DNA of 64,000 nt from Ignavibacteria bacterium. GTDB lineage: Bacteria; Bacteroidota; Ignavibacteria; Kapaibacteriales; UBA961. Location of the stretch: assembly GCA_016873735.1 (NCBI GenBank), contig VGWD01000009.1:1-64000 (forward strand), given 5' to 3'. Of this stretch, positions 1 through 64,000 are shown piece after piece; position 1 is the stretch's first letter, and every line of letters starts with the position of its first letter. Under the pieces are notes generated by a model, which did no database searches, was not told the origin of the DNA, and saw nothing but the letters and a program-made list of their open reading frames with translations. Both the position numbers and the translations under genes were made by a program.

Positions 1-693
1 ACCATTGATAGAGCTGATATTCCCTGGTTTTTCCTTTTGGGAGCCCTGAATATGCCTATCAATCAACTCTTGTTTATATGGGGAGTGAAGTTTACAACAC
101 CTGCGAATGCTTCATTGGCTTATGCGCTTACTCCTGCTTTCGTATTATTGATAGCCGTCCTATTCCTCGGTGAAAGTTTAACCAAAAAGAAGGGAATTGG
201 AATCATATTAGCCATGATAGGGACATTTATTGTACTTTTTGAACGCGGCCTAGCCTTCGGAAGCGAGCAATTTGTAGGAAATATCATGGTTCTGCTTGCA
301 AGCATGTCCTGGGCAGTATATACTTCATTGGGAAAGAAATATGCAATGAAATACGGTGGTGTGTTCATGACCGGGATTACAATGATCACGGGTTTGCTCT
401 TGTATCTTCCGGTAATTGTATTGGTTCCTGCGAGCATCAATCCCCAAGATTATACAGGCGGCATGTGGTTTCAACTCTTTTACTTGGGTGTGATAACGAG
501 TGGCTTGGGATATGCTCTGTGGTATGTGGCATTAACGCGGATGGAAGCGAGCAAACTTGCCGTTTTTAACAATATTCAGCCTGTTTTGACAACAATTATG
601 GCGTTTTTTTTGTTTAATACCTTACCTAGCGAAACTTTTGTCATAGGAGCACTTATTGCCATATGCGGTGTAATTGTCACTCAAAAGGGGTGA
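1..693 (+). CDS. EamA/DMT-family membrane transporter, 5'-truncated
   Basis: The reading frame is open to the first base of the window, so the N-terminus lies outside. The visible 231 residues are almost all hydrophobic helices of the drug/metabolite transporter (EamA) fold. They include the end of the first repeat (around the segment GVKFTTPANASLAYALTPAF) and the whole second repeat, starting near residue 90 with SMSWAVYTSLGKKYAMKYGG. A typical full protein has ten transmembrane helices in two EamA repeats and about 300 residues, so roughly 70 residues are missing. The protein sits in the inner membrane and probably exports a small metabolite; family membership does not fix the substrate. 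The family assignment is secure, the function is not. Confidence 0.85.
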   Translation, partial: TIDRADIPWFFLLGALNMPINQLLFIWGVKFTTPANASLAYALTPAFVLLIAVLFLGESLTKKKGIGIILAMIGTFIVLFERGLAFGSEQFVGNIMVLLASMSWAVYTSLGKKYAMKYGGVFMTGITMITGLLLYLPVIVLVPASINPQDYTGGMWFQLFYLGVITSGLGYALWYVALTRMEASKLAVFNNIQPVLTTIMAFFLFNTLPSETFVIGALIAICGVIVTQKG

Positions 694-707
694 TTTACTC
701 ATATCAT

Positions 708-743
708 ATCAAAAAAGGAATCATTTTTGATAGTATTGCTATC
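708..743. terminator. Possible AT-rich hairpin terminator after the EamA gene
   Basis: Two adjacent hairpins follow the transporter stop codon. ATCAAAAA (708-715) pairs with TTTTTGAT (724-731), and GATAG (729-733) pairs with CTATC (739-743). The stems are AT-rich and no clean T-run follows, so this is only a weak terminator candidate. Confidence 0.25.
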
Positions 744-772
744 ATTACTTTAATAAGATGTTCACATAGTCT

Positions 773-1015
773 ATGAAATCCACATTAATATCGGTACTTG
801 AATCATTGACCTCAACAAACAAGGAATTGTTTCCTCAGCAAGTTGATGATTTATTTGCCAGTTCTTCGGATGAAATTGCGGAGTCTTTATTATCGATGTT
901 TCAGCGATACTTCTATGAATATCTACCATCAAAGACCGATATCGGAAAACGAAAATCAATGAGTGATGATTTAAAAGGGTTGTTGACTGGAACGATGTAT
1001 GCAGGCCAACATTAG
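773..1015 (+). CDS. Small hypothetical protein, 80 aa
   Basis: An ATG-initiated frame of 80 residues that I do not recognise. Its composition looks like a real soluble helical protein: it is rich in Ser, Leu, Glu and Asp, with an amphipathic N-terminal half and a central FQRYFYEYLPSK segment. It has no signal peptide, membrane helix or cysteine motif. No clear Shine-Dalgarno sequence precedes it, although many genes in this window lack one. It is transcribed away from the EamA gene and towards the DUF1232 gene. An antisense frame of similar length covers the same DNA but is poorer in composition. It may not be a gene. Confidence 0.4.
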   Translation: MKSTLISVLESLTSTNKELFPQQVDDLFASSSDEIAESLLSMFQRYFYEYLPSKTDIGKRKSMSDDLKGLLTGTMYAGQH

Positions 1016-1024
1016 ATGATATGA

Positions 1025-1408
1025 TCATTGCTTTTTGAGAAAAGTCTCATACGACTTTACTTCATGAGCCAATCGTTTGAAAATTGCCGAAATCACTGCC
1101 GCATCATCGATATAACCGATAAATGGAATAAAATCCGGGGTAAGATCAGAAGGCAGAAGAAAATATAATAAGCCGGCGATGAGAAGTGATTTGGATTTCC
1201 ATGAAAGATTGTATTGCTTGTCCCTCAACATTGAAAATGCCAATTTCACATGTAGCAATAATTCTTTGATTGTTGAATTGTTTGAATGATCAAGTGTCTT
1301 TACTTTTTCATTGACATCATTCAATACCCTGTGTTCGTCTTTAGGATTGACTTGACCTGCAATACTTTCAATCACATCTTCCGTATGTTGATTCTCATTC
1401 TCATGCAT
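1025..1408 (-). CDS. DUF1232 (YkvA-like) membrane protein
   Basis: A protein of 127 residues. The C-terminal half carries the DUF1232 signature: a hydrophobic helix followed by LLPSDLTPDFIPFIGYIDDA at about residues 82-101, then a second hydrophobic stretch. DUF1232 proteins are short and probably membrane-associated, and their biochemical role is unknown. The N-terminal 55 residues are charged and polar. The start is the ATG at 1408. The DUF3098 gene ends six bases upstream of it, so the two are probably co-transcribed from right to left. The family call is confident; no function can be given. Confidence 0.8.
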   Translation of the reverse strand: MHENENQHTEDVIESIAGQVNPKDEHRVLNDVNEKVKTLDHSNNSTIKELLLHVKLAFSMLRDKQYNLSWKSKSLLIAGLLYFLLPSDLTPDFIPFIGYIDDAAVISAIFKRLAHEVKSYETFLKKQ

Positions 1409-1414
1409 GATGTA

Positions 1415-1714
1415 TCAGGATTCGCTTGTGTTTTCCTCATTTACTTTTTTTCTGGCTAATAGTCCATAGGGGATGATCGCACAATACCCGATTGCAAGCA
1501 AAATAGGAGCAATGGTTACAGCCATTGGATTATTCCATTGATTAGGATCATCAGAGATTCCTGTGGACATAAGAACATACCCTATTGCTATTACTATGGC
1601 CCCCAATGCCAAAATCATGTAATTATGGGAATTCAATGGGAATTTCCATGATGAAGATGTGATGGAGGTTTGCCTTTGCTTACCTATTGTTCTTCTATTC
1701 TTGACTGTTGACAT
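1415..1714 (-). CDS. DUF3098-like two-helix membrane protein
   Basis: 99 residues with a basic, Ser/Thr-rich N-terminus and two hydrophobic helices at about residues 31-48 (YMILALGAIVIAIGYVLMS) and 65-85. The helices are separated by a GISDDPNQWNNP-type loop. This architecture matches DUF3098 proteins of the Bacteroidota, which often sit near cell-division genes and have no known function. The frame is open further upstream to 1810, but the ATG at 1714 has a strong ribosome-binding site (GGAG, seven bases before it), so I chose it. It ends six bases before the DUF1232 gene and probably shares its transcript. Confidence 0.7.
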   Translation of the reverse strand: MSTVKNRRTIGKQRQTSITSSSWKFPLNSHNYMILALGAIVIAIGYVLMSTGISDDPNQWNNPMAVTIAPILLAIGYCAIIPYGLLARKKVNEENTSES

Positions 1715-1862
1715 GATATACTCCTTGGCAATAGTTCTACAAAGATACAAAATCACCCATGAATTCTTGATATGAAGATGTTGAAAACTCCGGGCTCGAA
1801 GGTCGGGCAATTTTCTGTAATTTTACCATTGAATATTTTACTTTATCCATGTTCAATTACCT

Positions 1863-2744
1863 ATGAATCAAGCCGTTAGAAGCACTGATATTCAAGGAAT
1901 TCCTTTGTTTAGAAGAGGGAAGGTTCGTGATGTTTATGATTTGGGAGATTCATTGCTCATTGTGGCAACCGATAGAATATCTGCCTTTGATGTGATCATG
2001 GACGACCCTATTCCGGGCAAAGGCAAGTTGTTGACTGAGCTTTCATTGTTTTGGTTTGACAAAACGCGTCATATCATCGATAATCACATCATTAGTACAA
2101 ATCCCTCAGAATATCCGGTCATTCTTTCTCCATATCATGCATTGCTCGAAGGTAGATCGATGTTGGTGAAAAAAACGAGCCCGCTCCCAATTGAATGTGT
2201 TGTTCGAGGTTATCTTGCGGGTTCAGGTTGGAAAGAATATCAACAATCAGGCACTATTTGCGGAATAATGCTTCCTCCGGGTTTGCAACAATCTCAGCAA
2301 TTGCCCGAACCGATATTCACACCGGCCACCAAAGCAGAGGAGGGTCATGATGAAAATATTTCTTTGGAACAAGCAATTGAACTTTGTGGTAAGCGAGCAT
2401 TGGAAGCAAAAGAAATTTCATTAAAACTTTATGACTTTGCTCATGAATTTGCTCGGACTAGGGGAATTATTCTAGCTGATACAAAATTTGAATTTGGTGT
2501 GGATAATGATGGAGCGCTGATTCTTATTGATGAAGCATTAACACCTGATTCATCTCGATATTGGTTGAAAGAAACGTATAATACCCGAGGTCTACAAGAA
2601 AATTTCGATAAACAGGTCTTGCGTGATTATCTTGAAACATTGGACTGGAATAAGGAAGCTCCTTCTCCCCAATTGCCTCAAAAGATCATTGATTCCATCA
2701 CGGCCAAATATCAACAAGCTATTTCTATATTGACAAAGGGTTAA
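1863..2744 (+). CDS. purC: Phosphoribosylaminoimidazole-succinocarboxamide (SAICAR) synthase
   Basis: 293 residues. It joins aspartate to CAIR using ATP to give SAICAR in cytosolic de novo purine synthesis. The N-terminus has the SAICAR synthetase nucleotide-binding pattern (GKVRDVYDLGDSLLIVATDR), followed by SAFDVIMDDPIPGKG. The middle has ECVVRGYLAGSGWKEY, and a later segment, IDEALTPDSSRYW, is the family signature near residue 220. The length fits the longer form seen in Bacteroidota and eukaryotes (about 290-310) rather than the roughly 240-residue E. coli form. purB follows after seven bases, so the two form an operon for consecutive pathway steps. No clear Shine-Dalgarno sequence precedes the ATG. 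Confidence 0.96.
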   Translation: MNQAVRSTDIQGIPLFRRGKVRDVYDLGDSLLIVATDRISAFDVIMDDPIPGKGKLLTELSLFWFDKTRHIIDNHIISTNPSEYPVILSPYHALLEGRSMLVKKTSPLPIECVVRGYLAGSGWKEYQQSGTICGIMLPPGLQQSQQLPEPIFTPATKAEEGHDENISLEQAIELCGKRALEAKEISLKLYDFAHEFARTRGIILADTKFEFGVDNDGALILIDEALTPDSSRYWLKETYNTRGLQENFDKQVLRDYLETLDWNKEAPSPQLPQKIIDSITAKYQQAISILTKG

Positions 2745-2751
2745 CTAAATC

Positions 2752-4047
2752 ATGATACAACGTTATACCAGACCCGAGATGGGTTCGATCTGGGAAGATC
2801 AAAATAAATATGCAATATGGTTGGAAATTGAAATTCTTGCTTGTGAAGCGCAATCAGAACTTGGATTAATCCCTAAAGATGATGTGCGCACCATTCGTGA
2901 AAAAGCTCGGTTCGATGTTGCTGCCGTTTTGGAAATAGAGCAGACAACAAAGCATGATGTTATTGCATTCTTGACCAATGTTGCTGAATATGTCGGCCCG
3001 AGTTCTCGTTTCATTCACATGGGTATGACTTCCAGCGATGTACTTGACACATGCCTTGCAGTGCAAATGAAACAATCCGGCGAATTGCTTTTATCCTCTC
3101 TTCATACATTGAAACATGTGTTGTCTTCAAAAGCTAAAGAGTATAAGTATGCAGTTTGTGTAGGAAGAACTCATGGTATTCATGCTGAACCTACCACATT
3201 TGGTTTGAAGTGTGCCTTGTGGTATGAAGAGTGCAAAAGGAACATAGTGCGTCTAGAGCAAGCAATCAAGCATGCTGCAACAGGCAAAATATCCGGTGCT
3301 GTGGGTACTTTTGAACATCTTTCTCCTTTTGTTGAAGAATTTGTTTGCTCAAAATTGGGGCTTTCCCATGCTCCGGTTTCAACGCAAGTTGTCCAGAGAG
3401 ATAGCCATGCTGAATTTTTGTCTGTCATTGCCATCATTGGTTCATCATTAGAGAAAATCGCAACAGAAATACGCCATCTTCAAAGATCCGAGGTTTTGGA
3501 AGCCGAAGAATATTTTTCGAAGGGACAAAAAGGAAGCTCTGCCATGCCTCACAAGAGAAATCCTATTGTGTCTGAACGTATTTGTGGATTGGCCAGATTA
3601 TTACGGGGTAATGCAATGGCCGCGTTGGAAAATAATGCACTTTGGCACGAGCGTGATATCTCGCATAGCAGCGTGGAGCGCGTGATTTGCCCTGATTCTA
3701 CAATCACACTTGATTATATGCTCCATCTTGCCATTCAACTCATGGATACATTACTTGTATACCCCGAAACGATGAAAGAGAATATAGAGAAAACATATGG
3801 CTTGGTATTTTCACAGACAATTCTATTGGAATTCGTGAGAAGAGGTCTCACTCGTGAGGCAGCTTATGCTTTGGTACAAAGATCAGCTATGAAAACATGG
3901 CAAGAAAAAACATCCCTACTATTGAACTTATTGGAAGATGAAGAAGTACTTGCAATAATCCCTGAAAGTGATTTGCGAGAAATATTCGGAAAGGGAACAA
4001 CCCTTCAGAAAAGTGTCGACATAATCTTTGAACGATGCGGATTGTAA
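2752..4047 (+). CDS. purB: Adenylosuccinate lyase
   Basis: 431 residues. It splits SAICAR to AICAR plus fumarate, and adenylosuccinate to AMP plus fumarate, acting as a cytosolic homotetramer. Superfamily motifs are all present: TSSDVLDT near residue 93, GRTHGIHAEPT near 138 with the catalytic His, and the flexible-loop signature GSSAMPHKRNP near 260 with the catalytic Ser. Length is normal for the short bacterial form. It directly follows purC, whose product is its substrate, and is closed by a strong hairpin terminator. Confidence 0.97.
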   Translation: MIQRYTRPEMGSIWEDQNKYAIWLEIEILACEAQSELGLIPKDDVRTIREKARFDVAAVLEIEQTTKHDVIAFLTNVAEYVGPSSRFIHMGMTSSDVLDTCLAVQMKQSGELLLSSLHTLKHVLSSKAKEYKYAVCVGRTHGIHAEPTTFGLKCALWYEECKRNIVRLEQAIKHAATGKISGAVGTFEHLSPFVEEFVCSKLGLSHAPVSTQVVQRDSHAEFLSVIAIIGSSLEKIATEIRHLQRSEVLEAEEYFSKGQKGSSAMPHKRNPIVSERICGLARLLRGNAMAALENNALWHERDISHSSVERVICPDSTITLDYMLHLAIQLMDTLLVYPETMKENIEKTYGLVFSQTILLEFVRRGLTREAAYALVQRSAMKTWQEKTSLLLNLLEDEEVLAIIPESDLREIFGKGTTLQKSVDIIFERCGL

Positions 4048-4081
4048 AAAAAAACCCTGATGAATATCAGGGTTTTTTTTT
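4046..4081. terminator. Bidirectional rho-independent terminator between purB and ftsZ
   Basis: ACCCTGAT (4054-4061) pairs with ATCAGGGT (4066-4073) around a GAAT loop. An A-run lies on the left and a T-run on the right, so the structure can end transcription from both convergent genes. It overlaps the purB stop codon on one side and the ftsZ stop codon on the other. Confidence 0.9.
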
Positions 4082-5519
4082 AATCCATTATCTTTCTCAA
4101 AAATGCCGGTTTCTCAACCACGGATGATTTCGGATCTCGAATGATCACCGGTTGTGAGCTGGATCGTACACCATTTGGCAAATCATTCACAGAATTAATT
4201 CTGATTGAACCGCCATTTGCCTGTCTTACTGCATTAGGATCAGTTCTTCGCATGAAAGCAGGTTGATTTCGTGTAATAGTCACTTGAGGTTCTTGAGCTT
4301 TTTCTTGTGAAGCTTGAATCAATTGAGGAGCTGATTGCTCATCATCGATGTCGCCATAAACTTTCACAGGTTTTATTTTCACTTTTTTTTGTCTTGGATC
4401 TTGTTGTGCATGAACTGGAATTGTTCTCATTGCCGGTGCAGAACTAGGTGCAGCTGCGAGAGGGATTGAAGTCTGTGTTGGTATTTGTCTTTCAATCACA
4501 GGTTGCGTTGCTTGGACATTGATCTGTGGGGCCGACATAGAAGTCGTGACTTGATATTGACCTCGCTTGAAACCGGTTGCAACTACAGTTATCATCAATT
4601 TGTCGTCAAGTGATTCATCATAAACAATACCATGAATAAGATCGACATCACTTCCGGCATTTTCTTCAATGATTGAAACGGCTTCACCAATTTCATGCAT
4701 TGTCATGCTGGAGCCACCACTGATATTCACAAGTAATCCTTGAGCTCCTGTAATCGACACACCTTCCAATAAAGGAGAATTGAGTGCATTTTGGGCTGCG
4801 GCAATTGCTCGATGTTCACCGGAAGCTATTCCAATTCCCATCAATGCATCACCCATGTCCTTCATGATTGATCGAACATCTGCAAAGTCCACATTGATAT
4901 AGCCATTGCCTGAAATGATGTCTGAAATGCCTCTTGTTGCATTGTATAATACATCATCAACTTTTTGAAATGCTTCAATGAACGATGTATTTCGATCAAT
5001 TATTGACAAAAGCTTTTCATTTGGTATAACAATCAGTGCATCAACATATTCTCGAAGTTCATTGATGCCCTGCTCGGCGATATTTGCTCTCTTCTTTGCT
5101 TCAAAATTGAATGGATTGGTCACTATGCCGACAACCAAAGCACCAAGTTCACGACCAATTCTTGCAACAACGGGAGCACCACCGGTACCGGTGCCGCCAC
5201 CCATTCCTGCTGTGACGAAAATCATGTCGCTTCCTGACAAATACTCTCTGATGTCATCTGCGTTTTCTTCTGCTGCTTCTTTCCCAATCTCTGGTCTACC
5301 GCCGGCACCAAGCCCTCTTGTTGACTCTTTGCCAATATGAAGTTTCGTTCCTGCCGAATTTTTTGAAAGTGCTTGCGCATCAGTATTTGCTGCAATGAAA
5401 TCAACTCCGGTCAAGCCTCGCTGAATCATGCTGTTGATGGCATTCCCACCACCGCCGCCAACTCCGATTACTCGGATCTTTGCGCCGTAACTGGTTGAAT
5501 CTGTATCGATAGTTATCAC
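4080..5519 (-). CDS. ftsZ: Cell division protein FtsZ
   Basis: 479 residues. It is the tubulin-like GTPase that polymerises into the cytokinetic ring. It has the GTP-binding N-terminus (VIGVGGGGGNAINSM near residue 18), the tubulin signature GGGTGTGGAP near residue 107, and the catalytic T7 loop NVDFADVRSIM. A long Gln/Pro-rich linker of roughly 130 residues ends in a conserved tail (KPAFLRKIMD) that would bind FtsA. The start is a GTG at 5519 preceded by a G-rich ribosome-binding site; an upstream ATG is out of frame. ftsA lies 176 bases upstream on the same strand, and that gap carries a candidate ftsZ-specific promoter and hairpin. Confidence 0.97.
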   Translation of the reverse strand: MITIDTDSTSYGAKIRVIGVGGGGGNAINSMIQRGLTGVDFIAANTDAQALSKNSAGTKLHIGKESTRGLGAGGRPEIGKEAAEENADDIREYLSGSDMIFVTAGMGGGTGTGGAPVVARIGRELGALVVGIVTNPFNFEAKKRANIAEQGINELREYVDALIVIPNEKLLSIIDRNTSFIEAFQKVDDVLYNATRGISDIISGNGYINVDFADVRSIMKDMGDALMGIGIASGEHRAIAAAQNALNSPLLEGVSITGAQGLLVNISGGSSMTMHEIGEAVSIIEENAGSDVDLIHGIVYDESLDDKLMITVVATGFKRGQYQVTTSMSAPQINVQATQPVIERQIPTQTSIPLAAAPSSAPAMRTIPVHAQQDPRQKKVKIKPVKVYGDIDDEQSAPQLIQASQEKAQEPQVTITRNQPAFMRRTDPNAVRQANGGSIRINSVNDLPNGVRSSSQPVIIRDPKSSVVEKPAFLRKIMD

Positions 5520-5632
5520 ATTTCCCCCCGGAAAAGTGTAGGAAAATTAGTTATTGTCATATGGATATAACACACTTCGAGCATACGATTTCGCTGCTGA
5601 ATATTGATTGTGTTTGAGAAATTGCAAGGACA

Positions 5633-5655
5633 ATATATCGGCTGCAACGATATAT
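5633..5655 (-). promoter_or_regulatory. Perfect inverted repeat at the start of the ftsZ leader
   Basis: ATATATCG (5633-5640) and CGATATAT (5648-5655) are exact reverse complements around a seven-base loop. No T-run follows on the minus strand, so it is not a normal terminator. It lies just downstream of the predicted promoter, so it would form a hairpin at about +4 to +26 of the ftsZ transcript. It could instead be a protein-binding site. Its function is inferred. Confidence 0.4.
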
Positions 5656-5665
5656 CATGCTTTAC

Positions 5666-5694
5666 AATATAGGGAATCAATTGGCAAATGTCAA
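5666..5694 (-). promoter_or_regulatory. Predicted sigma-70-type promoter for ftsZ
   Basis: On the minus strand a perfect -35 box TTGACA (5694-5689) is followed after exactly 17 bases by TATATT (5671-5666), one mismatch from TATAAT. It begins two bases after the ftsA stop codon. Transcription would start near 5659, giving ftsZ a leader of about 140 bases. The prediction assumes a standard housekeeping sigma factor; Bacteroidia proper use a different -10 sequence. Confidence 0.5.
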
Positions 5695-5695
5695 A

Positions 5696-6997
5696 TTAAA
5701 GTTCATCGAAAAATGTAAAAAATCTTTTGATGAATGACTGCTTGCCGGATTGCTCGGTTTGCTGGATGGGAGGGGGATTGTCTTGATTTGCCGGTTGCGA
5801 TGATGATTTATCGGTTTGAGGAGAATTGGACCCATGAAGAAGAAGTCCCACTGAAGTTGAAAACATGGGGTGTTCAATCTCTGTACCAAATCCACCGAAT
5901 TCGCCTCCATTAGGTATGCCGAGTTTTACGGGCATGCCAAAAATTCTTGAAGCCAAGTCATCTGCGCCATGTATAAGTGCGCTGCCACCGGTGAGTACAA
6001 TCCCGGCCGGTAATCGATGAATATAACCTGATTTTCTAAGCTCTTCGAAGCAGAGTTCGAAGATTTCTTCTAGTCTTGGGCCGATTATTCGAGCCAGCAG
6101 ACTTTTATTGATTTCCATTGGATTTCGACCACCAATGCCCGGTATCATGATGGTTTGTTCATTTAGAATGCTCTCAACTGTTGCATGACCGAAGTCACGT
6201 TTCAATCGTTCTGCTTGATGGTGCAGGATTCCAAGCCCTGCTGATATATCCTCAGTGATTTGATTTCCTGCAAGAGCAATGATGGAAGCATGTCTGATGA
6301 CATTATCCCTGAATACGGCTATGTCTGTGGTTCCACCACCGATGTCTATCAGAGCCACGCCGACTTCTTTTTCATCATTGTCGAGAATTGCACTACTTGA
6401 AGCAATGGGTTCCATCACCATGTCTGTCACTCGTAAGCCGGCTCTTTCAATACATTTGTGCAAATTTTGAATGGCGGAAAGAAGCCCGGTCATCACATGT
6501 ACATTGGCCTCCATGCGTACACCGCTCATGCCAATCGGGTCTGTAACTCCATCCTGTCCATCGATGATATATTCTTGAGGAAGAATATGTAAAATCTGTC
6601 TGTCGGCGGGGAGTTTCACATTTATAGCATCATCAATGATACGTTGTATGTCACCTTGCGAAATTTCTCGACTGGCATTTGGGATGGCAATAATGGATCT
6701 TGTGAGCAATGATTGAATATGATCGCCTGCAATTCCAACTACAACATCGGAAATAGAAACCCCGGCTTGTTGTTCGGCCACTTCAACAGCCTTTCTTATG
6801 GCTTTTACAGTTTTGTCGATATTAATCACTACACCACGTTTCAAGCCCTCATTCACAGAAGCACCGACGCCCAAAATATCTATACCTCCTTGAGCATTTC
6901 CGATTGATGCAATCAATGCAACAACTTTTGTTGTTCCTATATCCAATACCGCTTTGAATTGACCTGTAGCCATACGCATATCCTTAGAAAAAGTCAT
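5696..6997 (-). CDS. ftsA: Cell division protein FtsA
   Basis: An actin-like ATPase that tethers FtsZ to the membrane and recruits the divisome. It has the phosphate-1 motif (DIGTTKVVALIA), phosphate-2 motif (DIGGGTTDIAVF), adenosine motif (GIVLTGGSALI) and a C-terminal amphipathic helix (KQSFIKRFFTFFDEL) for membrane binding. A Pro/Gln/Ser-rich spacer precedes that helix. The ATG at 6997 overlaps the ftsQ TGA by one base and has AAGGA six bases upstream. A second in-frame ATG at 6973 also has its own AAGGA seven bases upstream, so either start, or both, may be used (433 or 425 residues). Confidence 0.95.
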   Translation of the reverse strand: MTFSKDMRMATGQFKAVLDIGTTKVVALIASIGNAQGGIDILGVGASVNEGLKRGVVINIDKTVKAIRKAVEVAEQQAGVSISDVVVGIAGDHIQSLLTRSIIAIPNASREISQGDIQRIIDDAINVKLPADRQILHILPQEYIIDGQDGVTDPIGMSGVRMEANVHVMTGLLSAIQNLHKCIERAGLRVTDMVMEPIASSSAILDNDEKEVGVALIDIGGGTTDIAVFRDNVIRHASIIALAGNQITEDISAGLGILHHQAERLKRDFGHATVESILNEQTIMIPGIGGRNPMEINKSLLARIIGPRLEEIFELCFEELRKSGYIHRLPAGIVLTGGSALIHGADDLASRIFGMPVKLGIPNGGEFGGFGTEIEHPMFSTSVGLLLHGSNSPQTDKSSSQPANQDNPPPIQQTEQSGKQSFIKRFFTFFDEL

Positions 6998-7800
6998 CAA
7001 GAATCCTTACTTGCAAGCAACGGTTGTTTTCCGATGACAATTTGATTTTTCCAACGAATGTCGACATATGTTGGATGACCCTGTTTGGTTGCTGAATGCA
7101 ACATGTAGAGCCGTAACTTTTCAAGTTTTCTTTCTATGTTTTCAGGAGAACCGAATTTTATCTGCGTCTCACCATCGGTGGTGATGAATGTGTATTCATT
7201 TGTTTGCTTATTGATGTCAATTTCTGACAACAGTTCTTGCAGACCCATGTCTTTCATTTTTGCTGCCTCGATGATTGCCTTTATGCTTGAAAGCATATTG
7301 CGATTGATCCTGGAACCATCATATATTCCATGAATTATTGGTACATCTGAAGAATGCGAAAATTTTTCATAAGGAAGAACTGTCCCTGTTGAATCAACAT
7401 AATCGATGCTACCCATTGATGATGGAAATGCAATGTATGGTTGCTTTTCAAAAATGGTGATTTTAAGCCCTTTGATTCCATTGCTCTCCACAATGACATC
7501 TTTAACATATGGATGCTTAATAATTCGATCTCTGATCACGGCCAATCGCTTTGATGAAGCAGATTGCGTGGTATCTGCCATTGTCAATGAGGCTATCGCC
7601 AAAATTTCTTCATGACGCAATACCTTCACACCCTCAATGACAATTGATTGAACATGCTGGGTTGATTTCCAACGAATTGCCAAAATCAATATGGCAATGA
7701 CAACCAGACCAACAACAATAAGTTGACTTATCGCACCGGCTCTTGCTTCCGGATTTACATCCGAAGGGTCTTCTTTATGTGAAAATATGTTCAATGGCAT
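6997..7800 (-). CDS. ftsQ: Cell division protein FtsQ (POTRA domain)
   Basis: 267 residues from the ATG at 7800. The frame extends to a TTG at 7836, which I consider less likely. A short cytoplasmic N-terminus (rich in charged residues) is followed by one membrane helix at about residues 23-45 and a periplasmic POTRA-like region (VQSIVIEGVKVLRHEEILAI). A beta-rich FtsQ/DivIB domain follows. It stabilises the divisome and bridges to FtsL/FtsB. Sequence conservation in this family is low. The call rests on topology, the POTRA segment and position directly before ftsA with a one-base stop/start overlap. The usual upstream genes (murC, ddl) are absent: the next gene is a divergent transporter. 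Confidence 0.85.
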   Translation of the reverse strand: MPLNIFSHKEDPSDVNPEARAGAISQLIVVGLVVIAILILAIRWKSTQHVQSIVIEGVKVLRHEEILAIASLTMADTTQSASSKRLAVIRDRIIKHPYVKDVIVESNGIKGLKITIFEKQPYIAFPSSMGSIDYVDSTGTVLPYEKFSHSSDVPIIHGIYDGSRINRNMLSSIKAIIEAAKMKDMGLQELLSEIDINKQTNEYTFITTDGETQIKFGSPENIERKLEKLRLYMLHSATKQGHPTYVDIRWKNQIVIGKQPLLASKDS

Positions 7801-8014
7801 CACAAATTCCGCATAGGATACAAGCTGAATCTCCAAAATTCGGAGCAGACTATTGCATCAACTATGAAGATACACGATTGTGAAATGAAGGTGAATGAAA
7901 CTATGCTGCAGAATCATTCGAAGGCAAACATACGAGAGTAGGCTTTGAAAGACAAGAAAAAAATGCCAAAGAATGCAGTATTTATCGATATGGTATCAAT
8001 ATGAATGCAAAAGA

Positions 8015-8031
8015 AAATGTAATTTACATTT
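8015..8031. promoter_or_regulatory. 17-bp palindrome before the MFS gene, candidate operator
   Basis: AAATGTAA-T-TTACATTT is a perfect odd palindrome with eight-base arms, ending 13 bases before the transporter ATG. Its length and symmetry fit a dimeric repressor site overlapping the promoter or ribosome-binding region. I cannot name the regulator from the sequence. Confidence 0.45.
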
Positions 8032-8044
8032 CACGATAGCAATC

Positions 8045-9334
8045 ATGGAAAATAATGTCATGACATCACAATCTCGATTTGCCTGGTATATGTATGATTG
8101 GGCGAGCTCTGCTTTCACGACGACTGTAATCACTGTGTTCTTGGGTCCTTATTTGACTTCTATTGCTCTTGCAGAAGCAGGTCAAAGCGGACTTTTATAT
8201 GCTTTTGGCATTCCGATAGCACCTCAATCACTCTTTCCTTATGCTGTCTCCACCTCGGTATTCATGCAGTTTTTACTTCTTCCTTTGGTCGGATATGCTT
8301 CAGATGGACCTCTAGGCAAGCGATTTGTTATCCTTTCTTGTACTGCCATTGGAGCATTGGCAACGATTGGTATGTATTGGATAGAGGCAGGGCTTGCTTT
8401 GCATGGTGCTGTGTTGTTCATCATAGCCAATGGTGCTTATGGTTCTTCTATTGTTGCATATAATGCAATGTTGAATGATGTTGCTGATCACGATGAACGA
8501 GATAGGGTATCATCACATGGTTTTGCCATTGGATATGCCGGTGGGGGATTATTGCTTTTGTTGAATCTTGCTTTATATCTGTCCAAAGAATCTTTGGGTA
8601 TGAATGGTGGACATGCAGTCAGGATAGCATTGGCATCGGCTGGATTATGGTGGGCAATATTCACATTCGTGCCTTTTCTGAAGAACCCAAAACGCGAGAA
8701 AAAGGAAAAAGGAGAGGGATTGTTTGTGTCACTTTCGACACTAAAACAGATCATACATCAACCAAAGATCTTGCTTTTTTTGATTGCATTTCTGTTATTC
8801 AATGATGGAATTCAAACCGTGATTTCAATGGCTGCTCAATTTGGTAGCGAAGAATTGCAACTTCCTTTGGAAACATTGCAGATTTCAATTCTTCTTGTTC
8901 AAATCACTGCAGTATTCGGTGCCTTGATGTTTGGACGATTGGCACAGTCTTCTTCGGCTTTAGGTATGCTTATGGTGAGTCTATTCCTATGGATGAGCAT
9001 CATTATTTATGCTTATGCATTCTTGCCTCCTGGATCATCCATGCATTTCTATGTTTTGAGCGGCATCATAGCACTCGTTCTTGGTGGCAGTCAATCATTG
9101 GCAAGATCAATCTTCTCTAAAATCATTCCATCCGGCAGTGAATCAAGGTATTTTGGGATATATGAGTTAACAGATAGAGGAAGCAGTTGGCTTGGGCCAC
9201 TGTTGTTTGGTATCAGCTTACAAATAAGTGGTTCATATCGATCTGCCTTATTGGCATTGATTGTGTTTTTTGTATCAGGTATTTGTTTTTTGTGGCTTTT
9301 TTCAAAAAGATACAATGTCAATCAGAACTCATGA
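8045..9334 (+). CDS. MFS transporter, UMF1 (Atg22-like) family
   Basis: 429 residues from the ATG at 8045; a second ATG at 8060 is possible. About twelve hydrophobic helices follow. The N-terminal FAWYMYDWASSAFTTTVITV is the hallmark of the UMF1/Atg22-like major facilitator group, and GYASDGPLGKRFVI is the first intracellular loop motif. A charged central loop (KNPKREKKEKGEG) separates the two six-helix halves. In yeast the relative Atg22 exports amino acids from the vacuole; bacterial substrates are unknown. A palindromic operator candidate lies just upstream. The gene converges on the FAD/Fe-S gene with a six-base overlap of 3' ends. Confidence 0.85.
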   Translation: MENNVMTSQSRFAWYMYDWASSAFTTTVITVFLGPYLTSIALAEAGQSGLLYAFGIPIAPQSLFPYAVSTSVFMQFLLLPLVGYASDGPLGKRFVILSCTAIGALATIGMYWIEAGLALHGAVLFIIANGAYGSSIVAYNAMLNDVADHDERDRVSSHGFAIGYAGGGLLLLLNLALYLSKESLGMNGGHAVRIALASAGLWWAIFTFVPFLKNPKREKKEKGEGLFVSLSTLKQIIHQPKILLFLIAFLLFNDGIQTVISMAAQFGSEELQLPLETLQISILLVQITAVFGALMFGRLAQSSSALGMLMVSLFLWMSIIIYAYAFLPPGSSMHFYVLSGIIALVLGGSQSLARSIFSKIIPSGSESRYFGIYELTDRGSSWLGPLLFGISLQISGSYRSALLALIVFFVSGICFLWLFSKRYNVNQNS

Positions 9335-12103
9335 TTTGATTGCTTGATGAAGCAGATACAATATTGACTTATAGACATTCCCTGTTCCAATGCTCATGCC
9401 TAATTCGCAGGTGGGGTTTATGGAATAATACCCTATCACTTGTTGCTGTAAAGCAATTTCTTCTTTCATTTCTTTGCATGCATGATGAACCAGTTCCGGA
9501 TGATGAAATCCATGATCTCCCGCAAAGCCACAACAACCTATTGATTCAGGGATGAAGACTTCTCGAGCGCAGCGTTGAGCTATTGCAGTGATTCTCTGAA
9601 TGCCTTTATTCAATTGTAATGAACATGGCGGATGAAGAACCGCCACTCCATCCAATGGCTGTATAGGGAGTGTTTCGAGCAGTCGTTCAGCAAAATCCAA
9701 TATGTCTATTGTATGCATCGTGTTCTGAATATGCGCATGACATGAAAAGGAATCGGTCAAAAGGGGAATGTCAGTCGATAATCCATATTGCCAATCGTTG
9801 CATGCAATTTCGGCCGCCTGATCATCACCTTTTGAAGAATAAGCCAATCCGCAGCATCGTGATTCAACATCATCCGGTATGGAAATGCGAATTCCTGCTT
9901 TATGTGCCAAAGACATGATCAAATCCGGCAAAGAAGAATTTTCACCCAATGGTTTGGCAAATAAACGTGTGCTGCATGAGGGCATATAAATAATCTCGGG
10001 TGTAGATTGTTCATATCGTTGTTGAACCCACATTTGTGGCAATGAAGCAATCCACTGTGGTGTGCCAATACGTTGAGAAATAAATGTACTTATGGATTTC
10101 AGTGCGGAATCACCAATAACATTTGAAGCTAATGTCCCGGCACGAAGTCGACGCTTGATCTTCTGATCTCTTTGTTTGATGTCGCTTGCTTCATCCCGTA
10201 GAGATTGATGTTGTTTGAGATTCTGCGCTGATCTCTTTGCAATCATGTATTCGCCGGTATTGATGTTCACAGGACAGGCAAGTGAACATAATCCGTCAGT
10301 TGCACAGGAATGTATTTGCTGAAAAGTTGCAAATGATTGGAGTTCTTTCTTGATACCTTCGTCAGAAGCCATTGCAAGTTCGCGGTCTAGAATAATTCTT
10401 TGTCTTGGCGAAAGTGTTGCTTGATGAGTAGGGCAAACATGTTCGCAATATCCACATTCGATGCAGGAATCAATTATTGAATCAACAATTGGAAATGCTT
10501 TAACATGCGATATATGTGCATTTGGATCATCATTGATGATGATCCCCGGATTCAATATCGATAATGGATCAAATAAACGCTTAACTTGTTTCATCAACCG
10601 ATAAGCATTCTCCCCCCATTCATGAGCAACAAATGGAGCTATATTTCTTCCTGTTCCATGTTCAGCTTTCATAGATCCATTATACGTATCTATGATGATT
10701 GTAGCCAAATCATTCATGAATGAACCAAAATGCTGTATATCCTCAGGAGTATCGAAAGAATGTGCAATCACAAAATGAAGATTGCCTTCTTTTGCATGGC
10801 CAAAAATGATGGCTTCATCGAAGTGATATGCTGCAAAGAGATCTCTAAGATCTTTTACCGCATTACTCAATGAATGAACCGGAACGGCTATGTCCTCATT
10901 GATTATTCCTGTGCCTTTTGCTCTTGAAGCTCCAACGGATGGAAACATGCCTTTTCTTATATTCCAATATTGCTGCCTCTTTTGTATGTCTTGCGTGAAA
11001 TCAGGAATTTCTATCAAAGAGATCGAATGAAGTATCTCACGGAATGCTTGGAGAAATATATCAAGTTCATCAGAAGTCTGTGATTGATACTCTATGAGCA
11101 GACCTGTGGCATCATCACCCAATGAAGATATTATGTTAGGAGCACCATCTTGATTTTCAATAGAACGCAATGCTGAGCGATCCATCAATTCGAGAGCAAC
11201 GGGATTTGTCTGTGCCAATATTGGGATTGCTCGACATGCATCATCGATGGTTTGGAAAAACAAGATTGCTGTTGCTGCCTGTGGCAAAGTGGGAATAGTC
11301 CGAAGTCGAGCTTTTGAAATGAAACCCAATGTACCTTCGGAACCTATCAATAGTCGCTTGATGATATTCGCCGGATTTGATTCATCAAGGAAAGCATTCA
11401 AGCAATAGCCCACGGTGTTTTTCAACCGGTATTTATGTCGAATGGTGTTTATGAGTTCCGGATTGGAGAGAATGGCATTTCGAATATCCAGCAGTCCTTC
11501 ATAGAGTTCCGGGGAAGTACTCTTCAAAATCTCATCAGCATTTGGCCATGAACTATCAAAGATAGTTCCATTTGGAAGTATGCATTCAAGTGAATCAATC
11601 GTATGATATGAATTGTATTCAATGCCGCAACACATACCACTTGCATTATTAGCCAGAATGCCTCCCATCATGCAAGCATGTATCGAAGCAGGATCGGGTC
11701 CGATTTTACGATGATGTCGTGAAAGCATTCGATTGACATGTCCACCAATGATACCGGGTTCAACAGTCACGATATCAGTGGCATCATCAAAAGATGCATA
11801 CTTCCAATGCTTTGAGCAATCAACTATGAGTCCATGTCCTACAGCTTGACCCGAAAGTGAAGTACCTGCAGATCTGAATGTTAATCCGATATCAAATTCT
11901 TTGGCCCATCTCATCAAAAAGATGATATCATCTTTTGTTTTTGGGAAAACTATGCCTATAGGTACAATTCTATAAGCACTCGCATCATGTGCATAAAGTA
12001 ATCTGTGAGGAAGTGAGGTGAGTACATCTTCTTTTGGAAAATGAAGTCGAAGTTTCTTCAAAGCTACATCGCTATGATCAATCACTTGATACATTGATTC
12101 CAA
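9329..12103 (-). CDS. FAD-binding and Fe-S-binding oxidoreductase (D-lactate/glycolate dehydrogenase type)
   Basis: 924 residues fusing a GlcD/D-lactate-dehydrogenase flavoprotein to a GlpC/LutA-type Fe-S part. The N-terminal FAD_binding_4 domain shows TFRSAGTSLSGQA near residue 76 and the FAD-oxidase C-terminal domain follows. Near residue 535 is CIECGYCEHVCP and near 595 is CATDGLCSLACP, two cluster sites of the [4Fe-4S] kind. Two CCG motifs (CCGLAYSSKG, CCGFAGDHGF) lie in the C-terminal quarter. Similar proteins (YdiJ-like) oxidise D-2-hydroxyacids and pass electrons to the quinone pool; the exact substrate is not readable. The start overlaps the Nudix gene by 26 bases (17 if ATG 12094 is used), so it is translationally coupled. 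Confidence 0.9.
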   Translation of the reverse strand: MESMYQVIDHSDVALKKLRLHFPKEDVLTSLPHRLLYAHDASAYRIVPIGIVFPKTKDDIIFLMRWAKEFDIGLTFRSAGTSLSGQAVGHGLIVDCSKHWKYASFDDATDIVTVEPGIIGGHVNRMLSRHHRKIGPDPASIHACMMGGILANNASGMCCGIEYNSYHTIDSLECILPNGTIFDSSWPNADEILKSTSPELYEGLLDIRNAILSNPELINTIRHKYRLKNTVGYCLNAFLDESNPANIIKRLLIGSEGTLGFISKARLRTIPTLPQAATAILFFQTIDDACRAIPILAQTNPVALELMDRSALRSIENQDGAPNIISSLGDDATGLLIEYQSQTSDELDIFLQAFREILHSISLIEIPDFTQDIQKRQQYWNIRKGMFPSVGASRAKGTGIINEDIAVPVHSLSNAVKDLRDLFAAYHFDEAIIFGHAKEGNLHFVIAHSFDTPEDIQHFGSFMNDLATIIIDTYNGSMKAEHGTGRNIAPFVAHEWGENAYRLMKQVKRLFDPLSILNPGIIINDDPNAHISHVKAFPIVDSIIDSCIECGYCEHVCPTHQATLSPRQRIILDRELAMASDEGIKKELQSFATFQQIHSCATDGLCSLACPVNINTGEYMIAKRSAQNLKQHQSLRDEASDIKQRDQKIKRRLRAGTLASNVIGDSALKSISTFISQRIGTPQWIASLPQMWVQQRYEQSTPEIIYMPSCSTRLFAKPLGENSSLPDLIMSLAHKAGIRISIPDDVESRCCGLAYSSKGDDQAAEIACNDWQYGLSTDIPLLTDSFSCHAHIQNTMHTIDILDFAERLLETLPIQPLDGVAVLHPPCSLQLNKGIQRITAIAQRCAREVFIPESIGCCGFAGDHGFHHPELVHHACKEMKEEIALQQQVIGYYSINPTCELGMSIGTGNVYKSILYLLHQAIKS

Positions 12104-12740
12104 TGAAATCTTGATATAAACCGATTAATTCGCTCACACACATGGCAGTAGCTCCCCAAAGGTGATTTACAGGATGTATGTTCCAGCAAGGAGCCAATAC
12201 TTCCATATCGGGTGATCGCAATGTTGTTATATGCTGTACTTCATGCACGAAAGCCAGATCATGCAATGCTATGGAAAAGACTTCTTCAACTTCCATCGGA
12301 TTCGGATTCATAATGGGTTTATCCGAAAGATGTCCGACAATAACATGCATCATGGAATGAGAGGGGGGAACAAACAGTGAAGACAGATTCCCAATGACTG
12401 AAATTTGTTCACGAGGTATGCCCAATTCTTCATGTGTTTCTCTCAATGCGGTTTGCATTATGTTTTCACGTTCTTCAGATTTCCCACCCGGAAAGCAGAT
12501 TTGTCCTTTATGATGAGAAACGTTGTTGCTCCTCATTGTAAATATCAATTCAGATCCTTTTTCGCCAGGAAATAGCAAAGCTGCCACACTCGTTTGTTTT
12601 GCATCAGGAGGAATAAGGCGTGGTTCAAGAGTTTGTCGACCTTGAACATAAGGACTCATTCTTTGTTGATATTCCCAACCTGGTAGTGGCAGTTGCAATC
12701 GCACGATAAGATATTCTATGAATGAGAGATGGTCTTTCAT
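12078..12740 (-). CDS. Nudix hydrolase, CoA-pyrophosphatase (NudL-like) type
   Basis: 220 residues. The Nudix box runs from GGKSEERENIMQ through ALRETHEELGI near residues 86-108, with the metal-binding REXXEE core intact. Directly before it is LIFTMRSNNVSHHKGQICFP, the extra motif of the CoA pyrophosphatase subgroup (NudL/Nudt7), which splits CoA into 3',5'-ADP and 4'-phosphopantetheine. The specificity is inferred from that motif. The ATG overlaps the ruvC stop by four bases (ATGA), and its 3' end overlaps the next gene, so it lies inside a coupled chain. Confidence 0.88.
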   Translation of the reverse strand: MKDHLSFIEYLIVRLQLPLPGWEYQQRMSPYVQGRQTLEPRLIPPDAKQTSVAALLFPGEKGSELIFTMRSNNVSHHKGQICFPGGKSEERENIMQTALRETHEELGIPREQISVIGNLSSLFVPPSHSMMHVIVGHLSDKPIMNPNPMEVEEVFSIALHDLAFVHEVQHITTLRSPDMEVLAPCWNIHPVNHLWGATAMCVSELIGLYQDFIGINVSSD

Positions 12741-13279
12741 CGTTTGATTCGATCTGGATTTTCATGAATGAATTGCATCCAAGATTTTGCGCTTTTTTTC
12801 ATTGTGCTTCTTTTCATACCATGGCAGAGGGCAACTGCCAAGGCATCCGTTGCATCAAAGAAGGGTGATTCTTCTTCGATGTTCAATAATGATTTCACCA
12901 TGAACCCCACTTGTTCTTTACTTGCATTGCCATTACCCGTCACTGCACGCTTCACTTCCTTTGCTGAATATTCAATGACAGGAATGCTTCTTTGATTTCC
13001 GGCAAGCATTGCGACGCCACGAGCATGCGAAAGTTTGATGAGTGATTGCGCATTCTTTGCATAAAATGTTGCTTCCAATGATATCTCATCAGGTAATGTA
13101 CGTTCTATGACTGCTATCAACTCTTCATAGATCATACTCAATCGCTGTGGCATGGAATCAAACCGTTTTTTGGCTTCAACAACGCCGAACTCCAAAACCC
13201 GGAATGAAGCATTTCCTGTTTTCTCTATGACGCCATAACCACAAATGACGCTACCGGGATCTATGCCCATGAAAATCAT
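12737..13279 (-). CDS. ruvC: Holliday junction resolvase RuvC
   Basis: 180 residues, normal for the family. It is a dimeric Mg-dependent endonuclease that resolves four-way junctions made in recombinational repair, working with RuvAB (not in this window). The RNase-H-like fold starts with MGIDPGSVICGYGVIE carrying the first catalytic Asp. The second acidic residue lies in ISLEATFYAKNAQS, and the C-terminal acidic residues are in DATDALAVALCH. The stop of dapF overlaps its start by four bases. A slightly internal ATG at 13270 would also give a complete enzyme. Confidence 0.95.
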   Translation of the reverse strand: MIFMGIDPGSVICGYGVIEKTGNASFRVLEFGVVEAKKRFDSMPQRLSMIYEELIAVIERTLPDEISLEATFYAKNAQSLIKLSHARGVAMLAGNQRSIPVIEYSAKEVKRAVTGNGNASKEQVGFMVKSLLNIEEESPFFDATDALAVALCHGMKRSTMKKSAKSWMQFIHENPDRIKR

Positions 13280-14154
13280 TTCATCCTCTTCTTATTAGTG
13301 AGGAATAACTGCTGAGCTTCCTGTTCATCCAAAAATTCGGCAGGGCCGGATAAACTGATCATTTTATCTCGACGCAAGGCATTGACATGTAGTATCTCTC
13401 CGGAAATGACTTCGATTTCTATAGGATATTCATATGGCCCACCCGACATAGCTTCACTACCAGATTGCGAAACATAAGCATAGCCAACTGCTAATGCACC
13501 AGTCCCACATGCAGCAGTTTCGCGCTCCACTCCTCTTTCGAAAGTACGGATGCGAAGCCTATTTTCTTGTTTTGGAAATACCAAATTGACATTTGCGCCT
13601 CTTGGGAAAGTAGCAAGATGCCGTATTGGTTCGGCAAATGTGTGAAGATCAAAGCGATCAAAATCTTCTTCATTCTCCACGCATTGCATTGCATCAATCA
13701 CTACATGGTCAGCACCATTTTCAATATAGAATGCCTGCAGTGAATTCGGAAGAGTAATGTGAGAAATACTTTGTGTTTCAGGGAAATACATGGTTACATG
13801 ATTGCCAAAATCCACATATTCGGCTTCATATTCTGTTCCAGCCATGGAAAAAAAGACATCCCCGTAATGTGGTATTGGATTCAAAAAATATTGAACATAG
13901 TATTTGACAGCACATCTTGCGCCATTGCCGCACATGGCTCCAAAAGAGCCATCGGGGTTAAAAAAATCAACCTCCATATCATAGGTTTCGCTTTCGCATA
14001 ATGCTATGAGTCCATCAACTTTAAAATCAATGGTAAGACCTGAAACGATGAATTCGGAAAGTGTCTCGATTGACAAGTGTAGTTCGCGATTGTCAATCAC
14101 GCAAAAAATATTTCCTGCCCCATGCATGAATGAATATGGCAGCGGTTTATTCAT
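13276..14154 (-). CDS. dapF: Diaminopimelate epimerase
   Basis: 292 residues. It converts LL- to meso-diaminopimelate for lysine and peptidoglycan synthesis. Both catalytic cysteines are seen, in FGAMCGNGARC (near residue 80) and ETAACGTGALAVGY (near 225). The ATG at 14154 has GGAG seven bases upstream and fits the family N-terminus, so it is preferred over 14199. The substrate-binding N-terminal motif usually reads HGxGNDF but here is HGAGNIF, an Asp-to-Ile change; the Asn is retained. The start overlaps the IMPase gene by eight bases, and ruvC overlaps its end. Confidence 0.94.
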   Translation of the reverse strand: MNKPLPYSFMHGAGNIFCVIDNRELHLSIETLSEFIVSGLTIDFKVDGLIALCESETYDMEVDFFNPDGSFGAMCGNGARCAVKYYVQYFLNPIPHYGDVFFSMAGTEYEAEYVDFGNHVTMYFPETQSISHITLPNSLQAFYIENGADHVVIDAMQCVENEEDFDRFDLHTFAEPIRHLATFPRGANVNLVFPKQENRLRIRTFERGVERETAACGTGALAVGYAYVSQSGSEAMSGGPYEYPIEIEVISGEILHVNALRRDKMISLSGPAEFLDEQEAQQLFLTNKKRMK

Positions 14155-14959
14155 GAAATTCTCCGCTTTGGTAGACATGATCCACTTTTTGTAATTCAAT
14201 AAGGATTTCCTGAGCCAATATTGAATTCCCGGCGATGATCGATGAGGATGACTTCATGTTGAGTTGTTTGCCATGATAATCAATGACGATTCCACCGGCT
14301 TCACGAACGATCAATGATCCTGCAGCCATATCCCAAGGTTGCAATAGGACTTCCCAAAAACCATCAAAGCGACCACTCGCCACATATGCCAAATCCAAAG
14401 CAGCTGACCCCAATCTTCTAACAGGTATTCCCATCGAAACCAGATGTGAGAAATGTTCAATACAATATCCGGGATTATCACTTACAGAATAGGGGAATCC
14501 GGTCACGAGAAAAGACTTAGCCAATGTTGTGATTTCAGTCACTTTGATTGGATTACCATTGCAATATGCTCCTTTCCCTTGTTCGGCAGTGAATAGTTCA
14601 TCTGTCATTGGTGAATATATCACACCCACGAGAATCTCATTATTGCTGATTACTGCAATGCTAATGCAAAACAATGGAATTCCATGTGCAAAGTTTACAG
14701 TGCCATCCAATGGGTCGATCACCCAAGTAAGATCACTGTTTGTTTCATGATGACCTGATTCTTCGGTCAATATGGCATGCATTGGAAATGATCCACGAAT
14801 ATGTTCCATGATAATGGCCTCTGCACGAAGATCATATTCAGTGACCAAATCATGGTATCGTGTTTTTGAAGAGACGGAAAATTGAGACCTGAACCCCTCT
14901 TTGAGGAGAGCTCCGGCATTTCGCGCTGCTTCGATAGCCGTATTCAATAATGTATCCAT
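14147..14959 (-). CDS. suhB: Inositol monophosphatase family protein (SuhB-like)
   Basis: 270 residues from the ATG at 14959; the frame extends to a TTG at 14986. It is an Mg-dependent phosphatase of the IMPase/FBPase fold. The metal-binding motifs are present: LTEESGHH near residue 70, WVIDPLDGTVNFAHG near 85, and WDMAAGSLIVREAGG near 215. Family members hydrolyse inositol-1-phosphate or related sugar phosphates, and SuhB also acts in rRNA transcription in E. coli; substrate here is unknown. It is the first gene of the overlapping chain with dapF and ruvC and is divergent from rimO. Confidence 0.88.
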   Translation of the reverse strand: MDTLLNTAIEAARNAGALLKEGFRSQFSVSSKTRYHDLVTEYDLRAEAIIMEHIRGSFPMHAILTEESGHHETNSDLTWVIDPLDGTVNFAHGIPLFCISIAVISNNEILVGVIYSPMTDELFTAEQGKGAYCNGNPIKVTEITTLAKSFLVTGFPYSVSDNPGYCIEHFSHLVSMGIPVRRLGSAALDLAYVASGRFDGFWEVLLQPWDMAAGSLIVREAGGIVIDYHGKQLNMKSSSSIIAGNSILAQEILIELQKVDHVYQSGEFHE

Positions 14960-15102
14960 AAACGCAAGGTAATGATTGTGCTGCAAAAATACGAACTGAA
15001 CAAACCTGAATTCGCAAATAATTTAGAAAGGACTCATGCCTATATGCTCCATTCAATTTGCTATTTTGCATCATCGCAATCAATCACTGAGTATATTCAA
15101 AT

Positions 15103-16407
15103 ATGGTAAATAAAGAACTCATCAAAGATACAGTATCTGTCATAACTCTCGGATGCAGCAAAAATACCGTCGATTCCGAGGTTTTGTCCGGTCATCTGCA
15201 ATCCGCGAAACTGACCCTTGTGGACGATCCGGAACAAGCTTCCACTGTGATAATCAATACATGTGGATTTATAGATTTGGCAAAAGAAGAGAGTGTTTCA
15301 GCAATATTGGAAGCAGCGGAACTTAAGAAACAAGGGAAAATAGAAACATTGATTGTAGCCGGTTGTTTGTCTGAACGCTATGGGAATGATCTCAAAGAAG
15401 AAATTCCGGAAGTTGATCACTTCTTCGGAACTGAAGCCTATGTCAATATTCTGAAAGTGGTTTCTCCTGATTTAAAATATGCTTTGCTAGGTGAAAGAGT
15501 CATATCCACGCCAAAACATTATGCATACATGAAAATTAGCGAAGGTTGTGATAATCCATGTTCATTCTGTGCCATTCCACTGATGCGTGGGAAACATCGT
15601 TCAAAACCTATTGAAGAGCTTGTGCGTGAAGCTCAATCATTGACTCTTCAGGGAGTCAAAGAATTGATTCTGGTAGCTCAGGACTCAACATGCTATGGAT
15701 TGGATATTTACGGAAAGCGTAGTCTGGATTCACTTTTGCGCGCACTCAGTGATACTTCCGGTGCCGAATGGATTAGACTCATGTATGCCTATCCTTCAAA
15801 GTTCCCGAAAGAAATCCTTCCGGTGATTGCCGAAAGGGATAATATATGTTCATATATCGATATGCCGATGCAGCATATCTCAACACAAATGCTGAAATCC
15901 ATGCGTCGCGGTATTACACGAAGAGCAACCGAAGAATTGATTCATCATATCAAAGACTCTGTTCCAGGCATTACATTAAGAACAACATTCATTGTTGGCT
16001 ATCCCGGAGAAACCGAAGAGGATTTTCAAGAATTATGTGAATTCGTAAGTACAGGTGCTTTGAATCGCATGGGAGTTTTTACCTACTCCCAAGAAGATGA
16101 TACCTATGCATATATTCTTGGCGATCCGATTCCTCAGGAAGTAAAAGATGAACGTAGAACAATATTGATGGATATTCAAAAGCACATATCGCATGAAGCT
16201 AATCAAGAATTGATAGGGAAAAGAGTTCGTGCGATGGTCGAGCAAGAAATAAATGGGGAATATCAATGCCGAACGGAAAGTGATGCTCCGGAAGTTGACA
16301 ATGAACTCTATGTCCGTTCAGAAACACCTCTGAATCCGGGAGACATGATTTGGGTTGAGATTGATGATGCGGCAGAATTTGATTTGTTTGGACATGTAGT
16401 AGAATAA
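15103..16407 (+). CDS. rimO: Ribosomal protein S12 methylthiotransferase RimO
   Basis: 434 residues. It is a radical-SAM enzyme with two [4Fe-4S] clusters that methylthiolates an Asp of ribosomal protein S12. The N-terminal MTTase domain has its three cluster cysteines in LGCSKNTVDSE, INTCGFIDLA and VAGCLSERYG. The radical-SAM triad is CDNPCSFC near residue 148, followed by AIPLMRGKHRSKP, and a TRAM domain forms the C-terminus. The LGCSKN and CSFCAIP forms separate RimO from the tRNA enzyme MiaB. It stands alone, divergent from the IMPase gene. Confidence 0.96.
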   Translation: MVNKELIKDTVSVITLGCSKNTVDSEVLSGHLQSAKLTLVDDPEQASTVIINTCGFIDLAKEESVSAILEAAELKKQGKIETLIVAGCLSERYGNDLKEEIPEVDHFFGTEAYVNILKVVSPDLKYALLGERVISTPKHYAYMKISEGCDNPCSFCAIPLMRGKHRSKPIEELVREAQSLTLQGVKELILVAQDSTCYGLDIYGKRSLDSLLRALSDTSGAEWIRLMYAYPSKFPKEILPVIAERDNICSYIDMPMQHISTQMLKSMRRGITRRATEELIHHIKDSVPGITLRTTFIVGYPGETEEDFQELCEFVSTGALNRMGVFTYSQEDDTYAYILGDPIPQEVKDERRTILMDIQKHISHEANQELIGKRVRAMVEQEINGEYQCRTESDAPEVDNELYVRSETPLNPGDMIWVEIDDAAEFDLFGHVVE

Positions 16408-16441
16408 AAAAGGCCCCGAAGATCGACATCTTGGGGCCTTA
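16408..16441 (-). terminator. Hairpin terminator between rimO and the lipoprotein gene
   Basis: AAGGCCCCGAAGAT (16410-16423) pairs with ATCTTGGGGCCTT (16428-16440) with one bulged G. On the minus strand the stem is followed by six T, so it mainly terminates the lipoprotein/mutase transcript. It sits directly after the rimO stop and may also help end rimO. Confidence 0.85.
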
Positions 16442-16462
16442 AATCTTTCCATTCTATTCGAG

Positions 16463-17269
16463 TTACTTTACAGAATAGCGAAGTAATTCTCTTACAAAAC
16501 CATCACCTTTGAATTGTATTGGTTCAATTCCTGGGATGGTTACTTTCAAATCCAAAGCAGGAAACTCTTCTTTGACGATACCTACATTTTGAGCGATCCA
16601 GATATATTGTTTAACCGCAATCGGATCAACTTGGAAGACATTTCCGAAAATCGTAATCGAGGGCTTCAAAGTCAATGTTAATTCAAATTTCGTAGTATTT
16701 GGGAAAGAAGCTCCATTGATTGCAACGCTTGATGTTTCAAGCTTTTTCCCTTTCATGGAGATATTTGAAGATAATGGAATGGTTGTTCCGTTGAATGGAA
16801 CTGATACACCTGTGACATTCGTATCTGCAATTGTCCATTCCGTAGTTGCATTAAAGTCCGCAAACTTAGACCAACGTCTTGTTTGAGGAATGATGGTATT
16901 GATCAATTCAGTCAATACAATCCCCGGTGGGATAAACTGCCAATAGCCCCATACAGTTTGACCTTCCTTTGCATACAAGTCTGTTCTGATTTTTACATTT
17001 GATCTGAATACATCAAAAGCATAAGCGGTTTTTCCATCCTTAAGAGATGATCCACCAACAACCATCGAATCTACCTGAACTGCATTCAAGTCTCGTTGGC
17101 CTGTCAATGAATCCAATCTGATGACATTATAGACATAGTGGCTACCTGTTGTGAGTGGCATAATGTCGGCAGATGGAGTTGGTGTTGTTGTATCATCGGA
17201 GCATGATGAAATTCCGATTGTTAGCCCCATCACAATCAAGATGAAGACTGATCTCAAAAATATTTTCAT
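16463..17269 (-). CDS. Hypothetical lipoprotein
   Basis: 268 residues of unknown function. A basic and hydrophobic signal peptide ends in a lipobox (GISSC, Cys near residue 23), followed by SDDTTTPTP, a typical disordered linker of Bacteroidota lipoproteins. The mature part is rich in Thr, Val and Ile and looks beta-stranded, with no catalytic motif I can recognise. AGAGG lies upstream of the ATG. It starts 20 bases after the acyl-CoA mutase gene, so they are probably co-transcribed, but nothing links the functions. It should be anchored in the periplasm or outer membrane. Confidence 0.8.
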   Translation of the reverse strand: MKIFLRSVFILIVMGLTIGISSCSDDTTTPTPSADIMPLTTGSHYVYNVIRLDSLTGQRDLNAVQVDSMVVGGSSLKDGKTAYAFDVFRSNVKIRTDLYAKEGQTVWGYWQFIPPGIVLTELINTIIPQTRRWSKFADFNATTEWTIADTNVTGVSVPFNGTTIPLSSNISMKGKKLETSSVAINGASFPNTTKFELTLTLKPSITIFGNVFQVDPIAVKQYIWIAQNVGIVKEEFPALDLKVTIPGIEPIQFKGDGFVRELLRYSVK

Positions 17270-17289
17270 GATATACCTCTATAAATGAA

Positions 17290-19296
17290 TTACATATTTC
17301 TTCTGTATTGTCCGCCAACTTGATATAATGCATTTGACATTTGTCCAAGCGAGCACACTTTTGCCGCTTCCAAGAGAGCTTCAAATATATTGCCATCTGC
17401 AATGGCGGTTTGTTTCAAATTTTTCAAAGCTATGTCTGCTGTACTAGCATGATGTTCTTGGAAGGCATGCACATTTGATATTTGTTGTTCTTTTTCTTTA
17501 GTTGTAGATCGAATCACTTCTTGAGGAATAATTGTTGGCGAGCCATTCTTTGACAAAAATGTATTCACTCCTATAATTGGATATTCTCCGGTATGTTTCA
17601 ATGTTTCATAGTACAAGGATTCCTCTTGTATTTTGTTTCGTTGATACATTGTCTCCATCGACCCGAGAACACCGCCTCTTTCAGAGATTCTATTGAATTC
17701 TCCGTATACAGCTTCCTCAACAAGATCGGTTAATTCCTCTATGATGAATGATCCTTGCAAGGGATTTTCATTTTTGGCCAGACCCAATTCACGATTGATG
17801 ATAAGTTGAATCGCAACTGCTCTTCTTACAGATTCTTCGGTTGGAGTTGTGATGGCTTCATCATATGCATTGGTATGCAATGAATTGCAATTGTCATAAA
17901 TGGCATAGAGTGCCTGCAATGTGGTTCTTATATCATTGAAGTCTATTTCTTGAGCATGCAATGATCTTCCAGAAGTTTGAATATGATACTTGAGCATTTG
18001 AGAACGCTCATTTCCACCATAAATATTCTTCATGGCTTTCGCCCAGATTCTCCTGGCAACACGACCAATTACTGCATATTCGGGATCTATACCATTCGAA
18101 AAGAAGAAGGAAAGATTCGGCGCAAAATCATCAATGTGCATTCCGCGTGAAAGATAGTATTCGACGAATGTGAATCCATTTGCCAATGTAAATGCCAATT
18201 GAGTAATTGGATTTGCTCCTGCTTCTGCAATATGGTATCCGCTGATGGATACCGAGTAGAAATTACGTACTTGTTTGTCTATGAAGTATTTCTGAATATC
18301 ACCCATCATTTTGAGGGCAAACTCAGTCGAAAAAATACATGTATTCTGCGCTTGATCTTCTTTCAAAATGTCTGCTTGAACTGTTCCACGTACAGTCTTC
18401 AGTGCGCGTTCTTTACATTGTGCATAGACATCGGCGGGAAGGACTTTGTCTCCTGTAATGCCCAAAAGTAATAATCCTAGTCCTGTATTGCCATCAGGTA
18501 ATTCGTGGCTATGTGTCAATGGATCTGAGCAATAGCGGGGTATTTCATGATTGGAATCAGCATACATTTGCGCAATCTTTGCTTTGACTTCTTCTTCGAG
18601 ACCATGTTCACGAATATATTTTTCACAATCTTGATCAATAGCTGCATTCATGAAAAATGCCAGCAACATCGGTGCAGGACCATTGATGGTCATGGAAACT
18701 GATGTCTTGGGATTGCAGAGGTCAAAACCTGAATAGAGTTTCTTTGCATCATTCAGTGTGGCTATTGAAACACCGCTATTGCCAATTTTTCCATAAATAT
18801 CAGGCCTGAAATCAGGGTCTTCTCCATAAAGGGTAACACTATCAAAAGCTGTTGACAAGCGAGCAGCAGGCATCCCATGACTTAAGTAATGGAATCGTTT
18901 ATTGGTCCTTTCAGGTCCACCTTCACCAGCAAACATTCTGGTAGGATCTTCTCCTGTTCTTTTGAATGGGTATACACCAGCAGTAAAAGGGAATTCACCG
19001 GGAAAATTCTCTCTCATGGTCCAACGAACGATCTCTCCCCAGTCTTTGAATTGAGGTGTTGCTATTTTGGGAATCTTTGTATGACTAAGAGATTCAATGA
19101 AATTCTCGACTTTGATCTCTTTATTTCGAACGGTATAAGTGAATTCATCATTTAGGTAATTCTGCGTGGTGTTTTCCCATTGTTCAAGAATTCTCCTGAC
19201 CTCTGGTTTGAGTTCAGTTATCAACTCATCATAGAGATGACGTACATCTTCAATGGTTGAAGGTTCAACAACATGATTTGTTTGTTGTATTGACAT
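17290..19296 (-). CDS. IcmF-type acyl-CoA mutase, stand-alone catalytic subunit
   Basis: 668 residues. The segments [38 protein letters not shown] and [20 protein letters not shown] match the mutase TIM barrel of the fused isobutyryl-CoA mutase IcmF, rather than classical methylmalonyl-CoA mutase. Such enzymes use adenosylcobalamin to isomerise isobutyryl- and n-butyryl-CoA or related branched acyl-CoAs. In IcmF this barrel follows a B12-binding domain and a MeaI-type GTPase in one chain of about 1,090 residues. Here neither the DxHxxG cobalamin motif nor a P-loop is present in the protein, and no gene for them lies in this window, so separate partners elsewhere are expected. The N-terminal 95 residues correspond to the linker region of IcmF. 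Confidence 0.88.
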
Positions 19297-19380
19297 AGGT
19301 TGTCATTGCCGAAATAAGGAGTTCAACATTTGTGCAAATTTACTGGAATTTCAACAATTCATCCGCTGTAAGTCTTCATT

Positions 19381-20154
19381 TTACTTGATTTTTGCTTTGA
19401 TAGGACCCCTTGTCCCCGAAAAATTAGTCAATTCAGCTTCTATTGCCCCGATTAGTACTTTTGTACTGACTTTTACAGGGACTTTTCGCTCATCATCTGT
19501 CAACCATAATAGTATCTTTCCTTCACTTTTAAAGAGACCACCTTTGGTTACTATTGGCTCAACCACAACACAATTGAAAGTTCCGGCTTGAACGCTAATG
19601 GTCTGCTTTCCATGAATTCGTACGCCAAGCGTATAGGTACTATCATCAACAAAGTTCTTTAACTGTATCATCTCTCCTTTTTTCCTTGATGACAAATCCA
19701 TTGTTCGCACAAAGTAAAAAGCTGAGACTATATCATGAGAAAAGGTAGGAAATGGATATGATTTATCATCAACAAATGCTTTTTTGGATTGATGATCAAA
19801 CTGAGCTTTGGCATCTTTTTTATATCCTCCTTCGCGTATTTTTTGTTCAAAAAAATAGGGATATATTCCATCAATATCGACGAGAGTACGATAGATGTCC
19901 TGCACTTTATAAAGCCAATCCAATGATTTGAGTGAGCGAACTTCAAATCGTATATCATAACATGGTCTGCCCTTGAACATGAAAGACTTGGGTTGCACAT
20001 GAAAGTACGCATCACCAGCTTTCACAAATTGATAGCCAACTTTATACTCAAGTCTTTCCCCCAAACCAAATGCCTCATTGGTGATGGTCCTTAGAGCTTG
20101 CTGAGCGAGAATGCTACCAATACACAGAAAGTATACAAATAGGAACTTGATCAT
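19381..20154 (-). CDS. DUF3108 domain protein, secreted
   Basis: 257 residues from the ATG at 20154. A signal peptide (FLFVYFLCIGSILAQQ) precedes a beta-rich DUF3108 domain that begins with FGLGERLEYKVGYQFVKAG and contains the typical RFEVRSLKSLDWLYKV and QAGTFNCVVVEP segments. The family is common in Bacteroidota and periplasmic in location; its role is unknown. The longer frame to 20184 would overlap the terminator of the upstream gene, which supports the shorter start. No Shine-Dalgarno sequence is evident. Confidence 0.8.
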   Translation of the reverse strand: MIKFLFVYFLCIGSILAQQALRTITNEAFGLGERLEYKVGYQFVKAGDAYFHVQPKSFMFKGRPCYDIRFEVRSLKSLDWLYKVQDIYRTLVDIDGIYPYFFEQKIREGGYKKDAKAQFDHQSKKAFVDDKSYPFPTFSHDIVSAFYFVRTMDLSSRKKGEMIQLKNFVDDSTYTLGVRIHGKQTISVQAGTFNCVVVEPIVTKGGLFKSEGKILLWLTDDERKVPVKVSTKVLIGAIEAELTNFSGTRGPIKAKIK

Positions 20155-20164
20155 GATAAGCCAG

Positions 20165-20201
20165 AAAAAAAAACGGCAAAACAATATACTGCTTTGCCGT
20201 T
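20165..20201 (-). terminator. Rho-independent terminator of the LysM transglycosylase gene
   Basis: On the minus strand AACGGCAAA (20201-20193) pairs with TTTGCCGTT (20180-20172), and a run of nine T follows. It separates the transglycosylase gene from the DUF3108 gene downstream. Confidence 0.88.
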
Positions 20202-20224
20202 AGAACGCATAAAAACGTAAAGGT

Positions 20225-22864
20225 TTACTGAATGCGGAGAGTTTGCCCTGCTTTCAGACCACTTTTGGCTTTCTTATTTTTCTTCTTTAATTGCGAAAGT
20301 GAAATTCCAAATTTGTTTGCGATGCTTTTCATCGAATCTCCCTTGCGTACTTTGTATTGCTTTGGAATACGGGAGGAAGAACGACTTTTAGAATCTGATG
20401 AACTTCCTTTACCTGAAACTTTAGAATATACCTTAATTTTTTGTCCACGGACAATCTTACTGGCTTTGATGCCGGGATTCCATGAACGTAGATCTCTTTC
20501 GCTCACATTATACATTGCTGCAATCTTGGAAAGCGACTCACCCTTTTTGAGTGAATGGATTTTCAAGGTAGCCGCGGATGTTCTTTTCTTTGATACAGCT
20601 CTCGATGAACGCTCATCGGAGTAAGTCTGCTTGGGAATGCGCAAGTTGATGCCGGCATTGACTGAACCGGATTTCTTTATATTATTTGCCTTGCGCAGAG
20701 ATTCAATGTCAACGCCATAATCATCTGCGATTTGAGCTAAAGTTTCACCTTTTTTAACGGTATGCTTATTTCCTCGTTTTACTGATTGAGCGGAGCTCTT
20801 ATGTTTTTGTTCTTGTATGTAAACAAGTTTTGGGCTCGCCGTTGAGGAAACAATAAGCTCTTGGCCTTCTGCTAATTGATCGGTATCAAATGAGATTCCA
20901 TTCCAATTTCTTAAGTCGGTCATTCTCACGCCGTATTTCTGTGCAAGCGTGTATAATGTTTCACCTGAACGTACGATATGTTTCACATGAGCACGGCCAC
21001 TCTTTTTTTGAGTGATGGGATTTGGCTCAGCGGTTTCCTTATTTGACAATTGTGATTGAATCTGCTGTGAAGATATTGATGGAGATGGAATAGTTGTTTC
21101 ATCATTCTCATCGGATGCAATCCGTTCCTCCTTAGCCACAGAGGTAGTCACTTTTGCAGGATTGGAAGAAATAGAAGATGTTGCCTTTGCTATCAACTCA
21201 TTCTGAGTGGTATTTTTTTGCAGATTGGAAGCAATTGCCTGACTAGGTATCGTTGGCTGAATCGTTTCCTTTGCAGCGGTGGAAGAAGTTGTAGCAGTAC
21301 TTTTTGAGATTTGTTCACCTGTTGAAGGTATCCCGGTTATTGAATCACTGCTTATCTTGCTTTCCGCTACAGTTGCCGTTCCCAGAACTTCTCTTGGGAT
21401 GCGTAAGGACATACCTTTCTTGAGTTTGCTACCGGATGAAAGAGCATTGTTTCCGGTAATATCTTGCGTATTTACTGCATATTGTGCAGCTATGCCTTCG
21501 ATTGTTTCGCCTTTATCAACAGTATGAAGCACCCATGGGTTTAATTCTTCAGGCGTAAGTTTTGCAAGATTTTGCACGAATAACTCTTTCTTTCCAACAG
21601 GTATTTTCAATTCATAAGGAGCTTCACTGTTTGGAGGTGTTGTTATTCCCACCAATTCCGGATTCAATTCTTTGATCTGTTCAACGCTTTCATTTAAACA
21701 TTGAGCCAATACTTTGAGACTAATCGAGCCATCAATAGGATGTGTTTCATACACAAATTCAGGTTCAAAAGATAAATCATCTTTTGTGAAACCATATTGT
21801 TCCTGATTCATGCAAATGACTGCAGTCGCGATATATAAAGGCACATAGTTTTTGGTTTCTTTAGGTAGAAACTCGCGAATATCCCAAAATGTCGGTGCGT
21901 CTTTTTGAATACGGGAAACACCGCGACGAACAGGGCCATTTGGTCCGCTATTGTATGCTGCAAAAGCTAGATGCCAATCACCAAATTCATTGTAAAGCCA
22001 TTTTAAATATCGCATCGCTGCACGAGTCGACTTTTCAGGATCTCTTCTTTCATCAACCCATGAATTCATCTTCAAACCATAATCACTTGCTGCTGCCTGC
22101 ATGAATTGCCACATTCCGACTGCCTTTGCCCATGAAACCGCATTTGGATTTAATGCACTTTCTATCATTGAAAGGTAGATGATCTCTTCTGGCATGTCCT
22201 CTTCTTTGGCGATCCTCTTCAAAAGAGGAAACCACTTTGTGCTTTTTTCAATCCATCTTTTGAAGAATTTCTTTCCCTTGTCCTGAGACAAGAACGTAAT
22301 GTTCTTTTGAACATATTCATTCATGTCCAAGGGGACGGTCATCCCGGGTACTCCGGGAGCACCTGTCAATCTCGAACTTGTAAATTGCAATGTCGACATA
22401 GCCGGTGAACTTGGGTCAATCTCCTCAACTTCTTGATAGATTTTGTTCCGAAGCATAAAAGCTGAAGAGCTCTCAGGCAAACTGTCAATGATTTGAACAT
22501 AACTTTCATAGTCGTCTATGATGGATTGAGCCAAATCGGCAAAATCTTCATTAGATTCAATACCAGGATAGCTTGCCAGGGAGTTCAGAGCCTGAACCGC
22601 ATCTTCGAAGAGTCTTGGAATAGATAAAGTATCGTCATTCTCAATTGCAGTTAATGCCTTGAGATACTTCTGCCTTGCTCTCTCGAGCTTTTCAGAAATA
22701 ACCTTGCTGGCAGTACTCTGGGCTTCGATGCCGATACTTGGGGTTTGTTGCTGTTTGCCGGCTTGATTTCCGGTACCTTGTGCGAAAGAAGGTGGTGCAT
22801 GAAACAGCATTATGCCAATGGACACAATGCAGAAGCCATAGAAATGTTTGATGATTCCTATCAT
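20225..22864 (-). CDS. Lytic transglycosylase with five LysM repeats (MltD-like)
   Basis: 879 residues. A signal peptide (about 1-28) is followed by a charged helical region, a transglycosylase SLT domain (about 200-330) and LysM modules at about 446-490, 628-672, 700-744, 768-812 and 835-879. The SLT domain has the catalytic Glu in IESALNPNAVS (near 235), then AVGMWQFM and AFAAYNSGP. The spacer between LysM 1 and 2 is Ser/Thr/Gln-rich. The enzyme cleaves peptidoglycan glycan strands with anhydro-muramic acid formation, and the LysM repeats bind the glycan. GGGAG lies eight bases before the ATG. Five LysM repeats exceed the two or three usual in MltD. Tandem hairpins lie in its leader. Confidence 0.93.
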   Translation of the reverse strand: MIGIIKHFYGFCIVSIGIMLFHAPPSFAQGTGNQAGKQQQTPSIGIEAQSTASKVISEKLERARQKYLKALTAIENDDTLSIPRLFEDAVQALNSLASYPGIESNEDFADLAQSIIDDYESYVQIIDSLPESSSAFMLRNKIYQEVEEIDPSSPAMSTLQFTSSRLTGAPGVPGMTVPLDMNEYVQKNITFLSQDKGKKFFKRWIEKSTKWFPLLKRIAKEEDMPEEIIYLSMIESALNPNAVSWAKAVGMWQFMQAAASDYGLKMNSWVDERRDPEKSTRAAMRYLKWLYNEFGDWHLAFAAYNSGPNGPVRRGVSRIQKDAPTFWDIREFLPKETKNYVPLYIATAVICMNQEQYGFTKDDLSFEPEFVYETHPIDGSISLKVLAQCLNESVEQIKELNPELVGITTPPNSEAPYELKIPVGKKELFVQNLAKLTPEELNPWVLHTVDKGETIEGIAAQYAVNTQDITGNNALSSGSKLKKGMSLRIPREVLGTATVAESKISSDSITGIPSTGEQISKSTATTSSTAAKETIQPTIPSQAIASNLQKNTTQNELIAKATSSISSNPAKVTTSVAKEERIASDENDETTIPSPSISSQQIQSQLSNKETAEPNPITQKKSGRAHVKHIVRSGETLYTLAQKYGVRMTDLRNWNGISFDTDQLAEGQELIVSSTASPKLVYIQEQKHKSSAQSVKRGNKHTVKKGETLAQIADDYGVDIESLRKANNIKKSGSVNAGINLRIPKQTYSDERSSRAVSKKRTSAATLKIHSLKKGESLSKIAAMYNVSERDLRSWNPGIKASKIVRGQKIKVYSKVSGKGSSSDSKSRSSSRIPKQYKVRKGDSMKSIANKFGISLSQLKKKNKKAKSGLKAGQTLRIQ

Positions 22865-23246
22865 CGGTAACTCCCTAGATAGTGTGTAAAACTATCACAT
22901 CGTATGCTGCTCGATGTGAAGCCTAATATACCTGATGCATGATACTTACCCAAATTGAAAAAAATTCATAAATCCTTCATTTTGCTTGCCTTGCGATTGT
23001 ATTTCCTTGAAAAACATAATGGATACGGGTATATTTCTCATCATACCCCTGCATTTTATACTGCATTCATTTACATTGACAAGAAAAATAGCAAGTCGTT
23101 GAAAATAAATGCAGATACAAAATTATGCAGGATTTTTTCTGTTCGATCTTATACGAAAGAAATGTTTGTTCTTTACTATCTAAGTATTGAACAAAGACTT
23201 GGAGTACTCCGATCATCTTTAGCGGATGGGGCTATGGGGAGGGGAA
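22865..23246. other. 382-base AT-rich intergenic region
   Basis: This gap separates rsmG (ending at 23247) from the transglycosylase gene (starting at 22864), both on the minus strand. The part next to the transglycosylase holds two tandem hairpins (22878-22918). The rest is AT-rich and holds no convincing gene: a plus-strand frame of 102 codons starts with TTG, has poor composition and runs into rsmG. Confidence 0.6.
22878..22918 (-). promoter_or_regulatory. Two tandem hairpins before the transglycosylase gene
   Basis: GATAGT (22878-22883) pairs with ACTATC (22891-22896), and CACATCG (22896-22902) pairs with CGATGTG (22912-22918). They share one base and lie 14 bases before the start codon, next to the ribosome-binding site. 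They could be an mRNA leader structure or adjacent operator sites. No experimental or family support is visible. Confidence 0.35.
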
Positions 23247-23918
23247 TTATGAATGTTTGCTGAAGGAGCAAATCAATAGTTTCTTTTCTTCTGCTTCGAA
23301 CCATTGAACACCTATCCATTTGATAGAAATCTCATTGATAGTGAGTCCGGGAAAAGCCTGTTTGGCATCATTGATTTCAGCGGTGAGATCTCCACCTTTC
23401 AGCAAAATATAGGAACCATTGTTTTTCAATAACGGCTTTGTCCATTGTATCAATGAGGAAATAGGAGCTACTGCTCTGGCAAGAATATGATCAAAAGATC
23501 CTCGAAGTTCCTTTTGAGAAGCTACGTTTTCCATGCGAGAGATGACTGCTTTAAAATTTCTTTGTCCGGTATGGTCTGCGAACATAGCTGTCAATTTCAT
23601 TTTCTTGGCAATGGAGTCAACGAGGGTGATGTGAATATCGGGTCTGGAAATGCCGACAGGAATTCCGGGAAAACCACCACCACAGCCAACATCTATACAT
23701 CGACTTTTGGGCTCGATCAAATATGTTTTTACAATGCTGAGAGAATGCATGAAATGCCGAATCCAAATATTATCCATGTCTTTTCTTGATATGAGATTCA
23801 CCTTTTCATTCCAATACAGCAACTCATTATGGAATCTCGCGAATGTTTCCATTTGTTCTCGAGTGAGGAGAATACCGTTTGCATTGCATATTGTCCAAAA
23901 CTCCAGGGGATCCATCAT
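23247..23918 (-). CDS. rsmG: 16S rRNA (guanine-N7) methyltransferase RsmG
   Basis: 223 residues. It uses SAM to methylate G527 (E. coli numbering) of 16S rRNA. The SAM-binding motif CIDVGCGGGFPGIPVGI is near residue 75, and the N-terminal helical part includes NEKVNLISRKD, typical of GidB. The ATG at 23918 overlaps the fmt stop as ATGA and has AAGGA eight bases before it. It is the last gene of the miaE-fmt-rsmG run, all of which touch translation. Confidence 0.94.
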   Translation of the reverse strand: MMDPLEFWTICNANGILLTREQMETFARFHNELLYWNEKVNLISRKDMDNIWIRHFMHSLSIVKTYLIEPKSRCIDVGCGGGFPGIPVGISRPDIHITLVDSIAKKMKLTAMFADHTGQRNFKAVISRMENVASQKELRGSFDHILARAVAPISSLIQWTKPLLKNNGSYILLKGGDLTAEINDAKQAFPGLTINEISIKWIGVQWFEAEEKKLLICSFSKHS

Positions 23919-24844
23919 GAGCACATTCCTTCTTTCAAACCGCGATAACCACGTAGAAAATCTGAAACTGGCATAGCAGCTTTTCCTTCTTCTTGAATTT
24001 GCAATAGTGATACATTCCCATCTGAAGTGCCAATAAAAAAGCCATGTTCATTGATGATAAATGAAGATTGATGTATCTTCAAAGATGGATCGCCAAAACT
24101 TGCTTTTAGAATCTTCAGGGTTTTATCATTGAACATCGTCCAAGCACCGGGTTTGGGATTTGCTCCACGAATCAGATTGAGAATTGATTTCGAGGATTTT
24201 CTCCAATCGATCTTACATGTTTGTCGAAACAACTTTGGGGCCGGAGTTGCAAGTTCATGTTGCTGTTGCAGTGCAATTGCATTGCCGGACAATAAATCTT
24301 TACAAGTGTTCACAGCAAGTTCTGCTGCAGGATTCACGAGCGTGGTGAAGAGTTCGCCGGATGTCATGTCATCCGGAATATGAATGTGTTTCTTAGCAAG
24401 GATATTACCCGTATCAACAGTCTCATTCAGAAGAAAAGCAGTCAGACCCGTTTCTGTTTCACCATTTATGATTGCCCATTGTATTGGAGCTGCACCTCTG
24501 TATTTAGGAAGAAGGCTTCCATGAATATTGAATGCTCCGAGCTTTGCAAGTGAATATACTTCTTTTGGAAGTATGCGAAATGCGATGACAACGATGATAT
24601 CCGGGTGTAGAGCGGAAAGTTGATCGATGAATTCAGGATCGGTTAATCGTTCCGGTGTTAACAAAGGAATGCCGAGAGACATTGCTTCTTTACTGACTGC
24701 TGAAGTTTGGAGCGTTCTTCCTCTGCCGGCAGGTTTATCAGGTACGCTCACAATGGCAGTCAAACCAAAGGTTTCATGTAATGCACGCAATGCCGGAACA
24801 GCAAAATCAGGTGACCCCATGAATATAATGGAAGGAGTATTCAT
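23915..24844 (-). CDS. fmt: Methionyl-tRNA formyltransferase
   Basis: 309 residues from the ATG at 24844; an ATG at 24856 is also in frame. It formylates initiator Met-tRNA using 10-formyl-THF. The catalytic Asn-His-Asp set is seen in FNIHGSLLPKYRGAAPIQWA (near residue 107) and ETVDTGNILAKK. The N-terminus IIFMGSPDFAVPALRAL is the folate-domain start, and the C-terminal OB-like domain is complete. It begins four bases after the miaE stop and overlaps rsmG, so it is in an operon with both. Confidence 0.95.
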   Translation of the reverse strand: MNTPSIIFMGSPDFAVPALRALHETFGLTAIVSVPDKPAGRGRTLQTSAVSKEAMSLGIPLLTPERLTDPEFIDQLSALHPDIIVVIAFRILPKEVYSLAKLGAFNIHGSLLPKYRGAAPIQWAIINGETETGLTAFLLNETVDTGNILAKKHIHIPDDMTSGELFTTLVNPAAELAVNTCKDLLSGNAIALQQQHELATPAPKLFRQTCKIDWRKSSKSILNLIRGANPKPGAWTMFNDKTLKILKASFGDPSLKIHQSSFIINEHGFFIGTSDGNVSLLQIQEEGKAAMPVSDFLRGYRGLKEGMCS

Positions 24845-24848
24845 TGCA

Positions 24849-25427
24849 TCACCCATGCATTGTGGGCAGATTGCCTAAAGTATCAACGATAGAAGCTTCT
24901 ATCTTTGCCAATTCATGGAGCCTATGTTTTACAATGTCAGAAGGGAAGTGAGCTCTCGCAAGCTCTGTGAATGTGGTATAATGACTTGCTTCACTTGCGA
25001 ACAATTCCTTATAAAAAGAACGGAGTTCAGCAGGAATCGAAGGGCATGCAGCCAATAGTGAGAAACGTTCGCATGAGCGAGCTTCGATCAATGCATCCAC
25101 CAATAATAGATCGAGCATTCTCTGAGGTTCATCTTTTCGAATATGATCAGAGAGACGTTTTGCATATTCATTGCCGCGATCTTTGGTTAAATGGGCACCT
25201 TGAATGAGAATCCGACTATATACTTGTTCAAAGTGATCCCACTCTTCTTTCATAATGGTTAACATTTCACGGACGATGTTTTCATGCTGAGGATATAGTT
25301 TAATCATCGACAAAGCATTTGTAGCAGCTTTTTTTTCACAATGTGCATGATCAATGAGCAGGGAGTTGATATCAGCAGCAGCGATATCAACCCATTCGGG
25401 TCTGGTATGATTCAGTAAACACAACAT
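24849..25427 (-). CDS. miaE: tRNA-(ms2io6A37) hydroxylase-like protein (MiaE)
   Basis: 192 residues with a ferritin-like di-iron four-helix bundle. Iron ligands are visible as DHAHCEKKAA (near residue 27), EEWDHFEQVY (near 60), IEARSCERF (near 112) and EASHYTTF (near 147), giving the two E...ExxH sets. MiaE hydroxylates the isopentenyl group of ms2i6A at position 37 of tRNAs in an O2-dependent reaction. The protein is shorter than the roughly 270-residue Salmonella enzyme. Being followed by fmt and rsmG supports a tRNA/translation role. rnpB lies just upstream. Confidence 0.87.
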   Translation of the reverse strand: MLCLLNHTRPEWVDIAAADINSLLIDHAHCEKKAATNALSMIKLYPQHENIVREMLTIMKEEWDHFEQVYSRILIQGAHLTKDRGNEYAKRLSDHIRKDEPQRMLDLLLVDALIEARSCERFSLLAACPSIPAELRSFYKELFASEASHYTTFTELARAHFPSDIVKHRLHELAKIEASIVDTLGNLPTMHG

Positions 25428-25442
25428 AGGATAGAAATAAGA

Positions 25443-25829
25443 AACGAAGCTGTCTATAAGCCGAATTCTGTCTCCCTTGGGAGGAGAAGCATTTATCTTG
25501 AATCAATGTTGCCATTGATTTCCATGCGGCATACCCGAAAAAGTTGATATCGAACGAGCAATTCGATTGTCCGAAGACACCTTTTTCTTATTTGCCTTGC
25601 TCCGCGTGGGGTTTGCCATGCCATTCATGTCACCATGAATGCGGTGAGCTCTTACCTCGCCATTTCAACCTTACCGAATAAATCGGCGGTATGTTTTCTG
25701 TTGCACTTTCCGTCGACTTCTCATTTCTTGCGAAATGCATCATCGCCTTTGTGTTACAAAGCACGCTGCTCTTTGGAGTTCGGACTTTCCTCACCGTGAA
25801 AACACGGCGCGCTTCTCCGACAGCCCCGT
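25443..25829 (-). ncRNA. rnpB: RNase P RNA, bacterial type A
   Basis: Read on the minus strand, the region has the conserved core GAGGAAAGTCCGAACTCC near the 5' end and AGAATTCGGCTTATAGAC near the 3' end, both diagnostic of RNase P RNA. The ends pair as helix P1: GGGGCTGTC (25827-25819) with GACAGCTTC (25454-25446), using two G-U pairs. The length of about 385 nt is typical of type A. It is the catalytic RNA that matures tRNA 5' ends. It lies in the same direction as its neighbours, about ten bases after the zinc-ribbon gene and sixteen before miaE. End positions are accurate to a few bases. Confidence 0.95.
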
Positions 25830-25838
25830 CAATAGTGG

Positions 25839-26540
25839 TTATTCTCCGACGAGAATCCTTCCGCAATGTTCGCAGAGAAACAGCAAGTCGGATTTATTTC
25901 TCATTTCAACAATTTTTTGAGGAGGAACGGCGCTGAAGCATCCTGAACAGCTATTTTTCTTTACTTTTACTGCAGCATCTTTATGGAATGTTCTGATGCG
26001 TTCATATTCAGCAAAAATGGCGGTTGGGATTTCTTTTGCCAGTGCAGCTCGTTTTTTTGTTTGTTCAAGAATCTCATCATTGTGTTCATGAAAAATGGAA
26101 GTGAGTTCTTGTTCTTTTTCAGCAAGATACTTTTGAGCTTCATCCAATTCAGTTGCACTCTGTTCCATGATTGACCGAAGATTCTCTTCTTTTACACCGA
26201 TTGTTCTTTGGTCATCATAAATTTTATTGCGCTCATCTCTTAGTGATTCAATCTCATGCGTGATGGCATCAAATTCTTTATTGTTTCTGACATTGAATTG
26301 TTGCTGTGCAAGCTGATCTTCTTTGTCTTTGATCTCTTGTAAACGAATATGCGAGCGACTTTTAAACTCTTCAATATCATGAATGTCCTTTTGTGATTGT
26401 TCTGCTTGTTTGGTTTTCAAGCCAACAAATTCTTCTGCTTCTTTCACTTGCTGAGGCAGATCGCCAAGCTCTTCCTTAAGGTCGTCAAGAATTGCATCAA
26501 TTTCTGACATGGTTGAAAGCATAGTAGCGAGAGAGTTCAT
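25839..26540 (-). CDS. Coiled-coil protein with C4 zinc ribbon (CT398-like)
   Basis: 233 residues. Residues 1-180 are an almost continuous coiled coil rich in Glu, Lys and Gln. A C-terminal zinc ribbon follows, with cysteine pairs CSGC near residue 198 and CEHC near 224. This is the zf-RING_7/CT398-like family, suspected to bind nucleic acid or act as an adaptor; no activity is established. It sits between the Nif3-like gene upstream and rnpB downstream on the same strand. The Nif3 plus zinc-ribbon pairing recurs in other bacteria, to my recollection. Confidence 0.85.
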   Translation of the reverse strand: MNSLATMLSTMSEIDAILDDLKEELGDLPQQVKEAEEFVGLKTKQAEQSQKDIHDIEEFKSRSHIRLQEIKDKEDQLAQQQFNVRNNKEFDAITHEIESLRDERNKIYDDQRTIGVKEENLRSIMEQSATELDEAQKYLAEKEQELTSIFHEHNDEILEQTKKRAALAKEIPTAIFAEYERIRTFHKDAAVKVKKNSCSGCFSAVPPQKIVEMRNKSDLLFLCEHCGRILVGE

Positions 26541-26585
26541 AATAAGCTCTTGGTGATATATGATTGAATCTAATTAACGTCCGAA

Positions 26586-27383
26586 TTAAGCATATTGTAT
26601 TGGTGAAGTATGAACCTCTGAACCAATGATTGTCAAGTACTTGAGTGTTTCATCATGTTTGATGATTGACATCATGCCGGACACAACAAATTGTTCCATT
26701 TCCGCATGACCTGGATCAAGCAACATAATTGCTCCTTTGGCTTCGTGAAATTGATGATATTTCACATCTGCAGTGATGAAGCAATCAACATTAGCATCCA
26801 AAGCCGATTGCATGTATTCAGAACCGCTACCGCAAACCATGGCAATCGTCTGAATATGATCTGACTTTCCTTTTGTAAATCGAATAGGAGCTCCGAAGAC
26901 TCGAGAACAATGTTCAGCGAATTCAATCGAATTCATGCTCTCGGGAAGGGATCCGATAATTCCCATGCCGAATTGCTCGAGATTCTTGTCCGGAATGAGT
27001 GGTCTCAATGTAGAACGTTCAAGTCCCAGAGATTGAGCCGCAAGTGCATTTGTACCATGAGGATGAGTATCGAAATTCGTATGAACAACGATAAGCCCGA
27101 TATTGTATCGGATGAGATCATGCACATGGGATGAGACTCTGTCTTGTCTGGTGATCGTTCTCAGAGGCGAAAAAATCAGCGGATGAAAGACACAAATGCA
27201 ATCAATGTCATGTAAAGCGGCTTCTGAAATGACATCTTGATTTATTTCATATGCAATAAGCAAATTTCGAATTTCAAGATTGCTTGGATAACGACCGATT
27301 TGTAGGCCAATGGCATCTCCACTCCAGGCAGTTTCGGGAGGGAATAGCTCATTGAGTCTATCATTCAATTCAGTGATCGTCAT
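26586..27383 (-). CDS. Nif3-like dinuclear metal centre protein (DUF34)
   Basis: 265 residues. The family forms toroidal hexamers with a two-metal site; some members may act as GTP cyclohydrolase 1 type 2, but function is generally unsettled. Metal-ligand segments are visible: CVFHPLIFSPL near residue 65, VVHTNFDTHPHGTN near 100, and LDPGHAEMEQFVV near 222. The first motif usually has two His (HHPL); here it is FHPL, so one ligand may differ. The gene precedes the zinc-ribbon gene by 45 bases. Confidence 0.9.
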   Translation of the reverse strand: MTITELNDRLNELFPPETAWSGDAIGLQIGRYPSNLEIRNLLIAYEINQDVISEAALHDIDCICVFHPLIFSPLRTITRQDRVSSHVHDLIRYNIGLIVVHTNFDTHPHGTNALAAQSLGLERSTLRPLIPDKNLEQFGMGIIGSLPESMNSIEFAEHCSRVFGAPIRFTKGKSDHIQTIAMVCGSGSEYMQSALDANVDCFITADVKYHQFHEAKGAIMLLDPGHAEMEQFVVSGMMSIIKHDETLKYLTIIGSEVHTSPIQYA

Positions 27384-27466
27384 GAAATGCCAAAGAAAAA
27401 CCTAACGTTGACACTTCAAAAATAGCAAAGTTTTTCCAAATCAGCCATTTCCAAGATGTTCGAGCA

Positions 27467-28624
27467 TCAATTAGACGGCTTTGATTCAATAGCCGGAGCA
27501 GGTGTAGCACCAGCTGCGGCAGGCTTCTTTTTCCGAGAATATTGAATTGATCCACGTAATTTCACACCATCTCTGATAATGCCGCGAACTCTTAATGTGT
27601 CTTCTGCGGCTATGTATCGTTCTTTGTTTGGCAAACCGCCTCTTGCGCTTTGTGGAACTTGGGAGATGGGAATCCAAGCTTCTTCAGTATTCATTGGATC
27701 TTCAGGAAGCGTGATCTTAAAGGTATTATCTGTAATGTCCCACCAAGGGCCACCCTTTTTTCTGGAAAAATCAAACATGTCAAGTATGATGACAGGGGTA
27801 CCCGAAAAGGGGATATATCGCCGCTTTATTGTGTCTCGCTTAGCGCCTTCACCCCAATAGAATAACCAGCGTGCATCATCTCTGAATTGGCGAATGCAAG
27901 AGTGAGATACCGGTCTTCCTGGCATATCAAACTGGTGAAATGCACTACCGGCATGCAAATGAAAATTCCATGTATAGGGTAAAATCCAACTGGAATTGAG
28001 AGATGATCTACGCAGGATATGTCTCCAATTCAGTGCATATTTTCCAGGAAATGTAGCTTTTCGTTCTTCGCCTGTATTGCAAGCGGCGAAGCGTACCAAT
28101 TTCCCATATTCATAACAAGCATAACTCTGCCATGCATTGGATACGATGATGATTTTGGGTAATGAATCCACGGCATGATATTCAGCAGGGAATATGGAGT
28201 AATCCGTAAGATTTGGTGACAGCATGCTTGGAATGATGACGGTGTCGCCAACTCTGAAATAATGGAGGTCTTTTCTGTTGACGGTAATGAATGCTCTGTA
28301 TGCAAAATTCTGAACAGTATCAACTTTTCTATATGCTCTTCGAATGGAATCTAAATGTTTCCCATTTGCAATCACTGTTTTTGTGTACGTGATTATCTGT
28401 CCAGCAGAACCAACTTGAGTTTTGACATTGTTCTTTGCTTGTGCGCTGTCTTTTCGATTTGTATCAATTGAAGCAGTTTTCTTGCTTTTGGCATTCTTCT
28501 TAGGTTTTGGATCTTGTGGGTTACCCGGCATATTTCCACAAGCACCCCATCCCAATGTCAAAGATGCTATTGCACCTATAACCACCAATGTCAATTGTTT
28601 CCCATTCAAAGGTATCCGATTCAT
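27467..28624 (-). CDS. YkuD-type L,D-transpeptidase, exported
   Basis: 385 residues from the ATG at 28624 (a TTG lies at 28633). The hydrophobic N-terminus ends in GWGAC, a possible but non-standard lipobox, then a Lys/Pro-rich spacer. A LysM-like region (ITVNRKDLHYFRVGDTVIIP) precedes the YkuD domain. The catalytic block contains HLHAGSAFHQFD and VSHSCIRQF, matching the SHGCxR active-site pattern with Gly replaced by Ser; the catalytic Cys, His and Arg remain. Such enzymes make 3-3 peptidoglycan cross-links or attach lipoproteins. The C-terminal tail is Lys/Ala/Pro-rich. Confidence 0.85.
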   Translation of the reverse strand: MNRIPLNGKQLTLVVIGAIASLTLGWGACGNMPGNPQDPKPKKNAKSKKTASIDTNRKDSAQAKNNVKTQVGSAGQIITYTKTVIANGKHLDSIRRAYRKVDTVQNFAYRAFITVNRKDLHYFRVGDTVIIPSMLSPNLTDYSIFPAEYHAVDSLPKIIIVSNAWQSYACYEYGKLVRFAACNTGEERKATFPGKYALNWRHILRRSSLNSSWILPYTWNFHLHAGSAFHQFDMPGRPVSHSCIRQFRDDARWLFYWGEGAKRDTIKRRYIPFSGTPVIILDMFDFSRKKGGPWWDITDNTFKITLPEDPMNTEEAWIPISQVPQSARGGLPNKERYIAAEDTLRVRGIIRDGVKLRGSIQYSRKKKPAAAGATPAPAIESKPSN

Positions 28625-28651
28625 AAACCTCAAACCTCACAAAATAAAGTG

Positions 28652-29380
28652 TCAATTACCAAATGCTATGCCCAATGCGATAAATAGTCCGCCAAAATCA
28701 GTTATGGGTAAATCTTTTATGCTTTCAAGACCAGTCCGGCCATAAGGAATCACATAATATCGTATCAAAGCAGATAGTGATGTTCTTCCTTCATTCCCAA
28801 ATGCTGAACCTAGGCTCACATAACCTGTCGGCCTGCCATGAGCGAGAGTTCTTTGTTCTGTTTGCACAAGATTCTGACCATAAGGTACTTGAAGAATCAT
28901 TGCATATCCAACACCGCAACCAATAAACGGTCTAAATGAATCAGATAGAGATTCTCTGAATAATCGTTGTTGCATGCCGATTGTCAATGGAAATGAAAAT
29001 AGCCTATTGACTTTATTCGGTATGAATGTGCTTCCGGTAAAAGGATCTATATACTCTAATTCATCACTGTTTCTATTGCCGGTCATCCCCAGCAATGCAT
29101 TCATTGATAATGATGGATTCAATTGTTTGGTATAAGAACATCCTGCTCCAAATCCATTGCCCGAAAACAGTAATTCAATACTCCAAAAAGATGAATGCTG
29201 CATTGTTTCTTCTTGTTGATTGATTAGCGGTCTCGGAGATTTGAAAACCATCATGGAATCAGGAACTGACCCATAATCAATCATCCCTTTGTCTTGCCCC
29301 ATCATTGTGTGCATACACATCAATAAAAGGTGAAAAGTCGCCAAAAGAATATAATGCATCTTTAGATGTATCAATGACAT
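28652..29380 (-). CDS. Hypothetical outer-membrane beta-barrel-like protein
   Basis: 242 residues, not assignable to a named family. A hydrophobic signal-like N-terminus (HYILLATFHLLLMCMHTMMG) is followed by alternating polar and hydrophobic strands rich in Gly, Tyr, Phe and Ser, such as FWSIELLFSGNGFGAGCSYT and FRPFIGCGVGYAMIL. The C-terminal residues alternate towards a terminal hydrophobic strand (GGLFIALGIAFGN), as in small Bacteroidota beta-barrels. The gene ends 28 bases before the transpeptidase start, so they may be co-transcribed. The internal ATG eight codons in is an alternative start. Confidence 0.7.
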   Translation of the reverse strand: MSLIHLKMHYILLATFHLLLMCMHTMMGQDKGMIDYGSVPDSMMVFKSPRPLINQQEETMQHSSFWSIELLFSGNGFGAGCSYTKQLNPSLSMNALLGMTGNRNSDELEYIDPFTGSTFIPNKVNRLFSFPLTIGMQQRLFRESLSDSFRPFIGCGVGYAMILQVPYGQNLVQTEQRTLAHGRPTGYVSLGSAFGNEGRTSLSALIRYYVIPYGRTGLESIKDLPITDFGGLFIALGIAFGN

Positions 29381-29451
29381 GACTCTATTTTAGCAAGAAA
29401 TATGCCATCTTATCCAAAAATGACATCATGTTGTGCTTGGATTGCGGGTTT

Positions 29452-30426
29452 TCAATACAAAAGTAATGCTCTAAGTTCCTGTTCGATGATATTAGCATTG
29501 GGCAACATTGCTTTTTCAAGCGTTGGAGCGAATGGGGTTGGAGAATCGAATGCCGCAACCCTTTTCACGGGGGCATCGAGTGTTTCGAATGCCTTTTCGG
29601 TGATCCTTGCAGAGATCTCGCCCGCAAATCCTCCCGTCAAAGTTGCCTCATGTGTTATCAGTACCCGATTTGTTTTTCTTGCAGAAGCAATTACGGCTTC
29701 TTCATCAAATGGCACTAATGTTCGTATGTCAATGACCTCGATTGAGACTCCTTCTTTCTTCATTCTTTCGGCAACTTCAATCGCCATGTGTACTGCGCTC
29801 CCATAGCAAATGATAGATGCATCGCTTCCTTCGCAAACAGTACGTGCTTTACCCAAGGGGATTGAATATTCACCTTCAGACACTTCTTCTTTGATTTTTC
29901 TATATAAACCCTTATGCTCAAAAAACACAACCGGATTATTATCACGTATTGATGCTGTCATCAGCCCTTTTGCATCTGCAGGTGAAGAAGGACAAACAAC
30001 TTTCAACCCCGTTGCTTGCACAAACCATGCTTCGGAATTTCTGGAGTGAAATGGATTGGCACCAACGCCTCCACCGGCTGGTCCACGTACGACCATTGGA
30101 ACACCAATGCCCCAGCGATACGCTGTTGTACCGGCTACATTCACCAATTGATTGAAACCACAAGTGATGAAATCCATGAATTGCATTTCCACCACGGGAC
30201 GCATTCCATTGAGTGAAGCACCGATTGCTGCACCAATAATCGCTGCCTCCGAAATGGGCGCATCAATAATTCTCTTGTTCCCAAATTCATCAAGGAACCC
30301 TTTCGTGAGCTTGAATGCTCCACCATACGTTCCAATATCCTCTCCGATCATAAACACGGATTCATCCTTTCTCATTTCGATTCTTAATGCATCCGCTATC
30401 GCTTCGAGATATGTCATGACAGGCAT
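29452..30426 (-). CDS. 2-oxoacid dehydrogenase E1 component, beta subunit
   Basis: 324 residues from the ATG at 30426, which has AAGG upstream; the frame extends to 30468. It is the transketolase-like beta chain of a pyruvate or branched-chain 2-oxoacid dehydrogenase. FMIGEDIGTYGGAF near residue 25, MQFMDFITCGFNQLVN near 75, and FFEHKGLYR near 160 resemble the branched-chain/acetoin type more than the Bacteroidia PdhB type. The C-terminal transketolase domain contains VIDIRTLVPFDE. Its alpha partner is at 31625-32626 with purT lying between. No E2 or E3 gene is in this window, so substrate cannot be fixed. Confidence 0.92.
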   Translation of the reverse strand: MPVMTYLEAIADALRIEMRKDESVFMIGEDIGTYGGAFKLTKGFLDEFGNKRIIDAPISEAAIIGAAIGASLNGMRPVVEMQFMDFITCGFNQLVNVAGTTAYRWGIGVPMVVRGPAGGGVGANPFHSRNSEAWFVQATGLKVVCPSSPADAKGLMTASIRDNNPVVFFEHKGLYRKIKEEVSEGEYSIPLGKARTVCEGSDASIICYGSAVHMAIEVAERMKKEGVSIEVIDIRTLVPFDEEAVIASARKTNRVLITHEATLTGGFAGEISARITEKAFETLDAPVKRVAAFDSPTPFAPTLEKAMLPNANIIEQELRALLLY

Positions 30427-30446
30427 AGTGTACCTTGTTAATTTCT

Positions 30447-31619
30447 TTAAGAGTGAATTGAAATGCAATTGGCTATGGTTTTGGCCTTTTCTTTGAGTGA
30501 TTCGATTGATGTATCGGCATCACCCCAAGCGAGCGCAACACCCATGCGTCTGTATTTACGAGTCGAGGGTTTACCAAAAAGTCGTATATCTGATTGGGGA
30601 ATCGCTAATGCTGCTTGCAGTCCATCATATGAGGGCTTGCAATGTTCATCTTTTGTATAGAGAATAACCGCACTGGCACCAGGTCTTTCGAGATTAACAT
30701 AGGGGATGGGTAATCCTAAAACAGCTCTACAATGTAATTCGAATTCAGAAAATGTTTGTGTCCCCGCAAGAGTGACCATTCCCGTATCATGCGGGCGTGG
30801 ACTCAATTCAGAAAAATACACTTCATCTCCTTTGATGAAAAATTCAACACCCCAAATACCGGCTCCGGTAAGAGCAGTGGTTACTTGTTCAGCAATCTCG
30901 CATACTTTCGCATAAGCTATGTCAGACATTGCACATGGTTGCCAACTTTCTTGATAATCACCTCGTTCCTGACGATGACCAATAGGCGGACAAAACAGAA
31001 TAGGACCTTTATGCTGCGTAACTGTCAGCAATGTTATTTCATAATCGAATGTAATGAACTCTTCAATGATTACTTCATTTGAATCACCACGGCCACCTGT
31101 TGCTGCATAATTCCAACAGGATTCAATGTCTGCAAGACTCTTGATTGTTGACTGGCCTTTTCCGGAAGATGACATCAGTGGTTTAATGATACATGGATAG
31201 CCCATTTCATCTGCAATGGCTTTTGCTTCCTCCATTGATGTTGCATATCCGTATCGAGCGGTTTTAACTGAAAATTCTTTTGCGGCAAGATCTCTGATGG
31301 CTTTACGATTCATAGTGAAATTTGCGGCCTTTGCACTTGGAACTACTTGTATCCCTTGAGCTTCATAGGCATAAAATCGTTCTGTCCTTATGGCTTCTAT
31401 TTCAGGGATGATGATATCAGGTTTATGCTTTGCAATGATCGCATCAAGTGCATCTCCATCCAACATTGAGATCACCTCGCATTCATCAGCCACGTGCATG
31501 CCCGGTGCATTTGCATAAGAATCAACTGCTATGACATGATTTCCGAGCCTCTGGGCGCTAATGATTGTCTCTTTCCCAAGCTCTCCTGAACCAAGAAGCA
31601 TTATTTTTTTTGGTAACAT
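30447..31619 (-). CDS. purT: Formate-dependent phosphoribosylglycinamide formyltransferase
   Basis: 390 residues. It makes formyl-GAR from GAR, formate and ATP, replacing folate-dependent PurN in purine synthesis. The ATP-grasp architecture is clear: [20 protein letters not shown] at the N-terminus, [12 protein letters not shown] near residue 160, [14 protein letters not shown] near 205, and [14 protein letters not shown] near 275. Length matches E. coli PurT (392). The gene is inserted between the E1 alpha and beta genes: it starts five bases after E1 alpha and ends 20 bases before E1 beta, all on one strand, so the three are almost certainly co-transcribed. Confidence 0.95.
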
Positions 31620-31624
31620 GTTAC

Positions 31625-32626
31625 TTAATCCATGAATACATTACGGAATGCTTCCTCTGCTGGAGGAAATGGAAGATCTATGACAGCATCGATGGCATTG
31701 CGCATATCTTGAATGATTGCTTCACGCATGCTTTCTATTTCAGATTTCTTCAATACTTTTTTTGCAATGCAATGTCCGATATATCTGTCAACAGGATCCA
31801 TCAATTGCCAATGTGCAAGAAGTTCCCTGGGAACATAGCTAAAATCATCATGTTCGGCATGACCCCTCATGCGCATTGTGATGGTTTCTATGATGGTAGG
31901 GCCTTCACCGTTTCTAGCCCTTGCCACTGCATCAATGCAGGTTTCATAAACAAGTTCCACATCGGTTCCATCAATCGTGATACCATGGCATCCATATCCG
32001 AGAGCTCTGTCTGAAAGCCGCTCACATGCAAATTCAATGGAATTGGAGGAAGAATAAGCGTATTGATTATTCTCGATAATTAGAATGAGTGGCAATTTCT
32101 GAACTGAAGCAAAATTTAATGCTTCATGAAATTCACCTGTTTGTGAACCGCCATCACCGATATATGTCATCGCAACGCACATCTCACCACGAAGTTTGGA
32201 AGCCATCGTGTAACCTGCGGCAACAGGAATCATTGCACCCAGATGGGATATATTTCCATAAATTCTTTTTTGAGGATCCGCATAATGACCAGTGCCGTCT
32301 GTGCCTCTCATCAAACTTCCTTCACGCGCAAGAAATGCTTTCATCAATACGTCGAGTTCTTGTCCGAATACAAAGTGACCACCGATATTTCTATGCATTG
32401 GAAACAATACATCATCAGGACCCAATGCTGATGCCGAACCAACACTTGTAGCTTCATTCCCGGTTTGTGAATAGACCCCTCCAAATGCACGACCTTGTCT
32501 GTTTAATCGCTGCATTGCAAGATCAAATTCCCTTGCCATGAGCATGTGTTTGAGAAATGAAATGCGTTGTTGTTTATCAACCTTTGGTGAAGTGATAAGA
32601 GACGGAATTGATGTCGACATGATCAT
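31625..32626 (-). CDS. 2-oxoacid dehydrogenase E1 component, alpha subunit
   Basis: 333 residues from the ATG at 32626 (32620 also possible). The frame reaches 32677 but would then overlap the upstream gene. It binds thiamine diphosphate: the GDG...NN motif is seen as [18 protein letters not shown] through [27 protein letters not shown] and [13 protein letters not shown] are typical alpha-chain segments. It decarboxylates a 2-oxoacid and passes the acyl group to a lipoyl E2. The upstream gene is the bi-domain oxidoreductase; purT and E1 beta follow. Branched-chain or pyruvate specificity is open. Confidence 0.92.
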
Positions 32627-32630
32627 TGAA

Positions 32631-34763
32631 TTATAGTGTGATGATACTTCCTTGTTGCATGGATTCAACGGCAGCAATGCTGGCTTCAGTCACATGCATG
32701 ATGGTTTCGAAGGAGATTGGAAGTAGGCTTCCGGATTTCACTGCTTGAATGAAAGCATGAACCTCTTCTTTGTGACCTTTTTTCCCATCATAGGTTGTCT
32801 GCTTGGTCTTTTTGCCCGCTGAAAACAAGACAGAAGTGAAATTATTCATGATAGCTGATTTGCCCTCAGAAAAAACCTCGCAATATTCTTTTTCAACAGA
32901 TGCATCGCCATTGGCTAGATATAATACTGTACCAATGCTACCATCGGAGAAGCGAATGGTTATATGCGTTGAATCATGATGAGCCATGTGTCTGCCTTCA
33001 TGTGAAAGTGCTCTGGCAAAGACTTCAATTGGTTTTGCATTTGTAAGATATACCATGCAATCAATGAAATGACATGCCTCTCCAATAATTCTTCCTCCTT
33101 GTTTGGGATCTTGAATCCAACTGGAGAGGGGAATGGAACCGGCATTGATACGATACATCATTGATAATGGAGAAGTTCTTTCTGAAAAGAATGACTTGAT
33201 ATCTTTGAATGGTTTGGAAAATCTGCGATTGAATCCAACCATAACTTTTCCACCATGCGTTTCTACAGCAGATTGAATGTCTTGTAATTCCACTCGGTTG
33301 ATACACAAGGGTTTTTCAACGAAAATGGGTTTGCCATTCTGCACTGAAGAGAGTACAAATGAAGCATGGGTGTCATGTCTGCTTGCGCAAAAAATAATAT
33401 CAGTCAAAGGATCTGCAATCAATTCATCTGAGTGTGTTCCGGCATGTGCAAAACCAAAATGCTTTGCAACTGAAAGTGCATTTGCAGAATTGGATGTGGT
33501 AACAGCATGCATCCGTATGCCAAGAGTTCGTAATGGCGGTAGCAATTGTGCTTGAGCAAAACTTCCGGCACCGATAAATCCGATTCCTGGATTATTCAAT
33601 TGCTTTTCTGATTTCTGTAGAGAAATAGTTGATTGGGGAATCGCATCAGGAGAATACAGCAATGCAATACCTAAATGAGGTTCAGGATTTTTTCCAGAAA
33701 TGATATCATAGGCAGATAATGCATCACCAATAGCAAATGTATGAGTTGTCAATTGTGCTGTTGTTACAACTTGCTGTTCCAATAAATCTATGAAAGCTTG
33801 CATATTGCGTTGTTCAGTCCAGCGAACATAACCTGCGGGATAATCAATGCCTTGTTCTTCATAGTGGGGGTCATATCTTCCGGGTCCATAGCTGCAGGAA
33901 ATACGTAGATCAAGTTCCTTTTCATAGAATGGTGAACGTGGTATGTTCATTGGAACTGCGCCGACTATGACAATCGGGCTTTTCTTTCTTGAAATAGACA
34001 ATGCCAATTGAATTGGAGCATCTGAATCTGTGCTTGCTGTTATAATCACTGCATCAGTACCAATTCCTCTCGTGAAATTCATGATTGTTGAAACCGAAGA
34101 GGAATTGCTTTGAAGGGTGATATCGCATCCATGTTGTTTTGCAAGGGTGAGTACTTCATCGTTAAGATCTAGTCCTATGACTCTGCAGCCGGAGGCCTTA
34201 AGCATTTGTACTGTCAATTGTCCAAGAAGACCAAGTCCTATGACAGCAACTGTTTCACCTAATCGCAAATCCGCCTGGCGAATTCCTTGTAGAGCAATGG
34301 CTCCAAGCGTAGTATATGATGCATCCATGAATGAAACTGATTCAGGGAGCTTGACGGCAAGATTTTTGGGGACGCTGATAAATTCTGCATGATGTGCATA
34401 CTGTGCCCCTGCACATGCAACTCTGTCACCGGGAGAAAATTCTTCACATTGTGATTCAATTACTATTCCCGAGGCACTATAGCCAAGTGTTTTATAGGAA
34501 TCCAATTTTGCTTGCACGCGATCATAGGTGGATTTAATTCCATCACGCTTGAGCGTTTCAAGTACAAGCTTTACTTGTTCAGGTTGTTTTTTGGCTCTTT
34601 CAAGCAATGATGCTTGCCCACCAACAACAGATGTTCTTTCAGTACCGGCACTAATCAATGAAGCTGATGTTCGGACAAGAATGCCCCCAACCTTGCATTG
34701 AGGAGATGGCACCTCCACTAATGACATCTCACCATTTTTTTGGTATTGGACTACTTGCAACAT
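32631..34763 (-). CDS. Bi-domain oxidoreductase (zinc-type alcohol dehydrogenase plus Gfo/Idh/MocA)
   Basis: 710 residues in two parts. Residues 1 to about 380 resemble medium-chain alcohol dehydrogenases: a GroES-like start, YSASGIVIESQCEEFSPGDR, and the Rossmann motif VAVIGLGLLGQLTVQ near 170. From about residue 393 a second Rossmann fold starts with IGFIGAGSFAQAQLLPPL, with EKPLCINR near 480 and a Gfo/Idh/MocA C-terminal domain. This fusion is usually found in polysaccharide or sugar-nucleotide loci; its substrate is unknown. Here it heads an operon with the E1 genes and purT. Upstream is a 79-base gap with a 12-bp palindrome. Confidence 0.88.
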   Translation of the reverse strand: MLQVVQYQKNGEMSLVEVPSPQCKVGGILVRTSASLISAGTERTSVVGGQASLLERAKKQPEQVKLVLETLKRDGIKSTYDRVQAKLDSYKTLGYSASGIVIESQCEEFSPGDRVACAGAQYAHHAEFISVPKNLAVKLPESVSFMDASYTTLGAIALQGIRQADLRLGETVAVIGLGLLGQLTVQMLKASGCRVIGLDLNDEVLTLAKQHGCDITLQSNSSSVSTIMNFTRGIGTDAVIITASTDSDAPIQLALSISRKKSPIVIVGAVPMNIPRSPFYEKELDLRISCSYGPGRYDPHYEEQGIDYPAGYVRWTEQRNMQAFIDLLEQQVVTTAQLTTHTFAIGDALSAYDIISGKNPEPHLGIALLYSPDAIPQSTISLQKSEKQLNNPGIGFIGAGSFAQAQLLPPLRTLGIRMHAVTTSNSANALSVAKHFGFAHAGTHSDELIADPLTDIIFCASRHDTHASFVLSSVQNGKPIFVEKPLCINRVELQDIQSAVETHGGKVMVGFNRRFSKPFKDIKSFFSERTSPLSMMYRINAGSIPLSSWIQDPKQGGRIIGEACHFIDCMVYLTNAKPIEVFARALSHEGRHMAHHDSTHITIRFSDGSIGTVLYLANGDASVEKEYCEVFSEGKSAIMNNFTSVLFSAGKKTKQTTYDGKKGHKEEVHAFIQAVKSGSLLPISFETIMHVTEASIAAVESMQQGSIITL

Positions 34764-34803
34764 GGCTTATATGATCAAATTCTGAATATGGCAAAAATAG
34801 GCA

Positions 34804-34815
34804 ATTCACGTGAAT
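34804..34815. promoter_or_regulatory. 12-bp palindrome upstream of the oxidoreductase-E1-purT operon
   Basis: ATTCACGTGAAT is a perfect palindrome about 40 bases before the start of the bi-domain oxidoreductase gene, in the only sizeable gap upstream of that operon. Its place suits an operator. The cognate regulator is not in the window, and one 12-bp palindrome could arise by chance. Confidence 0.35.
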
Positions 34816-34842
34816 ATGCTTTTCGTACCAAAGGATATTCCA

Positions 34843-37800
34843 TCATTTGATCACTTGTATTTTACGTACGGCCCGGAATGTTCCTGTATCGAGAACATAG
34901 AAATATGTTCCATTTGGTAGATCGGAAACATCCAGAAGGTGCATATAATCACCCTTTTCAGAACTTATTGAAGATTGTGCTATAGATTTGACATAAGCAC
35001 CATCTGAACCATATAAATCAAGCGTATACATGGCTTTATCCTTTAATGAAAAGCGTATCTCAGCCATATTATTCACCGGATTGGGTACATGTTCCATTGT
35101 AGTGGGTAGTTCTGATTCATAGGACAATGTATGCAGATTGCATTTTGGTGAAATGACGAGAGTAGCATTTTCAAGTAGCGGAATGATATTCACGAATGGT
35201 AATGAATCGGTTGTGACAATGATTGGCTCGATATACAACAATGATATTGCTGAATCAGGGACAGCAACAGTAAAGTGAGCTTGAGCGAGTAATCCTTTTT
35301 TGACCGAATCCAATTGCTTGGCAATAATTGTCAGCGTTCCCGGATCATGTTTTGTCGACAAGCTATTTCCATATGCACTTTGAAGACTATCATACTTTAA
35401 TGCATAGGGATTATATTTCAGTGTCAAAGCAAATGAAACTGATTTCAAATAATAGTTCACTTGACGATATATTGTAGAAAAATCTTCACCAATGAATATA
35501 GGAACGGAAATAGTATCACCAAGAGCTCCCGATACGGTGTCCGTCATCATGATATTCTTTCCAATCGAAAAGGGGACAGAAAGATTCGGGGCATATCCTT
35601 TCCCATCTATGGAAGTTGAATCAAGAATTGCACATGGTATCAAAGAGTTGACATCAATCTTTGATAGTATGTCTTTAGTTGAACGTGGACAAAATCGAAT
35701 GATGCATTGCATTGTATCGTTCGGTTGAAGCAGGGAATCAATTGGTGGGTTAGAACCGATGAATGTAATCCCACTTGGAAAACCGGTCAAATTCGAAATA
35801 TTGATCGGAATGTCGCCATCATTCAAAATGTACAAAGTCGTATCAACACAATCCAAAATGCGTACACTATCAAAATCGATGGCATTCAAAACCTTCAATG
35901 ATGATTGTGTAATGACCACTTGTCCTGTATCCGGTTCAGCATATATCCTATAAAGGATGACTTTTTCCGTGTCAAAGAAAACGCTGTCTATGGTAATTGG
36001 AAGAGATGCTCGTTTCTTTGTCTTTGATTGAAACAATGCAGTAAAAATCGGCTTGATTGAATCAACTTTGCAGAAATTCTTCACTTTCACCATCGATCCT
36101 CGTGGATACGATCCTATCGACATATTCGGTGGATAAGCGGGATCACAAATCACTGTTGCATAATCACTTTTCATCCCGACAAATTGTAATTGAGTGGTGT
36201 CATGTTCCAAACCACAATGAACATCAATCAACTCTGCGGGGATATCACGAGATGCATAAACTGGAACTTGTATTGTATCGCATTGCGTGGCAATGAATGT
36301 GTCTCTTGTAACTCGCAGATTGTCATACGTGAGTGACATACCGAAAGGATTTGCCTGCCCAAGACCGGTTATTAAAATTGTTGTGTCTTTCTCGGCACAC
36401 GGTTGGCTTACATGCAAAACTACTCGAGCTTGATATAAGCGTGGTGCTCTTGGTTTGAAGTTCAATCTAAATCTCAGGGTATCTCCACTTCTCATGGTAA
36501 CTTGTTGAAATGGAGTCCCATCAAATTGCGCCGCTGTGAACACTCTTTCATCAGGGATAAAAGATATGGAATCAATGACGATGGGGAATTGATCGGGATT
36601 TTTATCAAATGATGGAATCGACACACGTCCGAACAAAGGATTCAATGTTGTATCAACCGGAGTTGGTGGAAATGTCAAAGCAATCGGTTCCGGTTTGTAT
36701 GTCAATGCTCTTTTACCTGCCAATACAACACGGAAATTATTTCTAGACCAACCTGGTCCATGAGCTTTGATCCGAATTTGCGCTGCACAATTGATGTATT
36801 TGTCTTCAGCAGGAGTTCTTGGACAGAATAACACTTTAACCGTATCTGTAGCATCTTTTGGTATTGTATATGGGATCACCCCATTCGGTGAATATGTGGA
36901 AGTCCAATTCCAGAATTGAGGTGTGCCATTAGGAATGCCTAAGCTGTCAACAATGAGTGAATCTACAATCATACCGTGCACGATGGATTGATTTACTAAA
37001 GGAAGTCTTCTTTCAATACAATCACATGGTTTTGTATAACCCCAATTCATCAGTGAAATTGGAACATCCAGCGGTATGATGATTCCTCTTCCTGTGAGTG
37101 TTCCTTCTTCGGATATTGGACACGGGAATTGTGAATAAGCTTTGATCTGCCCTGTATAGGTTTTTGCTGAGTCCGGCTGAAATCTGACTTGAACCAGAAT
37201 GGAATCTCGTGGTGCCATTGTGGTTGGAATTGATTTTGACATTGAGACAATTGTAAAACCTTGCGGAATTGTCAGTGAGTCGAGTCGAACAGGAAGGAAT
37301 GATACATTTTCAACAAGAACTGTCTGAGTTGTTGTATCACTGACTTCAATCGTTCCGAAAGTGGTAAGAGTTGTCACGAATAATTTTGGATTGGCCGATG
37401 TGCCATACAAAGGTGCGGACCATTTAACGGTATTGGATTCATAATTCAAAAAGGCCCTATCTGCACGATCTTTTGTGATATCATTCGGTGTATACTTGAA
37501 AATCACTCGTAGTTTACCGGAGACAGGTATGATCGTATCGAGGGTCGAAATATTCGAAGGAGAAATGATTGAATATTTTCCCGAAGGATCAGCCAATGTG
37601 AATTTCTGCACCCGTTGATTGAAGTTTGCGATATTGAGTATATCCAATGTATCAAGCTGCTCACCACAACCCAATACATTTTCAGTTTTCATCATGATTG
37701 GGTCGAATTTGAATGTCTCCAATACACCCCTGCCTTTTACTTGAATGCAATCGGTTGTATAACAGCGTGTCTCAAACAGGCAGAGTTTGTCAACATATTG

Positions 37801-39876
37801 GGAATCTTTCAAAGGTTTAAAATCAATAAGCACATTCTTTGTTTCTCCAGGAGCAATGCTGAATGATCTTCCGCCGGGAAAGAAAAACACTTCGCCAACC
37901 TCAAAATAGAATGAGATATTCAAAGGATCCACGGCCTCATTTTTAATTGATGCTATGATGCGTTTTTGTTGTCCAACAATGCAGTCACCTGAGTCGATGA
38001 TTCGTGCAGTCCATCGAACTTTTGCTTCATATCCCGTACCTGATAAATATATTTTCTTTTCGAACGTGCAGGAAATTCCTTTCAGAGTGCATCTAATGAT
38101 AGCTGAGTCTTTATAGGCACCGGATCTTTGAGGGAAAAATCTGAAATAATTTGCTGAATAACCGGTATTTGGATTGAGAACCGGTTTGTTTCCGAGTCTT
38201 CTACCTGTGAATCCCGGGGGTACAATGATGGTATCAATGGTGATTTGCCTTGATGTCAAATTCTTCCAAACCCACATGCTTGGATTTGACAATGTATTGA
38301 TACATTCAACTCCCCATCTGATTGAATCAACTCTTCTATTGCCTGCTTCATTTGTAACTGCCAAAACCTCTCTGATCACACCACGCATTGGTACTATGAT
38401 GAATTTCGGCTCACATTTATCTGTGGTATTAATGGTGAGTGTATCAAAAAAGATAAAGGATGTATCTGTAGGAAATACATTGAATCTTACTTTTACATCA
38501 ATGCATGCTCCTCGGGGGATAAGATATGGCAAAGAAGGGGATATAACCGTAAATCTTCCCGGCATTTTGTTCAATATGCTGATGATTGAAACTGCACGGC
38601 TTTTTCCAGGCCCTAAAGAATCTGAATCATTACAAATTCTATAGGTGGTGTCTTTGAATGATTGCTGCGGGCAGCCAACATATAATGTATCAAAATTTAT
38701 TGGCGTTCTAGGGAAAGACAATTCCGTTTTTCTTTTTAATCGAATAGGAACGATAATTTCTCTTCCACAAGCATTTGTAGGTCTGATTTTAAGGTCTGCA
38801 ATAAGTGGTCCAACTACGCTTGTTCGTACTCTTACACTTATTGTGTCCGGTTTGCCTGGAGACAAAGTTGATGAGGCTTTGCTGATGGTGAATGCATTTT
38901 TATCAACATTGTCCATGATATAGGTTGCACCGCTACCACAAACAGATGTATCTGTGATAATAAAGGTAAATGTTTTTTCTTGCAGGCATTGAAGTTCCTC
39001 CGTTACAGATGAAGGTTGAACCACAACTTTTTGTTGAAGAGTTCTATCTGATGAGATGCATCGGGTTCCGCTAAACATAGTGCCTGTAAAATTCTTTCCT
39101 GTGGCATCGCAGAGATAAACCACCCCATCAGCTTCATTGCAGCGATAATACAAAACGAGATTGGGAGTATTCCATGCAAGCGATTTGGACATATTGCAAT
39201 ACAACTCTTCCGGGGTGAGTGCCTTATTCCAAATTCTTATTTCATCCATTTGTCCTCTGAATGTTCTGTTGAGACTTGTATTATCTAACAAACCATTCGT
39301 ACTTCCAAACCTGAGTTTCAAACCTTGTTTTTCTGGTGGACGAAGATAAGCAGCGGGATATGTGGGATTGCTGGCTGGGCCGGCAACCAAAAGACTGTTC
39401 ACATAGATGGAAACAGCATTGGATGAACCATTGAAGACCGCAGCCACATGGGTCCAAGTATTGAAAAATGATGCAAATGGAACAGATGTCTTGGTATTGT
39501 CATTCCCGCGTAGTTTTGTTCCATCACCATTAATCTCAAAGACCAATTCATTTGCTTGATTGATGTACAATTGCCATGAATCATTATTGTCAAAACCCGG
39601 TCCCCATAGTCCACCCAGAAATTGTATCGTATTCGGCAATCGTTCAACTTTAACCCACATCTCTACCGTTAATGCAGTTTGTTTTTTATCAGGTATTGAA
39701 TATCCAGAAACTTCTATGAAATGAGCACCTTTACCGGTATTCACTGACATCTGAACGGCTCTTCCCACGCATGATCTGTCTTTATCGCATGCCGGTTGTG
39801 CAAACATTCGAAAAGAACAGATGCTGAACAGCACGAGGAGTATTGGGGTAATGTGCTTTATGTTCATTGTTGCCAC
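34843..39876 (-). CDS. Giant secreted protein with LamG domain and type IX secretion sorting tail
   Basis: 1677 residues with a signal peptide (ILLVLFSICSFRMFAQ). Residues about 50-260 form a LamG/concanavalin-like domain (ALTVEMWVKVERLP, WTHVAAVFNGSS, GQMDEIRIWNKALTPEELYC). The next 1,100 residues are repeated Ig-like beta modules resembling the choice-of-anchor D (ASH) type, with many paired cysteines and recurrent MRFQP/FCPR-like strands. The last 85 residues are a type IX (Por) sorting domain: HVPNPVNNMAEIRFSL, LDLYGSDGAYVK, and VSDLPNGTYFYVL ending in KIQVIK. The protein should cross the outer membrane by T9SS and stay on the surface or be released; an adhesin or matrix role is inferred. 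Confidence 0.9.
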   Translation of the reverse strand: MATMNIKHITPILLVLFSICSFRMFAQPACDKDRSCVGRAVQMSVNTGKGAHFIEVSGYSIPDKKQTALTVEMWVKVERLPNTIQFLGGLWGPGFDNNDSWQLYINQANELVFEINGDGTKLRGNDNTKTSVPFASFFNTWTHVAAVFNGSSNAVSIYVNSLLVAGPASNPTYPAAYLRPPEKQGLKLRFGSTNGLLDNTSLNRTFRGQMDEIRIWNKALTPEELYCNMSKSLAWNTPNLVLYYRCNEADGVVYLCDATGKNFTGTMFSGTRCISSDRTLQQKVVVQPSSVTEELQCLQEKTFTFIITDTSVCGSGATYIMDNVDKNAFTISKASSTLSPGKPDTISVRVRTSVVGPLIADLKIRPTNACGREIIVPIRLKRKTELSFPRTPINFDTLYVGCPQQSFKDTTYRICNDSDSLGPGKSRAVSIISILNKMPGRFTVISPSLPYLIPRGACIDVKVRFNVFPTDTSFIFFDTLTINTTDKCEPKFIIVPMRGVIREVLAVTNEAGNRRVDSIRWGVECINTLSNPSMWVWKNLTSRQITIDTIIVPPGFTGRRLGNKPVLNPNTGYSANYFRFFPQRSGAYKDSAIIRCTLKGISCTFEKKIYLSGTGYEAKVRWTARIIDSGDCIVGQQKRIIASIKNEAVDPLNISFYFEVGEVFFFPGGRSFSIAPGETKNVLIDFKPLKDSQYVDKLCLFETRCYTTDCIQVKGRGVLETFKFDPIMMKTENVLGCGEQLDTLDILNIANFNQRVQKFTLADPSGKYSIISPSNISTLDTIIPVSGKLRVIFKYTPNDITKDRADRAFLNYESNTVKWSAPLYGTSANPKLFVTTLTTFGTIEVSDTTTQTVLVENVSFLPVRLDSLTIPQGFTIVSMSKSIPTTMAPRDSILVQVRFQPDSAKTYTGQIKAYSQFPCPISEEGTLTGRGIIIPLDVPISLMNWGYTKPCDCIERRLPLVNQSIVHGMIVDSLIVDSLGIPNGTPQFWNWTSTYSPNGVIPYTIPKDATDTVKVLFCPRTPAEDKYINCAAQIRIKAHGPGWSRNNFRVVLAGKRALTYKPEPIALTFPPTPVDTTLNPLFGRVSIPSFDKNPDQFPIVIDSISFIPDERVFTAAQFDGTPFQQVTMRSGDTLRFRLNFKPRAPRLYQARVVLHVSQPCAEKDTTILITGLGQANPFGMSLTYDNLRVTRDTFIATQCDTIQVPVYASRDIPAELIDVHCGLEHDTTQLQFVGMKSDYATVICDPAYPPNMSIGSYPRGSMVKVKNFCKVDSIKPIFTALFQSKTKKRASLPITIDSVFFDTEKVILYRIYAEPDTGQVVITQSSLKVLNAIDFDSVRILDCVDTTLYILNDGDIPINISNLTGFPSGITFIGSNPPIDSLLQPNDTMQCIIRFCPRSTKDILSKIDVNSLIPCAILDSTSIDGKGYAPNLSVPFSIGKNIMMTDTVSGALGDTISVPIFIGEDFSTIYRQVNYYLKSVSFALTLKYNPYALKYDSLQSAYGNSLSTKHDPGTLTIIAKQLDSVKKGLLAQAHFTVAVPDSAISLLYIEPIIVTTDSLPFVNIIPLLENATLVISPKCNLHTLSYESELPTTMEHVPNPVNNMAEIRFSLKDKAMYTLDLYGSDGAYVKSIAQSSISSEKGDYMHLLDVSDLPNGTYFYVLDTGTFRAVRKIQVIK

Positions 39877-39892
39877 GGGGTAGTGAACGTGT

Positions 39893-40912
39893 TTATTCTA
39901 TATCGCTTTGGAAATACGAAATCAGTCGATCGTCATGAAGGGATGATAATTCATCCGTCTTTTTTTGAATTTCCTGTTCCAAGGTTTCTGAAAATACATT
40001 TGCAGCATGATATCCATATGTTTTTAGAAGATAATTCAATGCTATGACTTCTGCTATAACAGTAACATTCTTGCCCGGAAAAATAGGAAGAATCACTCTT
40101 GAAACAGGAACTTGCAAAATGGAAAATGGATCTTCGTCAAGTCCGGTTCTCGTATAATTACCTTCTTTATTCCATTCTTCGAGCTCTACAACTATTTCCA
40201 ATCTTTTTTGAAAGCGAATTGCTCGAATACCAAACATTTTCTCGACATTGATGATACCCAATCCTCGTATTTCCATGAAATGTTTTACAAGGGAAGTACC
40301 GGTACCCATGAGCACATTCTCACGTTTTTTCGTGAGCATGATCACATCATCGGCTACAAGCCTGTGCCCTCGTTCAATCAAATCAAGTGCAATTTCACTT
40401 TTACCGATGCCGCTTCTTCCGTGAAGCAAAACACCAACGCCGTAAATGTCAACAAATGAACCATGAACAACGGCTTGTTCGGCAAATTGATCTTCCAAAA
40501 AATCAGACAATAAAGCAATCGTTTTCGTAGTACCAAATGGAGTTCTAAACATTGCGATATTATGTAGCTTGGCAATATCTATGATTTCTTGATTGATCTC
40601 ATGATCATTTGTTATGATGATGCATGGTATAGCAAATTCAGCCAATCTCCTGAATGATTCAATTCTTTCCTCATGCGTTAAAGATTGCAGATAGTAAATC
40701 TCTGTATTTCCAAAGACTTGAACTCTGTGAAATGTAAACAAGCCAACAAAACCGGCAAGAGCTAATTGCGGTCTGTGCAGACTTTTGTCTGTAATGAAAT
40801 TATCCAACCCGATTTCACCTGTCAATTGCGTCCATTGAATAGGAGCTTTGAGAAGGAGACGTACCGGAATCATTTCCTTTGATATAGGTTTTATGTGATC
40901 AAGCAAGCTCAT
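39893..40912 (-). CDS. hprK: HPr kinase/phosphorylase
   Basis: 339 residues from the ATG at 40912 (GGA upstream); a GTG at 40957 is less likely because it overlaps hpf. It phosphorylates HPr-like proteins on Ser, linking carbon or energy state to regulation. The P-loop HGRSGIGKSEIALDLIERGH is near residue 164, followed by LVADDVIML, and the HprK signature EIRGLGIINVEKMFG lies near 207. The N-terminal domain (HRPQLALAGF) is present. No HPr or PTS gene is in the window. The hpf-hprK order resembles part of the rpoN-hpf-ptsN-hprK group known from Proteobacteria. Confidence 0.95.
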   Translation of the reverse strand: MSLLDHIKPISKEMIPVRLLLKAPIQWTQLTGEIGLDNFITDKSLHRPQLALAGFVGLFTFHRVQVFGNTEIYYLQSLTHEERIESFRRLAEFAIPCIIITNDHEINQEIIDIAKLHNIAMFRTPFGTTKTIALLSDFLEDQFAEQAVVHGSFVDIYGVGVLLHGRSGIGKSEIALDLIERGHRLVADDVIMLTKKRENVLMGTGTSLVKHFMEIRGLGIINVEKMFGIRAIRFQKRLEIVVELEEWNKEGNYTRTGLDEDPFSILQVPVSRVILPIFPGKNVTVIAEVIALNYLLKTYGYHAANVFSETLEQEIQKKTDELSSLHDDRLISYFQSDIE

Positions 40913-40925
40913 GAGTGTTCCATGT

Positions 40926-41219
40926 TTACATTCTGCGATAGTCTGATTGTTTCTCACGTAGTTTTCGTAATTGAGCCATCATTTTATCAGTTGCTGCATG
41001 TATAGCTTTATCAAAATCATAACCTGAATCTTTTGAGCTTAACACATGATTATTGACATGAACGATAAATTCAACTTCTTTATCATGTTCCTCAGATAAT
41101 ACAACTTCTGTGCTTGTGACTTGAGGGTGTGCTTTTGAGAACTGCTCGGCTTTATGTTCCAGTGTGTCTTGCAATTCCGACCAGGCCTTGAAATGTCTGG
41201 CAGTTATGGTGAACTTCAT
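40926..41219 (-). CDS. hpf: Ribosome hibernation promoting factor, short form
   Basis: 97 residues, the size of short HPF/YfiA. It binds the 30S decoding channel and helps inactive 70S or 100S ribosomes form in starvation. The beta-alpha-beta-beta-beta-alpha pattern is seen in KFTITARHFKAWSELQDTLE, VEFIVHVNNHVLSSKD and the basic final helix MAQLRKLREKQSDYRRM. An ideal AAGGAGG ribosome-binding site precedes the ATG, the best in the window, suggesting strong translation. It precedes hprK by 13 bases. Confidence 0.92.
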   Translation of the reverse strand: MKFTITARHFKAWSELQDTLEHKAEQFSKAHPQVTSTEVVLSEEHDKEVEFIVHVNNHVLSSKDSGYDFDKAIHAATDKMMAQLRKLREKQSDYRRM

Positions 41220-41237
41220 GGTATCCTCCTTGATAGA

Positions 41238-42149
41238 TTATAAAATGCGTTTTCCCATACATGATGCCACAATATCCGTGGCGAAAATGGCACTGGAATT
41301 CATATCATCCAAAATTGGATTCACTTCGCTTACCTCAAAGGATGAAACGAGTCCGCTTTCCGCAGCCATTTCCATGATAAGATGAGCTTCTCTGTAAGAC
41401 AGTCCGCCTGGTACCGGTGTACCCACTCCTTTTGCAACGCTTGGATCAACACTATCCAAATCAAAACTAATGTGTAAATGATCAACGGTTGATCGCATGC
41501 GCTCAAGAGTTCGCATTGTGATATCATAGATTCCGTTTTTGTCAATTGATACCATCGTATGTGTAGTGACGCCGACTTCACGTATAAAATCACGTTCACC
41601 TGAATCAATCGAACGTGCACCAATGATCACAATATGCTCGGGCTTGATCTTGGGGCCAGGATAATGGAGATTCACGAGTTCATCAGCTCCATATCCCATG
41701 GAAATTGCCAGAGGCATTCCGTGAATATTTCCAGAAGGAGTTGTTTCGGGAGTATTCATGTCGGCATGTGCATCAATCCAAAGTACTCCGAGTGTTTTGC
41801 CGTGTTTTTTACAATGACCGGAAATTCCGGCAATTGTTCCAATTCCCATGGCATGATCACCGCCGATGATGAGAGGGAAGCCATTATTGTCCAAAACAGA
41901 TTCAACCTTTGATGCCAATAATGTGTTTGCATCCTGTATGCTTGGCAGAAATTTCAATTGTTCGCTATAGATTTCACATGTTTCCTGATTTGCAACAGGA
42001 ATATCCCCTTCATCTATGATTGTATAGCCCAATGATCGAATCTTCTCAGCCAGACCTGCAATTCGGAGTGCGGAAGGCCCCATGTCCACGCCTCTTCGTC
42101 CTGAACCAAGGTCCATGGGGAAGCCGATGATATGCACTGGTTTATCCAT
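41238..42149 (-). CDS. rocF: Arginase family hydrolase
   Basis: 303 residues from the ATG at 42149; the frame runs further upstream to 42224. It hydrolyses arginine to ornithine and urea with a di-manganese centre. Ligand motifs are present: GGDHAMGIG near residue 100, WIDAHADMNTPE near 125, and SFDLDSVDPSVA near 228. The N-terminal HIIGFPMDLGSGRRGVDMGP is typical of Bacillus-type arginase rather than agmatinase. No urease or ornithine gene is nearby. It ends 18 bases before hpf and could be co-transcribed. A link to arginine catabolism is inferred from family only. Confidence 0.9.
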   Translation of the reverse strand: MDKPVHIIGFPMDLGSGRRGVDMGPSALRIAGLAEKIRSLGYTIIDEGDIPVANQETCEIYSEQLKFLPSIQDANTLLASKVESVLDNNGFPLIIGGDHAMGIGTIAGISGHCKKHGKTLGVLWIDAHADMNTPETTPSGNIHGMPLAISMGYGADELVNLHYPGPKIKPEHIVIIGARSIDSGERDFIREVGVTTHTMVSIDKNGIYDITMRTLERMRSTVDHLHISFDLDSVDPSVAKGVGTPVPGGLSYREAHLIMEMAAESGLVSSFEVSEVNPILDDMNSSAIFATDIVASCMGKRIL

Positions 42150-42304
42150 ATAATAGCTTAGTACATTGAGTAATGTTGTGAATGTAACTGCAGTGGAAAA
42201 TACGAGAAAAGACCGAACCCTCAAAACTGAAGAAAAAACCTTGTATTCACGGTTAATTTCAATGCTGTTATTGGCTAAAATTCAGTAATTTTGCAATACT
42301 TATT

Positions 42305-42389
42305 GCCCGGGTGGCGAAATGGCAGACGCACGAGACTTAAAATCTCGGGTATGGCAACGTACGTGCGGGTTCGAGTCCCGCCCCGGGCA
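42305..42389 (+). tRNA. tRNA-Leu (anticodon UAA)
   Basis: A class II tRNA of 85 bases. Acceptor GCCCGGG (42305-42311) pairs with CCCGGGC (42382-42388). The anticodon stem GAGAC-loop encloses CTTAAAA with anticodon TAA. A long variable arm and the GGTTCGAGTCC T-arm follow. The discriminator is A and the CCA end is not encoded. Confidence 0.97.
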
Positions 42390-42505
42390 CGATGATTGAT
42401 GTTTTTCATTGATGGCTTGTCGTTAATCAAGGCAAGTCATTAGTGGTTTTCCTTGCTTGAAAACACTTTGTGAATGTCGATCATAAAGTATTGAATACAT
42501 ACTTC

Positions 42506-45500
42506 ATGAGTTGCAAGATGTTGACCCCAAATAGCGCATATATCGATGATTTGTATGCTGATTTTCTTCATGATCCAAATTCTGTCGGTGAAGAATGGAG
42601 AGCGTATTTTCAAGCAAGAAAAGATGCCACCATTTCTTCAATGGAACAGCAATCTTTTCTATTAACAGATGATATGATTGAAGTTGTTCAGGAAACACCG
42701 ATAATCAGACAAGAGCAAAAAGCCGAGCACCAATCATCACAGACAAGACAAGATACCTCAATTCCACTTGCCTCATCAGATGTCCCGGAAAAATTATCAA
42801 GCATTGGAATGCGCATTGCATCCAATATGTCTCAGTCTCTTAATGTACCTACTGCAACCTCATTCAGAGTGATTCCCGTAAAGGTCCTTGAAGAAAATCG
42901 AAGACTCATCAATAGGCATCTGGACAGACAGAAAAAAAATAAAGTTTCTTATACGCATATTCTTGCATGGGCTCTTGTAAAGGGTTTGGTAAAGTATCCA
43001 CATATGAATGATGCATTTTCAGTCATTGATGGCATACCACATAGAATCAAACGTTCATCAGTAAATATTGGGCTTGCTGTTGATGTTACCAGAAAAGACG
43101 GAATGAGAATGTTGGTCGTTCCAAGCATCAAAAATGCTCAGGCATTGACCTTCTCTGATTTTTGCTCTGAATATGATGGATTAATCGCAAAAGCGAGATC
43201 AAATAAACTCACTGTTGATGAATTATCCGGAGCGTCAATCTCCTTGACGAATCCCGGAACAATTGGAACTGTTTCATCCGTGCCTCGATTGATGGAAGGC
43301 CAAGGGTTGATTATTGCAACCGGATCTATCGAATATCCTGCTGAGTTTCAAGCAGTGATGCCTGATGTTCTTTCCACATTGGCTATAAGCAAAGTATTGA
43401 CAATCACCAGCACCTATGATCATCGCATCATACAAGGTGCAGAGTCAGGTGAGTATCTTGCATATGTTCACAAATTGGTACTGGGTGAAGACCATTTTTA
43501 TGATCAGATTTTCGCCAATCTTCATATCCCTTTCGAACCTGTTCGTTGGCAAAAAGACAACCGAATCAATCCATTCATGCCTCAGGATGAATTGGAGTCA
43601 CTGGATAAAGAAGCAAGAGTGGCACAACTGATCAATGCTTATAGAGTGCGAGGACATTTTCTTGCAGATGTGAATCCATTGGGTCTTCAGGCCTATTATT
43701 ACCCTGAATTGGATCCTGCTGCATACGGATTCACAATTTGGGATTTGGATAGGGAATTCGATACAGGTGGATTGGGTGGAATTCATCGCGCCTCACTTCG
43801 CGACATCATTGACATGCTTCACGATACCTATTGTGGCAAATTAGGTATTGAATACATGCATGTACAAGATCCTGTGAAAGAACGCTTTATTCAAAAGTGG
43901 GTTGAACCAACTCGATTCTCTTATTCATTTTCAAAAGAACAAAGACTTCACATTTATAAGCATCTAACCAAAGCAGAGCAATTCGAACAATATCTTCATA
44001 CTAAATATTTGGGATCAAAGAGATTCTCACTCGAGGGTGGAGAAACAACAATCACATTTCTCGAAAAAACACTTGAGTTGTCTTCTAGAGAAACATTGCG
44101 TGGAGTTGTCATCGGAATGGCTCATAGAGGTCGTTTGAATGTTCTTGCGAATATCCTGAATAAGCCCTATGACAAAATATTCGATGAATTCGAAGGAAAC
44201 TATGATCCGAATTCTTTCGAAGGTTCCGGTGATGTGAAATATCATCTTGGTGCAACAGGAGTGTTTACATCCAGGACAGGAGAAAAGGTAAGCGTAATGC
44301 TTGCACCGAATCCAAGCCATTTGGAAGCAGTCAATCCTGTGGTTGAAGGCATGGCAAGAGCCCTCGATGATTTGGTTGATGATAAGGATTGTGCTTCTCA
44401 TTTGCCAATTCTCGTTCATGGAGATGCAGCATTTTCCGGGCAGGGCGTTGTTCCTGAAACATTGAATCTATCAAGATTAACCGGATATAAAACCGGTGGA
44501 ACGATACATGTCATCATCAATAATCAAATTGGATTTACAACATCACCCGATGATGGTAGATCTACTCCATATGCGAGCGATATAGCCAAAATGCTGCAAG
44601 TGCCAATTATTCATGTCAATGGAGATGATCCGGAAGCAGTTCGTATTGCTGCAATGTTCGCATTTGAATATCGACAAAAATTCAATGATGATGTCATAGT
44701 TGATTTGTTCTGTTATCGCAAGTATGGACACAATGAAACAGATGAACCGAGCTATACGCAACCTTTGCTGTATAAGAAAATCAAAGCGCAAGTTCCTGTT
44801 CGCCTTCAATATGCTCATACATTGAAAGTTGGTGGTGTTTTCACTGATGAAGAATTAGCACAAATAATGGATGAAGTGAAACAAGAATTGAATTCCGCAT
44901 TTTCCGCCCGCAATTCAAATTCCACAAAACAATTCAATCCATATTCAGGAGCTGACGTATTTGCTTGTGTAGAAACAAGGGTAGATCCTGAGATATTGAA
45001 ATCAATTGTCAACAGTATTTCGCATGTTCCGAATGGATTTACTGCAAATCCGAAAATTGTTGATTTGTTGAATAAGCGTTCACATATGCTCGATTCAGAT
45101 CAACCGGCAATTGATTGGGCGATGGGCGAAGCACTTGCTTTTGGATCTCTATTGCTTGAAGGCCATGATATTCGCATGAGCGGACAAGATTGTGGTCGTG
45201 GCACATTCAGTCATAGGCATGCCATACTTCGTGATTTTCATACAGAAGAAGAATTGATTCTTCTGAATACTTTGTCGACAGATCAAGGGCAATTGAGAAT
45301 ATATAATAGCCCATTGTCTGAAGAAGCAGTTCTTGGTTTCGAATTTGGTTATTCCACCATTTTGGTGAATGGTCTTACACTATGGGAAGCACAATTCGGA
45401 GATTTCGTGAATGGAGCACAAGTTGTCATTGACCAATTCATCAGTAGTTCAGAGGCAAAATGGGGTCATCATTCAAATCTTACATTACTCTTGCCACATG

Positions 45501-46132
45501 GATATGAAGGTCAAGGACCGGAGCATTCAAGCGCACGTCTGGAACGCTTCCTGCAATTATGTGCTGAGAACAATATGTTTGTATGCAATTTCACTACACC
45601 TGCTCAGTATTTTCATGCACTGCGTCGCCAGGTGAAGGCGCCATATAGAAAGCCAATGATTGTAATGTCACCAAAAGAGATTTTACGCAAACCCATCTCG
45701 GTTTTTAATGATCTTTTGGTTCCATCATTCAGAGAAATCATTAACGATGAATCTATTGTCAATCCTTCTGCTATTGAAAAAGTATTGCTTTGTTCAGGCA
45801 AGGTCTATTATGATTTGATAGCCGAAAGAGCGAAGCTTAATAAACAGCATTCTGTAGCCATTATCAGAGTTGAACAATTATATCCCTTCAGGGATGATAT
45901 TGCCGGAGAAATGCTTGCGCAATATTCGAATGCTAAACATGTGATGTGGGTGCAAGAAGAACCCAAGAATCAAGGATCTTGGTTCTTCATCGCTCCTCGT
46001 TTGAGTGATATACTTTCCGGTGGACAACGCTTGTCTTATGCGGGACGCTCAGAAGCTGCAAGTCCGGCAACAGGATTTGGCAAAAAACATGAACATGAAA
46101 AGCACATGTTTCTTGCCACTGCATTTCAGTAA
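42506..46132 (+). CDS. kgd: Hybrid E2-E1 2-oxoglutarate dehydrogenase (Kgd/SucA type)
   Basis: 1208 residues from the ATG at 42506; a GTG at 42470 and an ATG at 42518 are alternatives. The N-terminal AYIDDLYADFLHDPNSVGEE is the E1o docking segment. Residues about 90-330 form an E2-like acyltransferase domain with TYDHRIIQGAESG, as in mycobacterial Kgd. The rest is the E1 domain: VIGMAHRGRLNVLANI, HGDAAFSGQGVVPETLN, and VIINNQIGFTTS for thiamine diphosphate binding. No lipoyl domain is present, so E2 and E3 partners are needed. It makes succinyl-CoA in the TCA cycle. It follows tRNA-Leu and converges on lptD with five bases between stop codons. Confidence 0.94.
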   Translation: MSCKMLTPNSAYIDDLYADFLHDPNSVGEEWRAYFQARKDATISSMEQQSFLLTDDMIEVVQETPIIRQEQKAEHQSSQTRQDTSIPLASSDVPEKLSSIGMRIASNMSQSLNVPTATSFRVIPVKVLEENRRLINRHLDRQKKNKVSYTHILAWALVKGLVKYPHMNDAFSVIDGIPHRIKRSSVNIGLAVDVTRKDGMRMLVVPSIKNAQALTFSDFCSEYDGLIAKARSNKLTVDELSGASISLTNPGTIGTVSSVPRLMEGQGLIIATGSIEYPAEFQAVMPDVLSTLAISKVLTITSTYDHRIIQGAESGEYLAYVHKLVLGEDHFYDQIFANLHIPFEPVRWQKDNRINPFMPQDELESLDKEARVAQLINAYRVRGHFLADVNPLGLQAYYYPELDPAAYGFTIWDLDREFDTGGLGGIHRASLRDIIDMLHDTYCGKLGIEYMHVQDPVKERFIQKWVEPTRFSYSFSKEQRLHIYKHLTKAEQFEQYLHTKYLGSKRFSLEGGETTITFLEKTLELSSRETLRGVVIGMAHRGRLNVLANILNKPYDKIFDEFEGNYDPNSFEGSGDVKYHLGATGVFTSRTGEKVSVMLAPNPSHLEAVNPVVEGMARALDDLVDDKDCASHLPILVHGDAAFSGQGVVPETLNLSRLTGYKTGGTIHVIINNQIGFTTSPDDGRSTPYASDIAKMLQVPIIHVNGDDPEAVRIAAMFAFEYRQKFNDDVIVDLFCYRKYGHNETDEPSYTQPLLYKKIKAQVPVRLQYAHTLKVGGVFTDEELAQIMDEVKQELNSAFSARNSNSTKQFNPYSGADVFACVETRVDPEILKSIVNSISHVPNGFTANPKIVDLLNKRSHMLDSDQPAIDWAMGEALAFGSLLLEGHDIRMSGQDCGRGTFSHRHAILRDFHTEEELILLNTLSTDQGQLRIYNSPLSEEAVLGFEFGYSTILVNGLTLWEAQFGDFVNGAQVVIDQFISSSEAKWGHHSNLTLLLPHGYEGQGPEHSSARLERFLQLCAENNMFVCNFTTPAQYFHALRRQVKAPYRKPMIVMSPKEILRKPISVFNDLLVPSFREIINDESIVNPSAIEKVLLCSGKVYYDLIAERAKLNKQHSVAIIRVEQLYPFRDDIAGEMLAQYSNAKHVMWVQEEPKNQGSWFFIAPRLSDILSGGQRLSYAGRSEAASPATGFGKKHEHEKHMFLATAFQ

Positions 46133-46137
46133 TATGC

Positions 46138-48699
46138 TTATCTAAAGATAGGCAAATTCCTCTTTATAAGTTGAAGGTCTCGCAATTGCGAGGCCTTTGC
46201 TGCAAATCGAATGATGAATCCCTGATTAAAGCCGGTTGGATACCAATTAGCTGACAATTCCCAACAATCCAAATCTTTTATGATGGAGATGCTTGGAGCA
46301 ACGATCATAGCATTGATCACATCATAACTAAACGATGATCGAATATTGAGTGTTGATGTCAAACGTACATCAATATTTGCTCTTGCATCAAATCTTCTGT
46401 TGATCATTCCTTTTATAGGTTCTCCATAATAGTACGTTACGCTTGTTGACATCGACCATGGAAATTGCAAAGGTCTTCCGCCCTTGCCACGTTCTCCGAA
46501 ATAATCTACATTGTCGCGTTCATCAATTGTCCGAGCTGTGAAACGATCTCCGATATAAGACCATTGTTGACTACTTGATGAGTCATCTATTTCGGATCCT
46601 AGGGACATTGTACCTGAAGCAAATTGCGCCGTTATATTCACTGATGCGTAGATCAATCTCGCTAGACCTTTGCCTCTTTCGAGCAATAAAGCATTGATTG
46701 GAGACATTACGCCAAAACTATTTTTTTCTTCATCATAAAGAGTGAAGCCTGCATTTCCATTTAGATTGAACATGCCGATTGAAGGCGTGCGAAAGGCCAT
46801 CGTTATGGCATTCCAGTTCAGCGAGTCCAAAGCCATTGCATAAGAACCGGATACATCAAATTGCAAAAGTTCGGCATTTCTGTCTGCCGTGTCGCTTTGC
46901 TTCAACTTTGCTTCGAAGCGATTACTCAAGGAGTAATTAACAAATGTGGATCCTCGATTTGCACCTCTACCTCCATCCAATTCAAAACGTGAATATTCAA
47001 CATCTCTATTTGAACGAAGATCTCGATAAGTTCTGATATTATTCGAATTCCGGGCTGTGTATTCAGGAACATATGAAATAGAAAGCGTTGGTGAAAATGT
47101 ATGGCGAAGCGCATTTATGCCGAACATACGCGGCTTAATCAAGCCGAATAATCGAGTCCCTATTCCAAGTGAAGCTTGAAATTGCGTTTCACGCATTGGA
47201 AGAGCGCTCATTTCAACAGATTCTGTGATTGTTGAATCAATTTGATTCACTGAACGAGTCAATGATCTGAAATACCAATTTTCAGAATATGATATACTTG
47301 GAGTCAAAGAAAAATATCCCAGCTTAGGAGAAATGCTTATTGAAGGATTGTGCCGAATGACGCTACTATTACGTTCTTGAAATATTGTATCACTAAGTAA
47401 AGGATTCCCCGGTATTCTGTTCGTGATTGATCGTACAGAATTATGTGAAAATGCACCGCGAACAAAATATGATATACCAATATCATTCAACCATGAATGT
47501 CCATTTGTTAAACTCTTGAGGGGAAAAAATGTTGGAACATTGTAAGTTATGTTCGGATTTACGGAATATTCTTTTGTAACAATATTCTGGGTGGCAGCAA
47601 CATCAATTCCAAGTGTTGTTCCATTGTCGAATGACGATGAATATCCGGCATTGGAAAATAATGATTGAGTCAGGCGATCACTCAATTCACCGGCAAATCG
47701 ATTGATGAAAGTAGATGTTGCAATATTGAATGTTGCAGTGATCCGAGATTGCGGATTGATTGTTTGCTGATGATTCCCAATGATTCTCCAACTATTTACA
47801 TATTCTGATTGAGCATCGGGTCTTCTTCTACCATATTCGATCGACAATGACCCATTAACATTGTTCTGAACTGCATAACGCCAAACATTTCTGAGCAAAT
47901 ATCCAGTTTTGCTAAAAATGTCCGCCGTGAACTGAGCATCCATATAATCATTGATTGCCCAAAAATATCCCAAATTCTGTGCGACTATTCCGTCAGCGGT
48001 CGATACAAATGGAATATTGAACAGTAATCCGGAGGTTCTCCCTGTTTTATTAGGAACATATATGCCGAGTGGTAATGTAATGATTGGTACATCTTCAACA
48101 ACAAAAGATATGTTTTCCATGAATACCCGATCATTCGTCACAACCTTCATCTTGGAAGCACCGAAGTAAAAATGGGGATGCGGTTTGGTGCAAGTGGTAT
48201 AACAACCGTTTTGAATGAACAATGTATTATCCGCATCTTTCTTCACCTTTGCCCCATAATAATATCCACCCTCATCAGCTTTGCTTTCGCCAAGAGTGAT
48301 CGTTCCTTTTCTTGTTTCAAGGTTAAAGAGAATTGTTTTTCCCGTGAATTCCTCACCATTGTCTTCAAAGCGAGGATATCCAATGTTTCCATTGATTGAG
48401 TCCTGAACGCCTTCGGCTTTTACAATCGATCCATTGAAATCAATTTCAATTGATTCAGCATTGAGTTTTTGTTGCTTGAGAGAAATTTCTGCATCGCCTT
48501 TCAATAGCATGGTTCTTTTCTTTAAGGAAAAAGCCGTGCTATCTCGTGAAGAATATGTGACTGTTGAATCAAGTCCGGATCTTTTGGTCTGCACCACAGA
48601 TGTGTCGGCAACTTGTTGTGCCTCCAAATGCAATGATGAACAAAAGCATGAAGCAATCATCACATGAAACACAATTCTTTGGATATAGACAATCATCAT
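46138..48699 (-). CDS. lptD: LptD-like LPS-assembly outer membrane protein
   Basis: 853 residues from the first of two adjacent ATGs at 48699; the frame extends to 48771 but overlaps the upstream gene. A signal peptide (VMIASCFCSSLHLEAQQ) precedes an OstA-like domain (LLKGDAEISLKQQKLNAESIEIDF). The segment NGCYTTCTKPHPHFYFGASK and NDRVFMENISFVVEDVPI are typical of the Bacteroidota/Chlorobi LptD form. A large beta-barrel region follows. It would insert LPS into the outer leaflet with LptE. The DUF4292 lipoprotein gene directly upstream may be functionally linked, which I infer from position. Confidence 0.85.
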   Translation of the reverse strand: MMIVYIQRIVFHVMIASCFCSSLHLEAQQVADTSVVQTKRSGLDSTVTYSSRDSTAFSLKKRTMLLKGDAEISLKQQKLNAESIEIDFNGSIVKAEGVQDSINGNIGYPRFEDNGEEFTGKTILFNLETRKGTITLGESKADEGGYYYGAKVKKDADNTLFIQNGCYTTCTKPHPHFYFGASKMKVVTNDRVFMENISFVVEDVPIITLPLGIYVPNKTGRTSGLLFNIPFVSTADGIVAQNLGYFWAINDYMDAQFTADIFSKTGYLLRNVWRYAVQNNVNGSLSIEYGRRRPDAQSEYVNSWRIIGNHQQTINPQSRITATFNIATSTFINRFAGELSDRLTQSLFSNAGYSSSFDNGTTLGIDVAATQNIVTKEYSVNPNITYNVPTFFPLKSLTNGHSWLNDIGISYFVRGAFSHNSVRSITNRIPGNPLLSDTIFQERNSSVIRHNPSISISPKLGYFSLTPSISYSENWYFRSLTRSVNQIDSTITESVEMSALPMRETQFQASLGIGTRLFGLIKPRMFGINALRHTFSPTLSISYVPEYTARNSNNIRTYRDLRSNRDVEYSRFELDGGRGANRGSTFVNYSLSNRFEAKLKQSDTADRNAELLQFDVSGSYAMALDSLNWNAITMAFRTPSIGMFNLNGNAGFTLYDEEKNSFGVMSPINALLLERGKGLARLIYASVNITAQFASGTMSLGSEIDDSSSSQQWSYIGDRFTARTIDERDNVDYFGERGKGGRPLQFPWSMSTSVTYYYGEPIKGMINRRFDARANIDVRLTSTLNIRSSFSYDVINAMIVAPSISIIKDLDCWELSANWYPTGFNQGFIIRFAAKASQLRDLQLIKRNLPIFR

Positions 48700-48703
48700 C
48701 CGG

Positions 48704-49513
48704 TCAATCCATGCGTAATGGAGTGATGGAATTGGGAAGGGGGAAACGCATGACAGGTGGAATGGCTCCATTCAAAGAGATATTCTGTGCCGTAATGGTA
48801 ACACTCACTCCACGTAGTGGAGAATTTAGAGAGACTATAGTCGGCATCGCAATGCCATTTACAGTTGAATATTGATCATATACCATTGATAGTTCGATGA
48901 TTCCTTCTTTGTTTTTTCTTTGATATTCTTTGATGGTACCATCAAATTTATTGCATAACAAAAATTCAGTGGCTGTTGCATCAATTGTTCGCTTGAAAAG
49001 CAAATTTACACTGTCTGAATAGGTTTCCACAAGAGAAAAAGATGCGATATTGCCAGGTGGTTCCGCTCGGAACAATGAAGCGTAATCATCAAACGATAAA
49101 GGAAGAAATGTAACTTCTGAAAGAGTTTCCCTGGTTGGTTTCCCTTGGATTGCGCGTCCCTGAAGGATATCATGAAAAAGAAAGAATTGTGAACTCGAAA
49201 ACAGTCTGGCCACGCTGATGCCAAAAGGACCACTGATTTCCATTACAAGAGAGTCTCTTCCTGCCATTTGCATGATGCAATTGGCGCCATTGGTTGTTTC
49301 ATTCACCGTAATGCTCATTTCTGCTTCTACTTTCATATAGTTCAGGAGCTTGCTGCGACTATCTGCTTGTTTTATGAGTATAGCTGCCGGATCATCTTTG
49401 GCCATTATGGTGGAGCATGCGGCAATACATAAGCATAAAGATAGTGCGGCAATATTCAACTGCTTGACAATCAATACATTTAAGTGCGATATGTGGAAAA
49501 CTTCAGTCTTCAT
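48704..49513 (-). CDS. DUF4292 lipoprotein
   Basis: 269 residues from the ATG at 49513 (49525 also possible). The frame runs up to 49627, overlapping the divergent PTPS gene, which makes the longer form unlikely. The signal peptide ends in CLCIAACS with a lipobox Cys. The mature part has the DUF4292 beta-rich pattern (MQMAGRDSLVMEISGPFGIS, VARLFSSSQFFLFHD) resembling outer-membrane lipoprotein sorting folds of the LolA/LolB kind. The gene starts the lptD transcript and ends four bases before lptD. A role in lipid or LPS delivery is possible but inferred. Confidence 0.8.
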   Translation of the reverse strand: MKTEVFHISHLNVLIVKQLNIAALSLCLCIAACSTIMAKDDPAAILIKQADSRSKLLNYMKVEAEMSITVNETTNGANCIMQMAGRDSLVMEISGPFGISVARLFSSSQFFLFHDILQGRAIQGKPTRETLSEVTFLPLSFDDYASLFRAEPPGNIASFSLVETYSDSVNLLFKRTIDATATEFLLCNKFDGTIKEYQRKNKEGIIELSMVYDQYSTVNGIAMPTIVSLNSPLRGVSVTITAQNISLNGAIPPVMRFPLPNSITPLRMD

Positions 49514-49611
49514 GGTTGGATACATACGTAATTTTGTAGGTTTGATGTGCTTTTGGAACAATTCCGAGAGCAAACATGTTATACATTGCTCATCCAACAA
49601 GGAGTAAAAAT

Positions 49612-50076
49612 ATGGTTTATGTAACAAGGAAAATGCACTTTTCTGCAGCCCATCGCTTGTTCAACCCTACATTTTCACATGAAAAAAACGATCAAATCTT
49701 TGACAAATGTAACAATCCTATGGGTCATGGACACAATTATACCATGGAAGTTACTGTCAAGGGCATACCTGATCCTGAGACGGGATATGTCATCGATTTG
49801 AAAGTTCTGAAAGATTTGATTGAAGAACATATCATTGAGCATGTAGACCATAAACATTTGAATCATGATGTGTCGTTTTTGAAGGGCATCATTCCCACAG
49901 CCGAGAATCTTGCCATTTGTTTTTGGAGCATTCTAGAATCAAAAATCACAGGTGGTACATTGCATTCAATCAAACTTTTTGAATCAGATTCGAATTTTGT
50001 GGAGTATTTCGGTGAACCGGTGAGCATACCTGTGTATAATTTAGATGTAACAATGGCTACGGAGGTGGCTACATGA
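49612..50076 (+). CDS. 6-pyruvoyl-tetrahydropterin synthase family protein (PTPS/QueD)
   Basis: 154 residues from the ATG at 49612, preceded by AAGGAG at the right spacing. The zinc His residues are in MHFSAAHRLFNP and MGHGHNYTMEV. The catalytic-Cys block reads FDKCNNPMGHGHNY, which matches animal PTPS (CNNPNGHGHNY) better than bacterial QueD (CxxxHGH). Other PTPS-like segments are DPETGYVIDLKVLK and VDHKHLNHDV. It could make 6-pyruvoyl-tetrahydropterin for biopterin-type cofactors, as green sulfur bacteria do, or carboxytetrahydropterin for queuosine. folE overlaps its end by four bases and supplies its substrate. Confidence 0.92.
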   Translation: MVYVTRKMHFSAAHRLFNPTFSHEKNDQIFDKCNNPMGHGHNYTMEVTVKGIPDPETGYVIDLKVLKDLIEEHIIEHVDHKHLNHDVSFLKGIIPTAENLAICFWSILESKITGGTLHSIKLFESDSNFVEYFGEPVSIPVYNLDVTMATEVAT

Positions 50077-50816
50077 AAAAACAAATTCCATCTATACCTC
50101 TAACAAAAGCAACAAAAGAAGCACTCGGAGATATTTCTGTTTCGGATGATTTGATCCAAGAATTTGTCAAGGACTTTTTCCCAAAAACAAATGATGTTGG
50201 TCAAGCCTTGTTCGATGCTAATGGCAATTTTCCCGTTTCCAGGGAAGAGCGCGATTTGATGATTGAAGAATTATCAGCCAAATTTGGAGAGATATTCAAT
50301 ATTCTTCGCATTGATCGCAATGATCCCAATAGCATGAATACACCTCATCGATTGGCAAAAATGTGGGTGAATGAATTGTTTGCCGGTAGATTCGAACCTG
50401 CTCCAAAAATCACCGTATTTCCAAATAGAAAGCAAGTTGACGAGCTCATCATAAGCAGAAATGTCACTGTGATGTCTGTTTGTTCTCATCATTGGCAACC
50501 TATATCCGGAACATGTGCGATTGGCTATATTCCGGGCGACTATGTATTGGGATTATCGAAATTATCTCGCATAGTTGAATGGTTTTCTAGACGTGGGCAG
50601 ATTCAGGAAGAACTTGGAGAGCAAATTGCTGATTTTATTGAAGATATCATTAAACCAAAGGCTCTTGGTGTAGTGATAGAATCCAAACATTATTGCATGA
50701 TTGCTCGTGGTGTGAATGAATCAGAAGAGAAGGCCTCCATGGTTACATCCGTCATGCGTGGAAGTTTGCGTGATGAATTACCGCTCCGGAATGAATTCCT
50801 TACATTGATCCGTTAA
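50073..50816 (+). CDS. folE: GTP cyclohydrolase I
   Basis: 247 residues. It converts GTP to dihydroneopterin triphosphate. Conserved segments are MNTPHRLAKMWVNEL, SVCSHHWQPISGTCAIGYIP (zinc Cys and His) and VIESKHYCMIARGVN with the second zinc Cys, then MVTSVMRG. The usual CEHH motif reads CSHH, and the next residues WQPISG differ from the common LVPFFG, so this is an unusual branch. The N-terminus carries about 60 extra residues. The ATGA overlap with the PTPS gene shows translational coupling for two consecutive pterin steps. Confidence 0.93.
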   Translation: MKKQIPSIPLTKATKEALGDISVSDDLIQEFVKDFFPKTNDVGQALFDANGNFPVSREERDLMIEELSAKFGEIFNILRIDRNDPNSMNTPHRLAKMWVNELFAGRFEPAPKITVFPNRKQVDELIISRNVTVMSVCSHHWQPISGTCAIGYIPGDYVLGLSKLSRIVEWFSRRGQIQEELGEQIADFIEDIIKPKALGVVIESKHYCMIARGVNESEEKASMVTSVMRGSLRDELPLRNEFLTLIR

Positions 50817-51448
50817 TGAAATCCCATTCCAAACTGCATATTCCAGATAATCAAACAGAACACTTGTATTGGGAACAGGGACTATTGGTTGCAGGTGTTG
50901 ATGAAGCGGGAAGAGGTTCACTTGCAGGTCCGGTGGTAGCTGCTTCAGTTGTATTTTCCAAAGGCACTAAAAATGAAATTGGTTGTAGAGACTCTAAGCT
51001 GATGTCAGTTCAGGATAGAGAATCTGCTTTCGAATTAATTTTGAATGAAGCCTTGGAAGTTGGCATCGGTATCACTGAAGTTGATATCATCGATACAGTC
51101 AATATTCGAAATGCAACCGTCATAGCCATGCAGGAATCTCTTGCTTCATTAAATACAGTAAATCTTCATGCATTGATTGATGGAAATCATTTTTTCCATG
51201 ACTCCATTCCGTTCACAACCATCATAAAAGGTGATTTTCATTGTTTTTCCATAGCAGCGGCTTCTATAGTTGCAAAGGTCACAAGGGACAGAATAATGCA
51301 AGAACTCGACGATAAAGTCGCCGCACTTTATTATTTTGCACAAAATAAAGGTTATGGAACGGCGAAACACAAAGAATCAATAGTCCTCCATGGCCCATCA
51401 GCTTATCATCGCCGGACATTTCTCCGCAAGATTTTAGGAAATGAGTAG
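50816..51448 (+). CDS. rnhB: Ribonuclease HII
   Basis: 210 residues. It cuts RNA-DNA hybrids, chiefly at single ribonucleotides in DNA. The catalytic acidic set is visible: VAGVDEAGRGSLAGPVVAAS near residue 25, the RDSKL segment, ALIDGNHFF near 115, and the later SIAAASIVAKVTRDR with its Asp. The start overlaps the folE stop by one base (TAATG). The end overlaps pyrC by eight bases, so the PTPS-folE-rnhB-pyrC genes form one transcript. Confidence 0.95.
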   Translation: MKSHSKLHIPDNQTEHLYWEQGLLVAGVDEAGRGSLAGPVVAASVVFSKGTKNEIGCRDSKLMSVQDRESAFELILNEALEVGIGITEVDIIDTVNIRNATVIAMQESLASLNTVNLHALIDGNHFFHDSIPFTTIIKGDFHCFSIAAASIVAKVTRDRIMQELDDKVAALYYFAQNKGYGTAKHKESIVLHGPSAYHRRTFLRKILGNE

Positions 51449-52730
51449 GTACCTGTTCAAACATATTCGCGTCATCAGCCCCAATGAAGACATTGATGAG
51501 ATTCGTGATCTCATGATTGATGAGCATGGTATTATTTCCTATCCCGTTACTTTAGAAAGATTAGACAATTCCCCTTTGCATGTCGTTGAAGCAAATGGCT
51601 TCATTGCCGCTCCGGGTTTTGTTGATATGCATGTTCATCTCAGAGAACCCGGCCAAGAAAACAAAGAAACAATTGCAACAGGAACAGCTGCAGCAGCCAA
51701 TGGGGGATTCACAGATGTTGTATGCATGCCGAATACACTCCCTGCTATTGATAGTCGCATCATTCTTGAGTATATCAAAAACAAAGCACAGGACAATATT
51801 GTCAATGTCCATGTTTGTGCCGCAACCACCATTGGTAGAAAAGGCGAACTTCTTTCTCCTATGATAGAATTGATGGAGTCAGGTGCCGTCATGTTTTCAG
51901 ATGATGGATCATGCGTAGAGTTACCTGAAATGATGCAGAGAGCTTTCGACTATCTTGCGCCTTTTGATGGATTGCTGACGCAGCATTGTGAGGAGCATAG
52001 TCTTACCCAAGACTTTGTGATGCATGAGGGTGAAGTATCAGCAGAATTGGGAGTGAAGGGATATCCTTCAATTGCAGAAGAATTGATAGTATCTCGTGAC
52101 ATTCAATTGGCCAGACATTGTGGCAATAGGCGTTATCATGTTTCTCACATGAGTACAAGTGGAAGCGTGCAGCTCGTTCGAGATGCAAAGCAAAGAGGCC
52201 AAAGAGTAAGTTGTGAAGTAACACCCCATCATTTCATGATGACACATGATGCAATCAAAACTCATGGCAGTCAAGCCAAGATGAACCCCCCATTGCGCGA
52301 GCATAAAGATGTGGAAGCCATCCTTCAAGGATTGGCCGATGGAACAATTGATGCAATTGCCACAGATCATGCTCCGCATGCCGAACATGAAAAGCACTGC
52401 GAATTGGCTTTGGCTGCAAACGGCATATTGGGTTTGGAAACCTGCATTGGTCTGACCATTACCCACTTGGTTGAAAAAGAAATCATTTCATTATCAAGAA
52501 TGATTGAATTGCTCTCTATAGGTCCCAGAAGAATTTTGAAATTACAGCAGCCCTCATTGCAAGAAGGAGCGTCTGCTTGCATGACAATCATAGATATTGA
52601 AACTGAATGGACGCCGATTCCCGAGACTTCGAAGTCGAAATCCAAGAATAGTCCCTTTTTCGGCATAAGACTCAAAGGTAAGCCTGTATTTGTCTTCAAT
52701 AATGGGCAAAATTTTGCTTCGGAGTTGTAA
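51441..52730 (+). CDS. pyrC: Dihydroorotase
   Basis: 429 residues of the class I, long form. It closes carbamoyl-aspartate to dihydroorotate in pyrimidine synthesis. Zinc ligands are in VDMHVHLREPGQE near residue 60, HCEEHSLT near 178 and YHVSHMSTSGS near 232, with the catalytic Asp in IATDHAPHAEHEK near 305. NPPLR near 284 is the family substrate motif. Its start overlaps rnhB by eight bases. No other pyrimidine genes are present, and a 188-base gap follows before the respiratory operon. Confidence 0.94.
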   Translation: MSRYLFKHIRVISPNEDIDEIRDLMIDEHGIISYPVTLERLDNSPLHVVEANGFIAAPGFVDMHVHLREPGQENKETIATGTAAAANGGFTDVVCMPNTLPAIDSRIILEYIKNKAQDNIVNVHVCAATTIGRKGELLSPMIELMESGAVMFSDDGSCVELPEMMQRAFDYLAPFDGLLTQHCEEHSLTQDFVMHEGEVSAELGVKGYPSIAEELIVSRDIQLARHCGNRRYHVSHMSTSGSVQLVRDAKQRGQRVSCEVTPHHFMMTHDAIKTHGSQAKMNPPLREHKDVEAILQGLADGTIDAIATDHAPHAEHEKHCELALAANGILGLETCIGLTITHLVEKEIISLSRMIELLSIGPRRILKLQQPSLQEGASACMTIIDIETEWTPIPETSKSKSKNSPFFGIRLKGKPVFVFNNGQNFASEL

Positions 52731-52874
52731 CTCCTTGCAAATTCAATGGTTGCAGAGCTGCTTGCCATTCATGGCTTGGTCTTGATCTTTTTGTCCATAT
52801 CTGATTTATTGAGATCTGCACTTTTCTTTTTGGTGATGACTCCGATACCATGTATTTTTGTGGTGTCAGAGTGA

Positions 52875-52904
52875 TTGCAGCATCACTTTTGATTTGAATA
52901 CAAT
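52875..52904 (+). promoter_or_regulatory. Possible promoter of the respiratory operon
   Basis: TTGCAG (52875-52880) and TACAAT (52899-52904) are separated by 18 bases and lie 14 bases before the cytochrome c start codon. Two and one mismatches from the sigma-70 consensus make it plausible but not strong. It sits in the 188-base gap after pyrC, the last gap large enough for a promoter before the cox/act genes. Confidence 0.35.
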
Positions 52905-52918
52905 TTTATTGATACACT

Positions 52919-53458
52919 ATGAAAAAATTGTTTCTGCCTCTTGTTCTCATCATTGTTGTTCTTCCATTCATTACACTATTGTCTGGTTGCAATGTTTCGG
53001 GCTTTTTTACAACATATGAAGATGATCCTGTATACGAATCTCCAATTGCACAGGATGCAGCCGCCGAAAAAGGCGGCGCTGACGGAGCCGATGGTTCTCC
53101 CGGTGCAACTACTTTTAAGCAAGTATGTGCCACATGTCATCAAGCCAAAGGTCAGGGTGTTCCCGGAACATATCCACCATTGGCTGGATCTGCATTGGCT
53201 CAGAATACTGATGCAACAAAACCTATATCCATTGTTTTGCATGGTTTTCAAGGACAGATTGAAAGAAATGGTAAAACGTATAATGGCGTTATGGCAGCTT
53301 GGTCACAATTGACAGATCAGGAAATTGCAGAAGTGCTCTCTTATGTGCGATCCAGCTGGGGTAATTCCGCAGCTGCCGTTACATCTGATGAAGTAAAGGC
53401 TGTTAGAGACCAAACTTCTGGTAGAAGTTCGGCATACACAGAATCTGAATTGAATTGA
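52919..53458 (+). CDS. Monoheme cytochrome c lipoprotein
   Basis: 179 residues. A signal peptide ends in the lipobox LLSGC, followed by an acidic and Gly/Ala-rich linker (AAAEKGGADGADGSPGA). A single cytochrome c domain has VCATCHQAKGQGVPG with the CxxCH haem site near residue 70 and a likely axial Met in NGVMAAW. It is the first gene of the oxidase/complex III run. Its place directly before coxB suggests it is the electron carrier from complex III to the oxidase, doing in a separate chain what the fused CoxB haem domain does in many caa3 oxidases. This is inferred from context. Confidence 0.88.
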   Translation: MKKLFLPLVLIIVVLPFITLLSGCNVSGFFTTYEDDPVYESPIAQDAAAEKGGADGADGSPGATTFKQVCATCHQAKGQGVPGTYPPLAGSALAQNTDATKPISIVLHGFQGQIERNGKTYNGVMAAWSQLTDQEIAEVLSYVRSSWGNSAAAVTSDEVKAVRDQTSGRSSAYTESELN

Positions 53459-53494
53459 TAATTTTCTCCTTCACTGTTTTACGGGCATTTTACA

Positions 53495-54373
53495 ATGAGT
53501 TTTGATGTTTCTAAAGCGATGGAGTGGGCATATAAAGACATGCTCACGTTTTTTCCGGAAAATGTCAGCACATTTGGAAGCGAACTGGATCAATTGTTCG
53601 CGATGATATATTATGCCTCGGTAGCCATCTTCTTCATTACCTATGGAATCTTGATTGCCTTCATCATTATGTACAGGCATCAAGAGGGAAGAAGGGCATA
53701 CCATTATCATGGCAATAATCTCGTGGAATTCACATGGACATTATTGCCTACATTTTTATTCGCCGGAATCGGCTTGTGGAGTGATGATGCTTGGACTAAA
53801 TCCAAGTCAGCATACAGAGTTCCAAATCCCGATGTTACAATTGATGTTCTCGGTTATCAATCCGGATTTGGTTGGCAATTCCGTTATCCAGGACCGGACG
53901 GTGTATTCGGCAAAAAGGAACGTAATCAAATCAGCAGTGCAAATCCATTTGGTATAGATTCCAATGATGTGCATGGAAAAGACGATTTGGTTATTATCAG
54001 CCCCGGTGGAGCGCGTCCGGTTGAAGCACATTTGCCCATTAACAAGAATGTCTTGGTGAACCTATCTTCCAATGATGTTTTGCACAGTTTCTTTCTTCCC
54101 AATTTCAGAGTGAAGCAAGATGCGGTGCCTGGTCAGTGGATCAAGGTATGGTTCAATGGGACTAAAGCCGGTAGATATGAAATAGCATGTGCCGAGCTTT
54201 GTGGTTCAGGACATTATAACATGAGAGGTTTGTTGATCATGGATTCCCAGCAGGATTATGATGCATGGTTAGATCAACAATATAAACTCAAGAAACCAGA
54301 AACAGCACCTGCTGCGGATTCGACCGCAGCCTTGGCAGTAGCACCTGATTCCACTACAACTAAGAAAAATTAA
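53495..54373 (+). CDS. coxB: Cytochrome c oxidase subunit II
   Basis: 292 residues. Two N-terminal membrane helices (IYYASVAIFFITYGILIAFI and VEFTWTLLPTFLFAGIGLW) precede a periplasmic cupredoxin domain. The CuA site is visible as LHSFFLPNFRVKQD with the first His and CAELCGSGHYNM near residue 237, giving two Cys, His and Met. No fused cytochrome c domain is present; the chain ends in an Ala/Thr/Lys-rich tail. An insert (YPGPDGVFGKKERNQI) seen in FCB-group and related oxidases is present. It sits 36 bases after the cytochrome c gene and before coxA. Confidence 0.95.
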   Translation: MSFDVSKAMEWAYKDMLTFFPENVSTFGSELDQLFAMIYYASVAIFFITYGILIAFIIMYRHQEGRRAYHYHGNNLVEFTWTLLPTFLFAGIGLWSDDAWTKSKSAYRVPNPDVTIDVLGYQSGFGWQFRYPGPDGVFGKKERNQISSANPFGIDSNDVHGKDDLVIISPGGARPVEAHLPINKNVLVNLSSNDVLHSFFLPNFRVKQDAVPGQWIKVWFNGTKAGRYEIACAELCGSGHYNMRGLLIMDSQQDYDAWLDQQYKLKKPETAPAADSTAALAVAPDSTTTKKN

Positions 54374-54401
54374 CCATTAACGAATACCATTGGTGGTACA
54401 T

Positions 54402-56285
54402 ATGCAAACGGCAATCGCTCATGCACATGATGCACACGGGAACGCTGCACATGGAGATCATGCTCATCATCACGATGTCTCGTTCATAAGAAAATACGTC
54501 TTCTCAACGGATCACAAAGTTATAGCCAAGCAGTTCATGCTTGCCTCGCTATTGTTCCTTTTCGTTGGGGGATTTTTTGCATTGCTCATCCGCTGGCAAT
54601 TGGCATATCCGGGTGAAGCAATACCTTTGATTGGCAATATTCTTCCTGATACATGGGTATCGGATGGAGCTGTAACGGCCAATTTCTATACGCAACTACT
54701 GTCTCTTCACGGTACAGTAATGATATTCTATGTCATCATTCCACTTGCCGTGGGTATGTTCGGAAATTTCTGCATTCCTTTGATGATTGGAACAGATGAC
54801 ATGGCATTACCAAAATTGAACATGTTTTCTTTCTGGCTTGTGCCTCCTGCAGGTTTGATTTTGTTATCCGGATTCTTTTTTGATTCAGGAGCAGCCGCTG
54901 CCGGGTGGACGGGCTATCCGCCACTTGGTCCTTCGAGTGGAGCAGGGCAAACAACATGGCTCATCTCGCTCTTTATGATTGGATTTTCTTCCATCATGGG
55001 TGCCACAAACTATCTTGCAACCATTGTTAACAAGAGAGCAAAAGGTTTACAGTTTTTTCAAATGCCATTGACTGTTTGGGCATTGATGATTACAGCCATT
55101 CTAATCATATTAGGCACACCTGTGCTTGCTGCTGCCATTTCAATGCAATTGACTGACCAATATCTGCACACGTCATTTTTTATGCCTGATAATCTTCTTG
55201 TTGGTGCACGAGACAATTCTGTATTGACCGGTGCATTTATACAAAAAGGAAATGAACTACTCGAGCATAAACAATTGCTTGGCGGTGGTGGTCAACCAAT
55301 TCTTTGGCAACATTTGTTTTGGTTCTATTCTCATCCAGCCGTGTATATCATGATTCTTCCCGGAATGGGCATTGTATCTGATGTATTGGCAACCTTTGCA
55401 CGCAAGCCACTGTACGGATATAAGGCGATGATTTTTGCTATCATGGCTATAGCATTTTTAGGGTTCGTTGTTTGGGGACATCACATGTTCCAGTCCGGTA
55501 TGAATCCTTTGCTTGGTACAACATTCATGCTTTCAACAATCGTTATTGCCGTACCTTCAGCAATTAAAATTTTCAATTGGCTTGGTACGATTTGGCGAGG
55601 TGATATTCGATTCACAGCTGCAAATCTTAATGCGCTTGCTTTTATCGCAACGTTCATCATTGGTGGATTGAGCGGTGTGTTCATGGCATCTGCTCCGGTT
55701 GATATCTATATCCACGATACCTATTTCATTGTTGCTCACATTCACTATGTTCTTTTTGGTGGTGCTTTGTTTGCAATATTTGCAGGAATCTATTATTGGT
55801 TTCCGAAAATGTATGGAAAAATGCTTAATGAGAGTTTAGGTCGTAAGCATTTCTATTGGTCATTTGTATTTTTCAATCTCACATTCTATCCAATGCACAT
55901 TTTGGGTGTTGGTGGGCACATGAGAAGAATTTACAATCCATATATCTATGAGTTTTTACAACAATTCCAACCAATGAATCAGTTTATCACATTTGCTGCA
56001 ATCATTCTTGGATTTTCTCAGCTCATTCTAATCTTCAATATATTCTGGTCACTCAAATATGGTAAGGCTGCTCCAAGAAATCCTTGGCAGGCCAATACAT
56101 TGGAATGGGCGGCACCTGCGCATCCCGGACATGGAAATTTTGATACGGATATCCAAGTATATCGTGGTCCTTATGAATTTTCAGTACCTAGTAGAACCGC
56201 TGATTTCTATCCTCAATGGGAAGAACCTCAAGGTCAACCGGAAGAAGTTGTGGCGAAAGACTCTCATTTAAGACAGCATGCATAA
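54402..56285 (+). CDS. coxA: Cytochrome c oxidase subunit I, A2 type
   Basis: 627 residues from the ATG at 54402 (GGTGG upstream; a TTG at 54390 is possible). A His-rich N-terminus (HAHDAHGNAAHGDHAHHHDV) precedes about twelve membrane helices with the haem and CuB ligands. The segment FYSHPAVYIMILPG lacks the D-channel Glu of A1 oxidases and instead has the YS pair, the A2-type signature known from Rhodothermus and Thermus caa3 enzymes. HHMFQSG and HDTYFIVAHIHYVLFGG carry the CuB and haem histidines. It reduces oxygen and pumps protons. Confidence 0.96.
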   Translation: MQTAIAHAHDAHGNAAHGDHAHHHDVSFIRKYVFSTDHKVIAKQFMLASLLFLFVGGFFALLIRWQLAYPGEAIPLIGNILPDTWVSDGAVTANFYTQLLSLHGTVMIFYVIIPLAVGMFGNFCIPLMIGTDDMALPKLNMFSFWLVPPAGLILLSGFFFDSGAAAAGWTGYPPLGPSSGAGQTTWLISLFMIGFSSIMGATNYLATIVNKRAKGLQFFQMPLTVWALMITAILIILGTPVLAAAISMQLTDQYLHTSFFMPDNLLVGARDNSVLTGAFIQKGNELLEHKQLLGGGGQPILWQHLFWFYSHPAVYIMILPGMGIVSDVLATFARKPLYGYKAMIFAIMAIAFLGFVVWGHHMFQSGMNPLLGTTFMLSTIVIAVPSAIKIFNWLGTIWRGDIRFTAANLNALAFIATFIIGGLSGVFMASAPVDIYIHDTYFIVAHIHYVLFGGALFAIFAGIYYWFPKMYGKMLNESLGRKHFYWSFVFFNLTFYPMHILGVGGHMRRIYNPYIYEFLQQFQPMNQFITFAAIILGFSQLILIFNIFWSLKYGKAAPRNPWQANTLEWAAPAHPGHGNFDTDIQVYRGPYEFSVPSRTADFYPQWEEPQGQPEEVVAKDSHLRQHA

Positions 56286-56329
56286 GATTAGGATGACCTG
56301 ATCACTGTTCACCATTTAGCGGTATTACC

Positions 56330-57241
56330 GTGAGCACTAAAGACACAGATCATCAGGTCAATACATTACAAGCGTACTTTGAACTAACGAAACCAGGCAT
56401 TACCCGAATGATCGTCTTAACGGCGGCCACAGGGTATTATTTAGCGATTGATACTCATTTTGAGATTTTCGTCTCCTCGAGCGGGATGTTATTGCCCTTC
56501 ATGTTTGCGATGTTGGGTACAGCACTGACTTCTGCCGGAAGTTGCGTTCTGAACAATGTCATGGAAATTCAATTTGATAAATCCATGAAAAGAACAGCTC
56601 ATAGAGCATTGCCATCAGGAATTGTTTCAAAGCAGTCTGCATCTATTTTCGGTATTGCTCTTTCTTTGATTGGATTGTTCATATTGTATTTCTGGGTCAA
56701 TCCTTTAACATCGACTTTGGCATTCTTGTCAATACTTTCTTATGTGTATTTATATACACCACTAAAAAGAAAAACCAAGTTGTCATTGTATGCAGGTACT
56801 TTACCGGGTGCCTTGCCCGCGCTCGGAGGTTGGACTGCATGTACCAATAGCATTGAAATACCCGGAATACTATTGTTCTTGGTATTGATATGTTGGCAAA
56901 TACCACATTTTCTGGCTCTTGCATGGATTTATAGAGTCGACTATGAGCAAGCAGGGTTCAAGATGCATACCGAGGGTGGTGATTCCACAGGAACAACAAT
57001 AGCTATGCTTTCAATTGTTTATGCCGTTTTTGGTGGGATTGCATCCACGCTGATGTGGAGATATGCCCCACTTGGTTTCGTTTTTGGAATAGGAGCTATA
57101 GTGCTTTCATTCTTTTTTCTCTATGCCTGCATTGCTTTTCTACGCAATCAGGATGGAAAAAGCGCGAAAATGCAATTATATGCATCCTATGCTTTTTTGT
57201 CAGGAATATTTTTGTTGGTGTTTGTCAATAAACAACTGTAA
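56330..57241 (+). CDS. ctaB: Protohaem IX farnesyltransferase (haem O synthase)
   Basis: 303 residues, a UbiA-type prenyltransferase with about nine membrane helices. It adds a farnesyl chain to haem b, making haem O for the oxidase. The prenyl-diphosphate motif is NNVMEIQFDKSMKRTAHRAL near residue 82, with Glu in place of the first Asp, as in many Bacteroidota members. A second motif region is YRVDYEQAGFKM near 202. The start is GTG at 56330. It sits between coxA and coxC, as is common. The haem A synthase (ctaA) is not in this window. Confidence 0.93.
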   Translation: MSTKDTDHQVNTLQAYFELTKPGITRMIVLTAATGYYLAIDTHFEIFVSSSGMLLPFMFAMLGTALTSAGSCVLNNVMEIQFDKSMKRTAHRALPSGIVSKQSASIFGIALSLIGLFILYFWVNPLTSTLAFLSILSYVYLYTPLKRKTKLSLYAGTLPGALPALGGWTACTNSIEIPGILLFLVLICWQIPHFLALAWIYRVDYEQAGFKMHTEGGDSTGTTIAMLSIVYAVFGGIASTLMWRYAPLGFVFGIGAIVLSFFFLYACIAFLRNQDGKSAKMQLYASYAFLSGIFLLVFVNKQL

Positions 57242-57246
57242 ACACA

Positions 57247-57843
57247 ATGTCATCAGGACTATCTTTAGCACATGAACCGGTAAGCAAAGTCCCTCATGGA
57301 AAATTAGCCATGTGGATATTTCTTGCTTCTGAGATCATGTTTTTCACCGGCTTTTTTGGTGCATTCATCGTATTGAGAAACTCCAATTTGGAATTGTTTT
57401 CTCATTCTGCGGGTGAATTAAATAAATGGCTTGCACTTTTGAATACATTCATTTTGATAGGTTCATCATTGACAATGGCATTGTCGATATTGAATCTTGA
57501 AAAAGGGAATACAGGAAAGTTCAAGTTGTTTCTTGGACTGACCATACTTTGTGGATTTGGATTTTTGATTGTAAAGACAATTGAATATTCCACAAAATTC
57601 GGACATCACATATTTCCATGGACTAATGTCTTTTTCTCATTCTATTTCTTGATGACCGGATTTCACGCGGTTCACGTTATAGCTGGAATGATACCTATGA
57701 CATTCATGTTCATTAAGGCATTTACCAAGAAGGGATACAATCATCCTGTTAAAGTTGAAACATTGGGTCTTTACTGGCACTTTGTGGATCTTGTCTGGAT
57801 TTTCCTCTTCCCGGTATTGTATCTCATTTTTCCTTCGCATTAA
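57247..57843 (+). CDS. coxC: Cytochrome c oxidase subunit III
   Basis: 198 residues with about five membrane helices. HGKLAMWIFLASEIMFFTGF near residue 17 carries the subunit III core with its conserved Glu. TGFHAVHVIAGMI near 137 and GLYWHFVDLVWIFLFPVLYL at the end complete the family pattern. The short length is usual for bacterial subunits with five helices. It begins six bases after ctaB. It supports stability of the catalytic subunit and the proton route. Confidence 0.93.
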   Translation: MSSGLSLAHEPVSKVPHGKLAMWIFLASEIMFFTGFFGAFIVLRNSNLELFSHSAGELNKWLALLNTFILIGSSLTMALSILNLEKGNTGKFKLFLGLTILCGFGFLIVKTIEYSTKFGHHIFPWTNVFFSFYFLMTGFHAVHVIAGMIPMTFMFIKAFTKKGYNHPVKVETLGLYWHFVDLVWIFLFPVLYLIFPSH

Positions 57844-57855
57844 GGAGCAAAGCAC

Positions 57856-58161
57856 ATGAGTGGACATCATCCGGATTCTAATGCAATGTTTGGTTCTTAT
57901 ATCAGAGTTGCGAGTGCATTGTTTGGATTGACAGTTTTGACTGTCTTGGCAGCAATGGATTGGGTGCCAAAAAGCTGGGGTGAAGCAGGTAATACTTTGC
58001 ATATCGCCATCGGACTTTTGATTGCCGTCGTAAAATCATTTATGGTATTCTATATCTTCATGCATTTGAAGTTTGATAATAAGTTCATACGTGCTTTTGT
58101 GTTCGTACCCATTTTTCTGTTTTTTGTCCTCACATTCGCCCTTAATGTATTAGGTCCATAA
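57856..58161 (+). CDS. coxD: Cytochrome c oxidase subunit IV family protein
   Basis: 101 residues with three hydrophobic helices (IRVASALFGLTVLTVLAAM, LLIAVVKSFMVFYIFMHL and FVFVPIFLFFVLTFALNVLG). The AVVKSFMVFYIFMHLKF segment is characteristic of the prokaryotic subunit IV (DUF983-unrelated, COX4_pro type). It begins 12 bases after coxC and stops one base before sco. It is a small accessory subunit of the oxidase with no catalytic residues. Confidence 0.85.
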   Translation: MSGHHPDSNAMFGSYIRVASALFGLTVLTVLAAMDWVPKSWGEAGNTLHIAIGLLIAVVKSFMVFYIFMHLKFDNKFIRAFVFVPIFLFFVLTFALNVLGP

Positions 58162-58162
58162 A

Positions 58163-58756
58163 ATGTGTTCAACACTAGCAAAATCATGTATTATGATTTT
58201 GTTGACAGGTTCGTTCTTTCTCAATTCTTGTGTACAATCTGAACGTACACAACAACAATCAAATGATCCATTTGCTTCTCTCAAAGTGTATGGCTCTTTA
58301 CCTGAGTTTAGAGGATATACTGATGAGAATAAGCAGGCAAACTCTTCACTGCTCAAGAGTAAGACAACAATCATCAGTTTCTTTTTCACATCATGTGGTG
58401 ATATTTGTCCTAAACTCAATTTGGTTAAGAGCAGGATTGTCAATAACCATGCAAGTGAATCTTTGCGTTTCATATCAGTGACCGTTGATCCGCTTACAGA
58501 TAAACCAAGTCATTTGCGTGAGCATAGGCAACTCATGCAATTCACTGATAAGCGTTGGTCATTTGTTCGAATGGACAATGATTCCATACTAGAATCATTT
58601 ATGAATGGCATGTTGATTGGTTATGCAGAAAATCCTCAAAATCACACGGCACGATTGATTTTATTGGATTCTAAATCTCGCATCAGAGGATACTTTGATG
58701 CATTGGACAAACAGCAAGTTGATTCATTGGAATCAATTTTGGAAAAAGTACTATGA
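58163..58756 (+). CDS. sco: SCO1/SenC family copper-assembly lipoprotein
   Basis: 197 residues. A lipoprotein signal ends in FFLNSC. The thioredoxin-like domain has the copper site FTSCGDICPK near residue 75 and the third ligand His in QNHTARLILLD near 158. SCO proteins deliver copper or reduce cysteines during CuA assembly in subunit II. The order after coxD supports that role. The last four bases overlap the next small gene as ATGA. Confidence 0.92.
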   Translation: MCSTLAKSCIMILLTGSFFLNSCVQSERTQQQSNDPFASLKVYGSLPEFRGYTDENKQANSSLLKSKTTIISFFFTSCGDICPKLNLVKSRIVNNHASESLRFISVTVDPLTDKPSHLREHRQLMQFTDKRWSFVRMDNDSILESFMNGMLIGYAENPQNHTARLILLDSKSRIRGYFDALDKQQVDSLESILEKVL

Positions 58757-58983
58757 AGAAAGTTATATTGTTGATTTTGCTTTTTACGTTTACAATTATT
58801 GGTCAAGCAATAGCTTGTCCAAATTGTAAAGATGCATATACTCCGGGTTCAACCGGAGCGAGTATAGGCGAAAGTTATTCTTGGAGTGTGTTATTCATGC
58901 TCTTGATGCCGATTGCCACCGTAACGTTCATATCGCTTCGCATAGCATCTGCGGCGAAAAAAAATAGAAACACTGATTTGTGA
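58753..58983 (+). CDS. Small membrane protein with CPNC motif, uncharacterised
   Basis: 76 residues, not matched to a named family. A hydrophobic signal or membrane segment (KKVILLILLFTFTIIGQAI) is followed by ACPNCKDAYTPG, a possible metal or thiol CxxC site, then a second helix (SVLFMLLMPIATVTFISLRI) and a basic tail (AAKKNRNTDL). It overlaps sco by four bases (ATGA) and lies 27 bases before actA. Similar short CPxCK proteins with a C-terminal helix may occur in oxidase clusters of other phyla, by recollection. An assembly or copper-handling role in the oxidase or complex III is a guess from place and motif. Confidence 0.8.
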   Translation: MKKVILLILLFTFTIIGQAIACPNCKDAYTPGSTGASIGESYSWSVLFMLLMPIATVTFISLRIASAAKKNRNTDL

Positions 58984-59010
58984 ATATATCTCTCTTTGTG
59001 AGTTCTCTCA

Positions 59011-59832
59011 ATGTTCAACAAAGCTACAGACAAAAAAATCAAAGGAATTACGATTGGAGGCCTTGGTACAGTGCTAACGCTTACCTTGATCGTTATATTT
59101 GGGCAAAACAATAAAGTAACTGATGTAGGTTACCGCCCTGTACAGCCCATACCTTTTTCTCATAAGCTTCATGCAAGTGAAGAAACAATTTCACATAATG
59201 GAACAGAAATGAAAGGCCTTGGCATAAAGTGTATGTATTGTCATGCACAAGCCGAAGTATCTGCTCATTCTCCTGTTCCGACCACTAGCACATGCATGAA
59301 TTGCCATGTATTGCCAATGCAATTGGAAAATGAGCGTGGTAATCCCGGTTCACTTGAATTGATTCGCACGGCATATGAAAAGAATCAACCTATAGAGTGG
59401 GTTCGAATTCACAAAGTGCCTGACTATGTCCATTTCAATCATAGCAGACATATTCGCGCTCAGATTGATTGTAAGTCATGTCACGGTCCGGTTGAAACAA
59501 TGGGGGTCATATCTCAATACAAACCATTGTCAATGGGTTGGTGTTTGGATTGCCATAGAAATCCCGAAAAATTCATAGTTCCTGCTCGTCCGATTTCAGG
59601 TATTTACAGTTATGATTATGAGAATAGATCTTCAATTGAGAAGTTCATCGGCGTAAAGGCAAATTCTTATGATCCAAATGCAAAAGCAATTCTTGCTAAA
59701 ATGCGTGAAATCGTTTCACCGCATTATGGTATGGTTGAAACAGCTGATTTACCCAAGCCGATGGTTGCCGGTATGTTGACACCAAAGCATGCGCAATATG
59801 GACCTGAGAATTGTTCCTCATGTCATCATTGA
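59011..59832 (+). CDS. actA: Alternative complex III subunit ActA, pentahaem cytochrome c
   Basis: 273 residues. One N-terminal membrane helix (ITIGGLGTVLTLTLIVIFG) is followed by five CxxCH haem sites: CMYCH, CMNCH, CKSCH, CLDCH and CSSCH. Extra His residues (FSHKLH, VHFNHSRH) suit bis-His ligation. Five haems, the anchor and position directly before actB fit ActA of alternative complex III, a menaquinol:cytochrome oxidoreductase that replaces bc1. A SCO gene and the small CPNC gene lie just upstream. Confidence 0.95.
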   Translation: MFNKATDKKIKGITIGGLGTVLTLTLIVIFGQNNKVTDVGYRPVQPIPFSHKLHASEETISHNGTEMKGLGIKCMYCHAQAEVSAHSPVPTTSTCMNCHVLPMQLENERGNPGSLELIRTAYEKNQPIEWVRIHKVPDYVHFNHSRHIRAQIDCKSCHGPVETMGVISQYKPLSMGWCLDCHRNPEKFIVPARPISGIYSYDYENRSSIEKFIGVKANSYDPNAKAILAKMREIVSPHYGMVETADLPKPMVAGMLTPKHAQYGPENCSSCHH

Positions 59833-59873
59833 TAAATTCGGAATTACACAATCAATAATAGTAGCAATTAGCA

Positions 59874-62800
59874 ATGTCAAACCGAGACGATTCACAGTAC
59901 TTTCGCCATTATGGTGAAATAGACAATCCTACAGTAGATATGAATGGTCAGGAATTCAATGGTGATTCGGGATCAACACTTTTTGATACCGATGTCAATC
60001 GCCGTACATTCATGACGGTTCTCTCGGCTTCGATGGCCATGGCGGCGGCAAGTTGCCGTAGACCTGAACATAAACTGGTCGCATCAACCAATCCTACTGA
60101 ATATTTGGTCCCCGGTTTACCGAATTACTATACATCGGTATATCAACATAAGAATGCGGCCATAGGTTTGGTTATTAAAACCAGAGAGGGAAGACCAATC
60201 AAAATTGATGGTAATCCAAAGCATTCCGCTTCACTTGGAAGAAGCTCTGCATTTGTACAAGGAACACTTCTCTCATTGTATGATCCTGATAGAATTCGTC
60301 GTCCGAGAGTAAATGGGGGTGACTCAAGCGTCAACAATGCAGCTAATACCATTGCTCAGGCAATCCAAAAAACAATAGCATCCGGAAAAAAAGCAGTGTT
60401 CCTCATTGATGAACATTGTTCCCCCACATATGTTGCATTATGCAATCAACTTTCAACAGTCATACCTGGAATTTCAGTAATTACACTTCCCACATTGATC
60501 TCCAATGCACCACTTGCGAATAGTGCGGTTTTTGGTGTTAATGCAGAAATAGTTCCTGATTTATCAAAAGCAGATGTTATTGTTTCAGTTGATAATGATT
60601 TCTTGGGTACAGATAAGCATAGTGTCTATCATACAGCTTCATTTTCATCAAATAGAAAACCAAATGCTGATTCACCATCAATGAATGCATTGCATGCCAT
60701 TGAAGCAGGATTTAGTTTGACCGGAGCAAATGCTGATCATCGTCATGCAATTCAACCATCTGAATTTGAATCTGTGTTGGCAGGAATTGTAGCTCAAGTT
60801 TACACTGCTAAAGGATTATCACTCCCTTCCGGAATGCAAGCAGGCGCAAATAACACTGCAGTCAGCAATACAGCCAAAGCATTGCTTTCCTCCAAGAGTG
60901 GAGTTGTACTTGTAGGTTCACATCTTAGCACCAAAGCAATTGCTTATGGGCAATTGATTAATCAGGCGCTTGGTTCTGTCGGTGAAGGTAAGCCTATCAA
61001 TTTGAATCACAGACTGTACAATAGTGCTGATGCATCAGCTTCGATATCAGCTTTTAGAGCATCCTTGAAAAATAAAGAGATTGGCTCTATTGTTTATGTA
61101 GAAACCAATCCTGAATATTGTTCTGATTCAGAATTGAAAAAATTATTGGCTGAGAATGTCGAGTTTTCAGCCGCATTGTCAGTTGCTGAACATGAAACGG
61201 CACAAACACTCTGTTCGGTTTCTGTACCTACTACTCATTATTTGGAATCATGGGGTGATGCCATAAATTTTGACGGGGCATATTCCATTCAGCAACCTAT
61301 CATTGCTCCACTAAATCAAAGTGCTATATCTGCACAAGATTTCATTATGTTGGTTGCAAATTTCATTAATGCTTCATGTTTTGCCGATACACCCACTTTT
61401 TATGATTTTATTAGAAAGATTCAATCAGATTATGTATCAAAAAGTGCTTGGGAACAATTGCTTCGAGATGGTGTAAGTAAAAAAACTTCTTCGTTTGAAA
61501 CAGGAACGCCCGGAGGAATAGCTCAATTGAATGGATATAATGTCAGTGGTGGTCTTACATTGGTCATTACTCCCTCATATGCATTGCTTGACGGGACACA
61601 ATCTAATAACTCATGGTTACAAGAATTGCCTGACCCAATCACAAAAGTGACATGGGGTAATGTTGCAATGATGAGTAAACAAACGGCAGAGTCTTTGGGC
61701 GCAGTTCAAGGTGAAGTTCTTCGCCTTTCTACTCAAGCGGGCAGTATTGAATTACCGGTGTTTATTCAACCCGGCATGTCAAACAATGTTGTTTCCATTG
61801 GTTTGGGTTATGGTAGAACAGCAGGTGGAAAAGTGTTGGATGGAGTTGGTGCAAATGCCTATTCCATTCTTGCTCCAAATGTAGGTTATTATATTTCTGC
61901 AAAAGCAGAAAAAGTAGGTAGATCAGAAAAGATTGCCACAACGCAAGGACATCATGCTATTGAGCGTTACGATAATTCAAGTCCTTTTGACAATGAATGG
62001 AAAGAAAGAACAAAAGACATATTGGGAGTTCAGGAGGGGTATATCACACTCGCATCTCTTGCAGCTGCTAAAGGTGGATCTCATGAAGAACGTGGACACG
62101 ATGCTCATCATATTGCCGATACATTAAGCATTGTTGATGGATTTCAATATACAGGCCATCGCTGGGCAATGGCAATCGATTTGAGTGCTTGCACAGGTTG
62201 TTCAGCTTGTGTTGTTGCTTGTCAAGCAGAAAACAATATTCCCACAGTTGGTAAAAAGTATGTTGCCAATAGTCGTGAAATGCACTGGATTAGAATCGAT
62301 CGTTATTATAGAGAAGATGCTTCCGGCAATGTGACGACTGTATTCCAGCCAATGCTATGTCAACATTGTGAGAATGCACCATGTGAAAATGTTTGTCCGG
62401 TTGCGGCAACAACTCACAGCCCTGAAGGTTTGAATGAAATGACATACAATCGTTGCGTTGGTACAAGGTATTGCTTGAACAATTGCCCTTACAAAGTACG
62501 TCGTTTCAACTTCCTTAATTGGCACAAAGACAAGAAAACTCCACTCGATATGGCATTCAATCCTGATGTATCCGTTCGTATGCGCGGTGTCATGGAGAAG
62601 TGTACATTCTGTGTTCAGCGTTTGAACGAAGCAAAAATGCACGCAAAAGATCAAGGCCATTCACGAGTTCAAGATGGTGAGGTTATAACAGCTTGTCAAC
62701 AAGCTTGTCCAGCAGGAGCAATCTTCTTCGGAGATGTTAATGATTCAAAGAGTGCAGTTGCAAAAGCTGCCACTATTAATCGTGGAAATCATTCGTCTGA

Positions 62801-62909
62801 ATACAAAGAAAAGAACGGTGCTTATAAAGTGCTGAGCGAACTCAATGTGCGACCTTCAGTCACATATCTTGTGAAAGTTCGCAATACAGATCAATTACCG
62901 AAAGTATAA
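59874..62909 (+). CDS. actB: Alternative complex III subunit ActB, molybdopterin-like/Fe-S fusion
   Basis: 1011 residues. A Tat-type signal occurs near residue 43 (NRRTFMTVLSASMAMAAASC). Residues about 60-740 resemble a molybdopterin oxidoreductase fold without clear cofactor sites, as in known ActB. The C-terminal part is a ferredoxin-like unit with four cluster groups: CTGCSACVVACQ near 771, CQHCENAPCENVCP near 827, YCLNNCPYKVRRFNF near 865, and CTFCVQRLNEAK with CQQACPAG near 905-945. ActB carries three [4Fe-4S] and one [3Fe-4S] clusters in characterised complexes. It lies between actA and actC. Confidence 0.95.
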   Translation: MSNRDDSQYFRHYGEIDNPTVDMNGQEFNGDSGSTLFDTDVNRRTFMTVLSASMAMAAASCRRPEHKLVASTNPTEYLVPGLPNYYTSVYQHKNAAIGLVIKTREGRPIKIDGNPKHSASLGRSSAFVQGTLLSLYDPDRIRRPRVNGGDSSVNNAANTIAQAIQKTIASGKKAVFLIDEHCSPTYVALCNQLSTVIPGISVITLPTLISNAPLANSAVFGVNAEIVPDLSKADVIVSVDNDFLGTDKHSVYHTASFSSNRKPNADSPSMNALHAIEAGFSLTGANADHRHAIQPSEFESVLAGIVAQVYTAKGLSLPSGMQAGANNTAVSNTAKALLSSKSGVVLVGSHLSTKAIAYGQLINQALGSVGEGKPINLNHRLYNSADASASISAFRASLKNKEIGSIVYVETNPEYCSDSELKKLLAENVEFSAALSVAEHETAQTLCSVSVPTTHYLESWGDAINFDGAYSIQQPIIAPLNQSAISAQDFIMLVANFINASCFADTPTFYDFIRKIQSDYVSKSAWEQLLRDGVSKKTSSFETGTPGGIAQLNGYNVSGGLTLVITPSYALLDGTQSNNSWLQELPDPITKVTWGNVAMMSKQTAESLGAVQGEVLRLSTQAGSIELPVFIQPGMSNNVVSIGLGYGRTAGGKVLDGVGANAYSILAPNVGYYISAKAEKVGRSEKIATTQGHHAIERYDNSSPFDNEWKERTKDILGVQEGYITLASLAAAKGGSHEERGHDAHHIADTLSIVDGFQYTGHRWAMAIDLSACTGCSACVVACQAENNIPTVGKKYVANSREMHWIRIDRYYREDASGNVTTVFQPMLCQHCENAPCENVCPVAATTHSPEGLNEMTYNRCVGTRYCLNNCPYKVRRFNFLNWHKDKKTPLDMAFNPDVSVRMRGVMEKCTFCVQRLNEAKMHAKDQGHSRVQDGEVITACQQACPAGAIFFGDVNDSKSAVAKAATINRGNHSSEYKEKNGAYKVLSELNVRPSVTYLVKVRNTDQLPKV

Positions 62910-62936
62910 CAAGAACATATAAAGCAGGAAATCAGT

Positions 62937-64000
62937 ATGTCGGTTGAAACTGTCACAAAGACTGCCCCAAGAAATGTTGTTGAGTGTTTGGATACTTCTG
63001 CATATCAAGTCAATCCGTATCCCGTTGAAGAACCAATGCGTGAACCGCTTGTTCTTGGTAATCCTTCTCTTCATGATGTCACTGTTAAAATTGCAGGCAT
63101 CATTGAAGGCAAACCAAATCTCAAATATTGGATAGCAGTATTGATTTGTGCTTCCATTGCAGGTGCCGGATTCGGTGCAATTGGCGAAACAGTCATAACA
63201 GGTATCGGTGTTTGGGGATCCAATAATACAATCGGCTGGGCATGGGACATCACCAATTTCGTTTTTTGGATTGGTATTGGTCATGCAGGCACACTGATTT
63301 CGGCTATTTTGTATTTGTTCCGTCAAAAATGGCGTACAGCCATTAATAGATCTGCAGAGGCGATGACAATTTTTGCTGTATTGTGCGCAGGAATTTTTCC
63401 TGTTATTCATACAGGTCGTCCTTGGTTGGCTTATTGGCTTACTCCATATCCAAACCAAATGCAAATGTGGGTAAACTTTAGATCGCCTCTCGTGTGGGAC
63501 GTATTTGCTGTTTCCACATATCTTACAGTATCTGCTTTGTTCTGGTTCATGGGCTTGGTTCCCGATCTTGCAACAGTGGGAAATTTTGTAAAAGGGAAGA
63601 TAGCAAAGCGTTTATATACCTTTTTCAGTTTGGGTTGGACAGGTTCAATGCGCAATTGGCATCATTATGAAATTGCATATATGATTCTTGCCGGACTTTC
63701 CACTCCACTTGTGCTTTCTGTTCACACGATCGTTTCAATGGACTTTGCAACTTCAGTATTACCGGGATGGCATACCACGATTTTCCCTCCATACTTTGTT
63801 GCAGGAGCTATTTTCTCTGGATTTGCAATGGTTATGACATTGCTTGTGATTGCCCGTGAAATCCTTGGATTGAAAGAGTTCATTACACTCAAACACCTTG
63901 AGAATATGAACAAAATCATTCTAGCGACAGGAATGATGGTTGGTTATGCTTATTCTATGGAGTTCTTCATCGCCTGGTATTCAGGCAATGAATATGAAAG
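62937..64000 (+). CDS. actC: Alternative complex III subunit ActC, NrfD-like, truncated by the window
   Basis: The frame starts at the ATG at 62937 (AGGAA seven bases upstream) and is open to the last base, giving 354 residues. It is a polytopic NrfD/PsrC-type quinol-binding membrane subunit. Recognisable segments are [55 protein letters not shown] and [20 protein letters not shown], all typical of ActC. Native length is about 470 residues, so roughly a quarter is missing. actD, actE and actF are expected just beyond the right edge. Confidence 0.95.

Follow-up and report, generated by a model that had tools for sequence, protein, structure and literature searches.

Two described systems bear on the protein reported here. 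TlpA, a membrane-anchored thiol reductase of Bradyrhizobium, reduces both ScoI and CoxB as described in the accessible text of PMC6696091, and CtaM is proposed, in the accessible part of PMC13344008, to be a copper exporter that acts with Sco. Further factors of copper insertion into cytochrome oxidase are expected according to a passage of Hederstedt's review (PMC9145763). ActG of Rhodothermus marinus, with one predicted helix, was identified by mass fingerprint although the map does not show it, as the accessible text of PMC5928083 reports. Here we describe a family of small membrane proteins, represented by a gene in a 64,000-nucleotide stretch of Ignavibacteria DNA (hereafter the window), which we would assign to copper assembly within the biogenesis of cytochrome c oxidase. 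The family is probably undescribed, without a Pfam, NCBIfam or PDB match, and its planctomycete forms probably add a new selenoprotein family tied to aerobic respiration.

A 76-residue CPNC protein in an oxidase cluster

The Pfam order in the window reads cytochrome c, COX2, COX1, UbiA (ctaB), COX3, COX4_pro, SCO1-SenC, a 76-residue protein, ActA and an ActB-type Fe-S protein (Table 1). An earlier note on this DNA had drawn attention to the small gene as overlapping sco by four bases and leading into actA, which is indeed its arrangement: the frame of 76 codons opens with an ATG inside the stop region of sco (ATGA, 58753-58756), and actA starts 27 bases past its stop. CoxB of the same cluster contains the sequence CAELCGSGH, which we take to be a CuA-type motif, so the window oxidase probably needs CuA assembly.

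Table 1. Features of the oxidase cluster and of the 76-residue protein in the window.
Feature	Position	Strand	Basis
coxB with CuA-type CAELCGSGH motif, probable final copper acceptor	53495..54373	+	Pfam COX2 and sequence
coxA, ctaB, coxC, cox4, the remaining oxidase cluster	54390..58161	+	Pfam
sco (SCO1-SenC, CxxxCP), with ATGA overlap with the 76-residue frame	58163..58756	+	Pfam and sequence
Family member, cysteine form: signal-like helix, CPNC, membrane helix, basic tail	58753..58983	+	Sequence, family search, alignment
Probable signal peptide, residues 1-21, ending ...QAIA	58753..58815	+	Sequence, AlphaFold2 helix 2-19; cleavage probably just before Cys22
CPNC motif, residues 22-25, then Lys; both Cys positions are Cys or Sec across collected members	58816..58827	+	Alignment, member tally
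Membrane helix, residues about 43-65, then basic tail (presumably cytoplasmic)	58879..58947	+	Hydropathy, AlphaFold2 helix 36-74
actA, multihaem ACIII subunit	59011..59832	+	Pfam

The protein begins MKKVILLILLFTFTIIGQAIA-CPNC-K and has hydrophobic stretches at about residues 4-21 and 43-65, followed by a KK..R tail. The signal or membrane helix, lone CPNC, second helix and basic tail of the earlier description are all present, with one correction. Since A, G, S, T or Q precedes the motif in each of the 117 distinct members that we collected, we read the first helix, as far as sequence can indicate, as a signal peptide that is probably cleaved off rather than as a lasting anchor. Hydropathy assigns a membrane helix to 115 of the 117. 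AlphaFold2, given 27 sequences, returned only helices (residues 2-19, 23-28 and 36-74; mean pLDDT 72) and no fold around the motif.

Several familiar roles for a CxxC pair were rejected. The residue after the motif is K in 79 members, R in 20, S in 8, T in 5, A in 3, V in 1 and Q in 1; His occurs there in 0/117, which rules out the CxxCH haem site of c-type cytochromes, as the earlier note had judged from the window alone. A lipoprotein is contradicted by the tally of residues -3 and -1, with Q before the first Cys in 31/117 and Ala at -3 in the window protein, and by Sec (selenocysteine, U) in place of Cys in 16/117. A zinc ribbon or finger within one chain was discarded too: there are two Cys only, none is added in the 18 residues past the motif (117/117, with one His there in 5/117), and Pfam matches are sub-threshold; zinc may be held between two chains. 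Neither a fold nor a profile match above thresholds supports a thioredoxin-fold oxidoreductase (Pfam, NCBIfam, PDB; AlphaFold2 helices only). Searches of these three databases with single proteins and with profiles gave sub-threshold matches only, six Sec forms reached no NCBIfam cut-off, and a scan of viral contigs found no relative.

Distribution and genomic context

Of 61 genomes, among them that of the window, 34 have matches at E<1e-8, and larger stretches around the gene were analysed for 20 of these 34. In an alignment that again includes the window protein (27 of 30 loci, three near-duplicates being dropped), C22, P23, C25 and G39 are invariant in 27/27 sequences. The number of matches and the invariant Cys pair together mean that the 76-residue frame is not a chance ORF. 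A later family alignment comprised 28 of 47 distinct sequences. The 117 distinct members come from Bacteroidota (including Kapaibacteria), Planctomycetota and Omnitrophota and all carry a CxxC-type pair, as CxxC in 100, UxxC in 16 and CxxU in 1. Homologues therefore reach beyond close strains, with the two positions Cys in all 27 aligned sequences and Cys or Sec in all 117, as the earlier proposal had required.

Among 33 relatives in genome contigs, 24 were labelled Kapaibacterium, Ignavibacteria, Bacteroidetes, Bacteroidota, Chlorobiota or Melioribacter (one only 'bacterium'), 8 were from Planctomycetota and 1 from Omnitrophota. Profile scans placed the family in 31/99 genomes of Bacteroidota, the phylum of the window, although two of these matches are weak and may be unrelated (G064 and G112, E 1e-5 and 1e-4). 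It was likewise present in 32/99 genomes of Planctomycetota (phylum of locus L075) and in 20/145 of Omnitrophota (phylum of L079), 15 of the latter at E<1e-9; the phylum labels follow record titles and the grouping of the genome collection. A larger planctomycete scan, using a profile that includes Sec forms, detected it in 102/392 genomes at E<=1e-6.

The immediate surroundings differ between lineages. In 20 Kapaibacteria-type loci, actA/actB/actC come next in 20/20, and on the upstream side the first gene that could be recognised is sco in 18/20, the exceptions being a contig end (L035) and a locus without sco by BLAST (L049); actA is also next in 24/24 of loci L051-L074. In loci L075-L083, some of them short, an act gene was recognised in 0/9. 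Other Bacteroidota loci (L094-L104) contain cox genes in 10/11, L097 being a contig edge and L094 having an actC-type gene at its far end. Four Bacteroidota loci (L097, L180, L181, L182) had no recognised cox gene nearby. The commonest order in Planctomycetota, with variants, is coxB-coxA-ctaB-coxC-cox4-sco-DUF420-gene, where DUF420 is the CtaM family (PF04238). Omnitrophota have sco-DUF420-gene, with sco in 9/11 and DUF420 in 10/11 of the 3-kb loci. The loci examined in Planctomycetota and Omnitrophota, many of which span only about 3 kb, showed no recognisable act gene. The profile search and inspection of neighbours recommended earlier thus found the gene repeatedly beside sco or cox with its Cys (or Sec) pair, but had actA as its immediate neighbour solely in operons of the Kapaibacteria type. 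The genome of the window has DUF420/ctaM outside the cox cluster, on contig C15 (about 34.2-34.6 kb; L184/L206), while it adjoins the gene in many relatives.

Co-occurrence was counted over the 99 Bacteroidota genomes, which hold the gene in 31, COX2 in 74, DUF420 in 48 and ActD in 70. Genomes with the gene contain DUF420 in 31/31, ActD in 31/31 and COX2 in 30/31, against 17/68, 39/68 and 44/68 of the genomes without it. Within COX2-bearing genomes, DUF420 accompanies the gene in 30/30 and occurs in 17/44 where the gene was not found (p=8e-9); the corresponding values for ActD are 30/30 and 37/44 (p=0.04), both p-values ignoring relatedness. Distances point the same way. DUF420 lies within 1 kb of the gene in 18 of the 31 genomes and within 20 kb in 21, but not within that range in the other 10, including the window's own. 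For ActD the counts are 0 at 1 kb and 10 at 20 kb; five of these ten genomes are of the Kapaibacteria type with the window's order, and in the five outside that order type, ActD and the gene are 10-18 kb apart on one contig. In some non-Kapaibacteria genomes ACIII, cox and the gene form one run, and the gene stands at the far, sco/DUF420 end. G087 and G110 have the gene in a ctaB-coxC-cox4-sco-DUF420 run with ActD about 94 and 28 kb off. In G129 the gene sits in a cox cluster near 1.95 Mb and is missing from the other cox cluster, which adjoins ACIII near 0.32 Mb. Genomes G078 and G016 likewise keep the gene in an oxidase cluster without act genes, apart from ACIII. The association with sco, ctaM and cox genes expected of a CuA/CuB assembly factor was found.

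These patterns do not favor the suggestion that the protein is dedicated to assembling complex III with the oxidase. The genomic association expected of an ACIII subunit or dedicated ACIII factor was not found across the family, and an ACIII-specific factor was rejected, since act genes were unrecognised in the planctomycete and Omnitrophota loci, ActD is closer than 20 kb in only 10/31 Bacteroidota, and three genomes (G129, G078, G016) keep the gene with a cluster devoid of act genes. The family may still be linked to ACIII through a supercomplex, because ActD is present in all 31 gene-bearing genomes and lies at a spacing of 10-18 kb in five; the same 31/31 counts against the copper-assembly reading. 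Four genomes (G100, G121, G125, G144; L166-L169) have DUF420 and ACIII-cox clusters and no detected member, and replacement by something else is possible there.

A structural role has to be weighed here as well. The protein could be a small subunit of the oxidase or of an ACIII-oxidase supercomplex, its Cys pair serving as a structural disulfide or metal clip; a one-helix topology and a place in the cox cluster suit an accessory subunit, as do the operon shared with ACIII in Kapaibacteria and the constant company of ActD in Bacteroidota. However, the gene was not found in 44/74 COX2-bearing genomes, searches of PDB with the Cys-form profiles gave no convincing match (among chains whose residues are known), and Cys residues that Sec can replace, here at either position, are typically reactive ones. 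We regard a structural subunit as distinctly improbable.

Probable selenocysteine forms in Planctomycetota

The window protein itself is a Cys/Cys form. In the scan of 99 planctomycete genomes, the family matches of 17 contained a TGA, which falls on the first motif Cys in 16 (UPNC, UPSC, UPGC, UESC, UDSC, UAGC) and on the second in one (CEMU). These genes have a signal-peptide-like stretch upstream of the TGA and the usual helix downstream, and their loci contain sco and DUF420 in 16/17, the 17th having cox genes. An out-of-sample set was then chosen: every TGA-flagged row from a new genome (26), together with 3 short rows and 22 Cys rows, so that its counts are not frequencies. It yielded 28 Sec forms (17 UxxC, 11 CxxU), 22 Cys forms and one unclear case left out of both classes; no cox, sco or DUF420 gene was recognised in these loci of 1.6-3.2 kb for 9/28 Sec and 6/22 Cys forms. 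Altogether, Sec forms occur in 45 planctomycete genomes as 33 UxxC and 12 CxxU, and the TGA is never on both Cys codons. The unclear case (L286, G635:C58:11669-11788) has two adjacent in-frame TGA before the membrane helix and no clear CxxC, and is perhaps diverged, a double-Sec form or chance. One genome, G381, has a Sec form (C505, L187) plus a second match without TGA (C388), a Sec/Cys pair that could respond to selenium supply.

The UxxC loci share a SECIS-like hairpin. Counted from the T of the TGA, a 6-bp stem (GU allowed) is formed by positions 15-20 and 25-30 around GGTC at 21-24; the position and loop resemble those of E. coli fdhF. In the first set (17 Sec loci, 16 of them UxxC) the full stem is present in 12 and GGTC in 13, compared with 0 and 1 in 21 Cys forms of the phylum and 0 and 1 in 72 other Cys forms. 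The 21 'phylum' controls comprise 20 planctomycetes and the Omnitrophota locus L079; L078 was read out of register, as CVAC precedes its CPNC. Because the stem was first defined on the 17 loci scored, the out-of-sample set answers that circularity: its 17 UxxC forms have the full stem in 10 and GGTC in 13, against 0 and 1 of 22 Cys forms (p=3e-5 and 4e-6). In both sets combined, the full stem is found in 22/33 UxxC and 0/43 Cys genes, and is thus missing in 11/33 UxxC loci.

Covariation was assessed in 16 of the 17 first-set loci, the CxxU locus being left out. The score was 0.428, a value reached by 0/500 shuffles, compared with 0.145 for shuffled alignments, and partners slid out of place gave 0.02-0.13. 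Of all cells, 88.5% pair, and five of the six pairs change on both sides (reached by 7/500 shuffles); with the 3' side slid by -3, 74% of cells still pair, without covariation. The 12 CxxU loci do not fit the UxxC stem, their hairpins coming from single-sequence folding. CCGGT (8) or AGGT (3) occurs in the same part of 11/12 (L198, L257-L266, several of them close relatives; L255 is the exception). As the CxxU loci carry a loop sequence of their own, it seems that separate lineages put Sec at one Cys or the other.

Machinery for selenocysteine insertion follows the Sec forms, in tests that cover the first 17 Sec-form genomes. tRNA-Sec above 58 bits was detected in 66/99 planctomycetes, so that selenocysteine use looks common in this phylum, and in 15/17 Sec-form versus 8/15 Cys-form genomes (p=0.05). 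The 58-bit cut was set by us, since RF01852 lists ordinary tRNAs at E<1e-3 in 99/99 genomes and 75/99 pass the gathering score. SelB, searched in 33 genomes, exceeded its curated cut-off in 17/17 Sec-form versus 8/15 Cys-form genomes (p=0.002). The SelB search did not find it in G000, the genome of the window.

Could the TGA codons be ordinary stops in genes that are broken or mis-sequenced, with no selenoprotein involved? Two of the 17 Sec-form genomes do lack a tRNA-Sec above the cut, and 5/17 first-set loci lack the full stem. Yet TGA falls on a motif Cys codon in 43/43 flagged rows of distinct genomes from the two planctomycete scans, no second TGA occurs within the 46-residue core of the 28 new Sec forms (0/28), and the natural stops of the first 17 genes are mixed (TGA 10, TAG 6, TAA 1). 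Together with the hairpin, its covariation and the association with SelB, this led us to reject ordinary stops, which we consider extremely improbable. General reassignment of TGA was also rejected, 10/17 first-set genes themselves terminating in TGA. The planctomycete members are probably a selenoprotein family.

Standard annotation likely truncates or misses the Sec forms because the UGA breaks the frame at about codon 20-30. A table of 119 selenoprotein families (review PMC13188914, 2026) has no entry that we could match to this one, and the accessible parts of PMC9312934 and PMC12013277 show no member. Our literature searches returned no paper on the family, an absence that applies within those searches; a candidate list for two planctomycetes (S9 Table, PMC4807772) may hold a member.

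A proposed role in copper-site assembly

That Sec can stand for Cys in either place, though never in both among the forms seen, marks both residues as chemically reactive; as an established principle (PMC1794560), such replacement points to reactive rather than structural residues. The earlier suggestion of copper binding or thiol exchange is supported as the right class of function; beside sco and cox, both positions of the pair are invariably Cys or Sec. The reading that we prefer, at about even odds, is a small membrane-bound thiol (or selenol) reductant that works beside CtaM and maintains the CxxxC of Sco and the cysteines of CuA in the reduced state that metallation needs. Removal of the signal peptide would leave the reactive pair as the mature N-terminus or no more than about three residues from it, where it would face the periplasm, tethered by one membrane helix. 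There the pair would act on Sco and/or CoxB, and Sec would make it more reactive in many planctomycetes. Several observations count against this reading. The roughly 18 residues outside the membrane are too few for a thioredoxin fold, which leaves the recycling of the pair unexplained, and 17/48 DUF420-bearing Bacteroidota genomes have no detected member, so the family is dispensable or replaceable. The 10/31 genomes without DUF420 within 20 kb, the four Bacteroidota loci with no recognised cox gene nearby and the out-of-sample loci in which cox, sco and DUF420 all went unrecognised weigh in the same direction.

Alternatively, the two residues could be Cu(I) ligands that pass copper from CtaM (or the periplasm) to Sco, in the manner of a membrane-tethered mini-Cox17, with Sec as a soft ligand instead of a redox catalyst. 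The sco-ctaM-gene order and the CuA-type oxidase in the window agree with such a relay, but it would have two ligands only, the 18 residues that follow showing no cluster of conserved His or Met, and small Cu(I) carriers usually add further ligands or a fold. CtaM as a proposed exporter (PMC13344008, accessible part) would supply the copper, and Sec is a possible metal ligand in some selenoproteins according to the accessible text of PMC13188914. We prefer a reductant since redox pairs are where Sec typically occurs and conservation extends to just two ligands; the relay is possible, though we hold it to be doubtful, and the two may be one mechanism. More speculatively, a mature N-terminus H2N-Sec/Cys-Pro-x-Cys, exposed by signal peptidase, might bring the free amine, selenolate and thiolate together as a one-helix centre for copper, reducing Cu(II) and passing Cu(I) on from CtaM to Sco. 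We think this unlikely; were it true, assembly of the oxygen-reducing enzyme would be selenium-dependent in selenium-using planctomycetes, and no earlier selenoprotein, perhaps, would have had the building of cytochrome oxidase as its dedicated task.

Players are still missing from the insertion of copper into cytochrome oxidase, and the family offers a concrete, easily deleted candidate in Bacteroidota. Its Sec forms are a natural experiment that names two reactive residues and makes periplasmic redox control of copper sites testable.

Compared with known systems, the reductant reading has partial counterparts. The CPxC motif is that of glutaredoxin and DsbA, and the family shares the pair, often followed by Lys or Arg, but has neither the thioredoxin fold nor the length for one. 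Mitochondrial Cox17 and COA6 are set apart by their description as soluble, twin-Cys, eukaryotic proteins; the likeness is that of small Cys proteins in the Sco/Cox2 branch of CuA assembly (PMC6696091, accessible text). Known UxxC and CxxU selenoprotein families (PMC13188914) also have Sec for one Cys of a CxxC, Cys homologues and a SECIS after the UGA, yet none of the 119 in Table 1 of that review is presented as a protein with a single helix encoded among cytochrome oxidase genes. CtaM shares the setting of heme-copper oxidase biogenesis and is both genetic neighbour and co-occurring partner of the family; however, it has four or five membrane segments (PMC9145763, accessible sections), belongs to PF04238 and shows no sequence relation that we could see. 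TlpA is alike in having a membrane-tethered periplasmic Cys pair that works on Sco and CoxB before CuA is metallated, which for the present family is a proposal; TlpA, as far as its accessible description goes, is thioredoxin-like, whereas the family presents a short CxxC, UxxC or CxxU tail on one helix, with no family match.
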